Below are positions 1-53,202 of a stretch of DNA of 53,202 nt, in pieces. The first letter of the stretch is position 1, and each line of letters begins with the position of its first letter. Below the pieces are notes generated by a model. It was not told the origin of the DNA and made no database searches. It was given only the letters and a program-made list of their open reading frames with translations. Both the position numbers and the translations under genes were made by a program. The DNA comes from Actinomycetota bacterium (GTDB taxonomy: Bacteria; Actinomycetota; Actinomycetes; Streptosporangiales; Streptosporangiaceae): contig DAHVAN010000450.1 in NCBI GenBank assembly GCA_027314595.1, positions 1 to 53,202 on the forward strand, in the 5' to 3' direction.

Positions 1-703
1 ACCGGGCCGGGACGGCGCGGCGCAGGGAGGCGGCTATCGCGGCGGCCGCGGCGCCCGGGTCGGGCGCCCCGGTGATGGGGCGGCCGATGACCAGGAGGTC
101 GGCTCCGGCGAGGATGGCCTCCTCGGGAGTGGCGACGCGCGCCTGGTCGTGCGGGTCCGCTCCCGCGGGGCGGACACCCGGGGTGATCAGCGTCACGTCC
201 GGGCCCACCTCGGCCCGGACGGCGGCCACCTCCTGCGGGGAGCAGACGAGCCCGCGGGCGCCGGCCCTGACCGCCATCACGGAGAGCCGGCGCACCACGT
301 CGCCGACCGGGTCGGGGACGCCCATCGAGTGCAGGTCGGCGTCGCCAAGAGAGGTCAGTATGGTCACCGCGGCGATGCTCGTGCCCGGCGCCGACTCGAC
401 CGCGGCGCGGACCATGTCCGGGCCGCCGGACGCGTGCACGGTGAGGATCTCCGGGCGCAGCCGGGAGACGGCGCGGGCGGCGCCGGCCACCGTCGCCGGG
501 ATGTCGTACAGCTTCAGGTCGAGGAACACCTCGACCCCGCTCGCCCCGCGCACCGTGGCCACCACGTCGGGGCCGTAACGCAGGTAGAGCTCCAAGCCGA
601 TCTTCACGGTCGACACGTGCGGGGTGACGAGCGCCGCCCAGCGCGCCGCCGTATCCAAGTCCGGTGCGTCGAGCGCGACGGCGACCGGTGCTGACCTGCT
701 CAC
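1..703 (-). CDS. pyrF: Orotidine 5'-phosphate decarboxylase (3' end cut by window edge)
   Basis: Decarboxylates OMP to UMP, the last step of de novo pyrimidine synthesis, in the cytosol. I translated the minus strand from a GTG at 703 preceded by GAAGGGAG. The product begins MSRSAPVAVALDAPDLD and carries the family's catalytic segment DLKLYDIPAT near residues 60-70, then a C-terminal ITPGVRP phosphate-binding stretch. The 234 codons visible are close to the usual 230-240 of the short bacterial family, so only a few residues should be missing at the window edge. It is the last visible gene of the pyr operon, 173 bp downstream of pyrD, a much longer gap than elsewhere in the operon. Confidence 0.93.
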   Translation of the reverse strand, partial: MSRSAPVAVALDAPDLDTAARWAALVTPHVSTVKIGLELYLRYGPDVVATVRGASGVEVFLDLKLYDIPATVAGAARAVSRLRPEILTVHASGGPDMVRAAVESAPGTSIAAVTILTSLGDADLHSMGVPDPVGDVVRRLSVMAVRAGARGLVCSPQEVAAVRAEVGPDVTLITPGVRPAGADPHDQARVATPEEAILAGADLLVIGRPITGAPDPGAAAAAIAASLRRAVPAR

Positions 704-876
704 GCCAGGCTCCCTTCTCGCTGTACCTGCCACGCTCGCCCTCCTGGCCGCCTTCGCGCGCCGTCTTCCCTCGTCGCTCGTCGCCACCAGCGCTCCTCAC
801 TCCTCGGTCCAGACGGCACGGCGGCCACTCGGCTCGCTGTACCCCTGCCACGCTCGCGGGACGCAGAACTCCCCCG
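704..876 (-). repeat. pyrD-pyrF spacer with a direct repeat
   Basis: The 173-bp spacer holds two copies of a 23-25 bp sequence (plus strand 717-739 and 833-857). They differ only by two extra C's in the second copy. On the pyr strand they read GCGAGCGTGGCAGG, then TACAGCGAG. The second copy on the transcript ends just before the pyrF ribosome-binding site. No gene is seen here. Confidence 0.6.
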
Positions 877-1845
877 TCACACCCAACTGTGGCGCGGTGC
901 CACGTACCCGAGCGCCCCGGCGGGCTGGTGAGCACCGCCCACGATGTCTGATACCCGGTCCACGCCCCGTGCCACAAGTTCCTCCTCAAGCTCCCGCTGA
1001 ATTCGCGAGCAGGCCGAAGGATCGTGGAAGAGCACCGTCCCCACCGCGACGAGCGCGGCACCGGCGAGCAGCAGTTCCAGCGCATCGCGGCCGGTCCGCA
1101 CGCCGCCGGCGCCGATGATCGGCACGTCGGGCAGCGCCTCGCGGACCTGCCAGACGCAGCGCACCGCGACCGGGCGGATCGCGGGCCCGGACAGCCCGCC
1201 GGCCAGGCCGGCCAGCGCGGGCCGCAGCGTCACCGGGTCGATGGCCATGCCAGGGACCGTGTTGATCATGGAAAGGCCGTCCGCGCCCGCGGACGCGCAG
1301 GCACGGGCCACGGCGACGATGTCGGTCACCTCGGGTGACAGCTTGGCGAAGACCGGGATGTCGTACCTGGCGCTGCCGCGCACCGCGGCGACCACCTGGC
1401 CGGCCGCGGCCGGGTCGAGGGCGAACGGCCGTCCCGCCGCGGACGCGTCCGGGCAGCCGAGGTTGACCTCGATGGCGGTCACGCCCGCCGCGTCGGACAG
1501 CCGCGAGGCGAGTTCGCCGTACTCGCTGGCGCTGTGGCCCGCGACGCTCACCACGGCGCGCGCGCCGCGCGACAGCAGCCACGGCAGGTCCCGCTGCAGG
1601 AACCCGTCGATGCCCGGCCCCTGCAGGCCAGGGGAGGACAGCAGGCCGCTGGGCGTCTCGGCGATCCTCGGGGCGGGGTTGCCCGCCCGCGGCTCAAGCG
1701 TCACCGACTTGGTGATCACCGCGCCGATCCGCGCCACGTCGGTGAACTGGGCCAGTTCGCGGCCCGAGCCGGCGCAGCCGGACGCGGTCAGGATCGGGCT
1801 GGGCACGTCCAGGTGCCCGATGCGGGTGCGCAGGTCAGCCGGCAT
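877..1845 (-). CDS. pyrD: Dihydroorotate dehydrogenase, class 1B catalytic subunit
   Basis: Oxidises dihydroorotate to orotate with FMN. With PyrK it forms the NAD+-dependent heterotetramer of class 1B. The 322-aa product shows the TIM-barrel signatures: TASGCAGSG near the N-terminus, EVNLGCPD (containing the class 1 active-site Cys), VFAKLSPEVTD, MINTVPG and the phosphate-binding IGAGGVRTGRDALELL. The start is the ATG at 1845, with GGGGGAG 8 nt upstream. The open frame continues upstream, but only with Pro/Arg-rich non-homologous sequence antisense to the pyrK tail. Its 5' end overlaps pyrK by 11 nt, consistent with translational coupling and 1:1 subunit synthesis. Confidence 0.93.
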   Translation of the reverse strand: MPADLRTRIGHLDVPSPILTASGCAGSGRELAQFTDVARIGAVITKSVTLEPRAGNPAPRIAETPSGLLSSPGLQGPGIDGFLQRDLPWLLSRGARAVVSVAGHSASEYGELASRLSDAAGVTAIEVNLGCPDASAAGRPFALDPAAAGQVVAAVRGSARYDIPVFAKLSPEVTDIVAVARACASAGADGLSMINTVPGMAIDPVTLRPALAGLAGGLSGPAIRPVAVRCVWQVREALPDVPIIGAGGVRTGRDALELLLAGAALVAVGTVLFHDPSACSRIQRELEEELVARGVDRVSDIVGGAHQPAGALGYVAPRHSWV

Positions 1846-2833
1846 GCGAGCGCTCCCCCGCGGCGCCTGGGGCAGCGGTGCCTGGGGCTGTCGAAGCGGG
1901 CGGGCCGGGCGGGGCCGGCACGGCCGGGGCGCCCGGGGCGCCGGACGCGCCGGGGCGCGGCTGCCAGCCGGGCGCACCGAGCGCGTCGAAGGGGATCGTG
2001 CCCACGTCGTCCCAGCGCACCAGGTCGCCGCGGAACACCGGCCCCTCCACGCAGGCCCGCACCATCCGCGTGATCCCGTCGTTGCCCACGGCCGGCAGCA
2101 CGCACCCCATGCACAGGCCGGTGCCGCACGTCATCGCCGGCTCGGACACCAGCGCCTGCACCGGGATCGCGTACCGCCCGGCGAGCGCGCACACCGCGTG
2201 CAGCACGCTGAGCGGCGCGGACGCGTAGATCACGTCGGTGCGCGCCTGCTGCACCAGCGTAGGCAGCATGTCCACCACCGAACCACGCGAGCCCAGCGAC
2301 CCGTCGGTCGTGGTGATCACCGCCGAGCGCCCGGTCCGCCGCGCGGTCAGCGCGCCGAACACCCGGTCCGCGCTCTGCGCGCCGAGCAGGTAGTCCGTGG
2401 GGCAGCCCCGGTCGGCCAGTTTCGCCGCGCGGGCGAACACGGGGGCGGCGCCGGCGCCGACGCCGAGCAGCAGGCAGGAGGCCGGGTCCCGCGGCACGGG
2501 GAACGGCCGCCCCAGGGGCCCGACGACGTCGAGGACATCACGCGAACGGCATTCGGCGAGCCACTGCGCCCCCGGCTCGCGCGGCAGGAACACGAACTCC
2601 ACGGTGCCGCCGTGGTCCGGCCGCACGTCGTGCACCGAGAACGTGCGCCTCGCGAGCATGGCGCTGTTCGGCCCGCCGACCGCGATGGCGATGAACTGGC
2701 CCGGCCGCAGCCGCGTGGCGATCGCCGGGGCGACCACCGTCATGGCCACGTACGCGTCGACCCGGCGCACCGTCAGCACCGTCCCGCGCACCTGAACCGG
2801 TGCCACCCCGCCCTCCCGATCTGCTTGCGCCAT
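1835..2833 (-). CDS. pyrK: Dihydroorotate dehydrogenase electron-transfer subunit (FAD, 2Fe-2S)
   Basis: Passes electrons from the FMN of PyrD through a 2Fe-2S cluster and FAD to NAD+. At 332 aa it has an N-terminal FAD-binding barrel (RRTFSVHDV), a nucleotide-binding region starting with LLLGVGAGAAPVFA, and a C-terminal cluster motif with Cys residues in MTCGTGLCMGC plus a fourth Cys in VRACVEGPVF. This is the arrangement expected for PyrK. The last ~45 residues are a Pro/Ala/Gly-rich tail absent from typical ~260-aa family members. It lies 7 nt downstream of carB and overlaps pyrD. Confidence 0.92.
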   Translation of the reverse strand: MAQADREGGVAPVQVRGTVLTVRRVDAYVAMTVVAPAIATRLRPGQFIAIAVGGPNSAMLARRTFSVHDVRPDHGGTVEFVFLPREPGAQWLAECRSRDVLDVVGPLGRPFPVPRDPASCLLLGVGAGAAPVFARAAKLADRGCPTDYLLGAQSADRVFGALTARRTGRSAVITTTDGSLGSRGSVVDMLPTLVQQARTDVIYASAPLSVLHAVCALAGRYAIPVQALVSEPAMTCGTGLCMGCVLPAVGNDGITRMVRACVEGPVFRGDLVRWDDVGTIPFDALGAPGWQPRPGASGAPGAPAVPAPPGPPASTAPGTAAPGAAGERSHAG

Positions 2834-2840
2834 GCACCCC

Positions 2841-6191
<3,351 letters not shown>

Positions 6192-6256
6192 CGCTCACCT
6201 CACCCATGATCGTGGATCGATAACCAGGCTCTGGCATGGATAGTGATCCATGCTGT

Positions 6257-7558
6257 TCATGATTGCTGCTCCATCAGGGCGCAGAACTGGTCGAAGAGGT
6301 CTACCGCGTCGTGCGGGCCCGGGGCGGCCTCGGGGTGGTACTGGACGCTGAAGGCGGGGCGGTCGAGCAGGCGGATGCCCTCGACCACGCCGTCGTTGAG
6401 GTTGACGTGGCTCACCACGGCCTCGCCGTACGGGGTGCCGAACGGCGCCGGCTCCCGGGGGCCGGCCTCCCGAAGGCCCCCCGCGTGGAAGGGCGGCCCG
6501 CCCTCCCATGCCTCCCCGGCCCTGGTCTCGCTGGCCTCGCTGGCTCCGGCGGCCTCAGGGGAACCCGAGACCTCTCCCGTCCGCGGGGGCAGGCCGGCCG
6601 CGAAGCCATGGTTGTGGCTGGTGATGTAGACGCGGCCGGTGGCCAGGTCCATCACCGGCTGGTTGACGCCGCGATGCCCGTACCTGAGCTTGTAGGTCTT
6701 CAGGCCGAGCGCCAGGGCGAGGATCTGGCTGCCCAGGCAGATGCCGAAGGCCGGCACGCCAGCCGCGAGGACGCCGCGCATCGCGGCCACCGCGTATCCG
6801 GCGGCTGCCGGGTCGCCCGGGCCGTTGCTGAAGAACACCCCGTCCGGGCTCGCGGCCAGGATCTCGGCGGCGGTCGCCGTGGCGGGCAGCACCAGGACCT
6901 CGCAGCCCCGCACGGCCATGTTGCGGGGTGTGGCGGCCTTGATGCCGAGGTCGACGGCGGCGACCCGGTACCTGGTCCCGACGCCGGCCGGCGGGCTGAC
7001 CGTGTACGGCTGCGGCGTGGTGACGACGCGCGCCAGGTCGGCGCCGGTCATCCCAGGGCTGGCGAGCACCCGGCCGAGCAGCCGCTCCGGGTCGTCCTCC
7101 ACGGTGGAGACGCCCGCCCGCATCGCGCCGCGGGACCTGATCCGCATCGTCAGCGCCCGGGTGCCCTGCACGGCGATGCCCGTGATCTGCTGGGCGCGCA
7201 GCTCGTCGTCCAGGGTGCGGCGGGCCCGCCAGCTCGAGGCGAGCCCGGATAGCTCGCGCACCACGTAGCCGCTCACCCAGATCCGGCGCGACTCCGGGTC
7301 CTCGTCGTTGACGCCGGTGTTGCCGATGTGCGGAGCGGTCATCGCCACGATCTGACCGCAGTAGGACGGGTCGGTCAGCGTCTCCTGGTACCCGGTCATC
7401 CCGGTGTTGAAGACCATCTCGCCGAACGTCTCGCCGGGCGCGCCGAAGCCCGCGCCGCGCAGCGTGGTGCCGTCCTCAAGGACGAGCATGGCGTCCTGGC
7501 GGCTCTGCGGGCTCCGGGGGGGACGGCCCCCCGGCACCCCGGGGCCGGCCTGAGTCAT
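6257..7558 (-). CDS. carA: Carbamoyl-phosphate synthase small (glutaminase) subunit
   Basis: Hydrolyses glutamine and channels ammonia to CarB. The start is the ATG at 7558, which shares ATGA with the pyrC stop. A second possible start lies 23 codons in, at MLVLEDG. The class I amidotransferase domain has the nucleophile Cys in FGICLGSQ and the catalytic His-Glu in YHPEAAPGPHD. Unusually, about 45 Gly/Ala/Glu/Pro-rich residues (nt ~6430-6590) are inserted between NHGFAAGLPPR and TPYGEAVVSHV, where relatives run straight on. The reading frame stays open through the insert, so the enzyme is probably functional with a long surface loop. Family assignment is secure; the insert's role is unknown. 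Confidence 0.95.
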   Translation of the reverse strand: MTQAGPGVPGGRPPRSPQSRQDAMLVLEDGTTLRGAGFGAPGETFGEMVFNTGMTGYQETLTDPSYCGQIVAMTAPHIGNTGVNDEDPESRRIWVSGYVVRELSGLASSWRARRTLDDELRAQQITGIAVQGTRALTMRIRSRGAMRAGVSTVEDDPERLLGRVLASPGMTGADLARVVTTPQPYTVSPPAGVGTRYRVAAVDLGIKAATPRNMAVRGCEVLVLPATATAAEILAASPDGVFFSNGPGDPAAAGYAVAAMRGVLAAGVPAFGICLGSQILALALGLKTYKLRYGHRGVNQPVMDLATGRVYITSHNHGFAAGLPPRTGEVSGSPEAAGASEASETRAGEAWEGGPPFHAGGLREAGPREPAPFGTPYGEAVVSHVNLNDGVVEGIRLLDRPAFSVQYHPEAAPGPHDAVDLFDQFCALMEQQS

Positions 7559-8850
7559 CGCGTGACCTTCCCGTCTAGGACCGTGCACACCCCGCGCAGG
7601 AAGGTGGCGTGCACCTTGCCGGGCAGCGCCATGCCGGCGAACGGGCTGTTCCCGCTCTTGGACGCGTGGGCCGCCGGGTTCACCGGCTCGGGCGGCGCGG
7701 CCGGATCGTACAGCGTCAGGCTGGCCGGGCCGCCGGGCGCTATCGGCGCGCCGTGGCCGGGCACCCGGCCGATCGCCGCCGGGCGCGCGGACATCCGGTC
7801 GGCGACCCCGGCCCAGTCGAGCAGGCCGGTGTCCACCATGGCGAGCTGCACCACGCGCAGCGCGGTCTCCAGGCCGGTCATCCCGTTGGCGGCCGCCGCC
7901 CACTCGGTCTCCTTGGCCTCGACCGGGTGCGGCGCGTGGTCGGTGGCCACGCAGTCGATGGTGCCGTCCGCCAGCCCGGCGCGCAGCGCGTCGATGTCGG
8001 CGCGCGTCCGCAGCGGCGGGTTGACCTTGAACACCGTGTCGTACCCCTCGGCGAGGTCGTCGGTGAGCAGCAGGTGGTGCGGCGTGACCTCGGCCGTCAC
8101 CCGCCAGCCCTTCGACTTGGCCCAGCGGATGATCTCCACCGAGCCGGCCGTGGACACGTGGCAGACGTGCAGCGCGGAGCCGGTGTGCGCGGCCAGCAGG
8201 CAGTCCCTGGCGATGATCGCCTCCTCGGCGGCGGCCGGCCAGCCGGCCAGGCCGAGCCTGCTGGCCACCTCACCCTCGTTCAGCTGGGCGCCCTCGGTGA
8301 GGCGCGGCTCCTGAGCGTGCTGGGCGATCACGCCGTCGAACGCCTTGACGTACTCAAGGGCCCGGCGCATCAGCAGCGGGTCCGCGACGCAGAAGCCGTC
8401 GTCGGAGAAGACGCGCACGGCGGCGGCCGAGTCGGCCATCGCGCCGAGCTCGGCGAGTTGCCTGCCGCCGAGCGCGACCGTGACGGCGCCCACCGGGCGG
8501 ACGTCGCAGTACCCGGCCTGCCGGCCGAGCCGCCAGACCTGCTCGACGACCCCGGCGGTGTCGGCGACCGGTTCGGTGTTGGCCATCGCGTGCACCGCGG
8601 TGTACCCGCCAAGCGCGGCGGCCCTGGTGCCCGTCTGCACCGTCTCGGCGTCCTCACGGCCCGGCTCGCGCAGGTGGGTGTGCAGGTCGACGAGTCCGGG
8701 CAGGGCGATCAGTCCCGTCCCGTCCAGGACGCGCGCGCCCGGAGCAGACAGGGCGGCGCCGACGCCGGCGAACTCGCCGTCGGCGACGGACAGGTCCACG
8801 ACCGGGCCGCCGCACACGGACACGCCCCTGATCAGCCATTGCTCGCTCAA
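7555..8850 (-). CDS. pyrC: Dihydroorotase (class I)
   Basis: Cyclises N-carbamoyl-L-aspartate to dihydroorotate in a zinc-dependent amidohydrolase fold. The 431-aa protein has the metal-binding DLHTHLREPG motif at residues 55-64, a conserved SDDGFCV stretch and the C-terminal CVATDHAPH motif. The GSALHVCHVSTAGSVE segment is typical of the long (~430 aa) bacterial class I enzymes, as opposed to the shorter E. coli class II type. The start ATG at 8850 is preceded by GGAAAGGACGG. There are 28 nt between it and pyrB and a 4-nt stop/start overlap with carA. Confidence 0.95.
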   Translation of the reverse strand: MSEQWLIRGVSVCGGPVVDLSVADGEFAGVGAALSAPGARVLDGTGLIALPGLVDLHTHLREPGREDAETVQTGTRAAALGGYTAVHAMANTEPVADTAGVVEQVWRLGRQAGYCDVRPVGAVTVALGGRQLAELGAMADSAAAVRVFSDDGFCVADPLLMRRALEYVKAFDGVIAQHAQEPRLTEGAQLNEGEVASRLGLAGWPAAAEEAIIARDCLLAAHTGSALHVCHVSTAGSVEIIRWAKSKGWRVTAEVTPHHLLLTDDLAEGYDTVFKVNPPLRTRADIDALRAGLADGTIDCVATDHAPHPVEAKETEWAAAANGMTGLETALRVVQLAMVDTGLLDWAGVADRMSARPAAIGRVPGHGAPIAPGGPASLTLYDPAAPPEPVNPAAHASKSGNSPFAGMALPGKVHATFLRGVCTVLDGKVTR

Positions 8851-8878
8851 GGAGCCGTCCTTTCCGTCGTCTTCGCGG

Positions 8879-9802
8879 TCACGCCGCCTCCCCCGCGCCG
8901 CCGAGCAGCAGGTACAGGACCGCCATGCGCACGGTCACCCCGTTGCTCACCTGGGCCACGATCGTCGACCGCGGCGAGTCCGCGACCTCGGCCGCGATCT
9001 CCACGCCGCGGTTCATCGGGCCCGGGTGCATGACGATCGCGTGCTCGGGCAGCAGCGCCATCCGCCCGGCGTCGAGCCCGTAGCGCCGCCGGTACTCGCG
9101 GACGCTGGGGAAGTACGCGGCGGTCATCCGCTCCTGCTGCACGCGCAGCATCATCACCACGTCGGTCTTGCGCAGTTCGGCGTCGAAGTCGTAGCTGACC
9201 TGGCACGGCCAGGTCTGCACGGCGTACGGCATCAGGGTGGGCGGGGCGACCAGGGTCACCTCGGCGCCGAGCGTGCTGAGCAGCAGCACGTTGGACCTGG
9301 CCACCCGGCTGTGCAGCACGTCACCGACGATCGTCACCCGCACGCCGTCGGGGCCGCCGAGCCGCTGCCTGATCGTGAACGCGTCGAGCAGCGCCTGCGT
9401 GGGGTGCTCGTGCGTGCCGTCGCCCGCGTTCACCACGCTGCCCGACACCCAGCCGGCCAGCCGGTGCGGCGCACCGGACGCGCCGTGCCTGATGACCACC
9501 GCGTCGGCGCCCATCGCCTCCAGGGTCAGCGCGGTGTCCTTGAGACTCTCCCCCTTGGCCACGCTCGACCCCCGGGCGGAGAAGTTGATCACGTCGGCGG
9601 ACAGCCGCTTGGCCGCCGCCTCGAACGAGGTCCTTGTCCTTGTCGAGTCCTCGTAGAAGAGGTTGACGACCGTCAGGCCGCGCAGCGTGGGGAGCTTCCT
9701 GATCGGGCGGCCCGCCACGCTGGCCAGTTCCGCCGCGGTGTCGAGGATGAGCAGCGCGTCGTCGCGGCTGAGGTCGCCGGCGGAGATCAGATGGCGCTTC
9801 AC
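8879..9802 (-). CDS. pyrB: Aspartate carbamoyltransferase catalytic subunit
   Basis: Condenses carbamoyl phosphate and aspartate to N-carbamoylaspartate. At 307 aa it shows the carbamoyl-phosphate loop STRTRTSFE at residues 53-61, [16 protein letters not shown] and the aspartate-binding [10 protein letters not shown]. No pyrI regulatory gene is present, as expected for Gram-positive type enzymes. The start ATG at 9802 overlaps the pyrR stop by 4 nt (ATGA), so the two genes should be translationally coupled. Confidence 0.96.
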
Positions 9803-10386
9803 TGGCCGCGCTCCCCCAGCAGCACGCAGTCCTGGCCGTCGGACTCCCCGAGCAGCACCCGCACCACCTCGCGATGCGCCGTGGGCAGGTTCTTTCCCAC
9901 GTAGTCCGCGCGGATCGGAAGCTCGCGGTGACCGCGGTCGACGAGCACGGCGAGCTGGACGGCGCGCGGCCGGCCCAGGTCGTTGAGCGCGTCGAGCGCG
10001 GCCCGGATGGTCCGGCCTGAGAACAGCACGTCGTCGACGAGGACGACCGTCTTGCCGTCCACACCGTCGGCGGGCACCTCGGTCCGCTGCAGCGCCCGCG
10101 CGGGCCGCAGCCGCAGGTCGTCGCGGTGCATCGTGACGTCGAGCGAGCCATACGGCGCCGGGGTTCCCTCGAACTCGCCGATCCGCCCGGCCAGGCGGCG
10201 GGCCAGCGGAACTCCCCGGGTCGGGATGCCCATCAGGACTATCCCCTCGCCGCCGTGGGTGCGCTCAAGGATCTCGTGCGCGATACGGCTCAGCGCGCGA
10301 CGGATCTCCTCCGGAGTGAGCACCGCTTTCCAGCCAGGACTGCCTGCGTCTTGCTCATGGCCCGGTCCAGGCCGCATCGCGCACAC
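9799..10386 (-). CDS. pyrR: Bifunctional pyr operon RNA-binding regulator / uracil phosphoribosyltransferase
   Basis: First gene of the pyr operon. PyrR binds pyr leader RNA in response to UMP/UTP and can have weak uracil phosphoribosyltransferase activity. The 195-aa protein contains the PRPP loop [13 protein letters not shown] (~residues 113-125), [13 protein letters not shown] and a basic RNA-binding surface. The chosen start is GTG at 10386, with AAGGAGG 9 nt upstream. An in-frame ATG three codons later has poorer spacing. The leader directly upstream contains the predicted target hairpin, which sits beside the ribosome-binding site. That fits translational repression of its own operon rather than an antiterminator switch. 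Confidence 0.94.
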
Positions 10387-10395
10387 CAGTCACGA

Positions 10396-10423
10396 CCTCC
10401 TTCCCCGTCTCACGGGACGGTCC
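10396..10423 (-). promoter_or_regulatory. PyrR-binding hairpin next to pyrR ribosome-binding site
   Basis: On the pyr transcript the arms CCGTC (10420-10416) and GACGG (10409-10405) enclose the hexaloop CCGTGA. This fits the PyrR binding-loop pattern UCCNGNGAGR, as in B. subtilis loops of type CNGNGA. The pyrR Shine-Dalgarno AAGGAGG follows within 4 nt. No terminator-like U tract is present, so bound PyrR probably blocks ribosome loading. The motif is seen; the mechanism is inferred. Confidence 0.72.
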
Positions 10424-10587
10424 TTAAAGGATGCCTACCGCCACAACCGTACCAGGCCAGTGCGCGCGCGCGGGCCGGGATCATTTCCCCGGCGCCGCCT
10501 CACGCCCGCTGAAGCGTCCGTCACTGTCAGGCTGTCCCGTGAAATCCCGTATCGCCAGATCTGGTCCCGCTTGGTGACCACAGAAGT

Positions 10588-10603
10588 TGTGATTTAGATC
10601 ACT
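10588..10603 (+). promoter_or_regulatory. CRP-like operator
   Basis: TGTGA and TCACT separated by TTTAGA match the TGTGA-N6-TCACA consensus used by E. coli CRP and the actinobacterial Crp/Rv3676 in 9 of 10 positions. The site overlaps the -35 of the candidate distal bldD promoter. An outer CCACAG/CTGTGG inverted repeat (10578 and 10602) surrounds it. Confidence 0.5.
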
Positions 10604-10777
10604 GTGGACATACGCTGTCATTACGTTCCGAGAGCACGGGCGACCTCCCATCGGGCCGCCCGGCACAGGGGAAAGCCGATTACACCGGGGGTTGCCGCGT
10701 TCAGAGGGAGGATAGCGAGGGGTCCGGGAGGGACAGGCCGGTTACTGGACGAGTTCAACCAGTTTTTGCCATTCGGC

Positions 10778-10819
10778 TTGACGTTGTCGCTCTCGCCGCC
10801 TACCGTCACTGAGCGTAAC
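10778..10819 (+). promoter_or_regulatory. bldD promoter with BldD-box autoregulatory site
   Basis: TTGACG (10778-10783), a 17-bp spacer and TACCGT (10801-10806) form a good sigma-70-type promoter with a start near 10813. The 15-bp sequence at 10805-10819 (GTCACTGAGCGTAAC) matches the published BldD consensus NTNACNCWGNGTNAN with one mismatch. It covers the -10/+1 region, as expected for autorepression. An 11-bp palindrome GTAACCGTTAC (10815-10825) overlaps it. Confidence 0.65.
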
Positions 10820-10859
10820 CGTTACCGTAAGCGACGACTGGCCGGGAAACCGAGGAAAA

Positions 10860-11357
10860 ATGCCATCTGAGTACGCCAAGACACTGGGCGCGCGGCTGCG
10901 CGCCATCCGCACCCAGCAGGGACTCTCGCTGCACGGCGTTGAGGAGAAGTCCCGCGGACGGTGGAAGGCCGTCGTGGTCGGTTCGTACGAGCGCGGGGAC
11001 CGCTCGGTGACCGTTCAGAAGCTCGCCGAACTGGCCGAGTTCTACGGTGTCCCGGTCTCCGAGCTCCTGCCCGGCGACGCCGCCCCGACCCCTATCGCGA
11101 CCGCGCCCAAGCTCGTGATCGACCTTGAGCGCATGAACTCGCTGCCGAAGGAGAAGGTCGGCCCGCTCGCCCGCTACGTGGCCACCATCCAGGCGCAGCG
11201 CGGCGACTACAACGGCCGGGTGCTGTCGGTCAGGCACGAGGACCTGCGCTCGCTCGCCGTCATCTACGACAAGTCGCCCGCCGACCTCACCGACGAGCTC
11301 ATCAGCTGGGGCGTGCTCGACGCCGACGCGCGCAGCACCGCCATCGAGTCCTTCTGA
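10860..11357 (+). CDS. bldD: Developmental master regulator BldD (c-di-GMP-responsive HTH repressor)
   Basis: Represses sporulation genes during vegetative growth when dimerised by cyclic di-GMP (established for Streptomyces). The 165-aa protein has an N-terminal XRE-type helix-turn-helix (about residues 8-70; TLGARLRAIRTQQGLSLHGVE, SYERGDRSV) and a C-terminal domain with the c-di-GMP signature RXD-X8-RXXD. Here that is R114-G-D116 and R125-H-E-D128, at the same residue numbers as in Streptomyces BldD. The start ATG at 10860 follows GAGG. It is divergent from the pyr operon and ends at a strong hairpin terminator. Confidence 0.95.
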   Translation: MPSEYAKTLGARLRAIRTQQGLSLHGVEEKSRGRWKAVVVGSYERGDRSVTVQKLAELAEFYGVPVSELLPGDAAPTPIATAPKLVIDLERMNSLPKEKVGPLARYVATIQAQRGDYNGRVLSVRHEDLRSLAVIYDKSPADLTDELISWGVLDADARSTAIESF

Positions 11358-11362
11358 TACCG

Positions 11363-11394
11363 CCGCCCGCCCGGCCAATCGCCGGGCGGGCGGG
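11363..11394. terminator. Hairpin between convergent bldD and HEPN gene
   Basis: A perfect 13-bp GC stem (11363-11375 with 11381-11393) and 5-nt loop CAATC lie 6 nt after the bldD stop. No U tract follows. It lies between two convergent genes and could serve both strands. Confidence 0.75.
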
Positions 11395-11411
11395 TCAGTC
11401 TCGATTGCCCG

Positions 11412-11978
11412 TCAGCTCGCCGGCCTGAGCGGGAGGGGCAGCTGGCTGTCGACGCCGAGCGCCCGCTCGGCCACCGACAAGAACGTTCCCGCATCCCTGA
11501 GCAGGTCCTCGGCCTCCCGCGCGGTCGCCGCCCGGGGCAGGCCCGCCTCCGCCGCGGCGCGCTTGGCCGCGCTTGCCGCGAAGTACGCCGCCCACTCGGC
11601 GAGCGTCGGCTCGACCTGCGGGAGCAGCTCCCACACGCTGCGCGGGCGCCGCCGGCGCGCCCCGGTTCCCGGTTCGCCCCTGGCCGCGACGATTGCCGCC
11701 GCCGCGCGCAGCGCGGCCAGATGGGCGCAGATGTAGCGGGTGCCGGGATCGGCCTCGGCGCCGGCCTCGGCCAGGCCCCGCCGCGCGGTCTGGAGCAGGT
11801 TCAGCACCGTCGGGGAGACCAGGTGCCGCGGCGGCGCCAGCACCGCCTGTCCCCCCGGCACATGATGCGCCGGCTGGGCAGGGCGTCCGGCGCCGTCTGG
11901 CGAGGGCACGTCGTGGCCAGATCCCGCGCTAGCACGCGTTGGCATTTCGCTGTCCGCCGTTGTCAGCGTGCTGATCAT
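11412..11978 (-). CDS. SAV_6107-family HEPN-domain protein, possibly SOS-controlled
   Basis: The 188-aa protein has a disordered N-terminus (~50 residues) followed by helices typical of the SAV_6107 HEPN family: VLNLLQTARRGLAEA, RYICAHLAALRAAAAIV, VWELLPQVEPTLAEWAAYF. HEPN domains often act as RNases through an Rx4-6H motif, and RYICAH (R81-x4-H86) fits it. The ATG at 11978 is chosen because GGAG lies 8 nt upstream; a GTG three codons earlier abuts the same GGAG. A LexA-like box sits between the -35 and -10 of its probable promoter. The cellular role is unknown; RNase activity is inference from the motif. Confidence 0.78.
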   Translation of the reverse strand: MISTLTTADSEMPTRASAGSGHDVPSPDGAGRPAQPAHHVPGGQAVLAPPRHLVSPTVLNLLQTARRGLAEAGAEADPGTRYICAHLAALRAAAAIVAARGEPGTGARRRRPRSVWELLPQVEPTLAEWAAYFAASAAKRAAAEAGLPRAATAREAEDLLRDAGTFLSVAERALGVDSQLPLPLRPAS

Positions 11979-12368
11979 GGTCTTCACTCCTTCAGCTATC
12001 TGCCGCAGCCTGTCCCGTCACGGGAGGGCCGGCCGGGCGAAGCGCTTCCCCACGCTCCGCCCGGCCGGCGGCCGGCCGCCAGGGGTCGCGGCGGCCGGGA
12101 TTCGCCACACCTCTATTCGAACACAGGTTCGTGGCAATGTCCAGCTTATTGCTGACACTTTCGAAGTTACACGGGAGGTCTGACATTCTGGGCGGCGCCC
12201 GCAGGCTCGCCGGGCCGCCGGCTCGCCGGGCCGCGCTCCGGCAGCACCCGGGGCGCCGCGGCTGCGGTCGTGACGGTCACCCCGGTCCGTTCCGGATCAT
12301 ATGCCTGAAACCCCGCAGGGACGGGCCCGCGGGGACCACGGCGGGCAGCGTCCCGTAAGCTGAGGGTG
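11979..12368. other. Divergent intergenic region with SOS-like box and hairpin
   Basis: 390 bp without a gene. It holds the LexA-like box and promoter for the HEPN gene, a perfect 12-bp stem (12028-12039 with 12058-12069) with an 18-nt loop in that gene's 5' UTR, and a short direct repeat GGCTCGCCGGGCCGC near 12200-12235. At the right end is the -10 box for the GNAT gene (TAAGCT, 12356-12361). Confidence 0.6.
12108..12137 (-). promoter_or_regulatory. LexA/SOS-like box inside HEPN promoter
   Basis: TCGAAC-ACAG-GTTCGT (12117-12132) matches the actinobacterial LexA consensus TCGAAC-N4-GTTCGA at 11 of 12 defined positions. On the minus strand TTGCCA (12137-12132), a 16-bp spacer and TAGAGG (12115-12110) form a plausible promoter, with the box filling the spacer. 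Confidence 0.55.
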
Positions 12369-12989
12369 ATGAGCCAGACGGTCACATTCACGGAGCTGGG
12401 GCCAGCCGAGTTCCGGTTGGCCATAAACCGGTTCATCGCCGTCTACCGGGCCGCCATGAACCCGCCGGAGCGGACGCTCTCCGGCCGGGACGCGATCCTG
12501 GACCGGCACGCAGCCAACCCCGGGTTCCGCGCGCTGACCGCCGTGCTGGGCACGGGGGGGAGCCAGTCCAGGGCAGTGCTCGCCGGATTCACCTACGGGT
12601 TTCACGGGCTGCCGGGCCAGTGGTGGCATGACACGGTCGCCGGGGCGCTCGCGATGTCGTCCGCGCCCGGGGCGGCCGCCTGGCTCACCGACTCCTTCGA
12701 GGTCGCGGAACTGCACGTGCTGCCCGCCTACCAGGGCTCGGGGATCGGCCGCGAGCTGCTGACCCGGCTCACCGCGGGCCGGCCGGAGCGGACGGCCGTG
12801 CTGTCCACGGCGGACACCGAATCGCGCGCCAGGCGGCTGTACCGGCGGGTCGGATTCACCGACCTGCTGACGGCGTACCGGTTCTCCGGCGGCGATCCGC
12901 CCTACGCGGTGATGGGCGCCACCCTGCCGCTGCGCTCGGTGGCGGCGCCGGCGCCTGACCCGCCCCGCGTGCCAAGGCCGAGCAGCTGA
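12369..12989 (+). CDS. GNAT-family N-acetyltransferase
   Basis: Transfers an acetyl group from acetyl-CoA to an unknown amine substrate. The 206-aa protein has the GNAT core: the beta4 region [25 protein letters not shown] contains the acetyl-CoA pyrophosphate loop (QGSGIG). [10 protein letters not shown] follows as the family's conserved C-terminal motif. The -10-like TAAGCT ends 7 nt before the ATG at 12369, suggesting a leaderless transcript; a GTG one codon earlier is less likely. The last 88 bp overlap the 3' end of metF on the opposite strand, so the two mRNAs are complementary there. Confidence 0.85.
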
Positions 12990-13927
12990 TAGATCTCCCT
13001 GGTCGCGCGCGACCAGTTGAGTGTGTAGAAGTGCAGGCCTGGCGCGTCCTGCGCGAGCAGGCTTTCGCACAGCTCGGCGGCGTACGTCACGCCGATGTCG
13101 CGCACTCCGGCCGTGTCGCCGGCCGCGTCCGCCGTCCGCAAGCGGCCGAGCAGGCCGCCGGGCACCTTGCAGCTGCCGAGCTGCACCGCGCGCTCGACTA
13201 TCCGCAGGCTGGTGACGGGCATGATCCCCGGGATGATCGGCGCGTCGCAGCCGTGCCCGGCGACGCGGTCCCGCAGGCGCAGGTAGTCCTCGGCGTGGAA
13301 GAACATCTGAGTGATCGCGAAGTCCGCCCCGGCGCGGCACTTGGCCACGAAGTGCCGCGTATCGGTCTCCTCATCGGGCGAGCGGGGATGCAGCTCGGGG
13401 AACGCCGCGACGCCCACGCAGAAGTCACCCGACGACTTGACCAGCCGGACGAGCTCGTCGGCATGGGTGAGGCCCTGCGGGTGCGGAATCCACGCGGCGT
13501 TCGGATCGCCGGGCGGGTCGCCCCGCAGCGCCAGGACGTTCCGCACCCCCACGTCGGCGTAGGAGCCGATGACGTGCCTGAGCTCGGCTACGGAGTGGCT
13601 GACCGCGGTGAGGTGCCCGACCGGGGTCAGCGAGGTCTGCGCCGCGATGCGCCCTGTGACCCGGACCGTCCGGTCCCTGGTGGATCCGCCCGCGCCGTAG
13701 GTAACGGAGACGAAGGTCGGCTTCAGCGGCTCGAGCTGCCGGATCGCCCGCCACAGCTGCTGCTCCTCGACCTGCGTCTTCGGCGGCATGAACTCGAAGG
13801 AGTACGACTTCTCGCCGGCCTTGAGCAGATCGGAGATCAGCGGCGCGCGGCGGGCCGTCGCCGCGTGCGTCCCGGGCTTGGCTCGCGGGCTGACTTTGAG
13901 CTGGGTACGGCGCGGTCTCGGCGGCAT
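12902..13927 (-). CDS. metF: Methylenetetrahydrofolate reductase
   Basis: Reduces 5,10-methylene-THF to 5-methyl-THF for methionine synthesis, using FAD in a TIM barrel. The 341-aa product shows SFEFMPPKT with the catalytic Glu, [23 protein letters not shown] and the FAD-binding DFAITQMFF. The start is set at ATG 13927 because TATGCT lies exactly 7 nt upstream with no Shine-Dalgarno. In-frame starts at 13939 and 13972 would fall in or before that -10 box. The C-terminal ~25 residues are low-complexity and antisense to the GNAT gene. MetF is also part of the conserved Rv2172c-region gene order. Confidence 0.92.
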
Positions 13928-14051
13928 GTGGCTAAGCATAACCCGCCGATCGATTTCCTGTGATCTGACCACAAGATCTCGATGGGCGGGGCACGCTCTG
14001 CGGTGGTCGCAGGCGCCATCGAGGCGTCAGCGACCATATCGAAGGCGAGCG

Positions 14052-14414
14052 TCAGAACGCGAGGGCCTGGGCGCGGCGGTTGACCTCCGTGCCCCGGCGC
14101 TTGTACAGCGCCTCGATCGGCGTTCCCGGCAGCGTCTCGTCGGCCGTGAACAGCCAGCGGAGCGCTTCCTCCTCGTCGAACCCGCAGTCGAACAGCACGG
14201 TCAGCGTGCCGCACAGGCCCTTGACGATCTGGCCGCCGTCAAGGAAGGCGTCCGGCACGCCGCGTTCTCCGCCGGGGCGGGTAACGGCGATGATCTTGCG
14301 GTCGCGGAGGAGTTGCTTCACCCGGCTGGAGGGGATGCCGAGCCTGCCGGCCACCTCAGGCAGTGACAGCCATTTGCCGACTAGGGCGTCGGCCACGGGG
14401 TCTATCTGTGTCAC
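14052..14414 (-). CDS. Rv2175c-family helix-turn-helix DNA-binding protein
   Basis: The 120-aa product starts at GTG 14414 with GGGAG 9 nt upstream. It contains a winged helix-turn-helix (WLSLPEVAGRLGIPSSRVKQLLRDRKIIAV) and the C-terminal domain typical of M. tuberculosis Rv2175c (ALRWLFTADETLPGTPIEALYKRRGTEVNRRAQALAF). In mycobacteria the protein is a substrate of kinase PknL, encoded next to it. Here a PknL-like gene lies 3 kb away, separated by an ArsR/SRPBCC pair and a flavoprotein. The phosphorylation link is therefore inferred from synteny only. Target genes are unknown. Confidence 0.85.
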   Translation of the reverse strand: MTQIDPVADALVGKWLSLPEVAGRLGIPSSRVKQLLRDRKIIAVTRPGGERGVPDAFLDGGQIVKGLCGTLTVLFDCGFDEEEALRWLFTADETLPGTPIEALYKRRGTEVNRRAQALAF

Positions 14415-14549
14415 GAGTCGAATCTCCCACGTCGCAGCCCGTCCCAAACCAGGGACATTGCCCCAATAGCGCATAGCCGAGCCGGTAAGGCAAGGGCCCT
14501 GTCAGCGCGTCCCGTTCCGGCGGGCGGCTGTGTCCGCCTCATGCTGAGC

Positions 14550-14885
14550 TCATTGCGGCCGCTCCCGCCACGCGGCCGCCCGGCGCGTCAGCCAGTCCGC
14601 GGTGGCCGTCAGGCCTTCCGGCCGGACGCTGAACAGGACTTCGCGGCCGGCCCGGCGCCTGCTGACCAGGCGCGACTCCTCGAGCACGGCCAGGTGCTGC
14701 GCCACTGCCTGGCGGGAGACCGGCAGGCTGGCCGCCAGGCTGCTCGCGCTGCAACCGGGCGTGCGGCCGAGCAGTTCGAGCAGTTCCCTGCGGCGCGGGT
14801 CGGCGAGAGCGGCGAACACGCGGTCCGCGTCCACGCCGTCCGAGGGCCGGCGGGTCGCGCCGGCGTGCTGCGCCGTCCCTGTCAC
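14550..14885 (-). CDS. ArsR-family transcriptional regulator
   Basis: The 111-aa winged helix-turn-helix repressor starts at GTG 14885, overlapping the upstream stop by GTGA. The DNA-binding core is ADPRRRELLELLGRTPGCSASSLAASLPVSRQAVAQHLAVLEESRLV. No Cys-based metal site is visible, so it is not an obvious metal sensor. Such metal-free ArsR proteins are commonly co-transcribed with SRPBCC (AHSA1-like) proteins, exactly as here, and usually repress their own operon. A 10-bp inverted repeat over the operon's -10 is the likely operator. Confidence 0.9.
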   Translation of the reverse strand: MTGTAQHAGATRRPSDGVDADRVFAALADPRRRELLELLGRTPGCSASSLAASLPVSRQAVAQHLAVLEESRLVSRRRAGREVLFSVRPEGLTATADWLTRRAAAWRERPQ

Positions 14886-15316
14886 CGCCCCTGCTCGGCG
14901 CGGGTGCGCAGGCCCGCCATCTCGTACTGCCAGCCGCCGGTGCCGCCCTTCCACTCGTCCTCGCGCAGCGCCTCAGGCAGGTCGAGCGACGTGAACCCGC
15001 TCTCCACGACGGTCACGCCGATCTCGTTCCTCACCGGCCGGATGTAGAACTCGACGAGGGTCGACCTGCCCCCGGCGGGCGGGGCGCCGCCGAAGGCGCT
15101 CGCCCAGCGGTACGAGACGTAGCCCTGCGGTTCGACGCGCACCACGTCGATGACGTACGGCCGGTGGCCCTCGCCGTACCCGACGGTCACTCGCCCGGGG
15201 CCGCGGGCAGGTTCGGCCCTGCTGCCCGGCAGCCACCATCCGGGCCGTGTGACAAGCTGCCACACCGTGTCCTGTGTCGCCCTGATGGTGATCCGCTGTT
15301 CGATACGGTCTTGCAT
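14882..15316 (-). CDS. SRPBCC (AHSA1-like) domain protein
   Basis: The 144-aa START/Bet v1-like fold protein begins MQDRIEQRITIRATQDTVWQLVT, with the AHSA1-type core VSYRWASAF and TLVEFYIRP and the C-terminal GGWQYEMAGLRTRAEQ helix. The family binds hydrophobic ligands; the ligand here is unknown. The start ATG at 15316 has GAGAGGG about 8 nt upstream. The open frame extends 153 codons further upstream but shows no homology and crosses the promoter and operator, so that extension is not accepted. Translation is coupled to the downstream arsR-type gene. Confidence 0.88.
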   Translation of the reverse strand: MQDRIEQRITIRATQDTVWQLVTRPGWWLPGSRAEPARGPGRVTVGYGEGHRPYVIDVVRVEPQGYVSYRWASAFGGAPPAGGRSTLVEFYIRPVRNEIGVTVVESGFTSLDLPEALREDEWKGGTGGWQYEMAGLRTRAEQGR

Positions 15317-15356
15317 TGAATGCCCTCTCCCCTCGCCCGCGCACGGCACGGATGGC

Positions 15357-15398
15357 GTCGTGCAAGCACAGTCTTGCACGACCGGATCTTTGGTGCAA
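15357..15398 (-). promoter_or_regulatory. Promoter and palindromic operator of SRPBCC-arsR operon
   Basis: On the minus strand TTGCAC (15398-15393), a 17-bp spacer and AAGACT (15375-15370) form the promoter. The -10 lies inside a 10-bp perfect inverted repeat (GTCGTGCAAG at 15357-15366; its complement ends at 15382) with a 6-nt spacer. This is a typical layout for ArsR autorepression. Confidence 0.62.
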
Positions 15399-15716
15399 TT
15401 CGGCGCTTGCATATACGTTGCCCCGGCCCTGATCGGCTGGGCTGGTGAGCCAGAAGTGCCGTCTAGCCGAAGACTTTCGAAATGCCTGGCGCTTTGGCTG
15501 CCGTGGCCTGTTGCGGGAACCCCGCCCGGGCCGGCGGCGGCCGGTGTGGCGCCAGCGGCGCATGGGGCGCATGGGGCGATCGGGACCCCCGTCGGCATGC
15601 CCTGCGACCATTGTGATCCGCCACGCAATGCCTGGCGCGATGATGCCAAGGATGTCCGTTGCCAGGGGGACTGTGGCGCACATCTGCGGCACGTCACGGC
15701 TCGCGTGACCGGGGCG

Positions 15717-15778
15717 CCTGCGCATCTGGCCCGGTAGGACCGGGGCAACTGCGCAGCTGGCCCAGAACGCGGCACGAG
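15717..15778. repeat. 31-bp-phased palindrome-pair repeat, copy A
   Basis: Two TGCGCA-centred units begin at 15719 and 15750 (31 bp apart), each flanked by CTGGCCC-type arms. The element ends in GAACGCGGCACGA. Copies B (45753) and C (42993) share the same spacing and flanks. Confidence 0.8.
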
Positions 15779-15864
15779 CCGGCCTGAACTGGCGTGCCAT
15801 AAACCCTGCCCGCCGGCACCAACACCACAAACCCAGATGTAGCCGCCGAGGCCACTGCCGCCGC

Positions 15865-17178
15865 TTAAGCGGCACAGTTCTTCAGCGGGACGGCCGGGTC
15901 GGTCAGGCGGGCGACGTCGACCTCGGCGCCTTCGGCGATCAGGCGGCGGCCCTGCAGCAGGTCGCGAGGGCGGTCCACGGTCAGGACCGCGGTCAGCCGG
16001 GCGCCAGAGGCGCCGGAGGCGGGCACCGCGCCGGAGACAGAGGCGCCGGAGGCGGGCACCGCGCCGGAGACAGAGGCCCCGGCGGCGGGCACCGCGCCGG
16101 AGGCGGGCGCGCTGGACGCGCCCGGGCCGGTCTTGCCCCCGCCGGAGAGCCAGCAGGCGGACCAGGCGGCGGATTTCGGGTCGCCGCGCCAGACGAGCGT
16201 GCTCGCGGCGTCGTGGTGGCCCGCGTACTGCACCATCCGGCCGAACTGCTCGGACCAGAAGTACGGCACCGGGTCGTAGGTCTCGGCTCCCCCGAGGACG
16301 TTGGCGGCGAGCACCTCGGGCGCGTGCAGCGCCGAGTCCCAGTGCTCGACGCGCAGCCGCCCGCCGAACCGCAGTGACTCGAACGCGGCGCAGTCACCGG
16401 CCGCGTAGACGCCGGGCACCGACGCGCGCAGGCCGGGATCGACGGCGACACCGTTGTCAACCGCGATCCCTGAGCCGGCCAGCCACTCCACGGCGGGCCT
16501 GACGCCGATGGCCGTGACCACCTCGTCCGCCGCGAGCCAGCCGCCGCCGGCCAGCGCGAGTCCGCCGTGCTCCACGGACTCCACGGCGGTGCCGGTGCGG
16601 AGTTCGGCGCCGGCTCGCTCGTACCAGGGCGCGGTGCGCGCCCCGGCTTGCGCGCCCAGCGCGGCGGTGAGCGGGGCGGCCGCGGCCTCGACGACCGTGA
16701 CCAGGCAGCCCGCCGCCGCGGCCGCCGTGGTCAGTTCGGCGCCGATCCAGCCCGCGCCGACGATGGCGAGCCGCAGGCCGGGCCGGAACAGGGCGCGCAG
16801 CGCGAGCGCGTCGTCGAGCGTGCGCAGGAACCGCTGCCGGCCCGGGCCCGGCAGCGTCACGGGGACGGCGCCCGTCGCGATGACCAGGCAGTCAAACGGG
16901 TGTTCAGCGTGCCGGGTGAGCAGGGCAGGACCGCGCAGGCCTGTCGCGGCCTGTCCGGGCCTGAAGTCGGCGCCGAGCGCCTCGAAGTCCGCCCGCAGGG
17001 ACGGGTCGGCCCCTTCGGTGAGCACCTTCTTCGACAGCGGGGGCCGGTCGTACGGGGGCCGGTCCTCCGCGCCCACGAGGGTGATCAGGCCGCGGTAGCC
17101 ACGCGCCCGCAACTCCTGCACCGCGCGGAATCCGGCTAGACCGGCACCAGCCACCACGGTCCGTTCGGGATGACCCAT
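15865..17178 (-). CDS. FAD-dependent pyridine nucleotide-disulfide/ferredoxin reductase-like protein
   Basis: The 437-aa flavoprotein starts at ATG 17178 (MGHPERTVVAGAGLAGFRAVQELR). TACCCT lies 8 nt upstream, so translation is probably leaderless; upstream frame sequence is low-complexity. The FAD Rossmann motif (VVAGAGLAG), the PPYDRPPLSK segment of ferredoxin reductases, the NAD(P) motif (LAIVGAGWIGAEL) and the second FAD motif (VPGVYAAGDCAAF) are all present. Within the C-terminal domain the substrate region is interrupted by about 40 residues of tandem 11-aa repeats (GASVSGAVPAS; nt ~16000-16110, 33-bp period). Its likely partner is a ferredoxin or Rieske oxygenase, but none is encoded nearby. 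It is divergent from pknL. Confidence 0.88.
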   Translation of the reverse strand: MGHPERTVVAGAGLAGFRAVQELRARGYRGLITLVGAEDRPPYDRPPLSKKVLTEGADPSLRADFEALGADFRPGQAATGLRGPALLTRHAEHPFDCLVIATGAVPVTLPGPGRQRFLRTLDDALALRALFRPGLRLAIVGAGWIGAELTTAAAAAGCLVTVVEAAAAPLTAALGAQAGARTAPWYERAGAELRTGTAVESVEHGGLALAGGGWLAADEVVTAIGVRPAVEWLAGSGIAVDNGVAVDPGLRASVPGVYAAGDCAAFESLRFGGRLRVEHWDSALHAPEVLAANVLGGAETYDPVPYFWSEQFGRMVQYAGHHDAASTLVWRGDPKSAAWSACWLSGGGKTGPGASSAPASGAVPAAGASVSGAVPASGASVSGAVPASGASGARLTAVLTVDRPRDLLQGRRLIAEGAEVDVARLTDPAVPLKNCAA

Positions 17179-17351
17179 GACGTCCAAGGGTACGGCGGGA
17201 CGGGCGGGACGGGCGGGACGGGCGGCTGCCGGAGCGGGACGGCAGTGTACGGCGGGACGGATGGGGCAGGCGAGGACGAAGTGAGACGCCAGGCCTGACA
17301 AAATGGTTAACGGCACTACGTTACGGTTCGCGGGCCGTAAAATCGTCGGCG

Positions 17352-19334
17352 ATGGAATCTGCCCTCGCTGACGTGCTCATCGGCCGGACGCTCGACCGCC
17401 GGTACCACGTCCGCGCCCGCATCGCGCACGGCGGCATGGCCACCGTGTACCTCGCCACCGACACCCGGCTCGACCGGCAGGTGGCTCTCAAGGTGATGCA
17501 CGCCGACCTCGCGCGGGACGCCGAGTTCGTGGGCAGGTTCATCGGCGAGGCCAAGTCGGTGGCGCGGCTCTCGCACCCGAACATCGTCGCGGTCTTCGAC
17601 CAGGGATCCGACGGGGAGTACCTCTACCTGGCGATGGAGTACGTGCCCGGGTGGACGCTGCGCAGCATGCTGCGGGAGCGGGGCTGGTTCGGCCATGCCG
17701 AAGCGCTCGAGATCATGGACCCGATCCTGTCCGGGCTCGCCGCCGCGCACCATGCCGGGATCGTGCACCGGGACGTCAAGCCGGAGAACGTGCTGCTCAC
17801 GGCGGACGGCCGGGTCAAGGTGGTGGACTTCGGGCTGGCCAGGGCGCAGGCGGCAGCCGGGCATACCCGGACAGGGACGATCATCGGGACCGTCGCCTAC
17901 ATCGCGCCTGAACAGGTCACCGGGGGCGTCACCGACTTCCGCACCGACGTGTACGCGGCCGGTGTGGTGATGTGGGAGATGCTCACCGGCCGGCAGCCGC
18001 ACACCGGGGAATCGCCGCTGGCCGTCGCTTACAAGCACGTCAACGCCGACGTCCCGGCGGCCGCCAGCTACGTCAGCGGCCTCCCGCCCGCCGTCGGCCA
18101 GCTGGTCCGCGCCGCCACGAGCCGCGACCCGCGGCTGCGGCCCGCCGACGCCGGCGCGTTCCTGCACGCCGTCCGGGTGCTGCGCGGCGCCGATGAAAGC
18201 GACGCGATCACCGGCGCCTGGGCTGATCCGGCCGCGGGCTACCCCGGCGCGGGCTACCCAGGCGCGGGCGGCGCGGGCTACCCAGGCGCGGGGATGGCCG
18301 CGCCCGGCGCCAACGGGTTCACCAGCGGGTACGCGGGGTTCGACGGGCAGGGCGCGTCGCACACGATGGTCGTTCCCGCCGGGGCCGGCTACCCGGCGGG
18401 CTCCGGGTACGCGGACGGATACGCCGGCGGCGACGGGTACCGCGCCCCGGAGCCGTTCCTGCAGCGCTGGCTGTTCAGCAGGCGCCTGGCGGTCCTCGCG
18501 GCCGTCGCGGCCGCCGCGGCCGCCATCGGCATCGGCGGCTGGTGGCTGGCCTCGGGGCGGTACACGCCGCTGCCTTCGGTCGACGGGATCCCGTACGCGG
18601 TCGCGGCGCGGCAGCTGCGGGCGGCCGGGTTCCTCGTGCGGGAGGGCACCCAGGTCGTGGACGCCAGCGTGCCGAGGGGCGACGTGATCGGCACCGCGCC
18701 GTCCGGACGCGCGATGCGGGGCGCGACGATCGTGCTCACCGTCTCCTCCGGGCCGCGGATGATCACCGTGCCGCCGGTGAACGGGCAGACGCTCGCGAAC
18801 GCCGTCGCGCTGCTGCGCAAGGCGGGCCTCACGGTGAGCGGCACGCCCAGGGACGTGGCCGCCGACGGCGTCGCCGTCGGGACCGTGACCGGCACCACGC
18901 CGCCGGCGGGCACGTCGTGGCCGGCCACGAGCACCGTCTACGTGAACGTGGTCGCCGGCATGGCGCTGCCGCCCCTGGTCGGGGAGAACATCAGCGTCAT
19001 CCAGGGGTGGGCGCAGTCCAACAACATCCAGCTCCGCCAGGTGCAGGTGCAGGGCAATCAGCCGCAGGGCATCATCGTCAGGCAGGCCCCCGCGCCCGGC
19101 TCGCCGGTCGCGCCCGGCGGCACCGTCACCGTCTACGTCTCGAACGGGCCGGCCCAGGTTCCGGTGCCTAACGTGCGCGGCGAGCGATTCGGGCAGGCGA
19201 AGCGGCAGCTCGAGCAGCTTGGCTTCAAGGTGCAGGGGCGGCAGTTCGGCTTCGGGAACACGGTCTTCGGGACCAGCCCGTCCGGGTCGGCGCCTGCCGG
19301 AAGCGTGATCATCGTCATCTACGGCGGGCTCTAG
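17352..19334 (+). CDS. pknL: PASTA-domain serine/threonine protein kinase, PknL/PknB type
   Basis: Membrane receptor kinase presumably sensing cell-wall fragments. The 660-aa protein has a cytosolic kinase domain (~residues 17-275) with the Gly loop AHGGMATVYLA, catalytic Lys in VALKVM, HRDVKPEN, DFGLA and APEQ. A Gly/Tyr/Ala-rich linker with GYPGAG repeats follows. One membrane helix lies near residues 376-398. About four extracellular PASTA repeats run to the C-terminus. TAAAAT ends 8 nt before the ATG at 17352 and no Shine-Dalgarno is seen, so the mRNA is probably leaderless. Synteny with an Rv2175c-like gene and a downstream DAHP synthase matches the mycobacterial pknL locus. Confidence 0.93.
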   Translation: MESALADVLIGRTLDRRYHVRARIAHGGMATVYLATDTRLDRQVALKVMHADLARDAEFVGRFIGEAKSVARLSHPNIVAVFDQGSDGEYLYLAMEYVPGWTLRSMLRERGWFGHAEALEIMDPILSGLAAAHHAGIVHRDVKPENVLLTADGRVKVVDFGLARAQAAAGHTRTGTIIGTVAYIAPEQVTGGVTDFRTDVYAAGVVMWEMLTGRQPHTGESPLAVAYKHVNADVPAAASYVSGLPPAVGQLVRAATSRDPRLRPADAGAFLHAVRVLRGADESDAITGAWADPAAGYPGAGYPGAGGAGYPGAGMAAPGANGFTSGYAGFDGQGASHTMVVPAGAGYPAGSGYADGYAGGDGYRAPEPFLQRWLFSRRLAVLAAVAAAAAAIGIGGWWLASGRYTPLPSVDGIPYAVAARQLRAAGFLVREGTQVVDASVPRGDVIGTAPSGRAMRGATIVLTVSSGPRMITVPPVNGQTLANAVALLRKAGLTVSGTPRDVAADGVAVGTVTGTTPPAGTSWPATSTVYVNVVAGMALPPLVGENISVIQGWAQSNNIQLRQVQVQGNQPQGIIVRQAPAPGSPVAPGGTVTVYVSNGPAQVPVPNVRGERFGQAKRQLEQLGFKVQGRQFGFGNTVFGTSPSGSAPAGSVIIVIYGGL

Positions 19335-19361
19335 GCTTCCTTCTGCTGTATAGTCGGTAGC

Positions 19362-19433
19362 ATGCGCGTGCAGTTCTGGTTCTGGTTTGGCAGCCGGCTC
19401 GGGAGGCCGGTCGCCTGGCAGACCACGCGCTGA
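19362..19433 (+). CDS. Trp/Phe-rich leader peptide upstream of DAHP synthase
   Basis: A 23-aa peptide beginning MRVQFWFWFG, with three Trp and three Phe, six of its first nineteen residues being aromatic. It ends ...AWQTTR at a TGA in position 19433. There is no Shine-Dalgarno, and the -10 box places the transcript start at the ATG, so it is predicted leaderless. The composition and the terminator 14 nt after its stop identify it as an attenuation leader that measures charged tRNA-Trp and possibly tRNA-Phe. It is too short for ordinary gene calling. Confidence 0.85.
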   Translation: MRVQFWFWFGSRLGRPVAWQTTR

Positions 19434-19446
19434 CAGCGACCTAGCG

Positions 19447-19480
19447 AAAGCCCCGGGCCGGAAGGCCAGGGGCTTTTTTT
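19447..19480 (+). terminator. Intrinsic terminator of the attenuator
   Basis: Outer stem AAGCCCC/GGGGCTT (19448-19454 with 19469-19475), inner stem GGCC/GGCC with GGAA tetraloop (19456-19467), then seven T's (19474-19480). It is one of the few U-tract terminators in the window. Confidence 0.9.
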
Positions 19481-19481
19481 C

Positions 19482-19556
19482 ATGAGCACACGCTTTTCAT
19501 GAGCACATGTTTTTCCTGAGCACGCGCTTGTCCTGAGCACGCGCTTGTCGAGCACA
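19482..19556 (+). repeat. Four 17-bp tandem repeats between attenuator and aroF
   Basis: Units 19482-19498, 19499-19515, 19516-19532 and 19533-19549, plus a partial fifth. Units 3 and 4 are identical (CTGAGCACGCGCTTGTC); units 1 and 2 are AT-richer variants. They occupy the segment from the terminator to the aroF ribosome-binding site (GGAGG at 19564). Confidence 0.9.
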
Positions 19557-19575
19557 CACGGATGGAGGCAGGGCG

Positions 19576-20634
19576 ATGGTAGTGGTGATGGCGGCTGACG
19601 CGACGGACGAGGACGCGGACAATGTGGCCGGCCTGGTGCGTGCGGCGGGCGGCGAGGCGTTCGTCAGCCGCGGCGTGTCCAGGACGATCATCGGGCTGAG
19701 CGGCGACATCGACCATTTCGCCACGCTGAACCTGCCCGCACAGCCCGGAGTATGCGACGTGGTCCGGATCTCCGTGCCGTACAAGCTTGTGAGCAGGGAG
19801 CACCACAGGGAACGTTCGGTGATCCGGGTGGCGGGCGTGCCGATCGGCCCCGACACGCTGACGGTGATCGCCGGCCCGTGCGCGGTGGAGACGCCCGAGC
19901 AGACCCTGCGGTCGGCGCTGATGGCCAAGGCGGCGGGCGCGTCGCTGCTGCGCGGCGGCGCGTACAAGCCGCGCAGTTCCCCCTACGCGTTCCAGGGCCT
20001 TGGCGAGAAGGGACTGCGCATCCTCGCCGACGTCCGCGACGAGACCGGCCTGCCGATCGTGACCGAGGTCGTCGACCCGGCCGACGTGGACCTGGTGGCC
20101 GCTTACGCCGACATGCTCCAGGTCGGGACCCGCAACATGCAGAACTTCCCGCTGCTGCAGGCGGTCGGCGGCGCCGGCAAGCCGGTCATGCTCAAGCGCG
20201 GCATGAGCGCCACGGTCGAGGAATGGCTGATGGCCGCCGAGTACATCGCGCAGCGCGGCAACCTCGACATCGTGCTGTGCGAACGCGGCATCCGGACGTT
20301 CGAGAAGGCGACCCGCAACACCCTCGACATCAGTGCCGTGCCCGTCGCGCAGCGGCTGTCCCACCTGCCGGTGATCGTGGACCCGTCCCACTCGGGCGGC
20401 CGCAGGGACCTGGTCCTGCCGCTGTCCCGTGCCGCGATCGCGGTCGGCGCCGACGGCATCATCGTCGACGTGCACCCGCACCCGGAGACCGCGCTGTGCG
20501 ACGGCCCCCAGGCGCTCATCGAATCCGACCTGCGGGAGCTCGCGAGCGTCGCGCTGCACCTGTCGCCGCTAGTGGGACGGACGCTGACACCCGCGCCCGC
20601 GCCGGTGCCGTCGATGTCCCCGGCACTCGCGTGA
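19576..20634 (+). CDS. aroF: 3-deoxy-7-phosphoheptulonate (DAHP) synthase, type I-beta
   Basis: First enzyme of the shikimate pathway, condensing PEP and erythrose 4-phosphate. The 352-aa protein has an N-terminal ferredoxin-like regulatory domain (~residues 1-70) and a type I-beta catalytic barrel with VIAGPCAVE, RGGAYKPRSSPYAFQGLG, LQVGTRNMQNFPLL, GKPVMLKRGMSAT, VDPSHSGGRRD and VDVHPHPE. GGAGG precedes the ATG at 19576. Expression should be controlled by the leader-peptide attenuator just upstream. Mycobacteria have an unrelated class II enzyme (AroG) at the syntenic position, so this is a non-homologous replacement in a conserved slot. Confidence 0.95.
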   Translation: MVVVMAADATDEDADNVAGLVRAAGGEAFVSRGVSRTIIGLSGDIDHFATLNLPAQPGVCDVVRISVPYKLVSREHHRERSVIRVAGVPIGPDTLTVIAGPCAVETPEQTLRSALMAKAAGASLLRGGAYKPRSSPYAFQGLGEKGLRILADVRDETGLPIVTEVVDPADVDLVAAYADMLQVGTRNMQNFPLLQAVGGAGKPVMLKRGMSATVEEWLMAAEYIAQRGNLDIVLCERGIRTFEKATRNTLDISAVPVAQRLSHLPVIVDPSHSGGRRDLVLPLSRAAIAVGADGIIVDVHPHPETALCDGPQALIESDLRELASVALHLSPLVGRTLTPAPAPVPSMSPALA

Positions 20635-20649
20635 CCGCGCCTGGGCGCC

Positions 20650-21870
20650 CTAATCGAGCCGGTACTCCTGCGCGGTCCCGGCGAGGCGCTCGGCCAGCTG
20701 GCCGGCGTCCAGGCGCCCCTCGATGCGGCGCAGGTCGTCGATCCGCGCGCGGGTCTCCACCCGGCGCGGCGTGAGCAGCGTGCAGCAGTCCTGGTCGGGG
20801 AGTTCGGAGATGGACAGCGTGCCGATCCGCCGCGCCTCGGCCATGATCTCCGTCTTGTCCCAGCCGAGCAGCGGCCGCAGGATCGGCAGGCTGACGGCGT
20901 CGTCGAGCGCGGTGATGTTCGGCAGCGTCTGGCTGGACACCTGCCCGAGGGAGTCGCCGGTGATCAGCGCCGCGCCGCCGACCCGGCGCGCGAGCAGCGC
21001 CGCGGTCTTGAGCATCAGCCGCCGCTGGGCCACGACCTGCAGCCGGTCGGCGCCCGAGCTGGCCAGCGCCTGCTGCGCCTTCCCGAACGGCACGACGAAC
21101 AGCCGCGAGCCGCCCTGGAACCTGTCAAGCCCCCGCACGAGCGCGTACGCCTTGTAGATCGATTCCGGACCGGTCAGCGGCATGCCGGAAAAATGCAGGA
21201 AGTAGCAGCGCAGCCCGCGGCGCATCATCCGGTAGGCGGCCACGGGCGAGTCGATGCCGCCGGACATCAGCGCCACCGCCCGGCCGCTCATCCCCACCGG
21301 CAGCCCGCCCTGGCCTGGCTGACCGCCGGTGAACACGAACACCTCGCGCTGGTCCACCTCGACGAAGACCTCGGTGTCCGGGTGCTTGAGGTTGACCGGC
21401 AGCCCGTGCGCCGCCTGCACCTGCTTGCCGATGAGCACCGCGAGCTCGGCGGAGGTGACAGGGAACCGCTTGTCCCTGCGCCGCGCCCGGACGGCGAACG
21501 GGCCCGTCGTGCCCGCCGTCAGCAGGACCGCGGCGGCGGCCGCCGCCTCCGGGGTCTTCGGCACCCGGGCCGCCCGGCAGACCCTGACGATGCCCGGCAC
21601 GTCGCTGACCCGCTGCGCCACACGGTCCACGGCCTGCGCGTGCTCCGCTTGCGTGCGCTCGCCGCGAGCGACCGTGAGCACCACGACCCCCTCGCGGTGC
21701 AGGAGTTCGACGGGCAGCCCGGTGTCCTTCATCGCCGCCCGTATGTTGCCCCGCAGCAGCCGCTCGAACTGCTGCCTGTTGCGGCCTTTGAGCACGATCT
21801 CGCCGAGCTTGAGCAGCACGCACGGCTCGCCCGCGGCGGGCGCGGCCGCGACCTGATCGGTTACGGACAT
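20650..21870 (-). CDS. thiI: tRNA 4-thiouridine synthase ThiI (no rhodanese domain)
   Basis: Adenylates and thiolates U8 of tRNA and can supply sulfur for thiazole synthesis. The 406-aa product has an N-terminal ferredoxin-like/THUMP region (KLGEIVLKGRNRQQFERLL) and a PP-loop ATPase domain with ALMSGGIDSPVAAYRMM, YFLHFSG and DQDCCTLLTPR. The C-terminal rhodanese domain of the E. coli enzyme is absent, as in Bacillus, so sulfur must come from a separate donor. GGAGGG touches the ATG at 21870, too close for a ribosome-binding site. CAGACT 6 nt upstream suggests leaderless translation instead. It is convergent with aroF (15-bp gap). Confidence 0.9.
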   Translation of the reverse strand: MSVTDQVAAAPAAGEPCVLLKLGEIVLKGRNRQQFERLLRGNIRAAMKDTGLPVELLHREGVVVLTVARGERTQAEHAQAVDRVAQRVSDVPGIVRVCRAARVPKTPEAAAAAAVLLTAGTTGPFAVRARRRDKRFPVTSAELAVLIGKQVQAAHGLPVNLKHPDTEVFVEVDQREVFVFTGGQPGQGGLPVGMSGRAVALMSGGIDSPVAAYRMMRRGLRCYFLHFSGMPLTGPESIYKAYALVRGLDRFQGGSRLFVVPFGKAQQALASSGADRLQVVAQRRLMLKTAALLARRVGGAALITGDSLGQVSSQTLPNITALDDAVSLPILRPLLGWDKTEIMAEARRIGTLSISELPDQDCCTLLTPRRVETRARIDDLRRIEGRLDAGQLAERLAGTAQEYRLD

Positions 21871-21990
21871 CCCTCCAGTCTGCCAGCACGGCGGCCCGCG
21901 AAGGGTCCCGCCGCCCCCGGCTTTCCCGCATGCCAGGCGAAGAATCTCAGTCATCCCGAACGAAACGGTGGTTCCTGTCCGCGGCAAGCC

Positions 21991-22019
21991 TTGCCCCGCC
22001 GGTCCTGGCCGCATAGCGT
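21991..22019 (+). promoter_or_regulatory. Promoter of small membrane ORF
   Basis: TTGCCC (21991-21996), a 17-bp spacer and TAGCGT (22014-22019), followed 6 nt later by a GTG start. This matches the leaderless pattern seen at other genes here. Confidence 0.6.
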
Positions 22020-22025
22020 GAGCCC

Positions 22026-22136
22026 GTGAGTGCCGACGAACGCGAGGAGATCGCCGCTTCCGTCGCGGCATGGGGCAGCCTGCTGATCTGGTTCGTGATC
22101 CCGGCCATCAACATCGCCCATTCGCAACGCTGCTGA
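22026..22136 (+). CDS. 36-aa small membrane protein (hypothetical)
   Basis: A GTG-started ORF encoding a charged N-terminus (SADEREEIAASVAAWG), then one hydrophobic helix (SLLIWFVIPAINIAH), ending QRC. It has a well-formed promoter, and the start falls 6 nt after the -10 box. It ends 9 bp before the Clp-N gene, suggesting co-transcription. I do not recognise a family. The single helix and size would suit a membrane anchor or regulator, but no function can be assigned. Being short, it could be a chance frame; the promoter geometry is the main support. Confidence 0.5.
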   Translation: MSADEREEIAASVAAWGSLLIWFVIPAINIAHSQRC

Positions 22137-22145
22137 GAGCGTCCC

Positions 22146-22829
22146 ATGTTCGAACGGTTCACCGCCCGGTCACGACGCGCCATCGTCCTGGCGCAGGAAG
22201 AGGCCAGGCTGCTCAACCACGGCTACATCGGCACCGAGCACCTGCTGCTCGGCCTTCTCGCCGACACCGGAGGCAACGCGGCGCGCGCGCTCGAGTCGCT
22301 GGACGTCACCCTCGAGGCGGCGCGCGAGCAGGTCAGGGAGATGATCGGGGAGGGCTCCGGGCCCCAGTCCGGGCACATCCCGTTCACGGCGCAGGCGAAG
22401 AAGGTCATGGAACTGTCGCTGCGTGAGGCGCTGACCCTGCGCAGCCAGTCCATCAGCAGCGAGCACCTGCTGCTCGGGCTCGTCGCCGCGGGCGAGGGCG
22501 TCGGCGCGCAGATCCTGGTCCGGCTCGGCGCCTCCCTCACCGCCGTCAGGGAACGGGCGGTCGAGCTTGCGGGAGGCGAACCCGACCCGGCGCCCAGCCT
22601 GGCCGAGATAGCCGGCCAGCTTCGGCCGGCCCGTCTTCGGATAGAGGGGCTCGACATGGTCAAGGACATGCTGATCCTGATCAACCGGCGCCTGGCCAGG
22701 ATCGAAACGCACCTCGGCATCGCCGACGCCACGGAAGAGGGCGGCGCCGGACCCGGCGGGGCCCCGGAAGAGGGCGGCGCCGGACCCGGCGGGCAGCCGC
22801 GTGAGGAGCCACCCGCCGGGACGGAGTGA
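22146..22829 (+). CDS. Stand-alone Clp N-terminal (R-domain) protein
   Basis: The 227-aa protein consists of the two Clp-N repeats of ClpC/ClpA chaperones (MFERFTARSRRAIVLAQEEARLLNHGYIGTEHLLLGLL and the second half with ISSEHLLLGLVAAGEG). No AAA+ ATPase modules follow. A Gly/Pro-rich C-terminal tail has a 33-bp tandem duplication (EEGGAGPGG twice). Such solitary domains resemble adaptor-like proteins that may bind substrates for the ClpCP protease or sequester adaptors; that role is inference. A predicted helix with coiled character (DMLILINRRLARIETHL) lies near residue 180. It follows the 36-aa ORF closely. Confidence 0.88.
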   Translation: MFERFTARSRRAIVLAQEEARLLNHGYIGTEHLLLGLLADTGGNAARALESLDVTLEAAREQVREMIGEGSGPQSGHIPFTAQAKKVMELSLREALTLRSQSISSEHLLLGLVAAGEGVGAQILVRLGASLTAVRERAVELAGGEPDPAPSLAEIAGQLRPARLRIEGLDMVKDMLILINRRLARIETHLGIADATEEGGAGPGGAPEEGGAGPGGQPREEPPAGTE

Positions 22830-22884
22830 GCCCCGCCCGGCACGGGGCGTTTGCTGCCTGCGCGGCGACCGTCCGCAAAATGAA

Positions 22885-22914
22885 TTGCCTGGCCGCCGCG
22901 TCCCTGCCTAATCT
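22885..22914 (+). promoter_or_regulatory. Promoter upstream of MFS gene
   Basis: TTGCCT (22885-22890), an 18-bp spacer and TAATCT (22909-22914) predict a transcript start near 22921, 32 nt before the MFS start codon. Confidence 0.5.
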
Positions 22915-22952
22915 GAGGGTTCCTCCACTTCCGGCAAGAAACGGATACCGTC

Positions 22953-24272
22953 ATGTCGTGGCGCGCGCAGGCCCGCCGGTTCCCCGTGCTCGCCATCCGT
23001 GACTTCCGGCTCCTGCTCGCCGACCGGCTGATCGCCCCCGCGTCGGCGGGCTTCTCCATGGTCGGCGTCTCCTTCGCGGTGCTCAACATCACCGGCTCCA
23101 CCGCCGACCTGTCCTACGTCCTGGCCGCGCAGATCGCGCCGATGCTGGTGTTCTCGCTGGTCGGCGGCGTGGCCGCCGACCGGTTCCGGCCGCAGCGGGT
23201 GATCATCGCGGCGAACCTGGCCATGGCCGCCGGAGAGGGCACCTTCGGCCTGCTCGTCCTGACCGGCAGGCCGCCCCTGTGGGCGATGATCGCCCTGGAG
23301 GCGCTCACCGGGACCGGGATGGCCATGTTCTATCCCGCCTCCCAGGCGCTGCTCCCGCAACTGGTGCCCGGCGAACTGCTGCAGGAGGCGAGCTCGCTCA
23401 GCCGGCTCGCGATGAACTCCGGCCAGATGACGGGCGCGGCGGCGGCCGGCCTTCTCGTCGCGGCGGCCGGACCAGGCTGGGCGCTCATGCTGTGCGCCAT
23501 CGGCATGTCAGGCACCGTACCGCTGCTGCTCACGATCAAGGGCACCAAGCCCGCCGAGCGCGCGGGAAGCGAACCCGGGATGGTCACCGCGCTGCGCGAG
23601 GGCTGGACGGAGTTCCGCTCGCACACCTGGCTGTGGGTCACCGTCATCCAGTACTGCCTGGTCATGATGGCCTGGTGCGCGGCGTTCCAGGTGCTCGGGC
23701 CGGTGGTCGCCAAGGCTCACCTCGGCGGCCCGGCCGCCTGGGGCGTCATCACCGCCGCGGACTCGTTCGGGCTCATCGTCGGCGGCCTGGTCTCGCTGCG
23801 GTTCACCCCGCGCAGGCCCATGCTGTTCGTCGCGGTGACCGGGGCCGCCGTCGCGATCTCCCCGCTGTCCCTGGCGCTGGTGCTTCCGCTCGCCGCGGTC
23901 TGCCTGTCCTCGTTCTGCCTCGGCGTGCTGGTCGAGATGATGATGGTGGTGTGGACCGTGACGATGGCGCGGGCGATCGCGCCGGACCGGCTGGCCCGGG
24001 TGTCGTCCTACGACGCGCTCGGCTCGATGATGGCGATGCCGGCCGGCGCGCTGATCGCCGGCCCGGTGGCGGCCGCGATCGGCGTGCCGGCGGCGCAGTT
24101 CGCCGCGGCCGCCGTGATCGTCGCCGTCTCCGCGCTGTGCCTTATCCCCCGCGACATCCGCACGATCACGAGCGACCAGCTCGCCCCGGCCCAGGGGGCC
24201 CAGGGGGCCCAGGGGGTACTTCCAGTGGCCGAGGGGCAGCGGCCCGCGACCGCGTTTGATTATGCGGGATAG
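22953..24272 (+). CDS. MFS exporter (EntS/MFS_3-like)
   Basis: A 439-aa integral membrane protein with about 12 hydrophobic segments. It has the MFS loop 2-3 signature (GGVAADRFRPQRVIIAANL), an N-terminal cytosolic RDFRLLLADRL entry typical of EntS/MFS_3 exporters, and FYPASQALLPQLVPGELLQEASSL. The substrate cannot be read from sequence; relatives export siderophores or drugs. The C-terminal tail contains three AQG repeats encoded by a 9-bp tandem (GGCCCAGGG, near 24186-24215). No strong Shine-Dalgarno precedes the ATG. Convergent with the next gene. Confidence 0.85.
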   Translation: MSWRAQARRFPVLAIRDFRLLLADRLIAPASAGFSMVGVSFAVLNITGSTADLSYVLAAQIAPMLVFSLVGGVAADRFRPQRVIIAANLAMAAGEGTFGLLVLTGRPPLWAMIALEALTGTGMAMFYPASQALLPQLVPGELLQEASSLSRLAMNSGQMTGAAAAGLLVAAAGPGWALMLCAIGMSGTVPLLLTIKGTKPAERAGSEPGMVTALREGWTEFRSHTWLWVTVIQYCLVMMAWCAAFQVLGPVVAKAHLGGPAAWGVITAADSFGLIVGGLVSLRFTPRRPMLFVAVTGAAVAISPLSLALVLPLAAVCLSSFCLGVLVEMMMVVWTVTMARAIAPDRLARVSSYDALGSMMAMPAGALIAGPVAAAIGVPAAQFAAAAVIVAVSALCLIPRDIRTITSDQLAPAQGAQGAQGVLPVAEGQRPATAFDYAG

Positions 24273-24505
24273 GAATGGTCGCCATAGCGGACACAGGCGA
24301 GTTCCTTCGCGCCGCGCCCGCCCGCCAGTTCACCATTGACCTAACCGTGGCCCTCTGACCTGCCGCCTCGAAGGCGACCGGGACCACTACGGCCCCGGTC
24401 GGCCGGGCTCGCCCTGCGGGCGCCCCCGGCCGAGATCGCGGCGCCTGGCGGCACCGCCATCGTGGGCCAGGCCGAAGCGCCCGCGGCGCCGCCAGTCCCG
24501 CTCCA
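24273..24505. other. Intergenic, convergent gene ends
   Basis: 233 bp of GC-rich sequence with several imperfect GC hairpins (around 24390-24460). No gene recognised. Confidence 0.5.
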
Positions 24506-24811
24506 TCACCTATGACCGAAGGAGAAATCCCAACCAAGCGCGAGGACGGCTTCTTGATCCAACTCCGGATGTGCTGCGGCAAATTCACTCTCCACCACTC
24601 TCGTGGCCGCACCCAGATCCCGACCCTGCCAATCGACCGGCCAATAAAATGCCTCGTCAGCGAGCTGCTCCAAGCGCGGCATCAGCCGCTCAGCGACCTC
24701 AGCACCCATCACCGCCAGCACTGCTTCCGGACTCCGGTGAGGCCAGGACAGCCCGCTTCCCCGAATGTAAGCGACTACAGCGCGGCTAAGCTCGTGATCA
24801 ACCACGAACAC
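24506..24811 (-). CDS. Hypothetical protein, 101 aa
   Basis: A GTG start at 24811 gives an acidic, helix-rich soluble protein (DHELSRAVVAYIRGSGLSWPHRSPEAVLAVMGAEVAERL opening, ALGWDFSFGHR end). Third-position GC and amino-acid balance look coding, but the family is not recognised. No clear Shine-Dalgarno or TANNNT box is seen at the start. It lies alone between convergent MFS on one side and the DUF4262 gene region on the other. The acidic Glu/Asp content and lack of Cys or signal sequence argue for a cytosolic protein of unknown role. Confidence 0.6.
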   Translation of the reverse strand: MFVVDHELSRAVVAYIRGSGLSWPHRSPEAVLAVMGAEVAERLMPRLEQLADEAFYWPVDWQGRDLGAATRVVESEFAAAHPELDQEAVLALGWDFSFGHR

Positions 24812-25172
24812 AAGAGTCCACTACAACGCCGGGCAGATCAATGCGCGTGATGTGCCTAGGCGGACCGTCCGGGGACATCGGCCTCCGCCCAGGCCGCTTC
24901 CCGCAACGTGCTGACGATCACCCGGACCCTCCTGGCGGCCGTGGGAACCTTGCGGTGCCGATCGGCGTTCGACATGCGGTACATGGCCGTTATACGGCTT
25001 CGGCGCGTCGGTCGAAGTAGCCATGAAGAATCCGCTACAGCATGTCATTTCACCTGGGTGCCGTCTGGCCTGCGCCATCGCAGAGATGATCTTCGGCACC
25101 CGCGAAATCGTCGCCCGCCCAGGCGCGGCCGAGGGTGCCTGGAATGTCAGACCCGGGGCGTAGCGTGAGGTC
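24812..25172. other. Intergenic region upstream of DUF4262 gene
   Basis: 361 bp, GC lower than flanks in 24960-25080. No convincing ORF or repeat. TAGCGT at 25161-25166 is the probable -10 of the following gene. Confidence 0.5.
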
Positions 25173-25781
25173 ATGATGAACCTTCCCAAGCGTCGTTCCG
25201 GTCGACAGCACGCTCGGGCGTGCCCCGACTGCGCGAAGGAGGCGGCTGGGCTGGACGCGGACCGCCTGGCCTCCATGAACTGGGTCAGCGCCCAGGTCGG
25301 CGAGCACGGCTGGGCCGTTTCAGGCAGTCACGGCGACGACAACTCGCCGCCGTGGGCCTACAGCGTGGGAATGTGGCTCACCTGCCAGTCCGCGGAGCTT
25401 GTCATCTGCGGCGTTCCGATGCGCAGCGCCGCGGGGCTCATCAACGCAATCGGCGGCCGGCTCGCCGACGGCGACGAGATCGGACCCGACGACGTGCTGC
25501 GCGACGTCTGCCCGGCCCCGCTCACGATCCGCCCGGTCGACCTGAGCTGGCGGGTGACCAGCCTGTTCGCCCTGTCCGACGAGTTCTACGGTTTCGTAAG
25601 GCCGCCGTACCTGCAGGTGGTGTGGGCGGACAGGGACGGCCGTTTCCCCTGGGAGCCGAAGTTCCAGGCCGGCTTCCAGGGCCTGCAGCCGCTGCTCTGG
25701 CTCCCCCGCGACGACAACCCGCCCGGCCCCTGGACCCGGCTCGACAAGGCGAGCCGAACCCGCGAGCCGGGCCGGACGTAG
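25173..25781 (+). CDS. DUF4262-domain protein
   Basis: The 202-aa protein contains the DUF4262 pattern: GWAVSGSHGDDNSPPWAYSVGMW, ELVICGVPMRSAAGLINAIGGRLADGDEI, and a C-terminal PYLQVVWADRDGRFPWEPKFQAGFQGLQPLLW. It also has a CPDCAKEAA motif at the N-terminus that could bind metal. Biochemical function is unknown; family members are scattered accessory genes in actinobacteria. TAGCGT ends 6 nt before the first ATG (25173), suggesting leaderless translation. GAGG in between could alternatively serve the second ATG at 25176. Confidence 0.82.
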   Translation: MMNLPKRRSGRQHARACPDCAKEAAGLDADRLASMNWVSAQVGEHGWAVSGSHGDDNSPPWAYSVGMWLTCQSAELVICGVPMRSAAGLINAIGGRLADGDEIGPDDVLRDVCPAPLTIRPVDLSWRVTSLFALSDEFYGFVRPPYLQVVWADRDGRFPWEPKFQAGFQGLQPLLWLPRDDNPPGPWTRLDKASRTREPGRT

Positions 25782-26510
25782 AGCCGCGTGCGCAGGTGCC
25801 CCCATGAGCGGCCCGTGGTATTCGACGAGCTGCCGGAATTCATGACCGGCGCGGAATCCACGACCTGTCGCAGGCGATCTCGCGCACAGTCGAGATCGTG
25901 CACGGCACGTCGCGCGTGAGTCGCCGTCGCCCCGGCACAACCTGATCGCTCGCCGTGTCGTTCGCGCTGGAGTCCGCACGGATTCCCGCCGGCCCCTGCC
26001 TGCGCGTGGAAACGGACGTGGACGTCGCCCGCTGGCCGGTTCCCGGTTCACGTTCCGTCGTCCCGACGTCGTCTACGAGTTCCCCGACGCGGCGGCCGCG
26101 GCCTGCCGGCTGCAAGCCGTGCACCGCGGCGTGCTCGAACTCCAACAGCCTGTGCGGCTACGGCCAGGGCTAGCAGGCCGCCGCAGCGGATTGCCGCGGC
26201 TGCCCAGCCAGGGACGCCGGCCAGGACCGAGCGCCAGGCGGGCATGCGAAAGACCCTCGCTGCCTGGGCGCCGTTCCGAATCTCGGACGAGCAGCTCGCT
26301 CTCAGAATCGTCCCATGCTGTCACACACGCACCAGGTCGAATTAACGTGTGTAGTTTGACCCCCGCCAGGGGGTCAAACTACACACGATCTTTTGATCAC
26401 GCCGGTCGTCGGCCGACTGACGCCCGAAATGCCCGGTTTCTGCGTGCCGCGGGGCCGTCGGCAGGCCGACGGCGGGGAGGCGTTAGCCGAGCGGGGGTGA
26501 CGGGGAGGCG
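25782..26510. other. Intergenic region with possible decayed coding sequence
   Basis: 729 bp without an intact gene. Plus-strand segments in different frames look protein-like (ISRTVEIVHGTS near 25880-25920, FRRPDVVYEFPDAAAAAC near 26050-26105). They may be remnants of a frameshifted gene I cannot identify. The right end holds the 19-bp perfect hairpin (26346-26387). Confidence 0.4.
26346..26387. terminator. 19-bp perfect stem-loop downstream of pfkA
   Basis: CGTGTGTAGTTTGACCCCC (26346-26364) and its exact complement (26369-26387) enclose the tetraloop GCCA. It lies 124 bp after the pfkA stop. It lacks a U tract on either strand but is by far the most perfect hairpin in the window. Confidence 0.7.
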
Positions 26511-27548
26511 TTAGCCGAAGAAGACTTCGGCTTCGGCGTAGCGCTCTACCGGGACCAGCTTGAGCTCGCGGGTGCCCTCGGAGATGGGGACGCGCACGAT
26601 CTCGGTGCCGCGCAGCGCCACCATCGCGCCGAACGCCTCGTCGTGCACCGCGGACACGGCGGCCAGCCCGAAGCGTGTCGCGAGCACCCGGTCGAAGGCG
26701 GTCGGCGTGCCGCCGCGCTGGATGTGGCCGAGCACCGTGCAGCGGGCTTCCTTGCCGGTCCGCTTCTCGATCTCGTCGGCGAGCAACTGGCCGATGCCGC
26801 CGAGCCGGACGTGGCCGAACGCGTCGAGCTGGCCTGTGGTGAGCGACAGGTCCTCGTTCGCCGGGTACGCGCCCTCGGCGACCACCACGATCGGCGCGTA
26901 CCTGGTCTGGAACCTGTGCTCCACCCACGCGCAGACCCTGTCGATCTCGAACGGGCGCTCCGGGATCAAGATCACGTTCGCGCCGCCCGCCAGCCCCGCG
27001 TGCAGCGCGATCCAGCCCGCGTGGCGGCCCATGACCTCGACGATCAGCGCCCGGTGGTGGCTCTCGGCCGTGGTGTGCAGCCGGTCGATGGCCTCCATCG
27101 CGATGTTGACGGCGGTGTCGAAGCCGAAGGTGTAGTCCGTGGCGGACAGGTCGTTGTCGATGGTCTTCGGCACGCCGACGACGTTGATGCCCTGCTGGTG
27201 CAGGCGGGCGGCCACGCCCAGGGTGTCCTCGCCGCCGATCGCCACGAGCGTGTCCACGCCGAGGCCGGCCAGGTTGTCCTTGATCCGCTCGACGCCGTTG
27301 CGGCCTGGGCCGCCCTCCTTGAACGGGTTGGTCCGCGACGAGCCGAGGATCGTGCCGCCGCGCGGCAGGATGCCGCGCACCGCGTGCACGTCGAGCGGCA
27401 CGGTGTCCGCCTCGAGCGGACCGCGCCAGCCGTCGCGGAATCCCACGAATTCCAGGCCGAACTCCTGGATTCCCCTGCGTACGACGGCTCGGATGACAGC
27501 GTTCAGCCCGGGGCAGTCTCCGCCTCCGGTAAGGACTCCCACTCGCAT
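26511..27548 (-). CDS. pfkA: 6-phosphofructokinase (group III; ATP or PPi donor unclear)
   Basis: Phosphorylates fructose 6-phosphate in glycolysis. The 345-aa protein shows GVLTGGGDCPGLNAVIR, ILGSSRTNPF, IGGEDTLGVA, VPKTIDNDL, EVMGRHAGWIAL and LGHIQRGGTPTAFDR. The GGEDT and PKTIDND positions carry the Asp/Lys pair associated with pyrophosphate use in Amycolatopsis, yet closely similar Streptomyces enzymes are ATP-dependent, so the donor is left open. The start is ATG 27548: TAGGCT ends 7 nt upstream with no Shine-Dalgarno, and the in-frame codon at 27566 lies before that box. An inverted repeat AGCGCG/CGCGCT sits upstream (27566-27585). Confidence 0.93.
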   Translation of the reverse strand: MRVGVLTGGGDCPGLNAVIRAVVRRGIQEFGLEFVGFRDGWRGPLEADTVPLDVHAVRGILPRGGTILGSSRTNPFKEGGPGRNGVERIKDNLAGLGVDTLVAIGGEDTLGVAARLHQQGINVVGVPKTIDNDLSATDYTFGFDTAVNIAMEAIDRLHTTAESHHRALIVEVMGRHAGWIALHAGLAGGANVILIPERPFEIDRVCAWVEHRFQTRYAPIVVVAEGAYPANEDLSLTTGQLDAFGHVRLGGIGQLLADEIEKRTGKEARCTVLGHIQRGGTPTAFDRVLATRFGLAAVSAVHDEAFGAMVALRGTEIVRVPISEGTRELKLVPVERYAEAEVFFG

Positions 27549-27625
27549 GAGGCAAAGCCTATCCATAGCGCGCGATCTCGCGCTGGAGGCCGGAATAACA
27601 CGAAGTAACTACCTGATCCGGGCGG

Positions 27626-28324
27626 TTAGTCCGGTTCGGCGGCCGGCCCCTGCAGGTGATCTTTCGCCTGCTTGGCGTAGATGTCGACGTACTCCTGCCC
27701 GGACAGCTTCCCGATCGCGGCGACGATCTCGTCGGTGACCGCGCGCAGCACGGCGCGGTCGGATTCCTGTCCGTAGTACCGGGAGAACTCGAGCGGCGGG
27801 CCGAAGACCACACCGGGCCTGGTGCGCCACTGGGGGCGGAACGAGCCGGACGGCAGGAACTCGAACGTGCCGATCATCGCGCACGGCACCACCGGCGCGC
27901 GCGACTCCAGGGCCAGCCTGGCCACCCCCGTCCTCCCCTTGTACAGCCGCCCGTCCGGCGACCGCGTTCCCTCGGGGTAGATGCCGAGCACGTTGCCGTC
28001 CGCGAGCACCCGCAGCCCCGACCGAAGCGCCCGCTCGCTCGCCTGCCCCCCGGTCCTGTCGATCGGGATCTGGCCGAGGCCGCTGAAGAACGCCTTGGTC
28101 AGCAGGCCCTTGAGCCCGCGGCCGGTGAAGTACTCCGCCTTGGCGAGGAACACCACCTTGCGCGGCAGCGGAAGCGGGCCGAAGAAATGGTCGGCGAAGG
28201 ACAGGTGGTTGCTCGCGAGAATGACGGGGCCGCGCCTCGGCAGGTTCCGCCGCCCGCGCGACCAGGGCCGGAACACGACCTTCAGCGTCATGCCCAGCGT
28301 GTACTTGGTTACCCAGTAAAACAC
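27626..28324 (-). CDS. 1-acyl-sn-glycerol-3-phosphate acyltransferase (PlsC family)
   Basis: Acylates lysophosphatidic acid (or a related lysolipid) at the cytoplasmic membrane. The 232-aa protein has the acyltransferase box NHLSFADH (residues 39-46) and the second motif YPEGTRS (~118-124), followed by RAPVVPCAMIGT. An amphipathic/hydrophobic N-terminus (FYWVTKYTLGMTLKVVF) likely contacts the membrane. The start GTG at 28324 is best of few options. The gene corresponds in position to Rv2182c of the mycobacterial block. Substrate chain length cannot be inferred. Confidence 0.9.
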   Translation of the reverse strand: MFYWVTKYTLGMTLKVVFRPWSRGRRNLPRRGPVILASNHLSFADHFFGPLPLPRKVVFLAKAEYFTGRGLKGLLTKAFFSGLGQIPIDRTGGQASERALRSGLRVLADGNVLGIYPEGTRSPDGRLYKGRTGVARLALESRAPVVPCAMIGTFEFLPSGSFRPQWRTRPGVVFGPPLEFSRYYGQESDRAVLRAVTDEIVAAIGKLSGQEYVDIYAKQAKDHLQGPAAEPD

Positions 28325-28458
28325 CTACACATCGTCCCACGTTCGACAGCGATGTCGATCGCGACGAGAGATCGCCGTGCCCCTGCCGGCAGTGATGAAA
28401 TCCGATATATATCCCGCCCTTGCTGCGCCAGCCCGGGGTGGCGTGCGACGATGCGGAC

Positions 28459-29289
28459 ATGCCCCATGCAGCTTCTCCGGGGGGCCGGGGCGGCGGCGAG
28501 CCCGCGGGCTCCGGTGTGCAGGCCGGCGCCGAACCGTTCTCCGCCGACGCAGGCCCCGTCGGCGTGCTCGTCTGCCACGGCTTCACCGGCAGCCCCCGGA
28601 CGGTGCGCCCGTGGGCCGAGCACCTGGCCGCGGCCGGCCTTACCGTCCGCGCTCCCAGGCTGCCCGGGCACGGCACCACGTGGCAGGACCTCAACCGGAC
28701 GGGATGGCCTGACTGGTACGGCGCTGCGGAAGGCGCCTTCGACGAGCTCAGCGGCAGGTGCGAGCAGGTCTTCGTGGCCGGCCTTTCGATGGGCGCATGC
28801 CTGGCGTTCAGGCTGGCCCAGGCCAAGGGCAGCGCCGTGTCCGGCCTAGTGGTCGTGAACCCCTCGCTCGCACCCGACACCCGGCTGTTCCTGCTCGCTC
28901 CCGTGCTCAAGCACCTCGTGCCGTCGCTGCCCGGCATCGCGGGCGACATCAAGAAGCCGGGCGACGAGGGCGGCTACTCCAGGGTGCCGGTCCGCGCCGC
29001 GGCCTCGCTTCCCCCGCTGTGGAAACTCACCAGGCGGCACCTGAGCGAGGTGACCCAGCCGGTCCTCGTGTACCGGTCGACGGTCGACCACGTGGTCGGT
29101 CCCGCGAGCATGCGGGTGCTGCGCGCCGCGCTGCCCGCGGCCCAGGTGCGCCCGTTGCGCGACAGCTACCATGTGGCCACGCTTGACAACGACGCGCCGG
29201 AAATCTTCCAGGGCACGCTGGCGTTTATACGGCACCACAGCACTGCGGTGCAGGACCCGGCCGACAATCCGGCGGAGAAGAGGGTATAG
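28459..29289 (+). CDS. Alpha/beta hydrolase (carboxylesterase/monoacylglycerol lipase-like)
   Basis: The 276-aa serine hydrolase has the oxyanion segment VLVCHGFTGSPRT, nucleophile Ser in AGLSMGACLA, acid in YRSTVDHVVG and His in LRDSYHVATLD. This is the Est30-like carboxylesterase pattern. It presumably cleaves short- to medium-chain esters or monoacylglycerols in the cytosol. The ATG at 28459 is chosen since upstream in-frame codons lack homology. It is divergent from the PlsC-type gene and runs in the same direction as the following membrane protein gene with a 10-bp gap. Confidence 0.9.
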   Translation: MPHAASPGGRGGGEPAGSGVQAGAEPFSADAGPVGVLVCHGFTGSPRTVRPWAEHLAAAGLTVRAPRLPGHGTTWQDLNRTGWPDWYGAAEGAFDELSGRCEQVFVAGLSMGACLAFRLAQAKGSAVSGLVVVNPSLAPDTRLFLLAPVLKHLVPSLPGIAGDIKKPGDEGGYSRVPVRAAASLPPLWKLTRRHLSEVTQPVLVYRSTVDHVVGPASMRVLRAALPAAQVRPLRDSYHVATLDNDAPEIFQGTLAFIRHHSTAVQDPADNPAEKRV

Positions 29290-29299
29290 GGACAGCACA

Positions 29300-29866
29300 G
29301 TGGCTGACGGGGAAGTGCCAGGCAACGGCGCGGGCGGGAACGCGGCAGGCGGTGACGGCGACGATGCGGCGTGGCTCGACCTGATCGCGCGGTTCGACGC
29401 GCCCGCCTCCGATGAAGGCGACGCGCCATGGCCAGAGCGCGAGGACCTCGCCGGCCCGGTGCACGTGACTCCGGCCCCGCCGCCGGCGCTGCCGGACGCG
29501 CTTCCCGGCGAGCCGCCAGCCAACCCGTCCGGCCTGCCCTCGGCGCCGGCCGAACCATGGCCCCGGCTCGGCGCGGGCCTGGGCCCGCGGGACTCGGCGC
29601 GGCCCGCCGATCCGGCCGAAGAGCACTACGTCCCGCCGCCGCCACCGCCGCTGCCCAAGCTCGACACGGTGACGAAGTGCGCGTGGGTCGCGCTATTCGG
29701 CGGGCCCCTCTACCTGCTCCTCGCCACGGCCTTCGGCTGGCAGGTCTCCGGGCTCGCCGCCTTCGGCGCCGTCGCGGCCTTCGTCGGCGGGTTCGCCGTG
29801 CTCGTCCTGCGGATGGACAGCGGCGGGCCACCCGACTCCGGGCCCGACGACGGCGCCGTCGTCTGA
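29300..29866 (+). CDS. Hypothetical membrane protein with disordered N-terminus
   Basis: The 188-aa protein starts at GTG 29300 (AGGGACAG upstream). The first ~110 residues are acidic and Pro/Ala-rich, with DDAAWLDLIARFD near the start and a PPPPPPLPK hinge. Two hydrophobic helices follow (WVALFGGPLYLLLATAFGW and LAAFGAVAAFVGGFAVLVL), with a short acidic tail. No enzyme motif is visible. It is likely co-transcribed with the esterase 10 bp upstream. Its last 174 bp overlap the opposite-strand Cys-motif gene. Confidence 0.75.
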   Translation: MADGEVPGNGAGGNAAGGDGDDAAWLDLIARFDAPASDEGDAPWPEREDLAGPVHVTPAPPPALPDALPGEPPANPSGLPSAPAEPWPRLGAGLGPRDSARPADPAEEHYVPPPPPPLPKLDTVTKCAWVALFGGPLYLLLATAFGWQVSGLAAFGAVAAFVGGFAVLVLRMDSGGPPDSGPDDGAVV

Positions 29867-30229
29867 GGCCGCGGTGCCCGCGGGGCGCTGTGAGGCACGC
29901 ATGGCGGACTCGACGATGCTGAACGCGTCCCTGGTGAACCCCGCGAGCGTGTCACCGACGCCGGCCAGTTGCGAGCTCAGCCCGCCGCCCGTGCCGCCGG
30001 CCTCGCGGTACCTGCGCGCCGCCCTGCAGATCGGGCACCACTGGCACTCCGGCGGCTCGTCCCCCGGCGGCTCGGTGGTCGCGGTCTCCCAGACGTTCGC
30101 GGACTTGCCGCGGCCGCCGCCGGCGGCCGACTTGACCCTGTCCGCGACGTCGCGGCCCAGGCTGCGTGCCCCGGCCTTCATCAGCCACCGCTGGAGATCG
30201 CCGATAGGGTCGCTGCCTCGCTCGCTCAT
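29693..30229 (-). CDS. Hypothetical protein with CxxC(x)nC motif
   Basis: 178-aa product from ATG 30229 (MSERGSDPIGDLQRWLMKAG). A putative metal site CQWCPICRAARR occurs near residue 63, preceded by PPGDEPPE. TACCGT ends 7 nt before the ATG, suggesting leaderless translation, although the gene also follows the metallophosphoesterase stop by only 16 bp. The C-terminal ~55 residues are acidic, Gly-rich and entirely antisense to the preceding membrane-protein gene. They may be a read-through extension caused by loss of an earlier stop. Function unknown; conserved neighbours in actinomycetes have similar short Cys-motif proteins. Confidence 0.68.
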   Translation of the reverse strand: MSERGSDPIGDLQRWLMKAGARSLGRDVADRVKSAAGGGRGKSANVWETATTEPPGDEPPECQWCPICRAARRYREAGGTGGGLSSQLAGVGDTLAGFTRDAFSIVESAMRASQRPAGTAASDDGAVVGPGVGWPAAVHPQDEHGEPADEGRDGAEGGEPGDLPAEGRGEEQVEGPAE

Positions 30230-30245
30230 ACTCGTAACGGTACCC

Positions 30246-31025
30246 CTAGAGCTCCACCACATAGGGCACTCGCGTGGCACGGAAGTGGCCGACGTTCAGG
30301 CATTCGGTCCGGTTGACGCGGATCCGGCGCACCAGCGGGTTGTGCACGTGACCGAACAGCGCGTACCGCGGCTGGGTGCGCCCGATCACCTCAAGCAGCG
30401 CCGCGCTGCCGGTCTCGAGCCGGCGTGCCGCGGTGTCGTAGAGCAGTTCGGGGACGGCCGGCGGGATATGGGTGCACAGCACGTCCACCGAGCCGACGGC
30501 GTCGAGCTTGGCGGCGAACTTTTCCTCGGGAATCTCGTTCGGGGTCCGGTACGGGGAGACGAGGCCCGCGCCGACCAGCCCGAAGGTGAAGCCGCCGACC
30601 TCGACGCGCGCGCCGTCGATGACATGATGGCCGGGCTTGAGGTAGCCGTTCCACATGCGCGGCACGTCGACGTTGCCGTACGTCAGGTACGCGGGCTCGG
30701 CGAGGACGCCGAACATCGCGGCGTACTGCCGCCTGATCGCCTGCTCGGTCAGCGTGCGCAGGTCGGCGCCCCGGTCGGCCACCAGGCGGGCCGCGATGCC
30801 CGACGTGAGCCGCCTGGCCTCGTCGAACCGCCGCGCGGTGCGCAGGTCGATGTATTCCCTGGCGTTCTCGGCGCCGTAGAGCTCGGCGAAGATCCCCTGC
30901 GTGTGGTCCGCGTAGTCGAGGAACAGCAGCATGTCGCCAAGGCAGATCAGCATGTCCGCCCCGTCGCCAGCCACGGCCAGCGCATCCACCGCACCGTGCA
31001 CGTCGCTCACCACGTGGACTCGCAT
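30246..31025 (-). CDS. Calcineurin-like metallophosphoesterase
   Basis: Hydrolyses phosphoesters with a two-metal centre. The 259-aa protein has the canonical blocks in order: VVSDVHGAVDA (DxH), LICLGDMLLFLDYADH (GD), YGNVDVPRMW (GNxD), CTHIPPAVPEL (H) and FGHVHNP (GHxH). The substrate is unknown. The start ATG at 31025 has TATGTT 6 nt upstream and no Shine-Dalgarno. The longer frame upstream runs through the promoter of the divergent acyl-CoA synthetase. No signal peptide, so cytosolic. Confidence 0.9.
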   Translation of the reverse strand: MRVHVVSDVHGAVDALAVAGDGADMLICLGDMLLFLDYADHTQGIFAELYGAENAREYIDLRTARRFDEARRLTSGIAARLVADRGADLRTLTEQAIRRQYAAMFGVLAEPAYLTYGNVDVPRMWNGYLKPGHHVIDGARVEVGGFTFGLVGAGLVSPYRTPNEIPEEKFAAKLDAVGSVDVLCTHIPPAVPELLYDTAARRLETGSAALLEVIGRTQPRYALFGHVHNPLVRRIRVNRTECLNVGHFRATRVPYVVEL

Positions 31026-31152
31026 GAGATCAACATAGACTGATCCGCGCCCGCCTCCACCGGGCCAGCCCGGCCGGCGAGCCGGACAGCGCGCGAGCCT
31101 GCTGGCCAGGATTGGGGGCCGTCCGACGGGGGGTTGGCGAAAAGGAGAGGTC

Positions 31153-32958
31153 GTGCGCGAGTACAGCATTCCCGCCCTTGCGGACATCCCGGCCACGGCC
31201 AGCCTGGCCGACATGGTCACCCGCCGCGCGGCGGAGCAGCCGAGCGCCGTGGCGCTGCGCCGCAAGGCCGCCGACGGCGGCTGGGAGAACGTCACCACCA
31301 GCCAGTTCAAGGATGAGGTGCAGGCGCTCGCCAAGGGCCTGATCGCCGCGGGCATAGGCCCGGGCGACCGGGTGGCGCTGATGTCGCACACCAGGTACGA
31401 GTGGACGCTCGTCGACTACGCGGTGTGGAGCGCCGGCGCGGTCGTCGTCCCCATCTACGAGACCTCCTCGCCCGAGCAGGCGGAGTGGATCATGGCCGAC
31501 TCCGCCGCCAGGGCCGTCATCGTCGAGAACGGCGCGTTCGAGACGATGATCGCCGACGCGCGCGGCCGGCTGCCCGCGCTCGAGCACCTGTGGCAGATGC
31601 ACCCGGGACTGAGCGACCTGCGCGAGGGCGGGACCGGGGTGAGCGAGGACACCCTCGCCGGGCGGGTGCGCGCGGCCGGCCCGGCCGGGACCGCCCTCGC
31701 CACGGTCATCTACACCTCGGGCACCACCGGCCGCCCCAAGGGCTGCCAGCTCACGCACGAGAACCTGCTCGCCGACGTCCGCAACGCCTTCATGGGGCCG
31801 CTGGGCGGGGTCGGTTCGGCTCCCGGGGCGAGCACGCTGCTCTTCCTGCCGCTCGCGCACGTCTTCGCCCGCATCATCGAGGTCGGCTGCCTGGAGGCCG
31901 GCCTGATCCTCGGGCACTGCCCCGACATGGACGACCTGCTGCCTGACCTCGCCTCGTTCAAGCCCACGTTCGTGCTCGCCGTCCCGCGCGTCTTCGAGAA
32001 GGTCTACAACGGCGCCGAGCAGCGGGCCGCCGCCGAGGGCAAGGGGAAGATCTTCGGCCGCGCCGCGCGGACCGCGGTCGCCTACAGCCGGGCGCTGGAC
32101 TCGGCCAAGGGCCCGGGCCTGGCCCTGCGCGGCGAGCATGCCCTGTTCGACCGGCTCGTCTACGGCAAGATGCGCGCCGCGCTCGGCGGAAAGGCGCGGT
32201 ACGCGGTCTCCGGCGGCGCGGCGCTCGCCGAGCGGCTCGGGCACTTCTTCCGCGGCGCGGGAATCACCATCCTGGAGGGGTACGGGCTCACCGAGACCAC
32301 GGCCGCCGTGTCGGTGAACCACCCGGACCGGCAGAAGATCGGCACCGTCGGCCTGCCGATTCCAGGCGTGGCCGTGCGGATCGCCGACGACGGCGAGGTG
32401 CTCATCAAGGGCAAGACCGTCTCACCGGGCTACTGGCGCAACGACGAGGCGACCAGGGACAGCGTCACCGGGGACGGCTGGTACCGCAGCGGCGACATCG
32501 GCGAGATCGACGACGAGGGGTTCCTCACCATCACCGGCAGGAAGAAGGAGATCATCGTCACCGCCAGCGGCAAGAACGTCTCCCCCACGATCCTGGAGGA
32601 CCGGCTGCGGACGCACGCGCTCGTCAGCCAGTGCATGGTGGTGGGTGACGGGTGCCCCTACGTCGGCGCGCTGGTCACGATCGACCCCGAGGCGTTCGGC
32701 CCGTGGAAGGAACGGCACGGCAAGCCCGCGGACGCGACGGTCGCCGACCTGCGCGAGGACCCCGGCCTGCTCGCGGACGTCCAGGCCGCCGTGGACGACG
32801 CGAACAATGCGGTCTCCCGCGCGGAGTCGATCAGGCGGTTCCGCGTGCTCGACGTCGACTTCACCCAGGAGCAGGGGCACCTGTCCGCCAAGCTCGGCAT
32901 CCGCCGGGCCGTGGTAGCCAAGGACTTCGCGGACGAGATCGACGCGCTGTATTCCTGA
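31153..32958 (+). CDS. Long-chain fatty-acid-CoA ligase (FadD15-like)
   Basis: Activates fatty acids to acyl-CoA via acyl-AMP. The 601-aa protein has the AMP motif YTSGTTGRPKGCQLTHENL (~residues 187-205), LEGYGLTETTAA (~375), YRSGDIGEIDDEGFLTITGRKKEII and the catalytic Lys-containing NVSP region near the C-terminus. GTG start at 31153 with AGGAGAGG upstream. The position next to pimB and near a PlsC-type acyltransferase mirrors M. tuberculosis fadD15 (Rv2187). It likely supplies acyl-CoA for membrane lipid or PIM synthesis. Confidence 0.93.
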   Translation: MREYSIPALADIPATASLADMVTRRAAEQPSAVALRRKAADGGWENVTTSQFKDEVQALAKGLIAAGIGPGDRVALMSHTRYEWTLVDYAVWSAGAVVVPIYETSSPEQAEWIMADSAARAVIVENGAFETMIADARGRLPALEHLWQMHPGLSDLREGGTGVSEDTLAGRVRAAGPAGTALATVIYTSGTTGRPKGCQLTHENLLADVRNAFMGPLGGVGSAPGASTLLFLPLAHVFARIIEVGCLEAGLILGHCPDMDDLLPDLASFKPTFVLAVPRVFEKVYNGAEQRAAAEGKGKIFGRAARTAVAYSRALDSAKGPGLALRGEHALFDRLVYGKMRAALGGKARYAVSGGAALAERLGHFFRGAGITILEGYGLTETTAAVSVNHPDRQKIGTVGLPIPGVAVRIADDGEVLIKGKTVSPGYWRNDEATRDSVTGDGWYRSGDIGEIDDEGFLTITGRKKEIIVTASGKNVSPTILEDRLRTHALVSQCMVVGDGCPYVGALVTIDPEAFGPWKERHGKPADATVADLREDPGLLADVQAAVDDANNAVSRAESIRRFRVLDVDFTQEQGHLSAKLGIRRAVVAKDFADEIDALYS

Positions 32959-32970
32959 TCCCCGGGCCGG

Positions 32971-34101
32971 TCAGCCGTCGATAATGGAGCGCAGCCGGGC
33001 GGCGGACAGGTCCCAGGACCAGTCCCGCTCCACCCAGGCCCGGCCCTTCTCCCCCATCGAGCGCGCCGTGACGGGATCGGTGAGCAGTTCGATCAGCCGT
33101 CCGGCCAGCGCGTCGACGTCCCTGCCTGGCACGACGTAGCCGGACTCGCCCTGCGCGATCGCGTCGGGCGCGCCGCCCGAGTCGCCGCCGACCACGGGCA
33201 GCCCGGTCGCCGACGCCTCCAGGTAGACGATGCCCAGACCCTCCACGTCGAGGCCGCCGCGCCTGGTCCGGCACGGCATGGCGAACACGTCGCCCGCCGC
33301 GTAGTGCGCGGGGAGCTCGGCCGCCGGGACCGGGCCGGTGAAGCGCACGGAGGCGGTAAGCCCCGATCGTTCGGACTGACGGTGCAGGTGAGCGGAGTAC
33401 GGCCCGCCACTGACGATGAGGAGAGCCGCGTCGCGGACCTTCCCGAGAACACGGGGCCACGCCCGCAGCAGCGTGTCCTGGCCCTTGCGCCGCACCAGGC
33501 GCGACACGCAGACCACGACCGGGCGGCCGGCCAGGCCGTAGCGCTCCCTGATGGAGCGGCCGGCCTGCGGATCGGGGCTGAACTGTGCCGCGTCGACGCC
33601 CGGGTGCAGTTGCGTCATGCGGGCGGCGGCCGCCGGGGTCAGCACGCGGGAGAGCCGGAGCCGGAAGTACTCCCCCAGGTAGGTGACGACGTCGGTCTCC
33701 TCGCCGATGCGGCGAAGCAGGCTCCGCGCGACGGGCAGCGCCGCCCAGCCCGCCTCGTGGCCGTGGGTGATCGCCACGGCCCGCTCGACGCCGGCCCGCC
33801 GCAGGGCCGGGGTGATCAGGCCGAGCGGGGCGGCGGCGCCGAAGACGACGGCCTCCGCGCCCCGCGCCCTGGCGATCGCCGCCGCCCTCCTGGTGACAGA
33901 AGGGACCGGGAGCATCAGCGAGGTCGGGTGCCTGACCACCTCGAACGGCTGCCTGGCGTCGAACTCCGCCGCGCCGTCCCACTTCGGCGCGTAGACGGTC
34001 AGGCTGTCCGGCGGCAGGCGCAAGGCGACGGAGTGCACGAACGACTGGATGCCGCCCTGCCTTGGCGGGAAGTCGTTGGTGACGATCAGCGTGCGGCGCA
34101 T
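32971..34101 (-). CDS. pimB: GDP-mannose-dependent phosphatidylinositol mannosyltransferase PimB'
   Basis: Adds the second mannose of phosphatidylinositol mannosides at the inner membrane face. The 376-aa GT4 (GT-B fold) protein has VTNDFPPRQGGIQSFVHSVA at the N-terminus, HPGVDAAQFSP, VCVSRLVRRKGQDTLLRAW, the nucleotide-binding EGLGIVYLEASATGLPVVGG and GGAPDAIAQGESG. Orthologous in sequence pattern and position to Rv2188c. GAGGGG precedes the ATG at 34101. Convergent with the acyl-CoA ligase (12-bp gap). Confidence 0.92.
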   Translation of the reverse strand: MRRTLIVTNDFPPRQGGIQSFVHSVALRLPPDSLTVYAPKWDGAAEFDARQPFEVVRHPTSLMLPVPSVTRRAAAIARARGAEAVVFGAAAPLGLITPALRRAGVERAVAITHGHEAGWAALPVARSLLRRIGEETDVVTYLGEYFRLRLSRVLTPAAAARMTQLHPGVDAAQFSPDPQAGRSIRERYGLAGRPVVVCVSRLVRRKGQDTLLRAWPRVLGKVRDAALLIVSGGPYSAHLHRQSERSGLTASVRFTGPVPAAELPAHYAAGDVFAMPCRTRRGGLDVEGLGIVYLEASATGLPVVGGDSGGAPDAIAQGESGYVVPGRDVDALAGRLIELLTDPVTARSMGEKGRAWVERDWSWDLSAARLRSIIDG

Positions 34102-34175
34102 GGCGCCCCTCAGTCTAGGGGGCGGATCGGCGAGGCTGGCGTTCCGGGCGGCGGCCTCGGTTAACGCGTTACTGG

Positions 34176-35228
34176 TTACGGCTCGGCCGCGCCGTCGAAG
34201 TTGTTCACGTACCAGCTCTCGTTCATGGGAACCCGCTCCACGGTCATGCCTGGTTGCGGGGCGTCGATGATGTACCCGTTGCCCACGTACATCGCGACGT
34301 GCCCGATCCCGTTGTAGTAGAGCAGGTCACCCGGCTTGATCGCGGACAGCGGGATGTGCGGCAGCGCGGCCCACTGCTCGTAGGTGTCCCGCGGGATCGT
34401 CACGCCGGCGTACGCCCACGCCGACATCACCAGGCCGGAGCAGTCGAACCCGGCCGAGCACGGCCCGGTCGCGCCGTAGACGTAGGGGCAGCCGAGCTGG
34501 TCGTACACGTACTGGACGGCCTTGTCCGCCTGGGTGCCGGTCGGGCCGGTGTACGGGACCTTGGTCGACGTGCCGCCGCCGCCCTGGCCGGTCTGCTGTA
34601 CTACCGTCTGCTGCTGCGCGGTCAGCGTGGCGAGCGTCGCCTTCTCGGTGTTGAGCAGCTTGGTGATGGAGCTCCGCGTGCCCGCCCGCTGCGACAGCAG
34701 CTGCGCTATGCCGTACTCGGTGCGCCGCTGTTCGGCCTGCACCGAGCTGAGTTCCTGCGCGTCGTTGAGGAAGACCTGGGTCTGCATGTTGCGGGCGCCG
34801 GTGAGCTCCATGACCATCGACGCCTCGGCGAGGACCTGCCCCGGGTCGTTCGAGGTGAGCAGGCCCGCGAGCGACGTGGAGCCGGAGTCCTCGTACGAGG
34901 CGTCCGCGATCTGCACGACCGCCCGCCGCGCCACGTCGTACTTGGCCCGGGCGGTGGCCATCTCCTTGTCGACCTGGCTCAGCCTGGCCTTCGCGGCGGT
35001 CAGCTGCTGGGCGACCTGGTCGTACTGCTGGACCGCCTTGTTGAACTTGGCGGTGAGCACGTTGACCTTGGCCTGCACCTGGGAGATCGAGGGCTTCGGG
35101 TCGGCACCCGCCGCCTGGGTGGCCACGGCGGCGAGCCCGGCCGCCATCACGACGGCAAGGCCAGCCACGACACCTCGCCTCGCTTTTGACACATTGGCCA
35201 TAAGCCGCGTATGCATCGTGCCTGCCAC
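34176..35228 (-). CDS. Secreted NlpC/P60 (C40) peptidoglycan hydrolase
   Basis: Cleaves peptide stems of peptidoglycan outside the membrane. The 350-aa precursor has a signal peptide (RRGVVAGLAVVMAAGLAAVA, cleavage near AAGA-DPKP), a long coiled-coil (~residues 45-215) and a C-terminal C40 domain. The catalytic Cys is in GFDCSGLVMSAW (~262) and the His in GIGHVAMYVG (~310). This is the RipC/Rv2190c type, in which the coiled coil keeps the enzyme inactive until a partner such as FtsX binds; that control is inferred. Starts at 35228 (GTG), 35216 or 35201 (ATG) are all possible before the signal peptide. Confidence 0.92.
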   Translation of the reverse strand: MAGTMHTRLMANVSKARRGVVAGLAVVMAAGLAAVATQAAGADPKPSISQVQAKVNVLTAKFNKAVQQYDQVAQQLTAAKARLSQVDKEMATARAKYDVARRAVVQIADASYEDSGSTSLAGLLTSNDPGQVLAEASMVMELTGARNMQTQVFLNDAQELSSVQAEQRRTEYGIAQLLSQRAGTRSSITKLLNTEKATLATLTAQQQTVVQQTGQGGGGTSTKVPYTGPTGTQADKAVQYVYDQLGCPYVYGATGPCSAGFDCSGLVMSAWAYAGVTIPRDTYEQWAALPHIPLSAIKPGDLLYYNGIGHVAMYVGNGYIIDAPQPGMTVERVPMNESWYVNNFDGAAEP

Positions 35229-35433
35229 ACTCCCTCACCGTGCTAAAGCCAGACAGATTCCAAGGCCGGACGATAGCGGATTCGCCGTCGCCGCGTGCGG
35301 TGACCGCCGAACATGCTCAAAACTCTGGCAAGGCTATTAAGAACGCAGCGGCGATTCAACCGATTCGGGCAATTACGACGCTACTATTACGGACCCGGGA
35401 TTCACTCTCCGCGACGGGAGCTGGCCTGTACAA
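35229..35433 (-). promoter_or_regulatory. AT-richer leader upstream of NlpC/P60 gene
   Basis: 205 bp with clearly lower GC than its surroundings. GAATC recurs five times on the minus strand, including the palindrome CCGAATCGG (near 35360). AT-rich blocks TAATAG and TTAATAG could be -10 elements. It does not match the c-di-AMP riboswitch pattern often found before such genes. Regulatory role is inferred only from composition and position. Confidence 0.4.
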
Positions 35434-35616
35434 TTACGAGGCTTTCGCGATGCGCGGCGCGTACCGCAGCGGCGGGATCATCCCGGCGTCGGCGAGCGCC
35501 CGCAGCGCCCGCAGCTCCGCCGGGCCCACGTCCGCCTCGTCCCCGATGACCGCGGTCGCGGCGCAGTTGCCGCAGGCGAGTCCGCGAACCTCGCAGCGGT
35601 CGCATTCGATAGTCAT
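35434..35616 (-). CDS. Small Cys-motif protein (60 aa), conserved in actinomycetes
   Basis: Starts at ATG 35616 with GAGGTG 6 nt upstream. Begins MTIECDRCEVRGLACGNCAA: two CxxC pairs that could bind zinc or an Fe-S cluster. A conserved ELRALRALADAGMIPPLRY C-terminus follows. A 10-codon upstream extension has no support. I recognise this as the short Cys-rich protein usually found between the NlpC/P60 hydrolase and the exonuclease genes in actinomycetes (position of Rv2189c), but no function is established. Likely the first gene of a unit with the hydrolase, 205 bp downstream. Confidence 0.78.
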   Translation of the reverse strand: MTIECDRCEVRGLACGNCAATAVIGDEADVGPAELRALRALADAGMIPPLRYAPRIAKAS

Positions 35617-35833
35617 CTGTGTCACCTCGTGATTCTGGCTTGACAATCAGTTGCCGTGACCGACAGCACACACCGTAGAGCCAGGCACTGACATTCGGGC
35701 TATCCCGAACGATGCGGGAGTGCGGCACTAACGGGGCCTCCGGGTCGTTGCTGGCAGCGCGCCCGGGCTGGTCGCGCCGGCGCGAACCAGCCCTGGCGCG
35801 GAAATGTCGGTGCCTGCGCCTACCGTGGTGACT
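35617..35833. other. Divergent promoter region
   Basis: 217 bp between the small Cys protein and the exonuclease. TACCGT at 35821-35826 is the candidate -10 for the latter. No other motif is evident. Confidence 0.5.
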
Positions 35834-36592
35834 GTGACAGACACTCTCGGCAACGTCGCGCCGGCGGGCGCCGCGGACGTCCGGCTTCACGACCTGGCCT
35901 TCACGGTCGTGGACGTGGAGACGACCGGATGGTCGCCAGAGGCGGCGGGCATCACCGAGGTCGGCGCCGTCCTGCTGCGCCGCGGAAAGGTGGTCGCCGA
36001 GTTCACGTCGCTGGTCAACCCCGGAACCCCGGTGCCGGAGTCGATCACCGAGCTCACCGGGATCAGCGACCAGATGCTCACGGTCGCCCCGCCGGTGGCC
36101 GCCGTGCTCCCGGGCCTGCTCGCGTTCGCCGAGGGCAGTGTGCTCGCCGCCCACAACGCCCCGTTCGATATCGGCTTCCTCACCGCGGCCTGCGCCGCGG
36201 CCGGCGTGGCATGGCCCCGCTTCGAGGTCCTCGACACGGTGCGGCTGGCCAGGTACCTGATGGCTACCCCCGGTGAGGTGCCCGACCGCAAGCTGAGCAC
36301 GCTCGCCGGCTACTTCGGAACACCGGTGCAGCCATCCCACCGGGCGCTCGACGACGCGCGGGCCACCGCGGCCGTGCTCGGGCATCTGCTGCGGCGGCTG
36401 GCCGACCGCGACATCGGCACCCTGGGCGAACTGACGGCGTGGCTGGCCGCGCGTGACGCCGAGGCGGCGGCCGCGCAGGCGCGGCTCGCGGCGGGCAGGG
36501 GCTGGCCACGCCGGTGGACGCGGGCGGTCCGGGCGCTGCGGGGGCGGCTCGGCGGCTCGGCGGCTCGGCGGCTCGGCGGCTCGGGAGCTTAG
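35834..36592 (+). CDS. DnaQ/DEDDh-family 3'-5' exonuclease
   Basis: The 252-aa protein has exonuclease motifs I-III: FTVVDVETTGWSPEAAGITEVGAV (D, E), AHNAPFDIGFL (D) and HRALDDARATAAVL (H, D). The fold is the epsilon-subunit type. It is the positional equivalent of Rv2191, but no UvrC-like domain follows. GTG 35834 is preferred because TACCGT ends 7 nt before it and no Shine-Dalgarno exists; ATG 35804 is the alternative. The last residues are encoded by five copies of an 8-bp repeat, so copy-number change would shift the C-terminal frame. Confidence 0.88.
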   Translation: MTDTLGNVAPAGAADVRLHDLAFTVVDVETTGWSPEAAGITEVGAVLLRRGKVVAEFTSLVNPGTPVPESITELTGISDQMLTVAPPVAAVLPGLLAFAEGSVLAAHNAPFDIGFLTAACAAAGVAWPRFEVLDTVRLARYLMATPGEVPDRKLSTLAGYFGTPVQPSHRALDDARATAAVLGHLLRRLADRDIGTLGELTAWLAARDAEAAAAQARLAAGRGWPRRWTRAVRALRGRLGGSAARRLGGSGA

Positions 36593-36635
36593 GCGGTTGG
36601 GGAGGTTAGGGCGGTTGGGGAGGTTAGGGCGGGGG
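36545..36635 (+). repeat. 8-bp tandem repeats followed by G-quadruplex-prone repeats
   Basis: Five copies of CGGCTCGG (36545-36584) inside the exonuclease 3' end are followed by two copies of a 21-bp unit GGCGGTTGGGGAGGTTAGGG beginning near 36592. The stretch 36599-36635 has five runs of three or more G's with loops of 6, 5, 6 and 1 nt. Confidence 0.85.
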
Positions 36636-36673
36636 ATAAGGTAGCCGCGTTACCGTGAACAGGGAGGCAGCCA

Positions 36674-36958
36674 GTGGTCACCGCCATCGTCTTGATCAAG
36701 GCCGAGATTCAGCGCATCCCTGAGGTCGCCGAAGTCATCGCGCGGATCCCGGCGGTCAGCGAGGTCTACTCGATCACGGGCGACCACGACCTGCTGGCGA
36801 TCGTCCGGGTCCGGGCGCACGACGAGCTCGCCGACGTGATCCCCGGCGGCCTCAACAAGGTGCCTGGCGTCACCGCCACCCAGACGCACATCGCCTTCCG
36901 CACCTACTCCCGCCACGACCTGGAGGCCGCCTTCTCCATCGGCCTGGCCGACGAGTAA
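36674..36958 (+). CDS. Lrp/AsnC ligand-binding (RAM) domain protein without HTH
   Basis: The 94-aa protein consists only of the alpha-beta RAM domain (TAIVLIKAEIQRIPEVAEVIARIPAVSEVYSITGDHDLLAIVRV). Such stand-alone domains bind amino acids and oligomerise. GTG start at 36674 with GGGAGG 6-7 nt upstream. A TAAGGT -10 box (36637-36642) directly follows the G-quadruplex-prone tract, so that structure would overlap the promoter. Its position next to trpD (convergent, 32-bp gap) is conserved in actinomycetes. A link to tryptophan metabolism is plausible but unproven. Confidence 0.88.
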   Translation: MVTAIVLIKAEIQRIPEVAEVIARIPAVSEVYSITGDHDLLAIVRVRAHDELADVIPGGLNKVPGVTATQTHIAFRTYSRHDLEAAFSIGLADE

Positions 36959-36990
36959 CGCGTTCGCCTCACGCCCGGCGCGCGGCGAAG

Positions 36991-38061
36991 TCAGGCGCGG
37001 GAGGCGGCTAGGCGCCGGCTGGTCGTGGACCAGCGGGCCAGCAGCGCGCTGGCGGCACCGGAGTCGATGGCTTCGGCGGCCCTTGCCAGGCCGTCGGATA
37101 GCGACTTGACGAGGGCGTCAGGGGCGGCGGGGGCCGGGAGGCCGGGGAGGCCATCGGCGACGGCCAGGGCGGCGGCGGCGTTGAGCAGGACGATGTCGCG
37201 GACCGGGCCCGGCTCGCGGCCGAGCACCGAGCGGACCACGCCGGCGTTGTGCGCGGCGTCGCCGCCGCGCAGGTCTTCCAGGCGGGCCCGGGGCAGCCCG
37301 AGCGAGAGCGGGTCGAACTCGGCCGTGGTGGTGGTCCCGTCGGCGACTACCCACACCGACGACGGGCCGGTCGTGGCCAGCTCGTCAAGCCCGCCGCCGT
37401 GGAAGACGAGCGCGGTGTTGCCGCGCGCGGCGAACACCCCGGCCAGCACCGGGCCCATCCGCGGGTCGGCCACGCCGACCGCGAGCGAGGTGGGGCGCGC
37501 CGGGTTGGTCAGCGGGCCGAGGTAGTTGAACGCGGTCGGAACGCCGAGGTCGCGCCGCACCGGGCCGGCGTGCCGCAGTGCCGGGTGGTAGACGGGCGCG
37601 AACAAGAACGCGACGCCGAGCTCGGCGAACAGGTCCTCGGTGGCCGCCGGCGGCAGGTCGATCACCACGCCGAGCGCCTCGAGGACGTCGGCCGCGCCGC
37701 ACGCCGACGAGGCGGCGCGGTTCCCGTGCTTGGCCATCCGGGCGCCGGCCGCCGCCGCCACGATCGTCGCCATCGTGGACACGTTGACGGTGTGCGCCCC
37801 GTCGGCGCCCGAGCCGACCAGGTCGGTGAGCTGGCCGCGGATGGTGATCGGCGTGGCATGCGCCAGCATGGCCGCGGCCAGGCCGGACATCTCCGCCGCG
37901 GTCTCCCCCTTGGCCCGCAGCGCCACGCCGAAGCCGGCGATCTGGGCCGGCGAGGCGGCCCCGTCCATGATCTCGTTCATCGCCCAGGCGGTCTCGTCGG
38001 CGCGCAGCGCCTCGCCCTGGATGAGGGCGCGGATCAGCGCGGGCCAGGTGAACGTGTCCAT
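36991..38061 (-). CDS. trpD: Anthranilate phosphoribosyltransferase
   Basis: Joins anthranilate and PRPP, second step of tryptophan synthesis. The 356-aa protein shows the glycine-rich PRPP loop [36 protein letters not shown] with the metal-site residues, [20 protein letters not shown] and VFHGGGLDE. Isolated from other trp genes, as is Rv2192c in mycobacteria. No attenuator-like leader is seen upstream, unlike aroF. GATAGGTA lies just before the ATG at 38061, but spacing to a TANNNT box is imperfect. Confidence 0.93.
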
Positions 38062-38169
38062 GGCGGCTACCTATCCGGGTGGGGTTGAGTGGCGGGAGGG
38101 CAGGAGGAGGTAAGGAAACGGCGGGCCAGGGGAGGAACCACGGACCCGTTCGGGATGACCAGGGTTTTG

Positions 38170-38565
38170 TTATCCGGCGGTGATGGCGGCGGCGCGGGAC
38201 CTCATGAGCCCGGCCAGTTCCCTGGCCAGCGCGACCGGGTCTATCGGATGGCTGACCACGGCATCGGCCCGGGACCAGGTAGCCAGCCAGCGGTCGTCGC
38301 CGCGGGCGACGACCAGCAGCGCGGGCGGGCAGTTGTAGATCTCGTCCTTGGCCTGGCGGCAGACGCCCATGCCGCCGGCGGGCTGCGCCTCGCCGTCGAG
38401 CACCATGACGTCCGCGCCGCCGGCGTCGAGCAGCCTGAACAGGGCAGGCGCGGTCGCGACCTCGACGATCTCCGCTTCCGGCGCGTCCGGGGCCGGACGA
38501 CGGCCGATCGCGAGCTTGAGCTCAGCCCGCGTGTCGGCGTCGTGACTGTACACAACGACCTTCAT
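38170..38565 (-). CDS. Receiver-domain (response-regulator-like) protein
   Basis: 131-aa single-domain protein with a CheY-like fold: [19 protein letters not shown] at the N-terminus, [24 protein letters not shown] with the phospho-acceptor-position Asp, [28 protein letters not shown]. The usual first acidic pair (DD) is replaced by SHDAD, so phosphorylation may be weak. The gene regularly sits divergent to ctaE in actinomycetes; function unknown. TAAGAT ends 6 nt before the ATG at 38565, so it is probably leaderless. Confidence 0.82.
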
Positions 38566-38649
38566 GGCTGCATCTTACTGAAAGGCGGCATCACTTCCCG
38601 CCCCGTTCCAGGGGGGGCGGGTGCGTATCCCCTACGAGGTGTCGTAATA

Positions 38650-39303
38650 ATGGCGTTCGTGGCGACAGCATCCGTTGATACGGCACCGGTACCGCGTACC
38701 CCTGCCAGCAGACCGAACCTCGTCAGCGTGGGCACCATTATCTGGCTGTCCAGTGAGCTGATGTTCTTTGCTGCGCTGTTCGCGATGTACTTCACCATCC
38801 GTTCGGTCGACAAGGGCCAGGACCTGGCCTGGCCGATGGCCCACCTCGACCTTCCGCTCGCGACGGCGAACACCCTCGTGCTCGTGGCCTCGAGCGTCAC
38901 CTGCCAGATGGGCGTGTTCGCGGTGGAGCGCGGCCAGATCAGGCGGTCGGCCAGCATCTTCCGGCCCATGCAGTGGGGCCTGCGCGAGTGGTACGTGCTG
39001 TCCTTCCTGATGGGGCTTTACTTCGTCCTCGGGCAGGGTTACGAGTACCTGGACCTGATCCGCAAGCAGGGCGTGACCCTGGGGTCGAGCAACTACGGGT
39101 CGGTGTTCTACCTGACCACCGGGTTCCACGGGCTGCACGTGACCGGCGGGCTGATCGCGTTCATCTTCCTGCTCGGGCGCACGTACGCGGCTAAACGCTT
39201 CACCAGGGAGCAGCAGATCAGCGCGATCGTCGTGTCGTACTACTGGCACTTCGTCGACGTGGTCTGGATTGGCCTGTTCACCACCATTTACCTCATCCAC
39301 TAA
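38650..39303 (+). CDS. ctaE: Cytochrome c oxidase subunit III
   Basis: The 217-aa membrane protein of the aa3 oxidase has about five to six helices ([74 protein letters not shown]). Glu and His in SSELMFFA and GFHGLHV are signature positions. GAGGTG lies 9 nt before the ATG at 38650. It opens the ctaE-qcrC-qcrA-qcrB cluster, encoding parts of the actinobacterial bcc-aa3 supercomplex; ctaE and qcrC are 2 bp apart. Confidence 0.94.
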
Positions 39304-39305
39304 CC

Positions 39306-40139
39306 ATGGGAACCCGAGTGAGTTCGATTATCGCCCGGCGCAGGCATCCGGCCGCCGGATACGCGGCCATCGCCGGCGGCCTCGTCGTGCTAGGCGCGCT
39401 CTACAGCACGCTGACCATGGGCGGCGCGTCCGCCTCGGCCCCGGCCCAGGCCAGCACCGGCATCGCGACTGGCAGGACGCTTTTCGTCGAGAGCTGTTCC
39501 TCCTGCCACGGCCTTGACGCCCAGGGCACGTCGCAGGCGCCGTCGCTGGTCGGCGCCGGCGCGGCCGCGGTCGACTTCCAGATGTCGACCGGCCGCATGC
39601 CCGCCAAGGAAATCGGCGCGGAGAACAACCGCAAGCCGACGGACTTCACCCAGTCGCAGATATACGACATCGCCGCGTACATCGCCTCGCTGGGCGGCGG
39701 CCCGGCGATCCCGTCGCCGGGGCAGGTGAGCACCGCGGGCGCGGACACCGCGCTGGGGTCCGAACTGTTCAGCGCGAACTGCGCGCAGTGCCACGGGTTC
39801 GCCGGGGCCGGCGGCGCGCTGACTTACGGCAAGAACGCGCCGCCGCTCACCGCGTCGACGCCCACCCAGATCTATGAGGCGATGCTGACCGGCCCCGAGG
39901 CCATGCCCGTCTTCGGCGACGGCGTGATCACGCCTGCCGAAAAGCGCGACATCATCGCCTACGTCATCGACACGCGGAACGAGCCCAACCCCGGCGGGCT
40001 GTCCCTCGGCCGCACCGGCACGGTCACCGAGGGCCTCGTCGTCTGGCTCGGCGGGCTCGGTTTCCTCGTGCTCATCGCCATGTGGCTCACCGCCAAGCGG
40101 CGCGACCACGTCCGGCCCGGACCCGGATCGGAGCACTGA
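39306..40139 (+). CDS. qcrC: Cytochrome bc complex diheme cytochrome c subunit
   Basis: The 277-aa protein has an N-terminal membrane segment (GYAAIAGGLVVLGALYSTL), two cytochrome c domains with heme-binding CSSCH (~residue 63) and CAQCH (~158), and a C-terminal membrane anchor (GLVVWLGGLGFLVLIAMWL). The fused diheme subunit replaces a separate cytochrome c in actinobacterial bcc complexes and passes electrons straight to the aa3 oxidase on the outer membrane face. Distal Met ligands are likely in the PAKE/MPVF regions. Confidence 0.95.
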   Translation: MGTRVSSIIARRRHPAAGYAAIAGGLVVLGALYSTLTMGGASASAPAQASTGIATGRTLFVESCSSCHGLDAQGTSQAPSLVGAGAAAVDFQMSTGRMPAKEIGAENNRKPTDFTQSQIYDIAAYIASLGGGPAIPSPGQVSTAGADTALGSELFSANCAQCHGFAGAGGALTYGKNAPPLTASTPTQIYEAMLTGPEAMPVFGDGVITPAEKRDIIAYVIDTRNEPNPGGLSLGRTGTVTEGLVVWLGGLGFLVLIAMWLTAKRRDHVRPGPGSEH

Positions 40140-40141
40140 GC

Positions 40142-40186
40142 ATGAGCGAGCCTTGGCCTGCAGGCGAGCGAGAGGACAGAGCATGA
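40142..40186 (+). CDS. 14-codon mini-ORF coupling qcrC to qcrA
   Basis: An ATG 2 bp after the qcrC stop opens MSEPWPAGEREDRA. Its TGA overlaps the qcrA start as ATGA. It may simply carry ribosomes across the 43-bp spacer. Chance occurrence cannot be excluded. Confidence 0.35.
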   Translation: MSEPWPAGEREDRA

Positions 40187-41247
40187 GTCAGATCGAGGAG
40201 CCGTCGGGCCCTCGCCGGGTGATCGGGACACCGTCGCCCGCCCCCGTCTCTGTCGACACGGCCAAGGAGCCGGCCGAGCTGCCGCTCGTCGCCGAACCGG
40301 AGGACACCAGGCACGCGAAGAACGCCGAACGCCTCGTCGCGGCCCTGTTCATACTCGCCTTCCTGGCCGGGTGCGGCTTCATCGCGGCGTACATCGGGCT
40401 CGAGATCGGACCGAACATCCCGGCCGGCGCGAACACGGTCGATGCCGCGTTCCGGTCGAACCTGGCGCTCGGCCTGGCGCTGTCGGTCGTCCTGCTCGCG
40501 CTCGGCGCCGGCTCGCTGATCTGGGTGCGGCACCTGACGCCGAACATCGAGGTCGTGGAGGAGCGGCACGAGCTCAGGTCCAAGCCTGAGGACCGGGCCG
40601 CCTTCCAGAAGACGTTCGCCGAGGGCGCGGCGATCAGCCAGCTCACCAGGCGGCCGCTGGTCCGCCGCACGATGCTGCTCGCCACCGCGCCGCTGGCGCT
40701 GGCGCCGCTGCTGCTGCTGCGCGACCTCGGCCCGCTGCCCGGCACGTCGCTGCGGCACACGGTGTGGCGCAAGGGCCTGCGGGCGGTGACGCTCGGCGGG
40801 AACCTGCCGCTGCGGCCCGCCGACCTGGACTCGCCCGGGACCATGATCACGGTGATACCGGAGGGCTACCAGGACAACGAGGACGCGCTTGCCAAGGCGG
40901 GCGTGATCCTGATCAAGTTCGCGCCCGGCCAGATGAGCTGGCCGGACCGCTACGACGGCGGCACGCTGGTTGCCTCGATGAACTGGACGGTTGACAACAT
41001 CGTCGCCTATTCCAAGATCTGCACCCACGTGGGCTGCCCGGTGGCGCTTTACGAGGAAACCACGCACCACATCCTGTGCCCGTGCCACCAGTCGACGTTC
41101 GACGCCGCGAACGGCGCCTGGGTCATCTTCGGCCCGGCGCCCCGGCCGCTGCCCCAGCTGCCGCTGATGGTCGACGCGAACGGGTACCTGGCGGCGGCCA
41201 GTGACTTCACGCAGCCGGTCGGCCCGAGTTTCTGGGAGCGGGGATGA
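40183..41247 (+). CDS. qcrA: Ubiquinol/menaquinol-cytochrome c reductase Rieske iron-sulfur subunit
   Basis: The 354-aa protein has three N-terminal membrane helices (AALFILAFLAGCGFIAAYIGL, NLALGLALSVVLLALGAGSLIW, MLLATAPLALAPLLLLRDLG), as in actinobacterial QcrA. The C-terminal Rieske domain has 2Fe-2S ligands CTHVGCP (~280) and CPCHQSTFD (~299). It oxidises menaquinol with QcrB. The start ATG at 40183 is chosen over an in-frame codon 30 nt upstream because GAGAGGAC precedes it. It ends in an ATGA overlap with qcrB. Confidence 0.95.
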   Translation: MSQIEEPSGPRRVIGTPSPAPVSVDTAKEPAELPLVAEPEDTRHAKNAERLVAALFILAFLAGCGFIAAYIGLEIGPNIPAGANTVDAAFRSNLALGLALSVVLLALGAGSLIWVRHLTPNIEVVEERHELRSKPEDRAAFQKTFAEGAAISQLTRRPLVRRTMLLATAPLALAPLLLLRDLGPLPGTSLRHTVWRKGLRAVTLGGNLPLRPADLDSPGTMITVIPEGYQDNEDALAKAGVILIKFAPGQMSWPDRYDGGTLVASMNWTVDNIVAYSKICTHVGCPVALYEETTHHILCPCHQSTFDAANGAWVIFGPAPRPLPQLPLMVDANGYLAAASDFTQPVGPSFWERG

Positions 41248-42932
41248 GCGAGGACGCAGTAAAGATCCCGCCCGCGGTCTCGGGCGTCGGCGGGTGGCTG
41301 GACGACAGGTTCCACGGGGCGCGCGGCGTCCGGGTCCTGATGCGCAAGGTCTTCCCCGACCACTGGTCGTTCATGCTCGGCGAGATCGCGCTCTGGTCCT
41401 TCGTGATCCTGCTGCTCACCGGGACCTACCTGGCGCTGTTCTTCGTGCCGTCGATGACACCCATCACCTATCACGGCTCGTACGTCAAGCTTGACGGCAT
41501 CCGCATGTCGGAGGCCTACGCCTCCACGCTGAACATCTCGTTCGACATCCGCGGCGGCCTGCTCATCAGGCAGATCCACCACTGGGCGGCCGACCTGTTC
41601 ATGGTCGCGATCATGGCGCACATGCTCCGCGTGTTCTTCACCGGCGCGTACCGCAAGCCGCGTGAGGTCAACTGGCTGATCGGCATCGTGCTGTTCATGC
41701 TGGGCATGCTCGAGGGCCTGTTCGGCTACTCCCTGCCCGACGACCAGCTGTCCGGCGCCGGCCTGCGGATCTTCGAGGGCGTGCTGCAGGGCATCCCGAT
41801 CGTCGGCACGTACGCGGCGTTCTTCCTGTTCGGCGGGCCTTTCCCGGGCAGCGCGATCGTGCCGCGCATGTACATCCTGCACGTGCTGCTGATCCCCGGG
41901 CTGATCCTGGCGCTGATCACCGCGCACCTGTTCTTCATGTTCCACCAGAAGCACACGCAGATGCCGGGGCTCGGTAACACGGAGAAGAACGTCATCGGGC
42001 AGCCGTTCTGGCCGTACTTCCTGCTCAAGGGCCAGGCGTGGTTCTTCTTCATCTTCGGCGCCCTGGCCCTGCTCGGGACGTTCGCGCAGATCAACCCGAT
42101 CTGGCTGTACGGACCGTACACGCCGCTGGCGATCTCCTCCGCCTCGCAGCCCGACTTCTACATGGGCATCCTGGAGGGCGCGCTGCGCATGATGCCCCCC
42201 TGGGAGTACAACTTCCTCGGGCATACGCTGTCGTTCTCGGTGTTCATACCGTCTCTGGTGCCCATCGGCCTCATCTTCACCGGGGCGGCGCTGTGGCCGT
42301 TCTTCGAACGATGGGCGACGGGTGATCACGCCGAGCACCACATCAACGACCGGCCGCGCAACGCGCCGGTGCGAACCGGCGTCGGCGTGGCGGCGGTCTG
42401 CTTCTACGGCATCTTGTGGGCCGAGGGCGCGAACGACGTGCTCGCCGACAAGCTCCAGATACCGCTGTACACGATCACGTGGATCGCCCGCGTCGCGATC
42501 TTCGTCGTGCCCATCGGCTCCTACTTCGTCACTAAACGCATCTGTCTGGGCCTGCAGCGCAAGGACGCGGGCCTGCTCACGCACGGCGTCGAGATCGGGA
42601 TCATCAGGCAGCTGCCCACGGGCGAGTTCGTCGAGGAGTCCCGCCCGCTCGACGACGAAGAGCGCGCCGTGGTGGAGGCCAAGAAGGTTCCGGCCGCGCT
42701 GCCGGCGCCCGGGCAGGCGGACACCAACGGAGTGCCGGCCCCGGCCGCCCGCGGCCCGCTCGGCTGGGCACGCGGCGTCGCCAACCGCGCGTTCACCGAG
42801 ACCATCGTGGTGCCCGAGGGACACGGCAACGGCCACGGTCACGGGAACGGTCACGGAGCCGTGGAGGGCGCCGAGCCGGCGGCTGTCGGCTCCGGCGAAT
42901 CAGGCGAACCTGACTCCCACGAGGAACACTGA
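41244..42932 (+). CDS. qcrB: Cytochrome b subunit of bcc complex
   Basis: 562-aa integral membrane protein binding two b hemes and menaquinol. Features include LIRQIHHWAADLFMVAIMAHMLRVFFTGAYRKPRE (heme ligand His residues) and PRMYILHVLLIPGLILALITAHLFFMFHQKHTQ. The PPWEYN motif of the Qo site lies in ALRMMPPWEYNFLG. About nine helices are followed by a ~130-residue cytosolic tail. The tail contains a His/Gly/Asn repeat (GHGNGHGHGNGHG) not expected in the family, possibly metal-binding. Translation is coupled to qcrA; a strong terminator follows 15 bp after the stop. Confidence 0.96.
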   Translation: MSEDAVKIPPAVSGVGGWLDDRFHGARGVRVLMRKVFPDHWSFMLGEIALWSFVILLLTGTYLALFFVPSMTPITYHGSYVKLDGIRMSEAYASTLNISFDIRGGLLIRQIHHWAADLFMVAIMAHMLRVFFTGAYRKPREVNWLIGIVLFMLGMLEGLFGYSLPDDQLSGAGLRIFEGVLQGIPIVGTYAAFFLFGGPFPGSAIVPRMYILHVLLIPGLILALITAHLFFMFHQKHTQMPGLGNTEKNVIGQPFWPYFLLKGQAWFFFIFGALALLGTFAQINPIWLYGPYTPLAISSASQPDFYMGILEGALRMMPPWEYNFLGHTLSFSVFIPSLVPIGLIFTGAALWPFFERWATGDHAEHHINDRPRNAPVRTGVGVAAVCFYGILWAEGANDVLADKLQIPLYTITWIARVAIFVVPIGSYFVTKRICLGLQRKDAGLLTHGVEIGIIRQLPTGEFVEESRPLDDEERAVVEAKKVPAALPAPGQADTNGVPAPAARGPLGWARGVANRAFTETIVVPEGHGNGHGHGNGHGAVEGAEPAAVGSGESGEPDSHEEH

Positions 42933-42947
42933 GCGGTTAACGCCACA

Positions 42948-42977
42948 AGCGCCCCGGTGCGATGGCACCGGGGCGCT
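42948..42977 (+). terminator. Terminator after qcrB
   Basis: AGCGCCCCGGTGC (42948-42960) pairs perfectly over 13 bp with 42965-42977, loop GATG. No U tract. Confidence 0.82.
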
Positions 42978-42981
42978 CTGG

Positions 42982-43055
42982 GTTCTGGGCCACATGCGCA
43001 GGTGGCCCAGACTAATCGGGCCAGATGCGCAGCTGGCCCGGAACGCGGCGCGAGC
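42982..43055. repeat. 31-bp-phased palindrome-pair repeat, copy C
   Basis: Two consecutive stem-loops share the loop ATGCGCAG. The first has arms CTGGGCCAC/GTGGCCCAG (42985-43010). The second has arms CGGGCCAG/CTGGCCCG (43017-43040). TGCGCA cores are at 42995 and 43026 (31 bp apart). Outer flanks GGTTCTGGGCC and GGCCCGGAAC are also inverted. Confidence 0.85.
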
Positions 43056-43059
43056 CAGC

Positions 43060-43175
43060 GGCTGGCGCGGGACCCGCGGGGCGCGGGGGACGCGCGGGAT
43101 CCGGGGGACGTGGGGGGTGCGGGGCGCGGGAGGCTCGGGACGCGGGGGATGCGCGACGCAGGGGACGCGGGTCCG
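43060..43175 (+). repeat. G-rich degenerate tandem repeat
   Basis: Imperfect 9-12 bp units of the GGGACGCGG type, with many G runs and few pyrimidines, between repeat copy C and the mug 3' end. No coding potential recognised. Confidence 0.65.
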
Positions 43176-43203
43176 GTTGGCGGCGGTCATCGGAATCGGC
43201 ACT

Positions 43204-43746
43204 TTACGCGTCTACGGCCGCGCGCAGCTCTCGGAAGCAGGCAGCCAGCGAGAGGACGGTTTCATGGGCGTTGAGGCCGCTGGGGTTGGGGAGGATCCAG
43301 AGGCGGGCGGTGCCGAGGCGCTCGTCTTGCGGGCCGATCGCGGCGCGGGGGCGGCCGAACCCGGTCCGGTACGCGGTCACTCCCGCCACCGCGACGAAGC
43401 GGGGCCGGCCCCGTTGGACCAGCGCGCGCAGCCTGGCGGCGCCGGCGCGAAGTTCGGCGTCGGTCAGTTCGGCCGCCTGCGCGGTGGCGCGGGGCGCGAT
43501 GTTGGTGATGCCGAGGCCGTAGCCGCGCAGTTCGTCCTGCTCGCTCGGGTCGAGCCGGCGCGGGGTGAAGCCCGACAGGTGCAGGGCGGGCCAGAACCGG
43601 TTGCCCGGGCGCGCGAAGTGCCAGCCGGCGGCCGCGGAGTACAGGCTCGGGTTGATCCCGCAGAACAGCACGTGCAGCGGCGCGCCGTCCGCGGGCAGGA
43701 CGTCGGGGATCACGCGGTCCCGCGCGGCCGCCAGGTCCAGCTTCAT
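43204..43746 (-). CDS. mug: G/U mismatch-specific DNA glycosylase (Mug/TDG family)
   Basis: Removes uracil, thymine or ethenocytosine opposite G. The 180-aa protein has the active-site segment LFCGINPSLYSAAAGWHFARPGNRFWPAL (Asn in GINPS) and the intercalation motif ILPNPSGLNAH. The start ATG at 43746 gives MKLDLAAARDRVIPDVL; an upstream in-frame codon at 43794 has no support. AGGG is very close to the ATG. Located downstream of the bcc cluster on the opposite strand. Confidence 0.92.
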   Translation of the reverse strand: MKLDLAAARDRVIPDVLPADGAPLHVLFCGINPSLYSAAAGWHFARPGNRFWPALHLSGFTPRRLDPSEQDELRGYGLGITNIAPRATAQAAELTDAELRAGAARLRALVQRGRPRFVAVAGVTAYRTGFGRPRAAIGPQDERLGTARLWILPNPSGLNAHETVLSLAACFRELRAAVDA

Positions 43747-43849
43747 GACCCTATTGTGGCCCTCGCGGCCATTTAGGCAGGAAACTGACCGCAATGGCTC
43801 CTAGCCTGCGGGTTATCAGAGCAAGCGCGAGAGAGGAAATCAGCTGACC

Positions 43850-44389
43850 ATGACCGCTGGCACCGCGGACGCCGGCACGCTGGACGCCGAGCGGGCCGAC
43901 CTGCTCGAAGTGCTCGCCAGGCACCGGCACCTGCTGCGGTTCACCACCCGCGGCCTGTCAGATGAGCAGGCCGGGCAGCGCACCACGGTGAGCGAACTGA
44001 CCCTGGGCGGCCTGATCAAGCACGTCGCGCTCGCCGAGCGGAACTGGGCGAACTTCATCGTGGACGGCCCGTCGGCGATGAACGACTTCTCCGCCATGAC
44101 CGAGGAGGACTTCGCGGCGTGGGGCGGGCAGTTCCGCCTGCTGCCCGGCGAGACGCTCGAGGGCGCCCTCGCCGCCTACGCCGAGGTAGCCCGGCGGACC
44201 GACGACCTGGTCCGCACGCTGCCCGACCTGAACGCCGCCCAGCCGCTGCCGAACGCCCCGTGGTTCCCGCCCGGGGCGCGGTGGACGGCCCGCCGGGCGT
44301 TCATGCACATCGTCGCGGAGACCGCGCAGCACGCCGGCCACGCCGACATCATCCGCGAGTCCCTGGACGGCGCCAAGTCGATGGGCTGA
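43850..44389 (+). CDS. DinB-superfamily (DUF664-like) protein
   Basis: 179-aa four-helix-bundle protein: DLLEVLARHRHLLRFTTRGLSDEQAGQRTTVSELTLGGLIKHVALAERNWANFIVDG carries the first metal-ligand His (LIKHVAL). HIVAETAQHAGHADIIRESLDG carries the second pair. This His pattern is typical of YfiT/DinB thiol-dependent enzymes (mycothiol S-transferases in actinobacteria). Substrate unknown. GAGAGGAAA lies upstream with long spacing. It is unrelated to DNA polymerase DinB despite the name. Confidence 0.88.
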   Translation: MTAGTADAGTLDAERADLLEVLARHRHLLRFTTRGLSDEQAGQRTTVSELTLGGLIKHVALAERNWANFIVDGPSAMNDFSAMTEEDFAAWGGQFRLLPGETLEGALAAYAEVARRTDDLVRTLPDLNAAQPLPNAPWFPPGARWTARRAFMHIVAETAQHAGHADIIRESLDGAKSMG

Positions 44390-44412
44390 GGTGAGCGGGG
44401 GCCCCGGCCTCG

Positions 44413-45585
44413 TCAGCGGTCGCGCACGGCGCCGGCCATGCGGCGGACGATCTCGGTGAGGATCGGGCGCGGTGTCGCGAAGTTGAGCCGCACGTGGCCG
44501 CGTCCCGCCTCGCCGCACGCCGCCCCGTCGGTGACCAGGACCTGGGCCTTGGCGAGGAAGAACTCGGCGGCGCTGCCGTCGATGCCGAGGTCACGGCAGT
44601 CGAGCCAGGCCAGGTAGGTGCCTTCGGGCATCCGGTAGCCGACACCGGGCAGGTGCTCGGCCAGCAGGCCGGCCAGCAGGCGCCGGCCGGCGTCGAGGTA
44701 CCCGACCACGTCCGAGAGCCAGGCGGCGCCGTGGCGGTAGGCAGCGATCGTCGCCCGCACGCCGGGGGTGCTGGCGCCGTGCTCGAGCATGAACCCCTGC
44801 CCGGCCCAGGCCGCCGCGTCGGCGTCGTTGGTGAGGATCATCTGCGCGCACTTGAGGCCGGGCAGGTTCCAGCCCTTGGACGCGGCCGTGGCGGTGACCG
44901 AATGGGCGGCAGCCTCGGGGCGGACGCTGGCGTACGGGATGTGCGTGCCGCCGGGGTAGACGAGCGGCGCGTGGATCTCGTCGGCGAAGACCCGTCCCCC
45001 GTTGCGGTGCACGACCTCGGCGACCGCGGCAAGTTCGCCGCGGTCGTACACCCGGCCGACCGGGTTGCACGGGTTGCACAGGACCAGCAGGTGACCGCCC
45101 GCCCTGAAGGCCGCCTCGATGCCGTCGAGGTCCAGGACAAGCCGCCCGCCGGAGACGGCCATCGGAACCTGGATGATCTCCCGGCCGAGCCATGGCGGCA
45201 CGGTGAGGAACGGCATGTACGCGGGGGTCGGCAGGATCACCGGGCTGCCCGGCCTGGAGAAAACCGTGATGGCCGCCTCCAGGCCCTTGAGCACGTCGGG
45301 CATGGGCCTGATCCTGGCCGGGTCCACCGTCCAGCCGTAGCTGTCCCGCTGCCAGTCCGCGCACGCCCGCGCCATCTCGGCGCTCGCCTGCTCGGTCAGG
45401 TAGCCGAAGTCGGCGCGCGCGATCACGTCGCGCAGCGCCGCGTCGATCGCGGGCGCGGCGCCGAAGTCCATTTCGGCCACGAACGCGCCGATGACCTCCG
45501 GGCCGCCGCGCGTCCACTTCATGCTGCCGCGGCGGCGCAGCTCGTCGATGGTGATCTGGTCGGCCGTCTCGGCGAACGTGGGCAT
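44413..45585 (-). CDS. patB: MalY/PatB-type PLP-dependent C-S lyase/aminotransferase
   Basis: The 390-aa fold-type I enzyme resembles cystathionine beta-lyase PatB/MalY: RRGSMKWTRGGPEVIGAFVAEMDF at the N-terminus, LLVLCNPCNPVGRVYDRGEL, VFADEIHAPLVYPG and the PLP Lys in TATAASKGWNLPGLKCAQ. VRLNFATPRPIL carries the carboxylate-binding Arg. It probably cleaves cystathionine or cysteine conjugates; whether it is biosynthetic or detoxifying cannot be told. ATG at 45585 with AGGTG 6 nt upstream. Confidence 0.93.
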   Translation of the reverse strand: MPTFAETADQITIDELRRRGSMKWTRGGPEVIGAFVAEMDFGAAPAIDAALRDVIARADFGYLTEQASAEMARACADWQRDSYGWTVDPARIRPMPDVLKGLEAAITVFSRPGSPVILPTPAYMPFLTVPPWLGREIIQVPMAVSGGRLVLDLDGIEAAFRAGGHLLVLCNPCNPVGRVYDRGELAAVAEVVHRNGGRVFADEIHAPLVYPGGTHIPYASVRPEAAAHSVTATAASKGWNLPGLKCAQMILTNDADAAAWAGQGFMLEHGASTPGVRATIAAYRHGAAWLSDVVGYLDAGRRLLAGLLAEHLPGVGYRMPEGTYLAWLDCRDLGIDGSAAEFFLAKAQVLVTDGAACGEAGRGHVRLNFATPRPILTEIVRRMAGAVRDR

Positions 45586-45752
45586 GGCACCTGCGCTGTC
45601 TCGGGGGGCGAGTCTCCTGCTTCACCACGGTAACAGGAGCGTTGAATGCCTCCAGGACGCGCGACAGGCGGGCCGGCGAATCGCTTCCCGGCCCTGGAGG
45701 ATTGCGCGCGGCCTGGCCGGGCTCACCCTCGACGCCGGCGCGTACCTGGGCA

Positions 45753-45813
45753 CCTGCGCATCTGGCCCAGTAGAACCGGGCTACCTGCGCATCTGGCCCA
45801 GAACGCGACACGA
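45753..45813. repeat. 31-bp-phased palindrome-pair repeat, copy B
   Basis: TGCGCA cores at 45755 and 45786 (31 bp apart), each followed by TCTGGCCCAG, ending GAACGCGACACGA. It lies 168 bp upstream of patB and ends at the first codon of the MMPL remnant. Confidence 0.82.
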
Positions 45814-46050
45814 TGATCTTCCAGGACGGCCGGCTGCAGGGGCTGCTCGCGCGGCGCCGCGCCGCAGGAGGCGGCCGTCGGCGGCATCGCCTCCAGCGCG
45901 GGCGTGGCGACCAGCGCGGGCGTGGCGACCAGCGGGGCGCGACGGTGGTGCGCGGCATCCGCGTCCCGGCCGCCCTCGCCCTGCTCGGAGAGCGCGCCTG
46001 GCGGCTGCGCCGGGCGCGTCCCGTCGGCCCTGGCCGCGTCCGCTCCGGCG
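45813..46050 (+). pseudogene. MMPL-type transporter C-terminal remnant
   Basis: Three fragments in order resemble the C-terminal half of MMPL/RND lipid transporters: MIFQDGRLQGLLA (helix 8 region), GIASSAGVATSAGVATS (the conserved GxITSAG segment, in another frame and containing an 18-bp duplication near 45895-45935), and TVVRGIRVPAALALLGERAW (last helix; family vRxxLVPAlmaLLGerawW). Large internal deletions and at least two frame changes separate them. The rest of the 477-bp gap upstream (45586-45752) holds only promoter-like sequence. Confidence 0.6.
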
Positions 46051-46062
46051 TAGGCTAGTGCG

Positions 46063-46686
46063 ATGGCGTTCGGCGGATGGCCACCGGAGGCCCTCGTGTT
46101 CTACGAGGGCCTCGAGGCCGACAACTCCAAGTCCTACTGGAGCAGCAGCAAGGCCGTCTACGAGGACAAGGTCCTGCGGCCGATGACCGAGCTTGTCGAG
46201 CTGCTCGCACCGGAATTCGGCGAGCCGAAGATCTTCCGCCCGTACCGGGACGTCCGGTTCAGCGCCGACAAGACGCCGTACAAGACGCACATCGGCGCGA
46301 TGCTCGGGCGCACCGGCTACGTGCAGTTCTCCGCCGACGGGCTCGGCGCCGGCGCGGGCATGTGGCACATGGAGCCGGACCAGCTCACCCGGTACCGCGC
46401 GGCGGTCGCCGCCGACGGCACCGGCGCCGAACTCGAGGCGATCATCGCCAGGATCGAGAAGGCCGGCGTCGAGGTACACGGCCACGGATCGCTCAAGTCG
46501 GCACCGCGCGGCTTCCCGGCCGGCCATCCGCGGATCGGGCTGCTGCGGCACAAGGGAATCACCACCTGGCAGCACTGGGATCCAGGACCGGTGCCTGGAA
46601 CGCCGGCCGCGGCGGACGAGATCCGCTCCTTCCTGCGGACGAGCACGGATTTCTGCGCCTGGCTAACCGCCAACGTCGCCGGCTGA
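46063..46686 (+). CDS. DUF2461 / TIGR02453-family protein
   Basis: The 207-aa protein fits the family throughout: FGGWPPEALVFYEGLEADNSKSYWSSSKAVYEDKVLRPM, FRPYRDVRFSADKTPYKTHIGA (the diagnostic FR.yRDvRFs.dKtPYKt), LGAGAGMWHMEPDQLTRYR and HKGITTWQHWD. Biochemical function is unknown. TAGGCT ends 6 nt before the ATG at 46063 with no Shine-Dalgarno, so leaderless translation is likely. The promoter arises within the decayed MMPL remnant. Confidence 0.92.
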   Translation: MAFGGWPPEALVFYEGLEADNSKSYWSSSKAVYEDKVLRPMTELVELLAPEFGEPKIFRPYRDVRFSADKTPYKTHIGAMLGRTGYVQFSADGLGAGAGMWHMEPDQLTRYRAAVAADGTGAELEAIIARIEKAGVEVHGHGSLKSAPRGFPAGHPRIGLLRHKGITTWQHWDPGPVPGTPAAADEIRSFLRTSTDFCAWLTANVAG

Positions 46687-46864
46687 GCGGCGCCGCGGGC
46701 GGCGGCCCGCCGCGCCGAGCGCCCCGGCCGCGATCACGACGGCGAACACGGCGGCGAACACGGCGGCGATGACGGCGAACATGGCGGCGATGGTGGCGGC
46801 GAGCCCGTAGACGGCGTGGTAGCTGAGCCCGCCGATCAGCGCGGCCCCGGCCGCCAGGGTGAGC
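46663..46864 (-). pseudogene. MFS transporter 3'-end remnant
   Basis: In the minus strand, LTLAAGAALIGGLSYHAVYGLAATIAAMFAVIAAVFA resembles the last two helices of an MFS permease, followed by a basic tail and stop at 46663. The upstream part of the gene is missing. The frame continues into antisense of the GNAT remnant. A GCGAACACGGCG-type simple repeat underlies the helix (46740-46800). Confidence 0.5.
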
Positions 46865-47074
46865 GGCTGGCTGGGCGACGGCCGGGCGCTCGTCGAGGCG
46901 GCGGCCGGCTGGGCGAAGGCGCGCGGCCACGACGCCCTGCACCTGTGGGTCACCGAGTCCAGCTTTCCCGCCCGGACGCTCTGCGAGCGGTGCGGGTTCA
47001 CGCCGGCCGGGGAACGGCAGCCGCTGCCTTCTGATCCGTCGCTGGGCGAGATCCGGATGCGGCGGGCGCTCTAA
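46865..47074 (+). pseudogene. GNAT acetyltransferase 3'-half remnant
   Basis: GDGRALVEAAAGWAKARGHDALHLWVTESSFPARTLCERCGFTPAGERQPLPSDPSLGEIRMRRAL is the C-terminal half of a GNAT enzyme, from the acetyl-CoA loop onward, ending in a proper stop. The N-terminal half is absent: directly upstream is the opposite-strand MFS remnant. A GTG at 46859 could start translation of a 71-aa fragment, but it would lack half the fold. Confidence 0.68.
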
Positions 47075-47075
47075 C

Positions 47076-48083
47076 CTAGCCCGCGGCATCCGCGAACTCG
47101 GCGCGGACGCCGAGCAGGCGCACCGGCCGGTCCGGGGTGAACTGGGCCAGGGCGGCCCGCGCGGCCTCCTCGAACGAGCCGGCGAGCGCCACCCCGTGCG
47201 TCACCGTGAGGAAAGGCGCGTAGCGGACCTTGACGACCACGCGCGCCACCGGCCGTTCGGAGACCTCATCCTCGACCTGCCGGGCCAGGCGGGCCACCTC
47301 CTCCCCCACCCTGGCCCAGTCCCTGATGTTGCGCTGGAAGGTGACCTCGCGGCCGTGTGAGCGCGCGACGTACGGCGTGGGGTCGACCTCGCCGTCGCCC
47401 CGGCCGCGGCCGAGCAGCACCAGCCAGGGGCCGGTCATCGGGCCGAACTCGGCGGCGAGCCGGTCCGGGTCGGCGTCCGCGAGCTGGCGGACCGTTGTTA
47501 TGCCAAGGCCGGCGAGCTTGGCGGCGGTCTTTGCGCCGATCCCCCAGATCGCGTCGGGCGGCCGGTCGCCGAGCAGCTCATACCAGGTCGCGGAGGTCAG
47601 CCGGAACACCCCGGCGGGCTTGCCGTAACCGGTCGCGATCTTCGCCTGGAGCTTGTTCTCGCCGATGCCGACCGAGCAGTCCAGGCTGGTCGCCGCCTTG
47701 ACGTCGGCGGCCAGCCCGCGGGCGAACGCCTCGGGGTCGCCGGTGTCCACGCCGACGAACGCCTCGTCCCAGCCCAGCACCTCCACCGGTTCCCCGCTGT
47801 CCCGCAGCACGGCCATGACCTCGGCGGAGACCGCGTTGTAGGCGGCGGCGTCCACCGGCAGGAAAACGCAGTCCGGGCAGCGCTTCCTGGCGGTGCGCAA
47901 CGGCTGGCCGGAGTGCACCCCGAACTCGCGAGCCTCGTAGGAGGCGGTGCTCACCACGCCGCGCTTGCCGGGGTCGCCGTCGCCGCCGACCACGACGGGC
48001 TTGCCGCGCAACTCGGGACGGCGGAGCACCTCGACGGCGGCGATGAACTGGTCGAGGTCCACGTGCAGCACCCAGCGTGTCAC
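47076..48083 (-). CDS. dinB: Y-family DNA polymerase, DinB2-type (no beta-clamp tail)
   Basis: The 335-aa translesion polymerase has palm motifs HVDLDQFIAAVE (catalytic Asp9, residues 7-18) and GWDEAFVGVD (catalytic Asp-Glu). It also has VSTASYEAREFGVHSGQPLRTA and the little-finger domain. The steric-gate position that is Tyr/Phe in most DinB proteins is Ile14 here. Mycobacterial DinB2 has Leu at this site and accepts ribonucleotides. No C-terminal clamp-binding peptide is seen. GTG start at 48083, with AATACT 6 nt upstream suggesting a leaderless message. 3' end meets the GNAT remnant (1-bp gap). Confidence 0.9.
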   Translation of the reverse strand: MTRWVLHVDLDQFIAAVEVLRRPELRGKPVVVGGDGDPGKRGVVSTASYEAREFGVHSGQPLRTARKRCPDCVFLPVDAAAYNAVSAEVMAVLRDSGEPVEVLGWDEAFVGVDTGDPEAFARGLAADVKAATSLDCSVGIGENKLQAKIATGYGKPAGVFRLTSATWYELLGDRPPDAIWGIGAKTAAKLAGLGITTVRQLADADPDRLAAEFGPMTGPWLVLLGRGRGDGEVDPTPYVARSHGREVTFQRNIRDWARVGEEVARLARQVEDEVSERPVARVVVKVRYAPFLTVTHGVALAGSFEEAARAALAQFTPDRPVRLLGVRAEFADAAG

Positions 48084-48138
48084 GATCGGAGTATTACCCC
48101 GATCCGCCGCGGGCTGACGGCCCGTGCCGGGCCGCGCG

Positions 48139-48744
48139 TCAGCCGTCCGTCCACTTGCCGGCGATCACCGGAGTCCATGAGATCAGCTTGCCGAGCAGCG
48201 GCCCGGGCTCGGACTCGGTGATCACCATCTCGCGGTGGGCCGGGACCACGAAGCCCTCGCGCGTGGCGGTGTCGAGCATCTTGGTCAGCGGCGCGAAGTA
48301 GCCGGCGACGTCGAGGATCCCGCATGGCTTGGCGTGGATGCCGAGCTGGGTCCAGGTGAGCGCCTCGAAGAACTCGTCAAGCGTCCCGAAGCCGCCGGGG
48401 AGCATGATGAACGCGTCCGCGGCATCCGCCATCGCCGCCTTGCGCTCGTGCATGGTCTCGACGACGGTGAGCTCGGTCAGCCCGCGATGCGCCACCTCCT
48501 TCCCGACGAGCGCGCGGGTGATGACGCCGTGCACCTCGCCGCCGCCGCCGAGGGCCGCGTCCGCGAGGACGCCCATGAGCCCGCGGCGGCCGCCGCCGTA
48601 GACCAGCCTGATGCCGCGCTCGGCGAGCAGCCGTCCAAGGCTGGCCGCCGCGCCGGCGTACGCCGGGTCCGTGCCGCGGTTCGTTCCGCAGTAGGCGGCG
48701 ATCGCCAGGGGGCCGACGCCCGGGGCCCGCTGCCCGCTAGGCAT
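48139..48744 (-). CDS. LOG-family (TIGR00730) nucleotide 5'-monophosphate phosphoribohydrolase
   Basis: The 201-aa Rossmann-fold protein has IRLVYGGGRRGLMGVLADAAL and the active-site motif MLPGGFGTLDEFFEALTWTQLG (PGGxGTxxE), plus TMHERKAAMADAADAFI. The family releases free bases from nucleoside monophosphates, for example cytokinin activation in plants; in bacteria the physiological substrate is usually unclear. ATG at 48744 overlaps the aldo/keto reductase stop by 8 bp, so the two genes form an operon. Confidence 0.92.
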   Translation of the reverse strand: MPSGQRAPGVGPLAIAAYCGTNRGTDPAYAGAAASLGRLLAERGIRLVYGGGRRGLMGVLADAALGGGGEVHGVITRALVGKEVAHRGLTELTVVETMHERKAAMADAADAFIMLPGGFGTLDEFFEALTWTQLGIHAKPCGILDVAGYFAPLTKMLDTATREGFVVPAHREMVITESEPGPLLGKLISWTPVIAGKWTDG

Positions 48745-49666
48745 CCGCGCGCCGCAGGCGCTTCCTGGCCTCCTCGTACAGGCCGCCGGGCAGCGGGCCC
48801 CGCTCCGCCACGGCGATGTTGCCCTCGAGGTGGGCGGGGTTGGCCGTGCCGACGATCGTGCTCGACAGGCCGGGGTGGCTCAGCGTGAAGCGGAGCACGA
48901 ACTCCATGCGCGACATGCCGCTGTCCGCGAGCAGGTCCTCCACGCCGGAAACCTGCCACCGGCGCTGGCTCTCCTGCGCGGCGAGGCCGATCGGGCCGGT
49001 GCTCCAGTTCTTGTCGTCGGCGGCGGCCCCGCGCGCGGCGCCGCCGCGGATCAGCGTGCCCGCGCCGGTGCTGACGGCTTCGGTGATGAGGTCCTCGTGC
49101 TCGCGCTGCAGCGCCGAATAGGGGATCTGGAACACGTCGAAGACGTCCATGGCGATGTGCCCGGGCAGGTTCGGCAGGATGCCCGACATGCCGATGAAGC
49201 GGACCTTGCCCTCATCCCGCAGTTCGGTGAGGGTCTCGACGGTGCGGTTGTCCGTCAGTTCGGCGACGCTCGGCGACATGTGCACCTGCACCAGGTCCAG
49301 GCGGTCGGTGCGCAGGCGGCGCAGGCTCTGCTCGACGTCCGCCCGCACGTTGGCGGGGCTGTAGTCGTGCGGGTACGGCGGCGGCGCGTCGGTGGGGAAC
49401 TCGAGCGGGCACCCGCACTTGGAGGCCAGGAAGAACTCCTCCCTGCGGTGGCCGATGTGGCGGCCGATGAGCTCCTCGCTCCTGCCGTAGTCGGGCGAGG
49501 TGTCGATCAGGTTGATCCCGCCGTCGAGCACAGCGTTGAGCAGGCGTCCAGCGTCCACGTCGTCGATCCGCGGCCCCCGCGGCTGTCCTCTCAGCTCCAT
49601 GGCCCCGTAGCCGAGGATGGTCACGTCCGCGCCGGTGCGCCCGAGGGCTCGCTTCATGATCGCCAT
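48737..49666 (-). CDS. Aldo/keto reductase
   Basis: 309-aa NADPH-dependent TIM-barrel oxidoreductase with catalytic tetrad positions visible: Asp and Tyr in LIDTSPDYGRSEELIG, Lys in FFLASKCG, His in LDLVQVHMSPS. The C-terminal STIVGTANPAHLEGNIAVAE is the cofactor-binding end. Substrate unknown. The ATG at 49666 is preceded by TAGCGT with a 7-nt spacer, so it is predicted leaderless, sharing a bidirectional promoter with the SRPBCC gene 24 bp away. Confidence 0.93.
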   Translation of the reverse strand: MAIMKRALGRTGADVTILGYGAMELRGQPRGPRIDDVDAGRLLNAVLDGGINLIDTSPDYGRSEELIGRHIGHRREEFFLASKCGCPLEFPTDAPPPYPHDYSPANVRADVEQSLRRLRTDRLDLVQVHMSPSVAELTDNRTVETLTELRDEGKVRFIGMSGILPNLPGHIAMDVFDVFQIPYSALQREHEDLITEAVSTGAGTLIRGGAARGAAADDKNWSTGPIGLAAQESQRRWQVSGVEDLLADSGMSRMEFVLRFTLSHPGLSSTIVGTANPAHLEGNIAVAERGPLPGGLYEEARKRLRRADA

Positions 49667-49690
49667 GAACGCAACGCTATCGTGTTGCCT
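49667..49690. promoter_or_regulatory. Bidirectional leaderless promoter with overlapping -10 boxes
   Basis: Only 24 bp separate two divergent start codons. The minus-strand -10 TAGCGT (49679-49674) and plus-strand -10 TATCGT (49678-49683) overlap by two bases in the near-palindrome ACGCTATCGT. Each box is 7 nt from its start codon. Confidence 0.62.
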
Positions 49691-50161
49691 GTGCAGACAC
49701 CGCTGACATATTCGGAGTCGATCGTCATCGACCGCTCCCCCGAAGACCTGTACCGCATGATCTCGGACGTGACCCGCATGGGCGAATGGAGCCCAGTGTG
49801 CAAGGCGTGCTGGTGGGACGAGGGCGACGGCCCGCGAGTCGGCGCCTGGTTCACCGGTCGCAACGAGTCACCGGAGCGCGAGCCGTGGGAGACGCGGTCC
49901 CAGGTCGTGGCGGCGTCCCCCGGCGAGGAGTTCGCGTTCGCGGTCGGCGGCAGCTGGGCGCGGTGGGGCTACACGTTCACGCCCGTAGCCGGCGGGACTT
50001 CGGTGACCGAGTCCTGGGAGGTGCTTCCCGAGGGTCTCACGCGGTTCGGGGAACGGTTCGGAGCCGACGCGCCGGGACAGCTTGCCCGCCGGTTCGAGGC
50101 GGCGCGGACCGGGATCCCCGAGACGCTCGCCGCCCTGAAGCGGGCCGCCGAGTCGGGCTGA
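49691..50161 (+). CDS. SRPBCC / polyketide cyclase-like protein
   Basis: 156-aa START-like protein beginning at GTG 49691: QTPLTYSESIVIDRSPEDLYRMISDVTRMGEWSPVCKACWWDEGDGPRVGAWFTGRNESP, with the SRPBCC substrate cavity pattern. YTFTPVAGGTSVTESWEV and a C-terminal helix (LARRFEAARTGIPETLAALKRAAE) follow. It may bind a lipid or polyketide-like ligand; no catalytic residue is assigned. TATCGT ends 7 nt before the GTG; leaderless. Confidence 0.87.
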   Translation: MQTPLTYSESIVIDRSPEDLYRMISDVTRMGEWSPVCKACWWDEGDGPRVGAWFTGRNESPEREPWETRSQVVAASPGEEFAFAVGGSWARWGYTFTPVAGGTSVTESWEVLPEGLTRFGERFGADAPGQLARRFEAARTGIPETLAALKRAAESG

Positions 50162-50169
50162 GCCGGGCT

Positions 50170-50810
50170 CAGGACCGTCCGCTCGGGCGCCGGGGCCGCG
50201 GGCGCCGGGGCCGCGGGCGCCTCGGCCGCGGTTGCCGGGGACGCGGGCGCCTCGGCCGCGGGTGATAGCGCGGCCCAGCCGTAGAGGGCCAGCGGGTAGA
50301 CGAAGTAGCCGAACCGGGTCGCCGGGGACAGGGCGAACAGGGCGAACAGCCGGAGAGCGATCCGCGCGACAGCACGTTCCGGTGTGGCCGGCGGCCTGGA
50401 TACCAGCGACACGGCCAGCGTCAGGCCCGCCGCGGCCAGCAGGGCGATCGCGGCGGTGTGCCCGGCATGCCCGAGCGTGGCGAGCAGGTGGCCGGGCAGC
50501 GGGCGCTGCGCCGGAGTGCGCGCGGCGGTCAGGCCAGCGGGTACGCGATGGTGTTCTGGAATATGACGGCGGGATGGGCCAGCGCCGCGGGCGCGAGCGT
50601 CACGGCCAGCGCTATGGCAGCACCAAGCGCCATGCCGCCGAACCTGACGGCGGCGCGGGCACCGTCCCGCCTGGCGACCATGACGACGGCGACGGCAAGC
50701 GCCGGCCAGGCGGTGTACTTCATGGCGCAGGCGACGCCGAAGACCGCGGCCTGCTGCCACAGACCCGCGCGGACCCGGATGAGCAACGCCAGGGCCAGGC
50801 AGGTCATGGC
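50170..50810 (-). pseudogene. GT87 (DUF2029) membrane mannosyltransferase remnant with frameshift
   Basis: Minus-strand fragments QQAAVFGVACAMKYTAWPALAVAVVMV and PAVIFQNTIAYPL, then after a one-base shift GLTAARTPAQRPLPGHLLATLG and ATRFGYFVYPLALYGWAAL, are in the order of the C-terminal half of polyprenol-mannose GT87 enzymes. CTGGCCTG at about 50530-50537 should read CTGGGCCTG for YPLGLT; loss of one G creates the TGA. The N-terminal catalytic half is absent upstream. Confidence 0.7.
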
Positions 50811-50929
50811 GATGATGGGCGGGCGAGCCGGCCTGGGGCGAGCCGGCCTGGGGCGCCGAGCGAGCCGAAGGTGGCTGCCGCGAGCCAGGGCCGCGCGTCG
50901 CCGAGCGAACGGTCGCGCACGCGACACCC

Positions 50930-51110
50930 GAGGCCGGGGCCGGGCCGACGGGCGATGCGACGAGGTGGCTGCTGTTCGGCCCGTTCCTGCCGAGGACCTG
51001 GCGGACGCTCGCCAGCGTGATCGCCTCGCTCGCGGCCGGCGGGGCGTTCGCCGCGGTCGTGCTCGTCGCGCTCGCCGCCGGCGTCACCTGGCTGGCCCGC
51101 CGTAACGATG
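50930..51110 (+). pseudogene. Membrane-protein fragment
   Basis: Plus frame TRWLLFGPFLPRTWRTLASVIASLAAGGAFAAVVLVALAAGVTWLARR has a coding look and a long hydrophobic stretch. It resembles the membrane sensor segment of some actinobacterial histidine kinases, but it has no start region, and downstream sequence loses coding character. Identification is tentative. Confidence 0.3.
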
Positions 51111-51841
51111 TGGCTACTGGTCTTCGGCGCCGGCCTGGCGGCACGCTTCGTATGGCGAGTTGTCCGCCGCGCAGGCAGGCGACAGTCGGGCAGGACCAGG
51201 CGGTCGGCCATCAGGTGGAGCGCTTTCGGCCGGACCGCGGAATGTGGCGGGCGGGGGTGCGGTGAAGCGCGGCGGCGGGGCGGCCAGCGGGGCCATCGGC
51301 GGGGCGGGTGGGGCCAGGAAGCATCGGCGGATCTCCTCATCGGGGTGATATAGGTACCGCCGGTGCTTCGGTGTTTTCCGGCCCCCGGTCGATCCTGGTG
51401 GCCTATTCGTCCGGTGTGGCCGCCCGCATGCCCGCGTTGGCGGGCGGCGGTGCCCGCGCGGCTGCCGGCCTGGGTGTCCGGCGCGCTCCCGGTCCGGGGG
51501 TGCAGGGGCCCGGGCCCGCGCCGCGGCCCCCGCCAGCCGGCGGGGGCGGTGTTCGCCCGCCTGGCGGGCGGGCGGCGGGGCGGTCGCCGGGCACTTTACG
51601 CATAAAAAATACCCCAAATGGGGCAAGACGGGCGCGAAAGTGGTCATTTCATGGAGGAAGTGGACGCGCGGGGCTGGACGGGCGGCTGAGGTGAGGCTGA
51701 GGTGAGGGCCGTCACCCGTAGGCCTCCCGGAATTCCATCAATCTTCCCTGATGCGCTCTCGTCCCGCAGAGCGCGCACCGCCACGCCGGCCGGGCGCGGA
51801 CTCGCCCCGGTGTGACGGTCTCGCGAAGCGGGCCCGGGGCC

Positions 51842-51863
51842 GTTCGGAAGAAGTTCACGAAGA
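51842..51863 (+). promoter_or_regulatory. PHO-box-like direct repeat
   Basis: Two adjacent 11-bp units, GTTCGGAAGAA and GTTCACGAAGA, fit the Streptomyces PhoP direct-repeat layout (GTTCACC plus 4 nt). The second unit matches 6 of 7 core bases and the first 4 of 7. They lie ~160 bp upstream of a secreted phosphoesterase gene. Confidence 0.4.
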
Positions 51864-51917
51864 TGATCGCCGGGGTTTGCTGCGTGAATCTTCTGCTTCC
51901 ACATGCCACGTTTAGCG

Positions 51918-51929
51918 TCACGTACGTGA
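51918..51929. promoter_or_regulatory. Perfect 12-bp palindrome upstream of phosphoesterase
   Basis: TCACGTACGTGA, self-complementary over all 12 bases, 91 bp before the start codon. Candidate operator; binding protein unknown. Confidence 0.4.
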
Positions 51930-52019
51930 TTCGGGCGGCCTGCGGCGATGGGACCGGTTCTGCGGCCATTCCCGCCGGCCGCGCATCCTCCATTCCCCTG
52001 CCCCAGGAGGTACCAGGAC

Positions 52020-53202
52020 ATGGTGCACGAGAGTTGGCCATCGCCGCAGGCGCCCGGAGACGCCGGCCGCGCCGGGACGGCATCACCCGGCCCGCGTCCG
52101 CCGAAGCCGCGGCGACTGTCCCGCCGCCCGGTCTGGGCGGCAGCGGTGGCGGGCGCGTTCCTCGCGGGACTGGCGATCGGCCCGGTCTCGGCGAGCGCGC
52201 AAGCCGCCCACCCTGCCGCGAGCGGCACGGCGGCCCCGGTAGCCCAGGCGGCCTCGACGGCCCGCTTCCCCCATCTGGACCACATCTTCGTGATCATGAT
52301 GGAGAACTCCGCTTATACCCAGCTGCTGTCTCCCGGCAACTCCAGCACCCGCTACATCCAGCAACTGGCGAAGACCTACGGCCTCGCGACCGATTACTAC
52401 GGGGTCACTCACACCAGCCTGCCGAACTACGTCGCGGCCACCAGCGGGTCGAACTGGGGCTCCAACACCGACGACGACAGCCAGGCCCCGCTCTTCAACC
52501 ACGAGAACCTGGCCGACGAGCTCCAGGCGGCGCACGTCAGCTGGAAGGGCTACATGCAGTCGCTGCCCTACCCGGGCGACACCGTGAACATCTCGGCGAA
52601 CGGCCTCTACGTGCGCAAGCACGACCCGTTCCTGCTGTACCCGGACGTCTACAACAACCCCGTCCGGGCACGGAACGTGGTACCGCTCTCGCAGCTGCGG
52701 ACCGACCTGGCGACCGGGCACGTGCCGCAGTTCTCCTGGATCTCGCCGAACGTGTGCGACGACATGCACGGCGGGGCGAAGGCGTGCCCCTACGCGTCCT
52801 CTCCGACCTCGCCCGCTCAGGCCACGCTGTACGCCGACGGCAACGCGTTCATCAGGAAGTGGGTCGGCCTCATCACCCACAGCAGGGCCTGGCGGACCGG
52901 CCGCTCGGCCATCTTCATCACCTGGGACGAGGGCGCCTACAACGACAATCCCCCCTACCAGCCGCTCGACCTGGCAGGCGGCCCGGACTCGCCGATCCTG
53001 CCCGCCACGCCGGTCAACCCGGCGACCGGGGCCGGCGGTGACCTGGCCGGCGGGACCACCTACGGCGGCGGCCACGTCCCGATGATCGTCATCGCCCGCG
53101 GGGTGGGCCACAAGGTGGACGCCACCCCGGCCGACCACTACTCGCTGCTGCGGACCATCGAGGAGAACTGGGGGCTGCCGCTGCTCGGCAACGCCGGGGA
53201 CA
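52020..53202 (+). CDS. Secreted phosphoesterase / acid phosphatase family (PF04185-like), 3' end cut by window edge
   Basis: The frame from ATG 52020 (AGGAGG 10 nt upstream) stays open to the window end (394 codons). The N-terminus has a Tat-like signal region (RRLSRRPVWAAAVAGAFLAGLAIGPVSASAQA), then LDHIFVIMMENSAYTQLL with the family's MMEN catalytic start. THTSLPNYVAATSGSNWG, SWISPNVCDDMHGG and IFITWDEGAYNDNPP with the metal-binding Asp-Glu follow, then TTYGGGHVPMIVIARGV. LRTIEENWGLPLLG near the edge is normally close to the C-terminus. Probably releases phosphate from phosphoesters outside the cell. PHO-box-like sequence upstream fits phosphate control. Confidence 0.88.
   Translation, partial: MVHESWPSPQAPGDAGRAGTASPGPRPPKPRRLSRRPVWAAAVAGAFLAGLAIGPVSASAQAAHPAASGTAAPVAQAASTARFPHLDHIFVIMMENSAYTQLLSPGNSSTRYIQQLAKTYGLATDYYGVTHTSLPNYVAATSGSNWGSNTDDDSQAPLFNHENLADELQAAHVSWKGYMQSLPYPGDTVNISANGLYVRKHDPFLLYPDVYNNPVRARNVVPLSQLRTDLATGHVPQFSWISPNVCDDMHGGAKACPYASSPTSPAQATLYADGNAFIRKWVGLITHSRAWRTGRSAIFITWDEGAYNDNPPYQPLDLAGGPDSPILPATPVNPATGAGGDLAGGTTYGGGHVPMIVIARGVGHKVDATPADHYSLLRTIEENWGLPLLGNAGD

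Follow-up and report, generated by a model that had tools for sequence, protein, structure and literature searches.

A conserved SOS box suggests LexA control of an actinobacterial HEPN_SAV_6107 gene with a conserved leader RNA hairpin

Introduction

HEPN domains carry their catalytic Rx4-6H motif at the end of helix 3, and the SAV_6107 family has been tabulated as lacking it (PMC3710099). In Corynebacterium glutamicum, the gene cg2381, annotated merely as encoding a conserved hypothetical protein, is named as a member of the LexA regulon (Jochmann 2009, as cited in PMC5055667) and is upregulated with ciprofloxacin (M = 3.86; PMC5055667). The main table of a LexA ChIP–seq paper on Streptomyces venezuelae (PMC9380542) does not name the HEPN_SAV_6107 family.

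Mutation after DNA damage is driven in actinomycetes by the SOS mutasome, of which some components may still be missing from the description. In the best-matching literature on combinations of HEPN, dnaE2 and LexA the word HEPN does not occur, and no role is assigned to HEPN_SAV_6107 in the literature that we found. Here we describe a HEPN_SAV_6107 gene in a window of 53,202 nt (the whole stretch of DNA that was analysed) together with its relatives across the class. From sequence comparison, this family is placed in the predicted LexA regulon and in a mutasome cluster.

Results

The minus-strand open reading frame was assigned to the SAV_6107 family in an earlier note on this DNA, and it matches Pfam PF18726 (HEPN_SAV_6107) with 119.1 bits (E = 1.3 × 10−34, cut-off 27.2), which bears the assignment out. 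The likelier start codon is the ATG at 11976–11978, downstream of GAAGGAG; the GTG at 11985–11987 (191 aa) was rejected because the ribosome-binding site overlaps that codon. The gene is flanked by bldD and by GNAT–metF (Table 1). Family counts follow GTDB labels. HEPN_SAV_6107 is present in 229 of 251 genomes of the GTDB family that contains genus g71, and a PF18726 gene was found in none of about 20 sampled genomes of g71 itself, which is probably Mycobacterium.

Table 1 Features of the HEPN_SAV_6107 locus (positions in the window)
Feature	Position	Strand	Basis or remark
bldD, convergent neighbour	10860–11357	+	NF050110 TransRegBldD, 289.8 bits
HEPN_SAV_6107 coding sequence, 188 aa	11412–11978	−	PF18726 profile match
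Codons for C-terminal QLPLPL, resembling a β-clamp hexapeptide	11427–11444	−	Tail comparison
Codons for R84-Y-I-C-A-H89	11721–11738	−	Start of helix 2 (model helix 81–103), not the canonical Rx4-6H position
Ribosome-binding site GAAGGAG	11987–11993	−	Sequence, 8 nt before ATG 11978
5′-leader RNA hairpin (model R1)	12024–12071	−	Covariance model match, covariation
Core stem-loop	12031–12066; loop GGGGAAGC 12044–12051	−	Part of the model R1 hairpin
−10 hexamer TCGAAT (the SOS box extends into it)	12115–12120	−	Conserved spacing; predicted
SOS (LexA) box ACGAACCTGTGTTCGA (plus strand TCGAACACAGGTTCGT), 11/12	12117–12132	−	Consensus match, conserved in orthologues
−35 hexamer TGGACA	12138–12143	−	17-nt spacing from TCGAAT conserved in the window's sub-clade
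Degenerate distal half-site TTCGAAAG	12158–12165	−	Site of a second SOS box, or of a TTCGAAC half-site, in sister genomes
GNAT acetyltransferase, divergent neighbour	12366–12989	+	PF13508, 38.4 bits

The LexA-like box that had been noticed in the promoter is real, and scores 11 when matches to the simple consensus TCGAAC-N4-GTTCGA are counted over its 12 positions. Its exact core, CGAAC-N4-GTTCG, occurs a single time in the window, at this promoter. In the 6.2-Mb genome there are 10 such sites versus 8 for a reversed control pattern, a rate at which about 0.0004 exact boxes are expected by chance per 300 bp. The genome encodes LexA (TIGR00498, 242 bits), and another of its exact SOS boxes lies at the start of ruvC (L007:1501–1514), a gene validated in S. 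venezuelae as a target of LexA (PMC9380542).

The 500 nt that precede each HEPN domain were scanned for conserved boxes, with control windows from the same loci. Boxes of at least 10/12 precede the gene in 28 of 30 loci of the window's family (control windows, 1/120), in 31 of 34 non-Corynebacterium loci of the Mycobacteriaceae-type family (10/136), in 47 of 73 Corynebacterium loci (18/1228) and in 6 of 8 Streptomyces-like loci (1/32), the control rate being about 1–7%. Across more than 20 further families, all 24 sampled loci have a box of at least 11/12 before the HEPN gene or its operon, and in 22 of them the match is 12/12. Many genomes of the window's family carry two boxes about 40 bp apart. 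Conservation of this kind across the class, far above the controls, strongly supports the predicted LexA (SOS) control of the HEPN_SAV_6107 gene, as the earlier note had proposed.

The same note had set the box within the spacer of a promoter formed by TTGCCA and TAGAGG. These hexamers, 16 nt apart, are not conserved in sister genomes and were rejected in favour of TGGACA-17-TCGAAT; the pattern common to the window's sub-clade is TGGAC-N17-TCGAAT (or TCGACT). Given this conserved promoter, the box takes up the greater part of the spacer and runs into the −10 hexamer, covering its first bases. In the clade with two boxes, the common promoter is TTGACA-N17-TATGTT and the proximal box lies on the −10 hexamer. 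A scan for consensus promoters and terminators gave no match.

A PafBC (RecA-NDp) motif, for which the published PafBC consensus is TGTCGG/TGTCAG-N10-TAnnnT (PMC8151990), was not found upstream of the HEPN gene of the window. It precedes HEPN in 28 of 34 Mycobacteriaceae-family loci, mostly as TTGTCGGTG-N8-TATATT, in all 8 Streptomyces-like loci and in 28 of 50 same-family loci, and occurs in 1 of 732 control windows. Orthologues with this motif (L050, L051, L090–L119 and L041–L047) may be under dual DNA-damage control.

The HEPN leader has a folding z of −3.15, and the covariance model of its hairpin has one match in the window's genome, at this leader (E = 3.4 × 10−8). A hairpin with an invariant GGGGAAGC loop is present in 46 of 50 same-family leaders. 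Compensatory changes affect 9 of 16 pairs (27 distinct sequences), a result that none of 500 shuffles equalled, and shifting the stem partners lowers the paired cells from 87% to less than 50%. Among the other HEPN-containing genomes of the family, nearly all of those searched have their best copy at the HEPN leader. The same loop, on unrelated complementary stems, is found between the SOS box and the first gene in f7, f75, f78, f79, f86, f90 and f97, and hairpins with the GGGGAAGC loop occur in eight families in all; in Mycobacteriales the loop is one base shorter (GAGGGAAGC). None of 394 control windows matches the hairpin. The GC hairpin that had been suggested for the 5′ untranslated region is therefore not only real but far more significant than was guessed.

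Assignment to a known RNA family was rejected, as no Rfam family matches the window leader, the hairpin or the family leaders. Streptomyces-like genomes, Corynebacterium and many further families gave no match to the GGGGAAGC hairpin, and the Mycobacteriales model R2 found no hairpin in 18 genomes of g71. Some leaders without it (L258, L264, L268, L271 and L056) contain a different hairpin, with the loop C(C/U)UCGACCC. Leaders of the two-box clade (L013–L040, for example L029) have an extra hairpin directly after the promoter, with a loop of about GGACUCGCGG, and another hairpin with GUCGGCGGA.

Of 17 genomes of the family in which no PF18726 gene was detected, 14 contain a strong copy of the hairpin. 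Fifteen HEPN-less loci (L277–L291, for example L281) keep the order metF–GNAT–(SOS promoter, hairpin)–bldD in the same place, with bldD convergent and an SOS box of 11–12/12 upstream of the hairpin, and tblastn of these loci found no trace of HEPN. In most of them the box directly follows a TTGACG...TTAACT or TTTACT promoter, and terminator-like long stems come after the hairpin in some. Comparison with Rfam gave only unrelated sub-threshold matches; the loci with matches to the PyrR-binding site (L282:353–402, L289:217–330, L284:2661–2742 and L290:2733–2876) contain pyr genes as well.

In the bldD tree, the HEPN-less genomes fall into one well-supported clade together with three HEPN-containing genomes; the best tree requires three label changes, and a single origin is conceivable. 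This placement indicates that the hairpin outlived the HEPN gene across at least nine genera. A strict tie between hairpin and HEPN is overturned by the HEPN-less genomes that retain the SOS promoter and the hairpin. The simplest reading is that the gene was lost and that a putatively LexA-controlled RNA was retained in these relatives, and the SOS promoter and hairpin that they share suggest such an RNA. We regard as possible, though doubtful, the alternative that the hairpin is a cis attenuator or autoregulatory site of the HEPN mRNA alone, without a role once the gene is gone. Binding of RNA or nucleotides is common among HEPN domains, and HEPN-containing genomes of several families have one strong hairpin copy each, placed after the SOS promoter and before the start codon. 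An exclusively cis role is, however, difficult to reconcile with 15 relatives in which promoter and hairpin remain in place without a detected PF18726 gene, and with persistence over that many genera.

AlphaFold2 predicts a four-helix HEPN bundle (core pLDDT > 90) for the window protein, and the best PDB match to the model is 2hsb (AF0298; Z = 15.5, r.m.s.d. of 2.2 over 118 residues). RYICAH, which the earlier note had read as the Rx4H of a HEPN RNase, is present at residues 84–89 but at the start of helix 2, and its position rules it out as a canonical HEPN RNase site. The end of helix 3 reads R143-x4-A148, with no histidine, so that the canonical Rx4-6H is absent; R143, E147 and G149 are conserved there. 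R-Y-x-x-A-H is invariant in 30 of 30 proteins of the family, 8 of 8 Streptomyces-like proteins and nearly all proteins of other families. The Mycobacteriales form is R-F-x-x-A-Y, and residue 89 is Tyr in 33 of 34 Mycobacteriaceae-family proteins and in all 21 sampled Corynebacterium proteins. Because R-Y-x-x-A-H is invariant in most other families, R84 and H89 of the window protein could possibly form an atypical active site.

The suggestion that the gene encodes an RNase loses its footing with the missing canonical motif and with the loss of H89 in these two groups. Its fuller form, in which an SOS-induced, metal-independent HEPN RNase cleaves RNA by R84/H89 (perhaps R143/E147) and slows growth after damage, seems unlikely to us. 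The fold is that of HEPN proteins, with HepT and Csm6 HEPN domains as well as 2hsb among the structural matches; R-Y-x-x-A-H is invariant in most families, and R143 and E147 are conserved; and AF0298-type HEPN proteins, which also lack the canonical histidine, have been proposed to use another (PMC3710099). Weighing more heavily are the absence of Rx4-6H, with which the family is tabulated (PMC3710099), the change of H89 to Tyr in Mycobacteriales and the further loss of R84 in most Corynebacterium proteins, in which the SOS box is retained. Moreover, no MNT antitoxin gene adjoins the HEPN gene in the window.

The C terminus offers a different lead. The tail QLPLPL resembles the β-clamp motifs of ImuB (QLPLWG; PMC10421592) and Hda (QLSLPL; PMC3836487), and a Q..LP tail is found in 28 of 30 loci of the family and 7 of 8 Streptomyces-like loci. 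Q-x-x-(L/M/F) follows the last helix in 42 of 50 same-family, 8 of 8 Streptomyces-like and 17 of 28 other-family proteins (19%, 37% and 19%, respectively, of shuffled tails). A hexapeptide of the type Q-L-x-L-(F/P)-(L/F) is present in 33 of 50 family tails versus 2% of shuffled ones, and in 1 of 28 tails of other families. The tail lacks the hydrophobic end of the clamp motif in several families, and the clamp-like motif is absent in Mycobacteriales and Corynebacterium. We treat QLPLPL as a candidate sliding-clamp-binding peptide, as a lead.

Most sampled other families have the gene in one cluster, DUF6504–HEPN–dnaE2–(methyltransferase)–dinB–DUF3040. Two families have HEPN as the first gene, followed by imuA′–imuB–dnaE2, and some have the order HEPN–methyltransferase–dinB–DUF3040. 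The DUF6504, methyltransferase, DUF3040, DnaE and DinB domains were confirmed by Pfam; imuB matches that coincide with dinB are cross-hits and were excluded from the counts. No dnaE2/imuAB/dinB cluster was found in the 9 kb around the HEPN gene of the window. Clustering with DUF6504, dnaE2 and/or dinB, or with imuA′–imuB–dnaE2, in these other families makes HEPN_SAV_6107 a neighbour of the SOS mutasome rather than an isolated toxin. The whole genus g71 lacks it, so that a part in translesion synthesis, if it has one, would not be an essential one. DUF6504, which heads the SOS-boxed HEPN–dnaE2–dinB cluster in many families (L252–L275, for example L253 and L255), is a further neighbour of the mutasome.

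In Corynebacterium, the gene order is GNAT–HEPN–DUF3040–mraZ in 52 of 52 loci, and mraZ of C. glutamicum is cg2378 (PMC5055667). C. glutamicum alone among 14 control genomes has a PF18726 protein; it is not among the 57 named loci from the search with a five-sequence Corynebacterium alignment. From the HEPN–DUF3040–mraZ order and the PF18726 match, cg2381 is very probably a member of the HEPN_SAV_6107 family. SOS control of one member has thus probably been on record since 2009 without the name of the family, and the statement in the earlier note that such control had not been described is partly incorrect. The Corynebacterium HEPN orthologues (L147–L203) share an N-terminal M..(V/I)ISATT, and their C termini, -AA, -LAA or -LVA, resemble an ssrA-type degron.

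The Mycobacteriales neighbourhood, in which HEPN adjoins DUF3040–mraZ–mraW–ftsI, could also be taken to mean that the protein is a toxin-like inhibitor of cell division or growth tied to the division (dcw) cluster. Ciprofloxacin raises both divS and cg2381 in C. glutamicum and lowers mraZ (PMC5055667). We nevertheless give this interpretation little credence: the proximity to mraZ resembles a remnant of the larger dnaE2–dinB–DUF3040–mraZ cluster, and Pfam finds no second domain in the HEPN protein of the window. That the box, which lies in the intergenic region between two divergent genes, regulates the plus-strand GNAT gene (12366) instead of the HEPN gene is highly improbable, as it overlaps a minus-strand promoter at conserved spacing and, in most other families, precedes HEPN or a DUF6504/dnaE2 operon with no divergent GNAT gene found nearby.

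Discussion

We consider it likely that this locus is a LexA-repressed, damage-inducible unit, the transcript of which carries a functional hairpin and encodes a HEPN protein for damage tolerance. What the comparison shows is the box and its conservation, the gene order, the covariation of the hairpin and its persistence in HEPN-less genomes. LexA binding and induction, together with a protein partner and an RNA target, are what we infer from it, and repression by LexA is the step with good support from sequence. LexA bound at the box would extend over most of the spacer to the margin of the −10 hexamer and block RNA polymerase, as the box, its conservation and SOS biology lead us to expect. 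Upon damage, RecA-stimulated cleavage of LexA would free the promoter. The resulting transcript would have two conserved products: the HEPN_SAV_6107 protein and the hairpin, the loop of which (GGGGAAGC) is invariant.

The protein is most likely an accessory factor in damage tolerance or translesion synthesis and not a general RNase toxin, because in many families it is placed in SOS translesion clusters and because its tail has a Q-x-x-L motif, which in the window resembles a clamp-binding peptide. A conserved, predicted LexA-controlled protein within this cluster in more than 12 families is a candidate for a missing component of the mutasome. For the hairpin, a function as an RNA element is the most probable reading: it would be a leader control element where HEPN is present and, in relatives from which the gene has gone, a small RNA under LexA control.

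More speculatively, and on balance we doubt it, the ancient primary product of the LexA promoter may be a regulatory RNA, the invariant loop of which (GGGGAAG) would take part in the actinomycete DNA-damage response, either as a trans-acting element or by way of a protein bound to it; HEPN_SAV_6107 would bind or process this RNA, which would work on after the loss of HEPN. If the hairpin does act in trans, a conserved hairpin RNA under a LexA operator, kept after gene loss, would be a new family of SOS-controlled RNA.

Of the described systems, HepT/MntA (HEPN/MNT) shares the HEPN fold with the protein studied here; the window locus has no MNT partner, its neighbours being bldD, GNAT and metF, and the protein is without the RX4H at the end of helix 3. 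With PF18726 HEPN_SAV_6107, of the HEPN-M lineage (PMC3710099), it has in common the profile, the four-helix fold, the actinobacterial origin and the absence of Rx4-6H. The table in that paper gives no operon or architecture for SAV_6107, whereas our comparison points to the LexA regulon and to a mutasome cluster. The ImuA′–ImuB–DnaE2 mutasome of mycobacteria (PMC10421592) is under LexA and PafBC control, as HEPN orthologues appear to be. HEPN_SAV_6107 is not among its named components and is missing from g71, probably Mycobacterium; in other families HEPN stands at the head of or inside a cluster of this type, and that of the window stands apart. The LexA-controlled and ciprofloxacin-induced cg2381 of C. 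glutamicum is, by gene order, very probably the orthologue of the window gene, but neither the R....H nor the Q-x-x-L tail nor the hairpin is present in Corynebacterium.

Follow-up and report, generated by a model that had tools for sequence, protein, structure and literature searches.

Can two genes that diverge from a gap of 24 nt both be transcribed without a leader from one shared promoter element? The question was raised by a stretch of DNA of 53,202 nt from a member of the Streptosporangiaceae (hereafter the window; contig C104 of G000, a genome of 6.2 Mb in 488 contigs), in which an aldo/keto reductase gene and an SRPBCC gene lie back to back. The original prediction, made from the sequence of the window, was that both genes are leaderless and are driven from overlapping -10 boxes. 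Here we compared the locus with its homologues, with a sample of its own genome, with similar layouts in other Actinomycetes and with published systems. With good confidence we consider the best explanation to be two divergent genes, predicted to be leaderless, that share a bidirectional promoter with overlapping -10 boxes, and to this extent the original prediction stands as the best reading, supported by the relatives and with transcript starts that are predicted.

In the bidirectional promoters described, the two strands carry divergent TSSs at a distance of 7-25 bp (PMC10268837). The commonest distance reported for E. coli is 18 bp, with 10 and 23 bp also common (PMC12825309), and the 18-bp distance was explained by the fact that -11A and -7T pair reciprocally (PMC10268837). 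In M. tuberculosis a quarter of the genes with a primary TSS were reported to be leaderless, TANNNT was present at 73% of the primary TSSs and a -35 motif was absent, and a CGN extension is given as one three-base context of these boxes (PMC3898074). Closely juxtaposed divergent promoters are common in M. tuberculosis according to a figure legend in the same paper (PMC3898074).

Layout of the gap and the two genes

The gap reads CAT (49664-49666)-GAACGCAACGCTATCGTGTTGCCT-GTG (49691-49693), leaving 24 intergenic nt (49667..49690), and the first bases of the two start codons are 25 bp apart (Table 1). The sequence confirmed the predicted pair of overlapping hexamers, a minus-strand TAGCGT and a plus-strand TATCGT, with 7 nt separating each hexamer from its start codon. 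The TA step at 49678-49679 is common to both hexamers, and each has a CGN extension on its 5' side (CGA before TAGCGT, CGC before TATCGT). The best -35-like hexamer on either side of the locus, at spacers of 15-20, matched at no more than 3/6 positions, and no SD-like tetramer was present in the 22 nt preceding either the reductase ATG or the SRPBCC GTG. Both genes show the Actinobacterial leaderless arrangement, namely TANNNT 6-7 nt from ATG or GTG and no SD. The opposed -10 elements share bases in one of the registers of bidirectional promoters (18, 23 or 10 bp), that of the window being 23 bp; the reciprocal -11A/-7T pairing, a property of the 18-bp class that is not required of the 23-bp class, is absent from the window, where the TA step alone is shared. 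Judged by this sequence, the divergent TSSs are predicted to be 23-25 bp apart.

Table 1. Coordinates of the features at the divergent locus.
Feature	Position	Strand	Basis
Both predicted promoters, within the gap	49667..49690	.	Sequence; 23-bp bidirectional register by hexamer position
-10 element TAGCGT of the reductase gene, 7 nt from ATG 49666	49674..49679	-	Sequence; TANNNT at gap 6-7 in 16/27 distinct homologue upstreams
-10 element TATCGT of the SRPBCC gene, 7 nt from GTG 49691	49678..49683	+	Sequence; L002/L003 have TACGCT 7 nt from GTG
Aldo/keto reductase gene, ATG 49666-49664, predicted leaderless	48737..49666	-	Pfam PF00248 (Aldo_ket_red), 1.5e-38
SRPBCC/polyketide-cyclase-like gene, GTG 49691-49693, predicted leaderless	49691..50161	+	Pfam PF10604 (Polyketide_cyc2, SRPBCC-type), 2.2e-16
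Other possible in-frame starts on the plus strand, GTG 49682 and TTG 49685	49682..49687	+	Judged unused: no TANNNT 6-7 nt upstream, no SD-like site

The identities proposed for the two genes were borne out by Pfam, which gave Aldo_ket_red for the minus-strand and Polyketide_cyc2 for the plus-strand product. The nearest named matches of the reductase came from Trebonia kvetii, Streptacidiphilus and Streptosporangiaceae MAGs, and its start codon was conserved in homologues aligned at residue 1. For the SRPBCC protein, the N-terminal length obtained with a start at 49691 matched that of the homologues L004-L006. The original prediction had missed GTG 49682 and TTG 49685, and the N-terminal lengths of the homologues favour 49691.

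The reductase gene (48737-49666) overlaps the next minus-strand gene (48139-48744, 201 aa) by 8 nt, and because of this overlap the minus transcript is probably bicistronic. We take the product of 48139-48744 to be LOG/lysine-decarboxylase-like.

Conservation of the predicted reductase promoter

From 42 reductase loci we obtained 27 distinct upstream regions, the 15 dropped being 11 duplicates and four that did not align at residue 1. TANNNT was present at gap 6-7 in 16 of the 27 and twice at the remaining gaps within 0-49 combined, and the boxes kept at gap 6-7 were TAGCGT, TAACGT, TAACCT and TACGGT. At an identity of at least 70% the share was 15/20. The 11 distinct upstreams without TANNNT at gap 6-7 included five at this level of identity (L029, L030, L031, L042 and L043). 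An SRPBCC neighbour was found in only four distinct reductase loci (L001, L034/L064, L035/L066 and L041/L062). The leaderless promoter of the reductase is thus independent of the divergent neighbour and is probably the older part of the element.

The proposed SRPBCC promoter and a shift of register in relatives

The divergent pair was found in only four genomes. In two genus mates (L002 and L003) it is kept with a gap of 19 nt, compared to 24 nt in the window, and the plausible SRPBCC start, a GTG at a distance of 19 nt from that of the reductase, is preceded by TACGCT with a spacing of 7 nt. The plus hexamer and the start codon are both displaced by 5 nt relative to the window, while the minus box stays put, and the register by hexamer position is 18 bp in L002 and L003 and 23 bp in the window. 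Reciprocal -11A/-7T pairing is present in both L002 and L003. In L004 the genes are further apart, with the SRPBCC match starting about 139 nt away. Among the nine closest SRPBCC homologues a strict TANNNT at gap 6-7 was present in just L001-L003 (3/9); L004-L006 carry GATACT or AATACT 6 nt before ATG, a weaker match, and nothing clear as a -10 was seen before the start of the homologue in L009.

It was also observed that the SRPBCC proteins of L002 and L003 are extended at the N terminus by 19 and 23 residues, of variable sequence, which are in frame back to the leaderless GTG.

The joint 5-nt difference of plus box and start codon in L002 and L003 weighs against an alternative that we regard as unlikely, in which the reductase alone would be leaderless from this element, the SRPBCC gene would start at GTG 49682 or use a promoter located within the reductase gene, with TATCGT as a by-product of the minus box. 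This alternative draws on the much better conservation of the minus box compared to the plus box, on the presence of upstream in-frame plus starts, and on the fact that, given the minus TAGCGT, a plus TANNNT needs only T49683 more. However, neither plus start is preceded by an SD-like site, GTG 49682 has no TANNNT at gap 6-7, and the SRPBCC N-terminal length agrees with 49691.

The symmetry could also be that of an operator dyad with the arms GCAAC (49671-49675) and GTTGC (49684-49688), through which a regulator would control both genes and which would overlie one or two promoters. The 5-bp inverted arms do flank the shared TA step closely, but they are not conserved in L002-L004, and we hold it very improbable that the dyad is what the symmetry reflects; such a dyad is compatible with the bidirectional-promoter reading and could coexist with it. 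Least tenable was a reductase start at the internal ATG 49657, which presumably agrees with common reductase N termini and to which a transcript from 49666 would give a 9-nt leader, but which we rejected on the homologue alignment, in which most homologues lack the internal Met and have the first start codon, with TANNNT spaced to the first.

The leaderless signal in the genome

The own-genome sample consisted of 81 stretches, among them the window, with a total of 888,873 nt or about 14% of the genome, and genes were called in it by a simple codon-usage model. Before the 718 called starts, TANNNT occurred 28 times at gap 6 and 25 times at gap 7 (53/718), compared to a typical count of about 3 at other gaps, and because of these peaks leaderless promoters can be regarded as a visible class in this genome. 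The sample held 110 divergent pairs, four of them with a gap of at most 60 nt, and paired hexamers were found only in the window's pair. Genome-wide, the exact layout occurred at two places, the window and one on C169, and at the latter no convincing pair of gene starts was seen.

Similar pairs elsewhere in Actinomycetes

The 18-bp and 23-bp layouts were searched in 100 relatives each. The 18-bp layout was not enriched in its 100 relatives (63 match rows against 74 in a read-backwards control, summed by hand), and since these raw counts are not above the control, most raw layout matches are taken to be chance. Both flanking frames were coding-like in 11/30 (18-bp) and 7/30 (23-bp) of the first 30 loci listed per search, which are not all matches, and in 9/27 and 6/26 under a stricter position filter; the 18-bp set contains two relatives of the window's own pair (L178 and L179). 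The baseline, drawn from one genome, was provided by places in the own-genome sample with CAT, the gap and RTG, of which 28/618 (18-bp) and 6/319 (23-bp) had both frames coding-like, and the enrichment over this baseline was significant in Fisher tests (6e-6 for 9/27 and 7e-5 for 6/26). Control layouts with adjacent or separated boxes gave 0/6 (25-bp) and 1/6 (27-bp), and these patterns are rarer anyway because two more bases are fixed.

The pairs identified with Pfam were NAPRTase/ClpS, EPSP-synthase-family/cobalamin adenosyltransferase, M24 peptidase/5'-3' exonuclease, biotin protein ligase/molybdopterin oxidoreductase and MetE-like/MBL-fold; the EPSP-synthase-family protein is presumably murA. 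Divergent pairs predicted to be leaderless on both sides thus appear to recur in Actinomycetes, and the window locus is not a one-off. To call it an extreme compact case, as was done originally, was too strong: in relatives of the pair itself the gap is 19 nt, and similar both-leaderless pairs are found elsewhere in the class.

In the middle of L158 and L171, two genes, which we take to be MarR-like and glycosyltransferase-like, diverge from an identical 25-nt near-palindrome that also has the 18-bp bidirectional TANNNT layout.

Intergenic distance and promoter register

The MBL protein was present in 82 of the 120 family genomes surveyed. We examined 70 MetE-like/MBL loci (L223-L292). A MetE-like match was missing from the stretch in 27 of them, and the other 43 were divergent, 13 with a gap of at least 73 nt and 30 with a short gap. 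The short gaps comprised 26 in the 18-bp layout (gap 18-19), a share that is biased because the pair was chosen as an 18-bp pattern match, and four with the 23-bp layout and gaps of 23-24, of which L255 and L256 were scored as 'other' by the script and assigned by reading of the sequence; there were no others. The 23-bp cases and the lack of other short gaps are free of that selection. A tree of the MetE-like proteins (28/30; L237 and L257 left out) gave at least two changes of register label, and the 23-bp state may nonetheless have had a single origin.

For clpS/NAPRTase, the 23-bp register was seen in 7/13 short-gap loci and the 18-bp register in none (30 loci examined, 9 without the partner in the stretch), and for EPSP-synthase-family/cobalamin adenosyltransferase the corresponding numbers were 2/9 and none (30 loci examined, 15 without the partner in the stretch). 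Separated -10 boxes at wider gaps were seen in several loci (L325, L331 and L316). A universal locking of such pairs to these registers was rejected on the two fractions, 7/13 and 2/9, and on the occurrence of separated boxes.

Discussion

We propose that ACGCTATCGT (49674-49683) acts as a bidirectional housekeeping-sigma promoter, in which two overlapping actinobacterial TANNNT -10 boxes share the TA step. RNA polymerase would bind in either orientation and melt the same few base pairs, and transcription would start at, or within one base of, A 49666 (minus) or G 49691 (plus). Each mRNA would open with its start codon, and with their 5' ends at these proposed positions both mRNAs would be translated leaderless. 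The reductase promoter would have come first and the SRPBCC gene would later have been expressed from the same element, since a TANNNT box already contains part of a box in the opposite orientation.

The promoter of the window is likely of the bidirectional type described by Warman and Grainger, predicted to be leaderless on both sides; the assignment is based on the 18-bp (L002/L003) and 23-bp (window) registers. In the published symmetrical -10 promoters, as here, opposed TSSs flank a shared -10, and the 23 bp of the window, whose TSSs are predicted, and the 18 bp of L002/L003 are both common distances (PMC12825309, PMC10268837). In contrast to those promoters, both window transcripts are predicted to be leaderless, with start codons replacing the 5' UTRs, and the boxes are of the TANNNT type with no evident -35. 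Similar to the window are also Rv1130 (prpD) and Rv1129c of M. tuberculosis, a TANNNT organism, which are divergent neighbours with TSSs mapped at Met and Val start codons (PMC3898074); the -10 overlap is a feature described here for the window. The lysG/lysE pair of M. tuberculosis likewise has divergent promoters that overlap, and a second lysE promoter gives one leaderless transcript, but the pair differs from the window in its 108-bp intergenic region, its control by a regulator and its single leaderless start (PMC5648196). Searches of an open-access library for leaderless and divergent or bidirectional promoters listed no paper on both-leaderless bidirectional promoters.

It had further been argued that RNA polymerase cannot occupy both boxes at once and that expression would be mutually exclusive per DNA copy. 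The first point agrees with the published account, in which simultaneous binding of polymerases in both orientations is impossible, whereas the second was overstated. In the five E. coli bidirectional promoters reported, steric exclusion was accompanied by little competition at basal activity (PMC12825309). Because basal activity is too low for competition in that account, exclusivity would hold for the instant of binding and not for expression, and both RNAs can probably be made from one DNA copy, one after the other. A regulatory switch based on mutual exclusivity was rejected, as no evidence for it was seen at the locus and the published basal-level E. coli work speaks against it (PMC12825309).

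Taken alone, the locus is ordinary biology, a compact case of a promoter type that is already known and that recurs in related bacteria, and it brings together, within 24 nt, symmetrical -10 promoters and leaderless mRNAs, both of which are known in themselves. There is suggestive evidence that divergent promoters, when they overlap, are tied by leaderlessness to two gap lengths. We tentatively extend it to a broader proposal, which we judge slightly more apt to fail than to hold: both-leaderless bidirectional promoters would recur in Actinomycetes as a class, with start codons held by leaderlessness to two symmetrical -10 registers, so that overlapping boxes allow start-to-start gaps of only about 18-19 or 23-24 nt, and pairs could switch between these states in evolution. 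If this is true, the MetE-like/MBL-fold pair (26 at 18, 4 at 23) and the pair of the window (18 in two genus mates, 23 here) would both be examples. The proposal gives a testable rule, namely that where two leaderless genes have overlapping promoters the intergenic distance is set by the promoter register. Such a rule could aid the calling of start codons in GC-rich genomes, and the 24-nt element offers a compact two-gene promoter.
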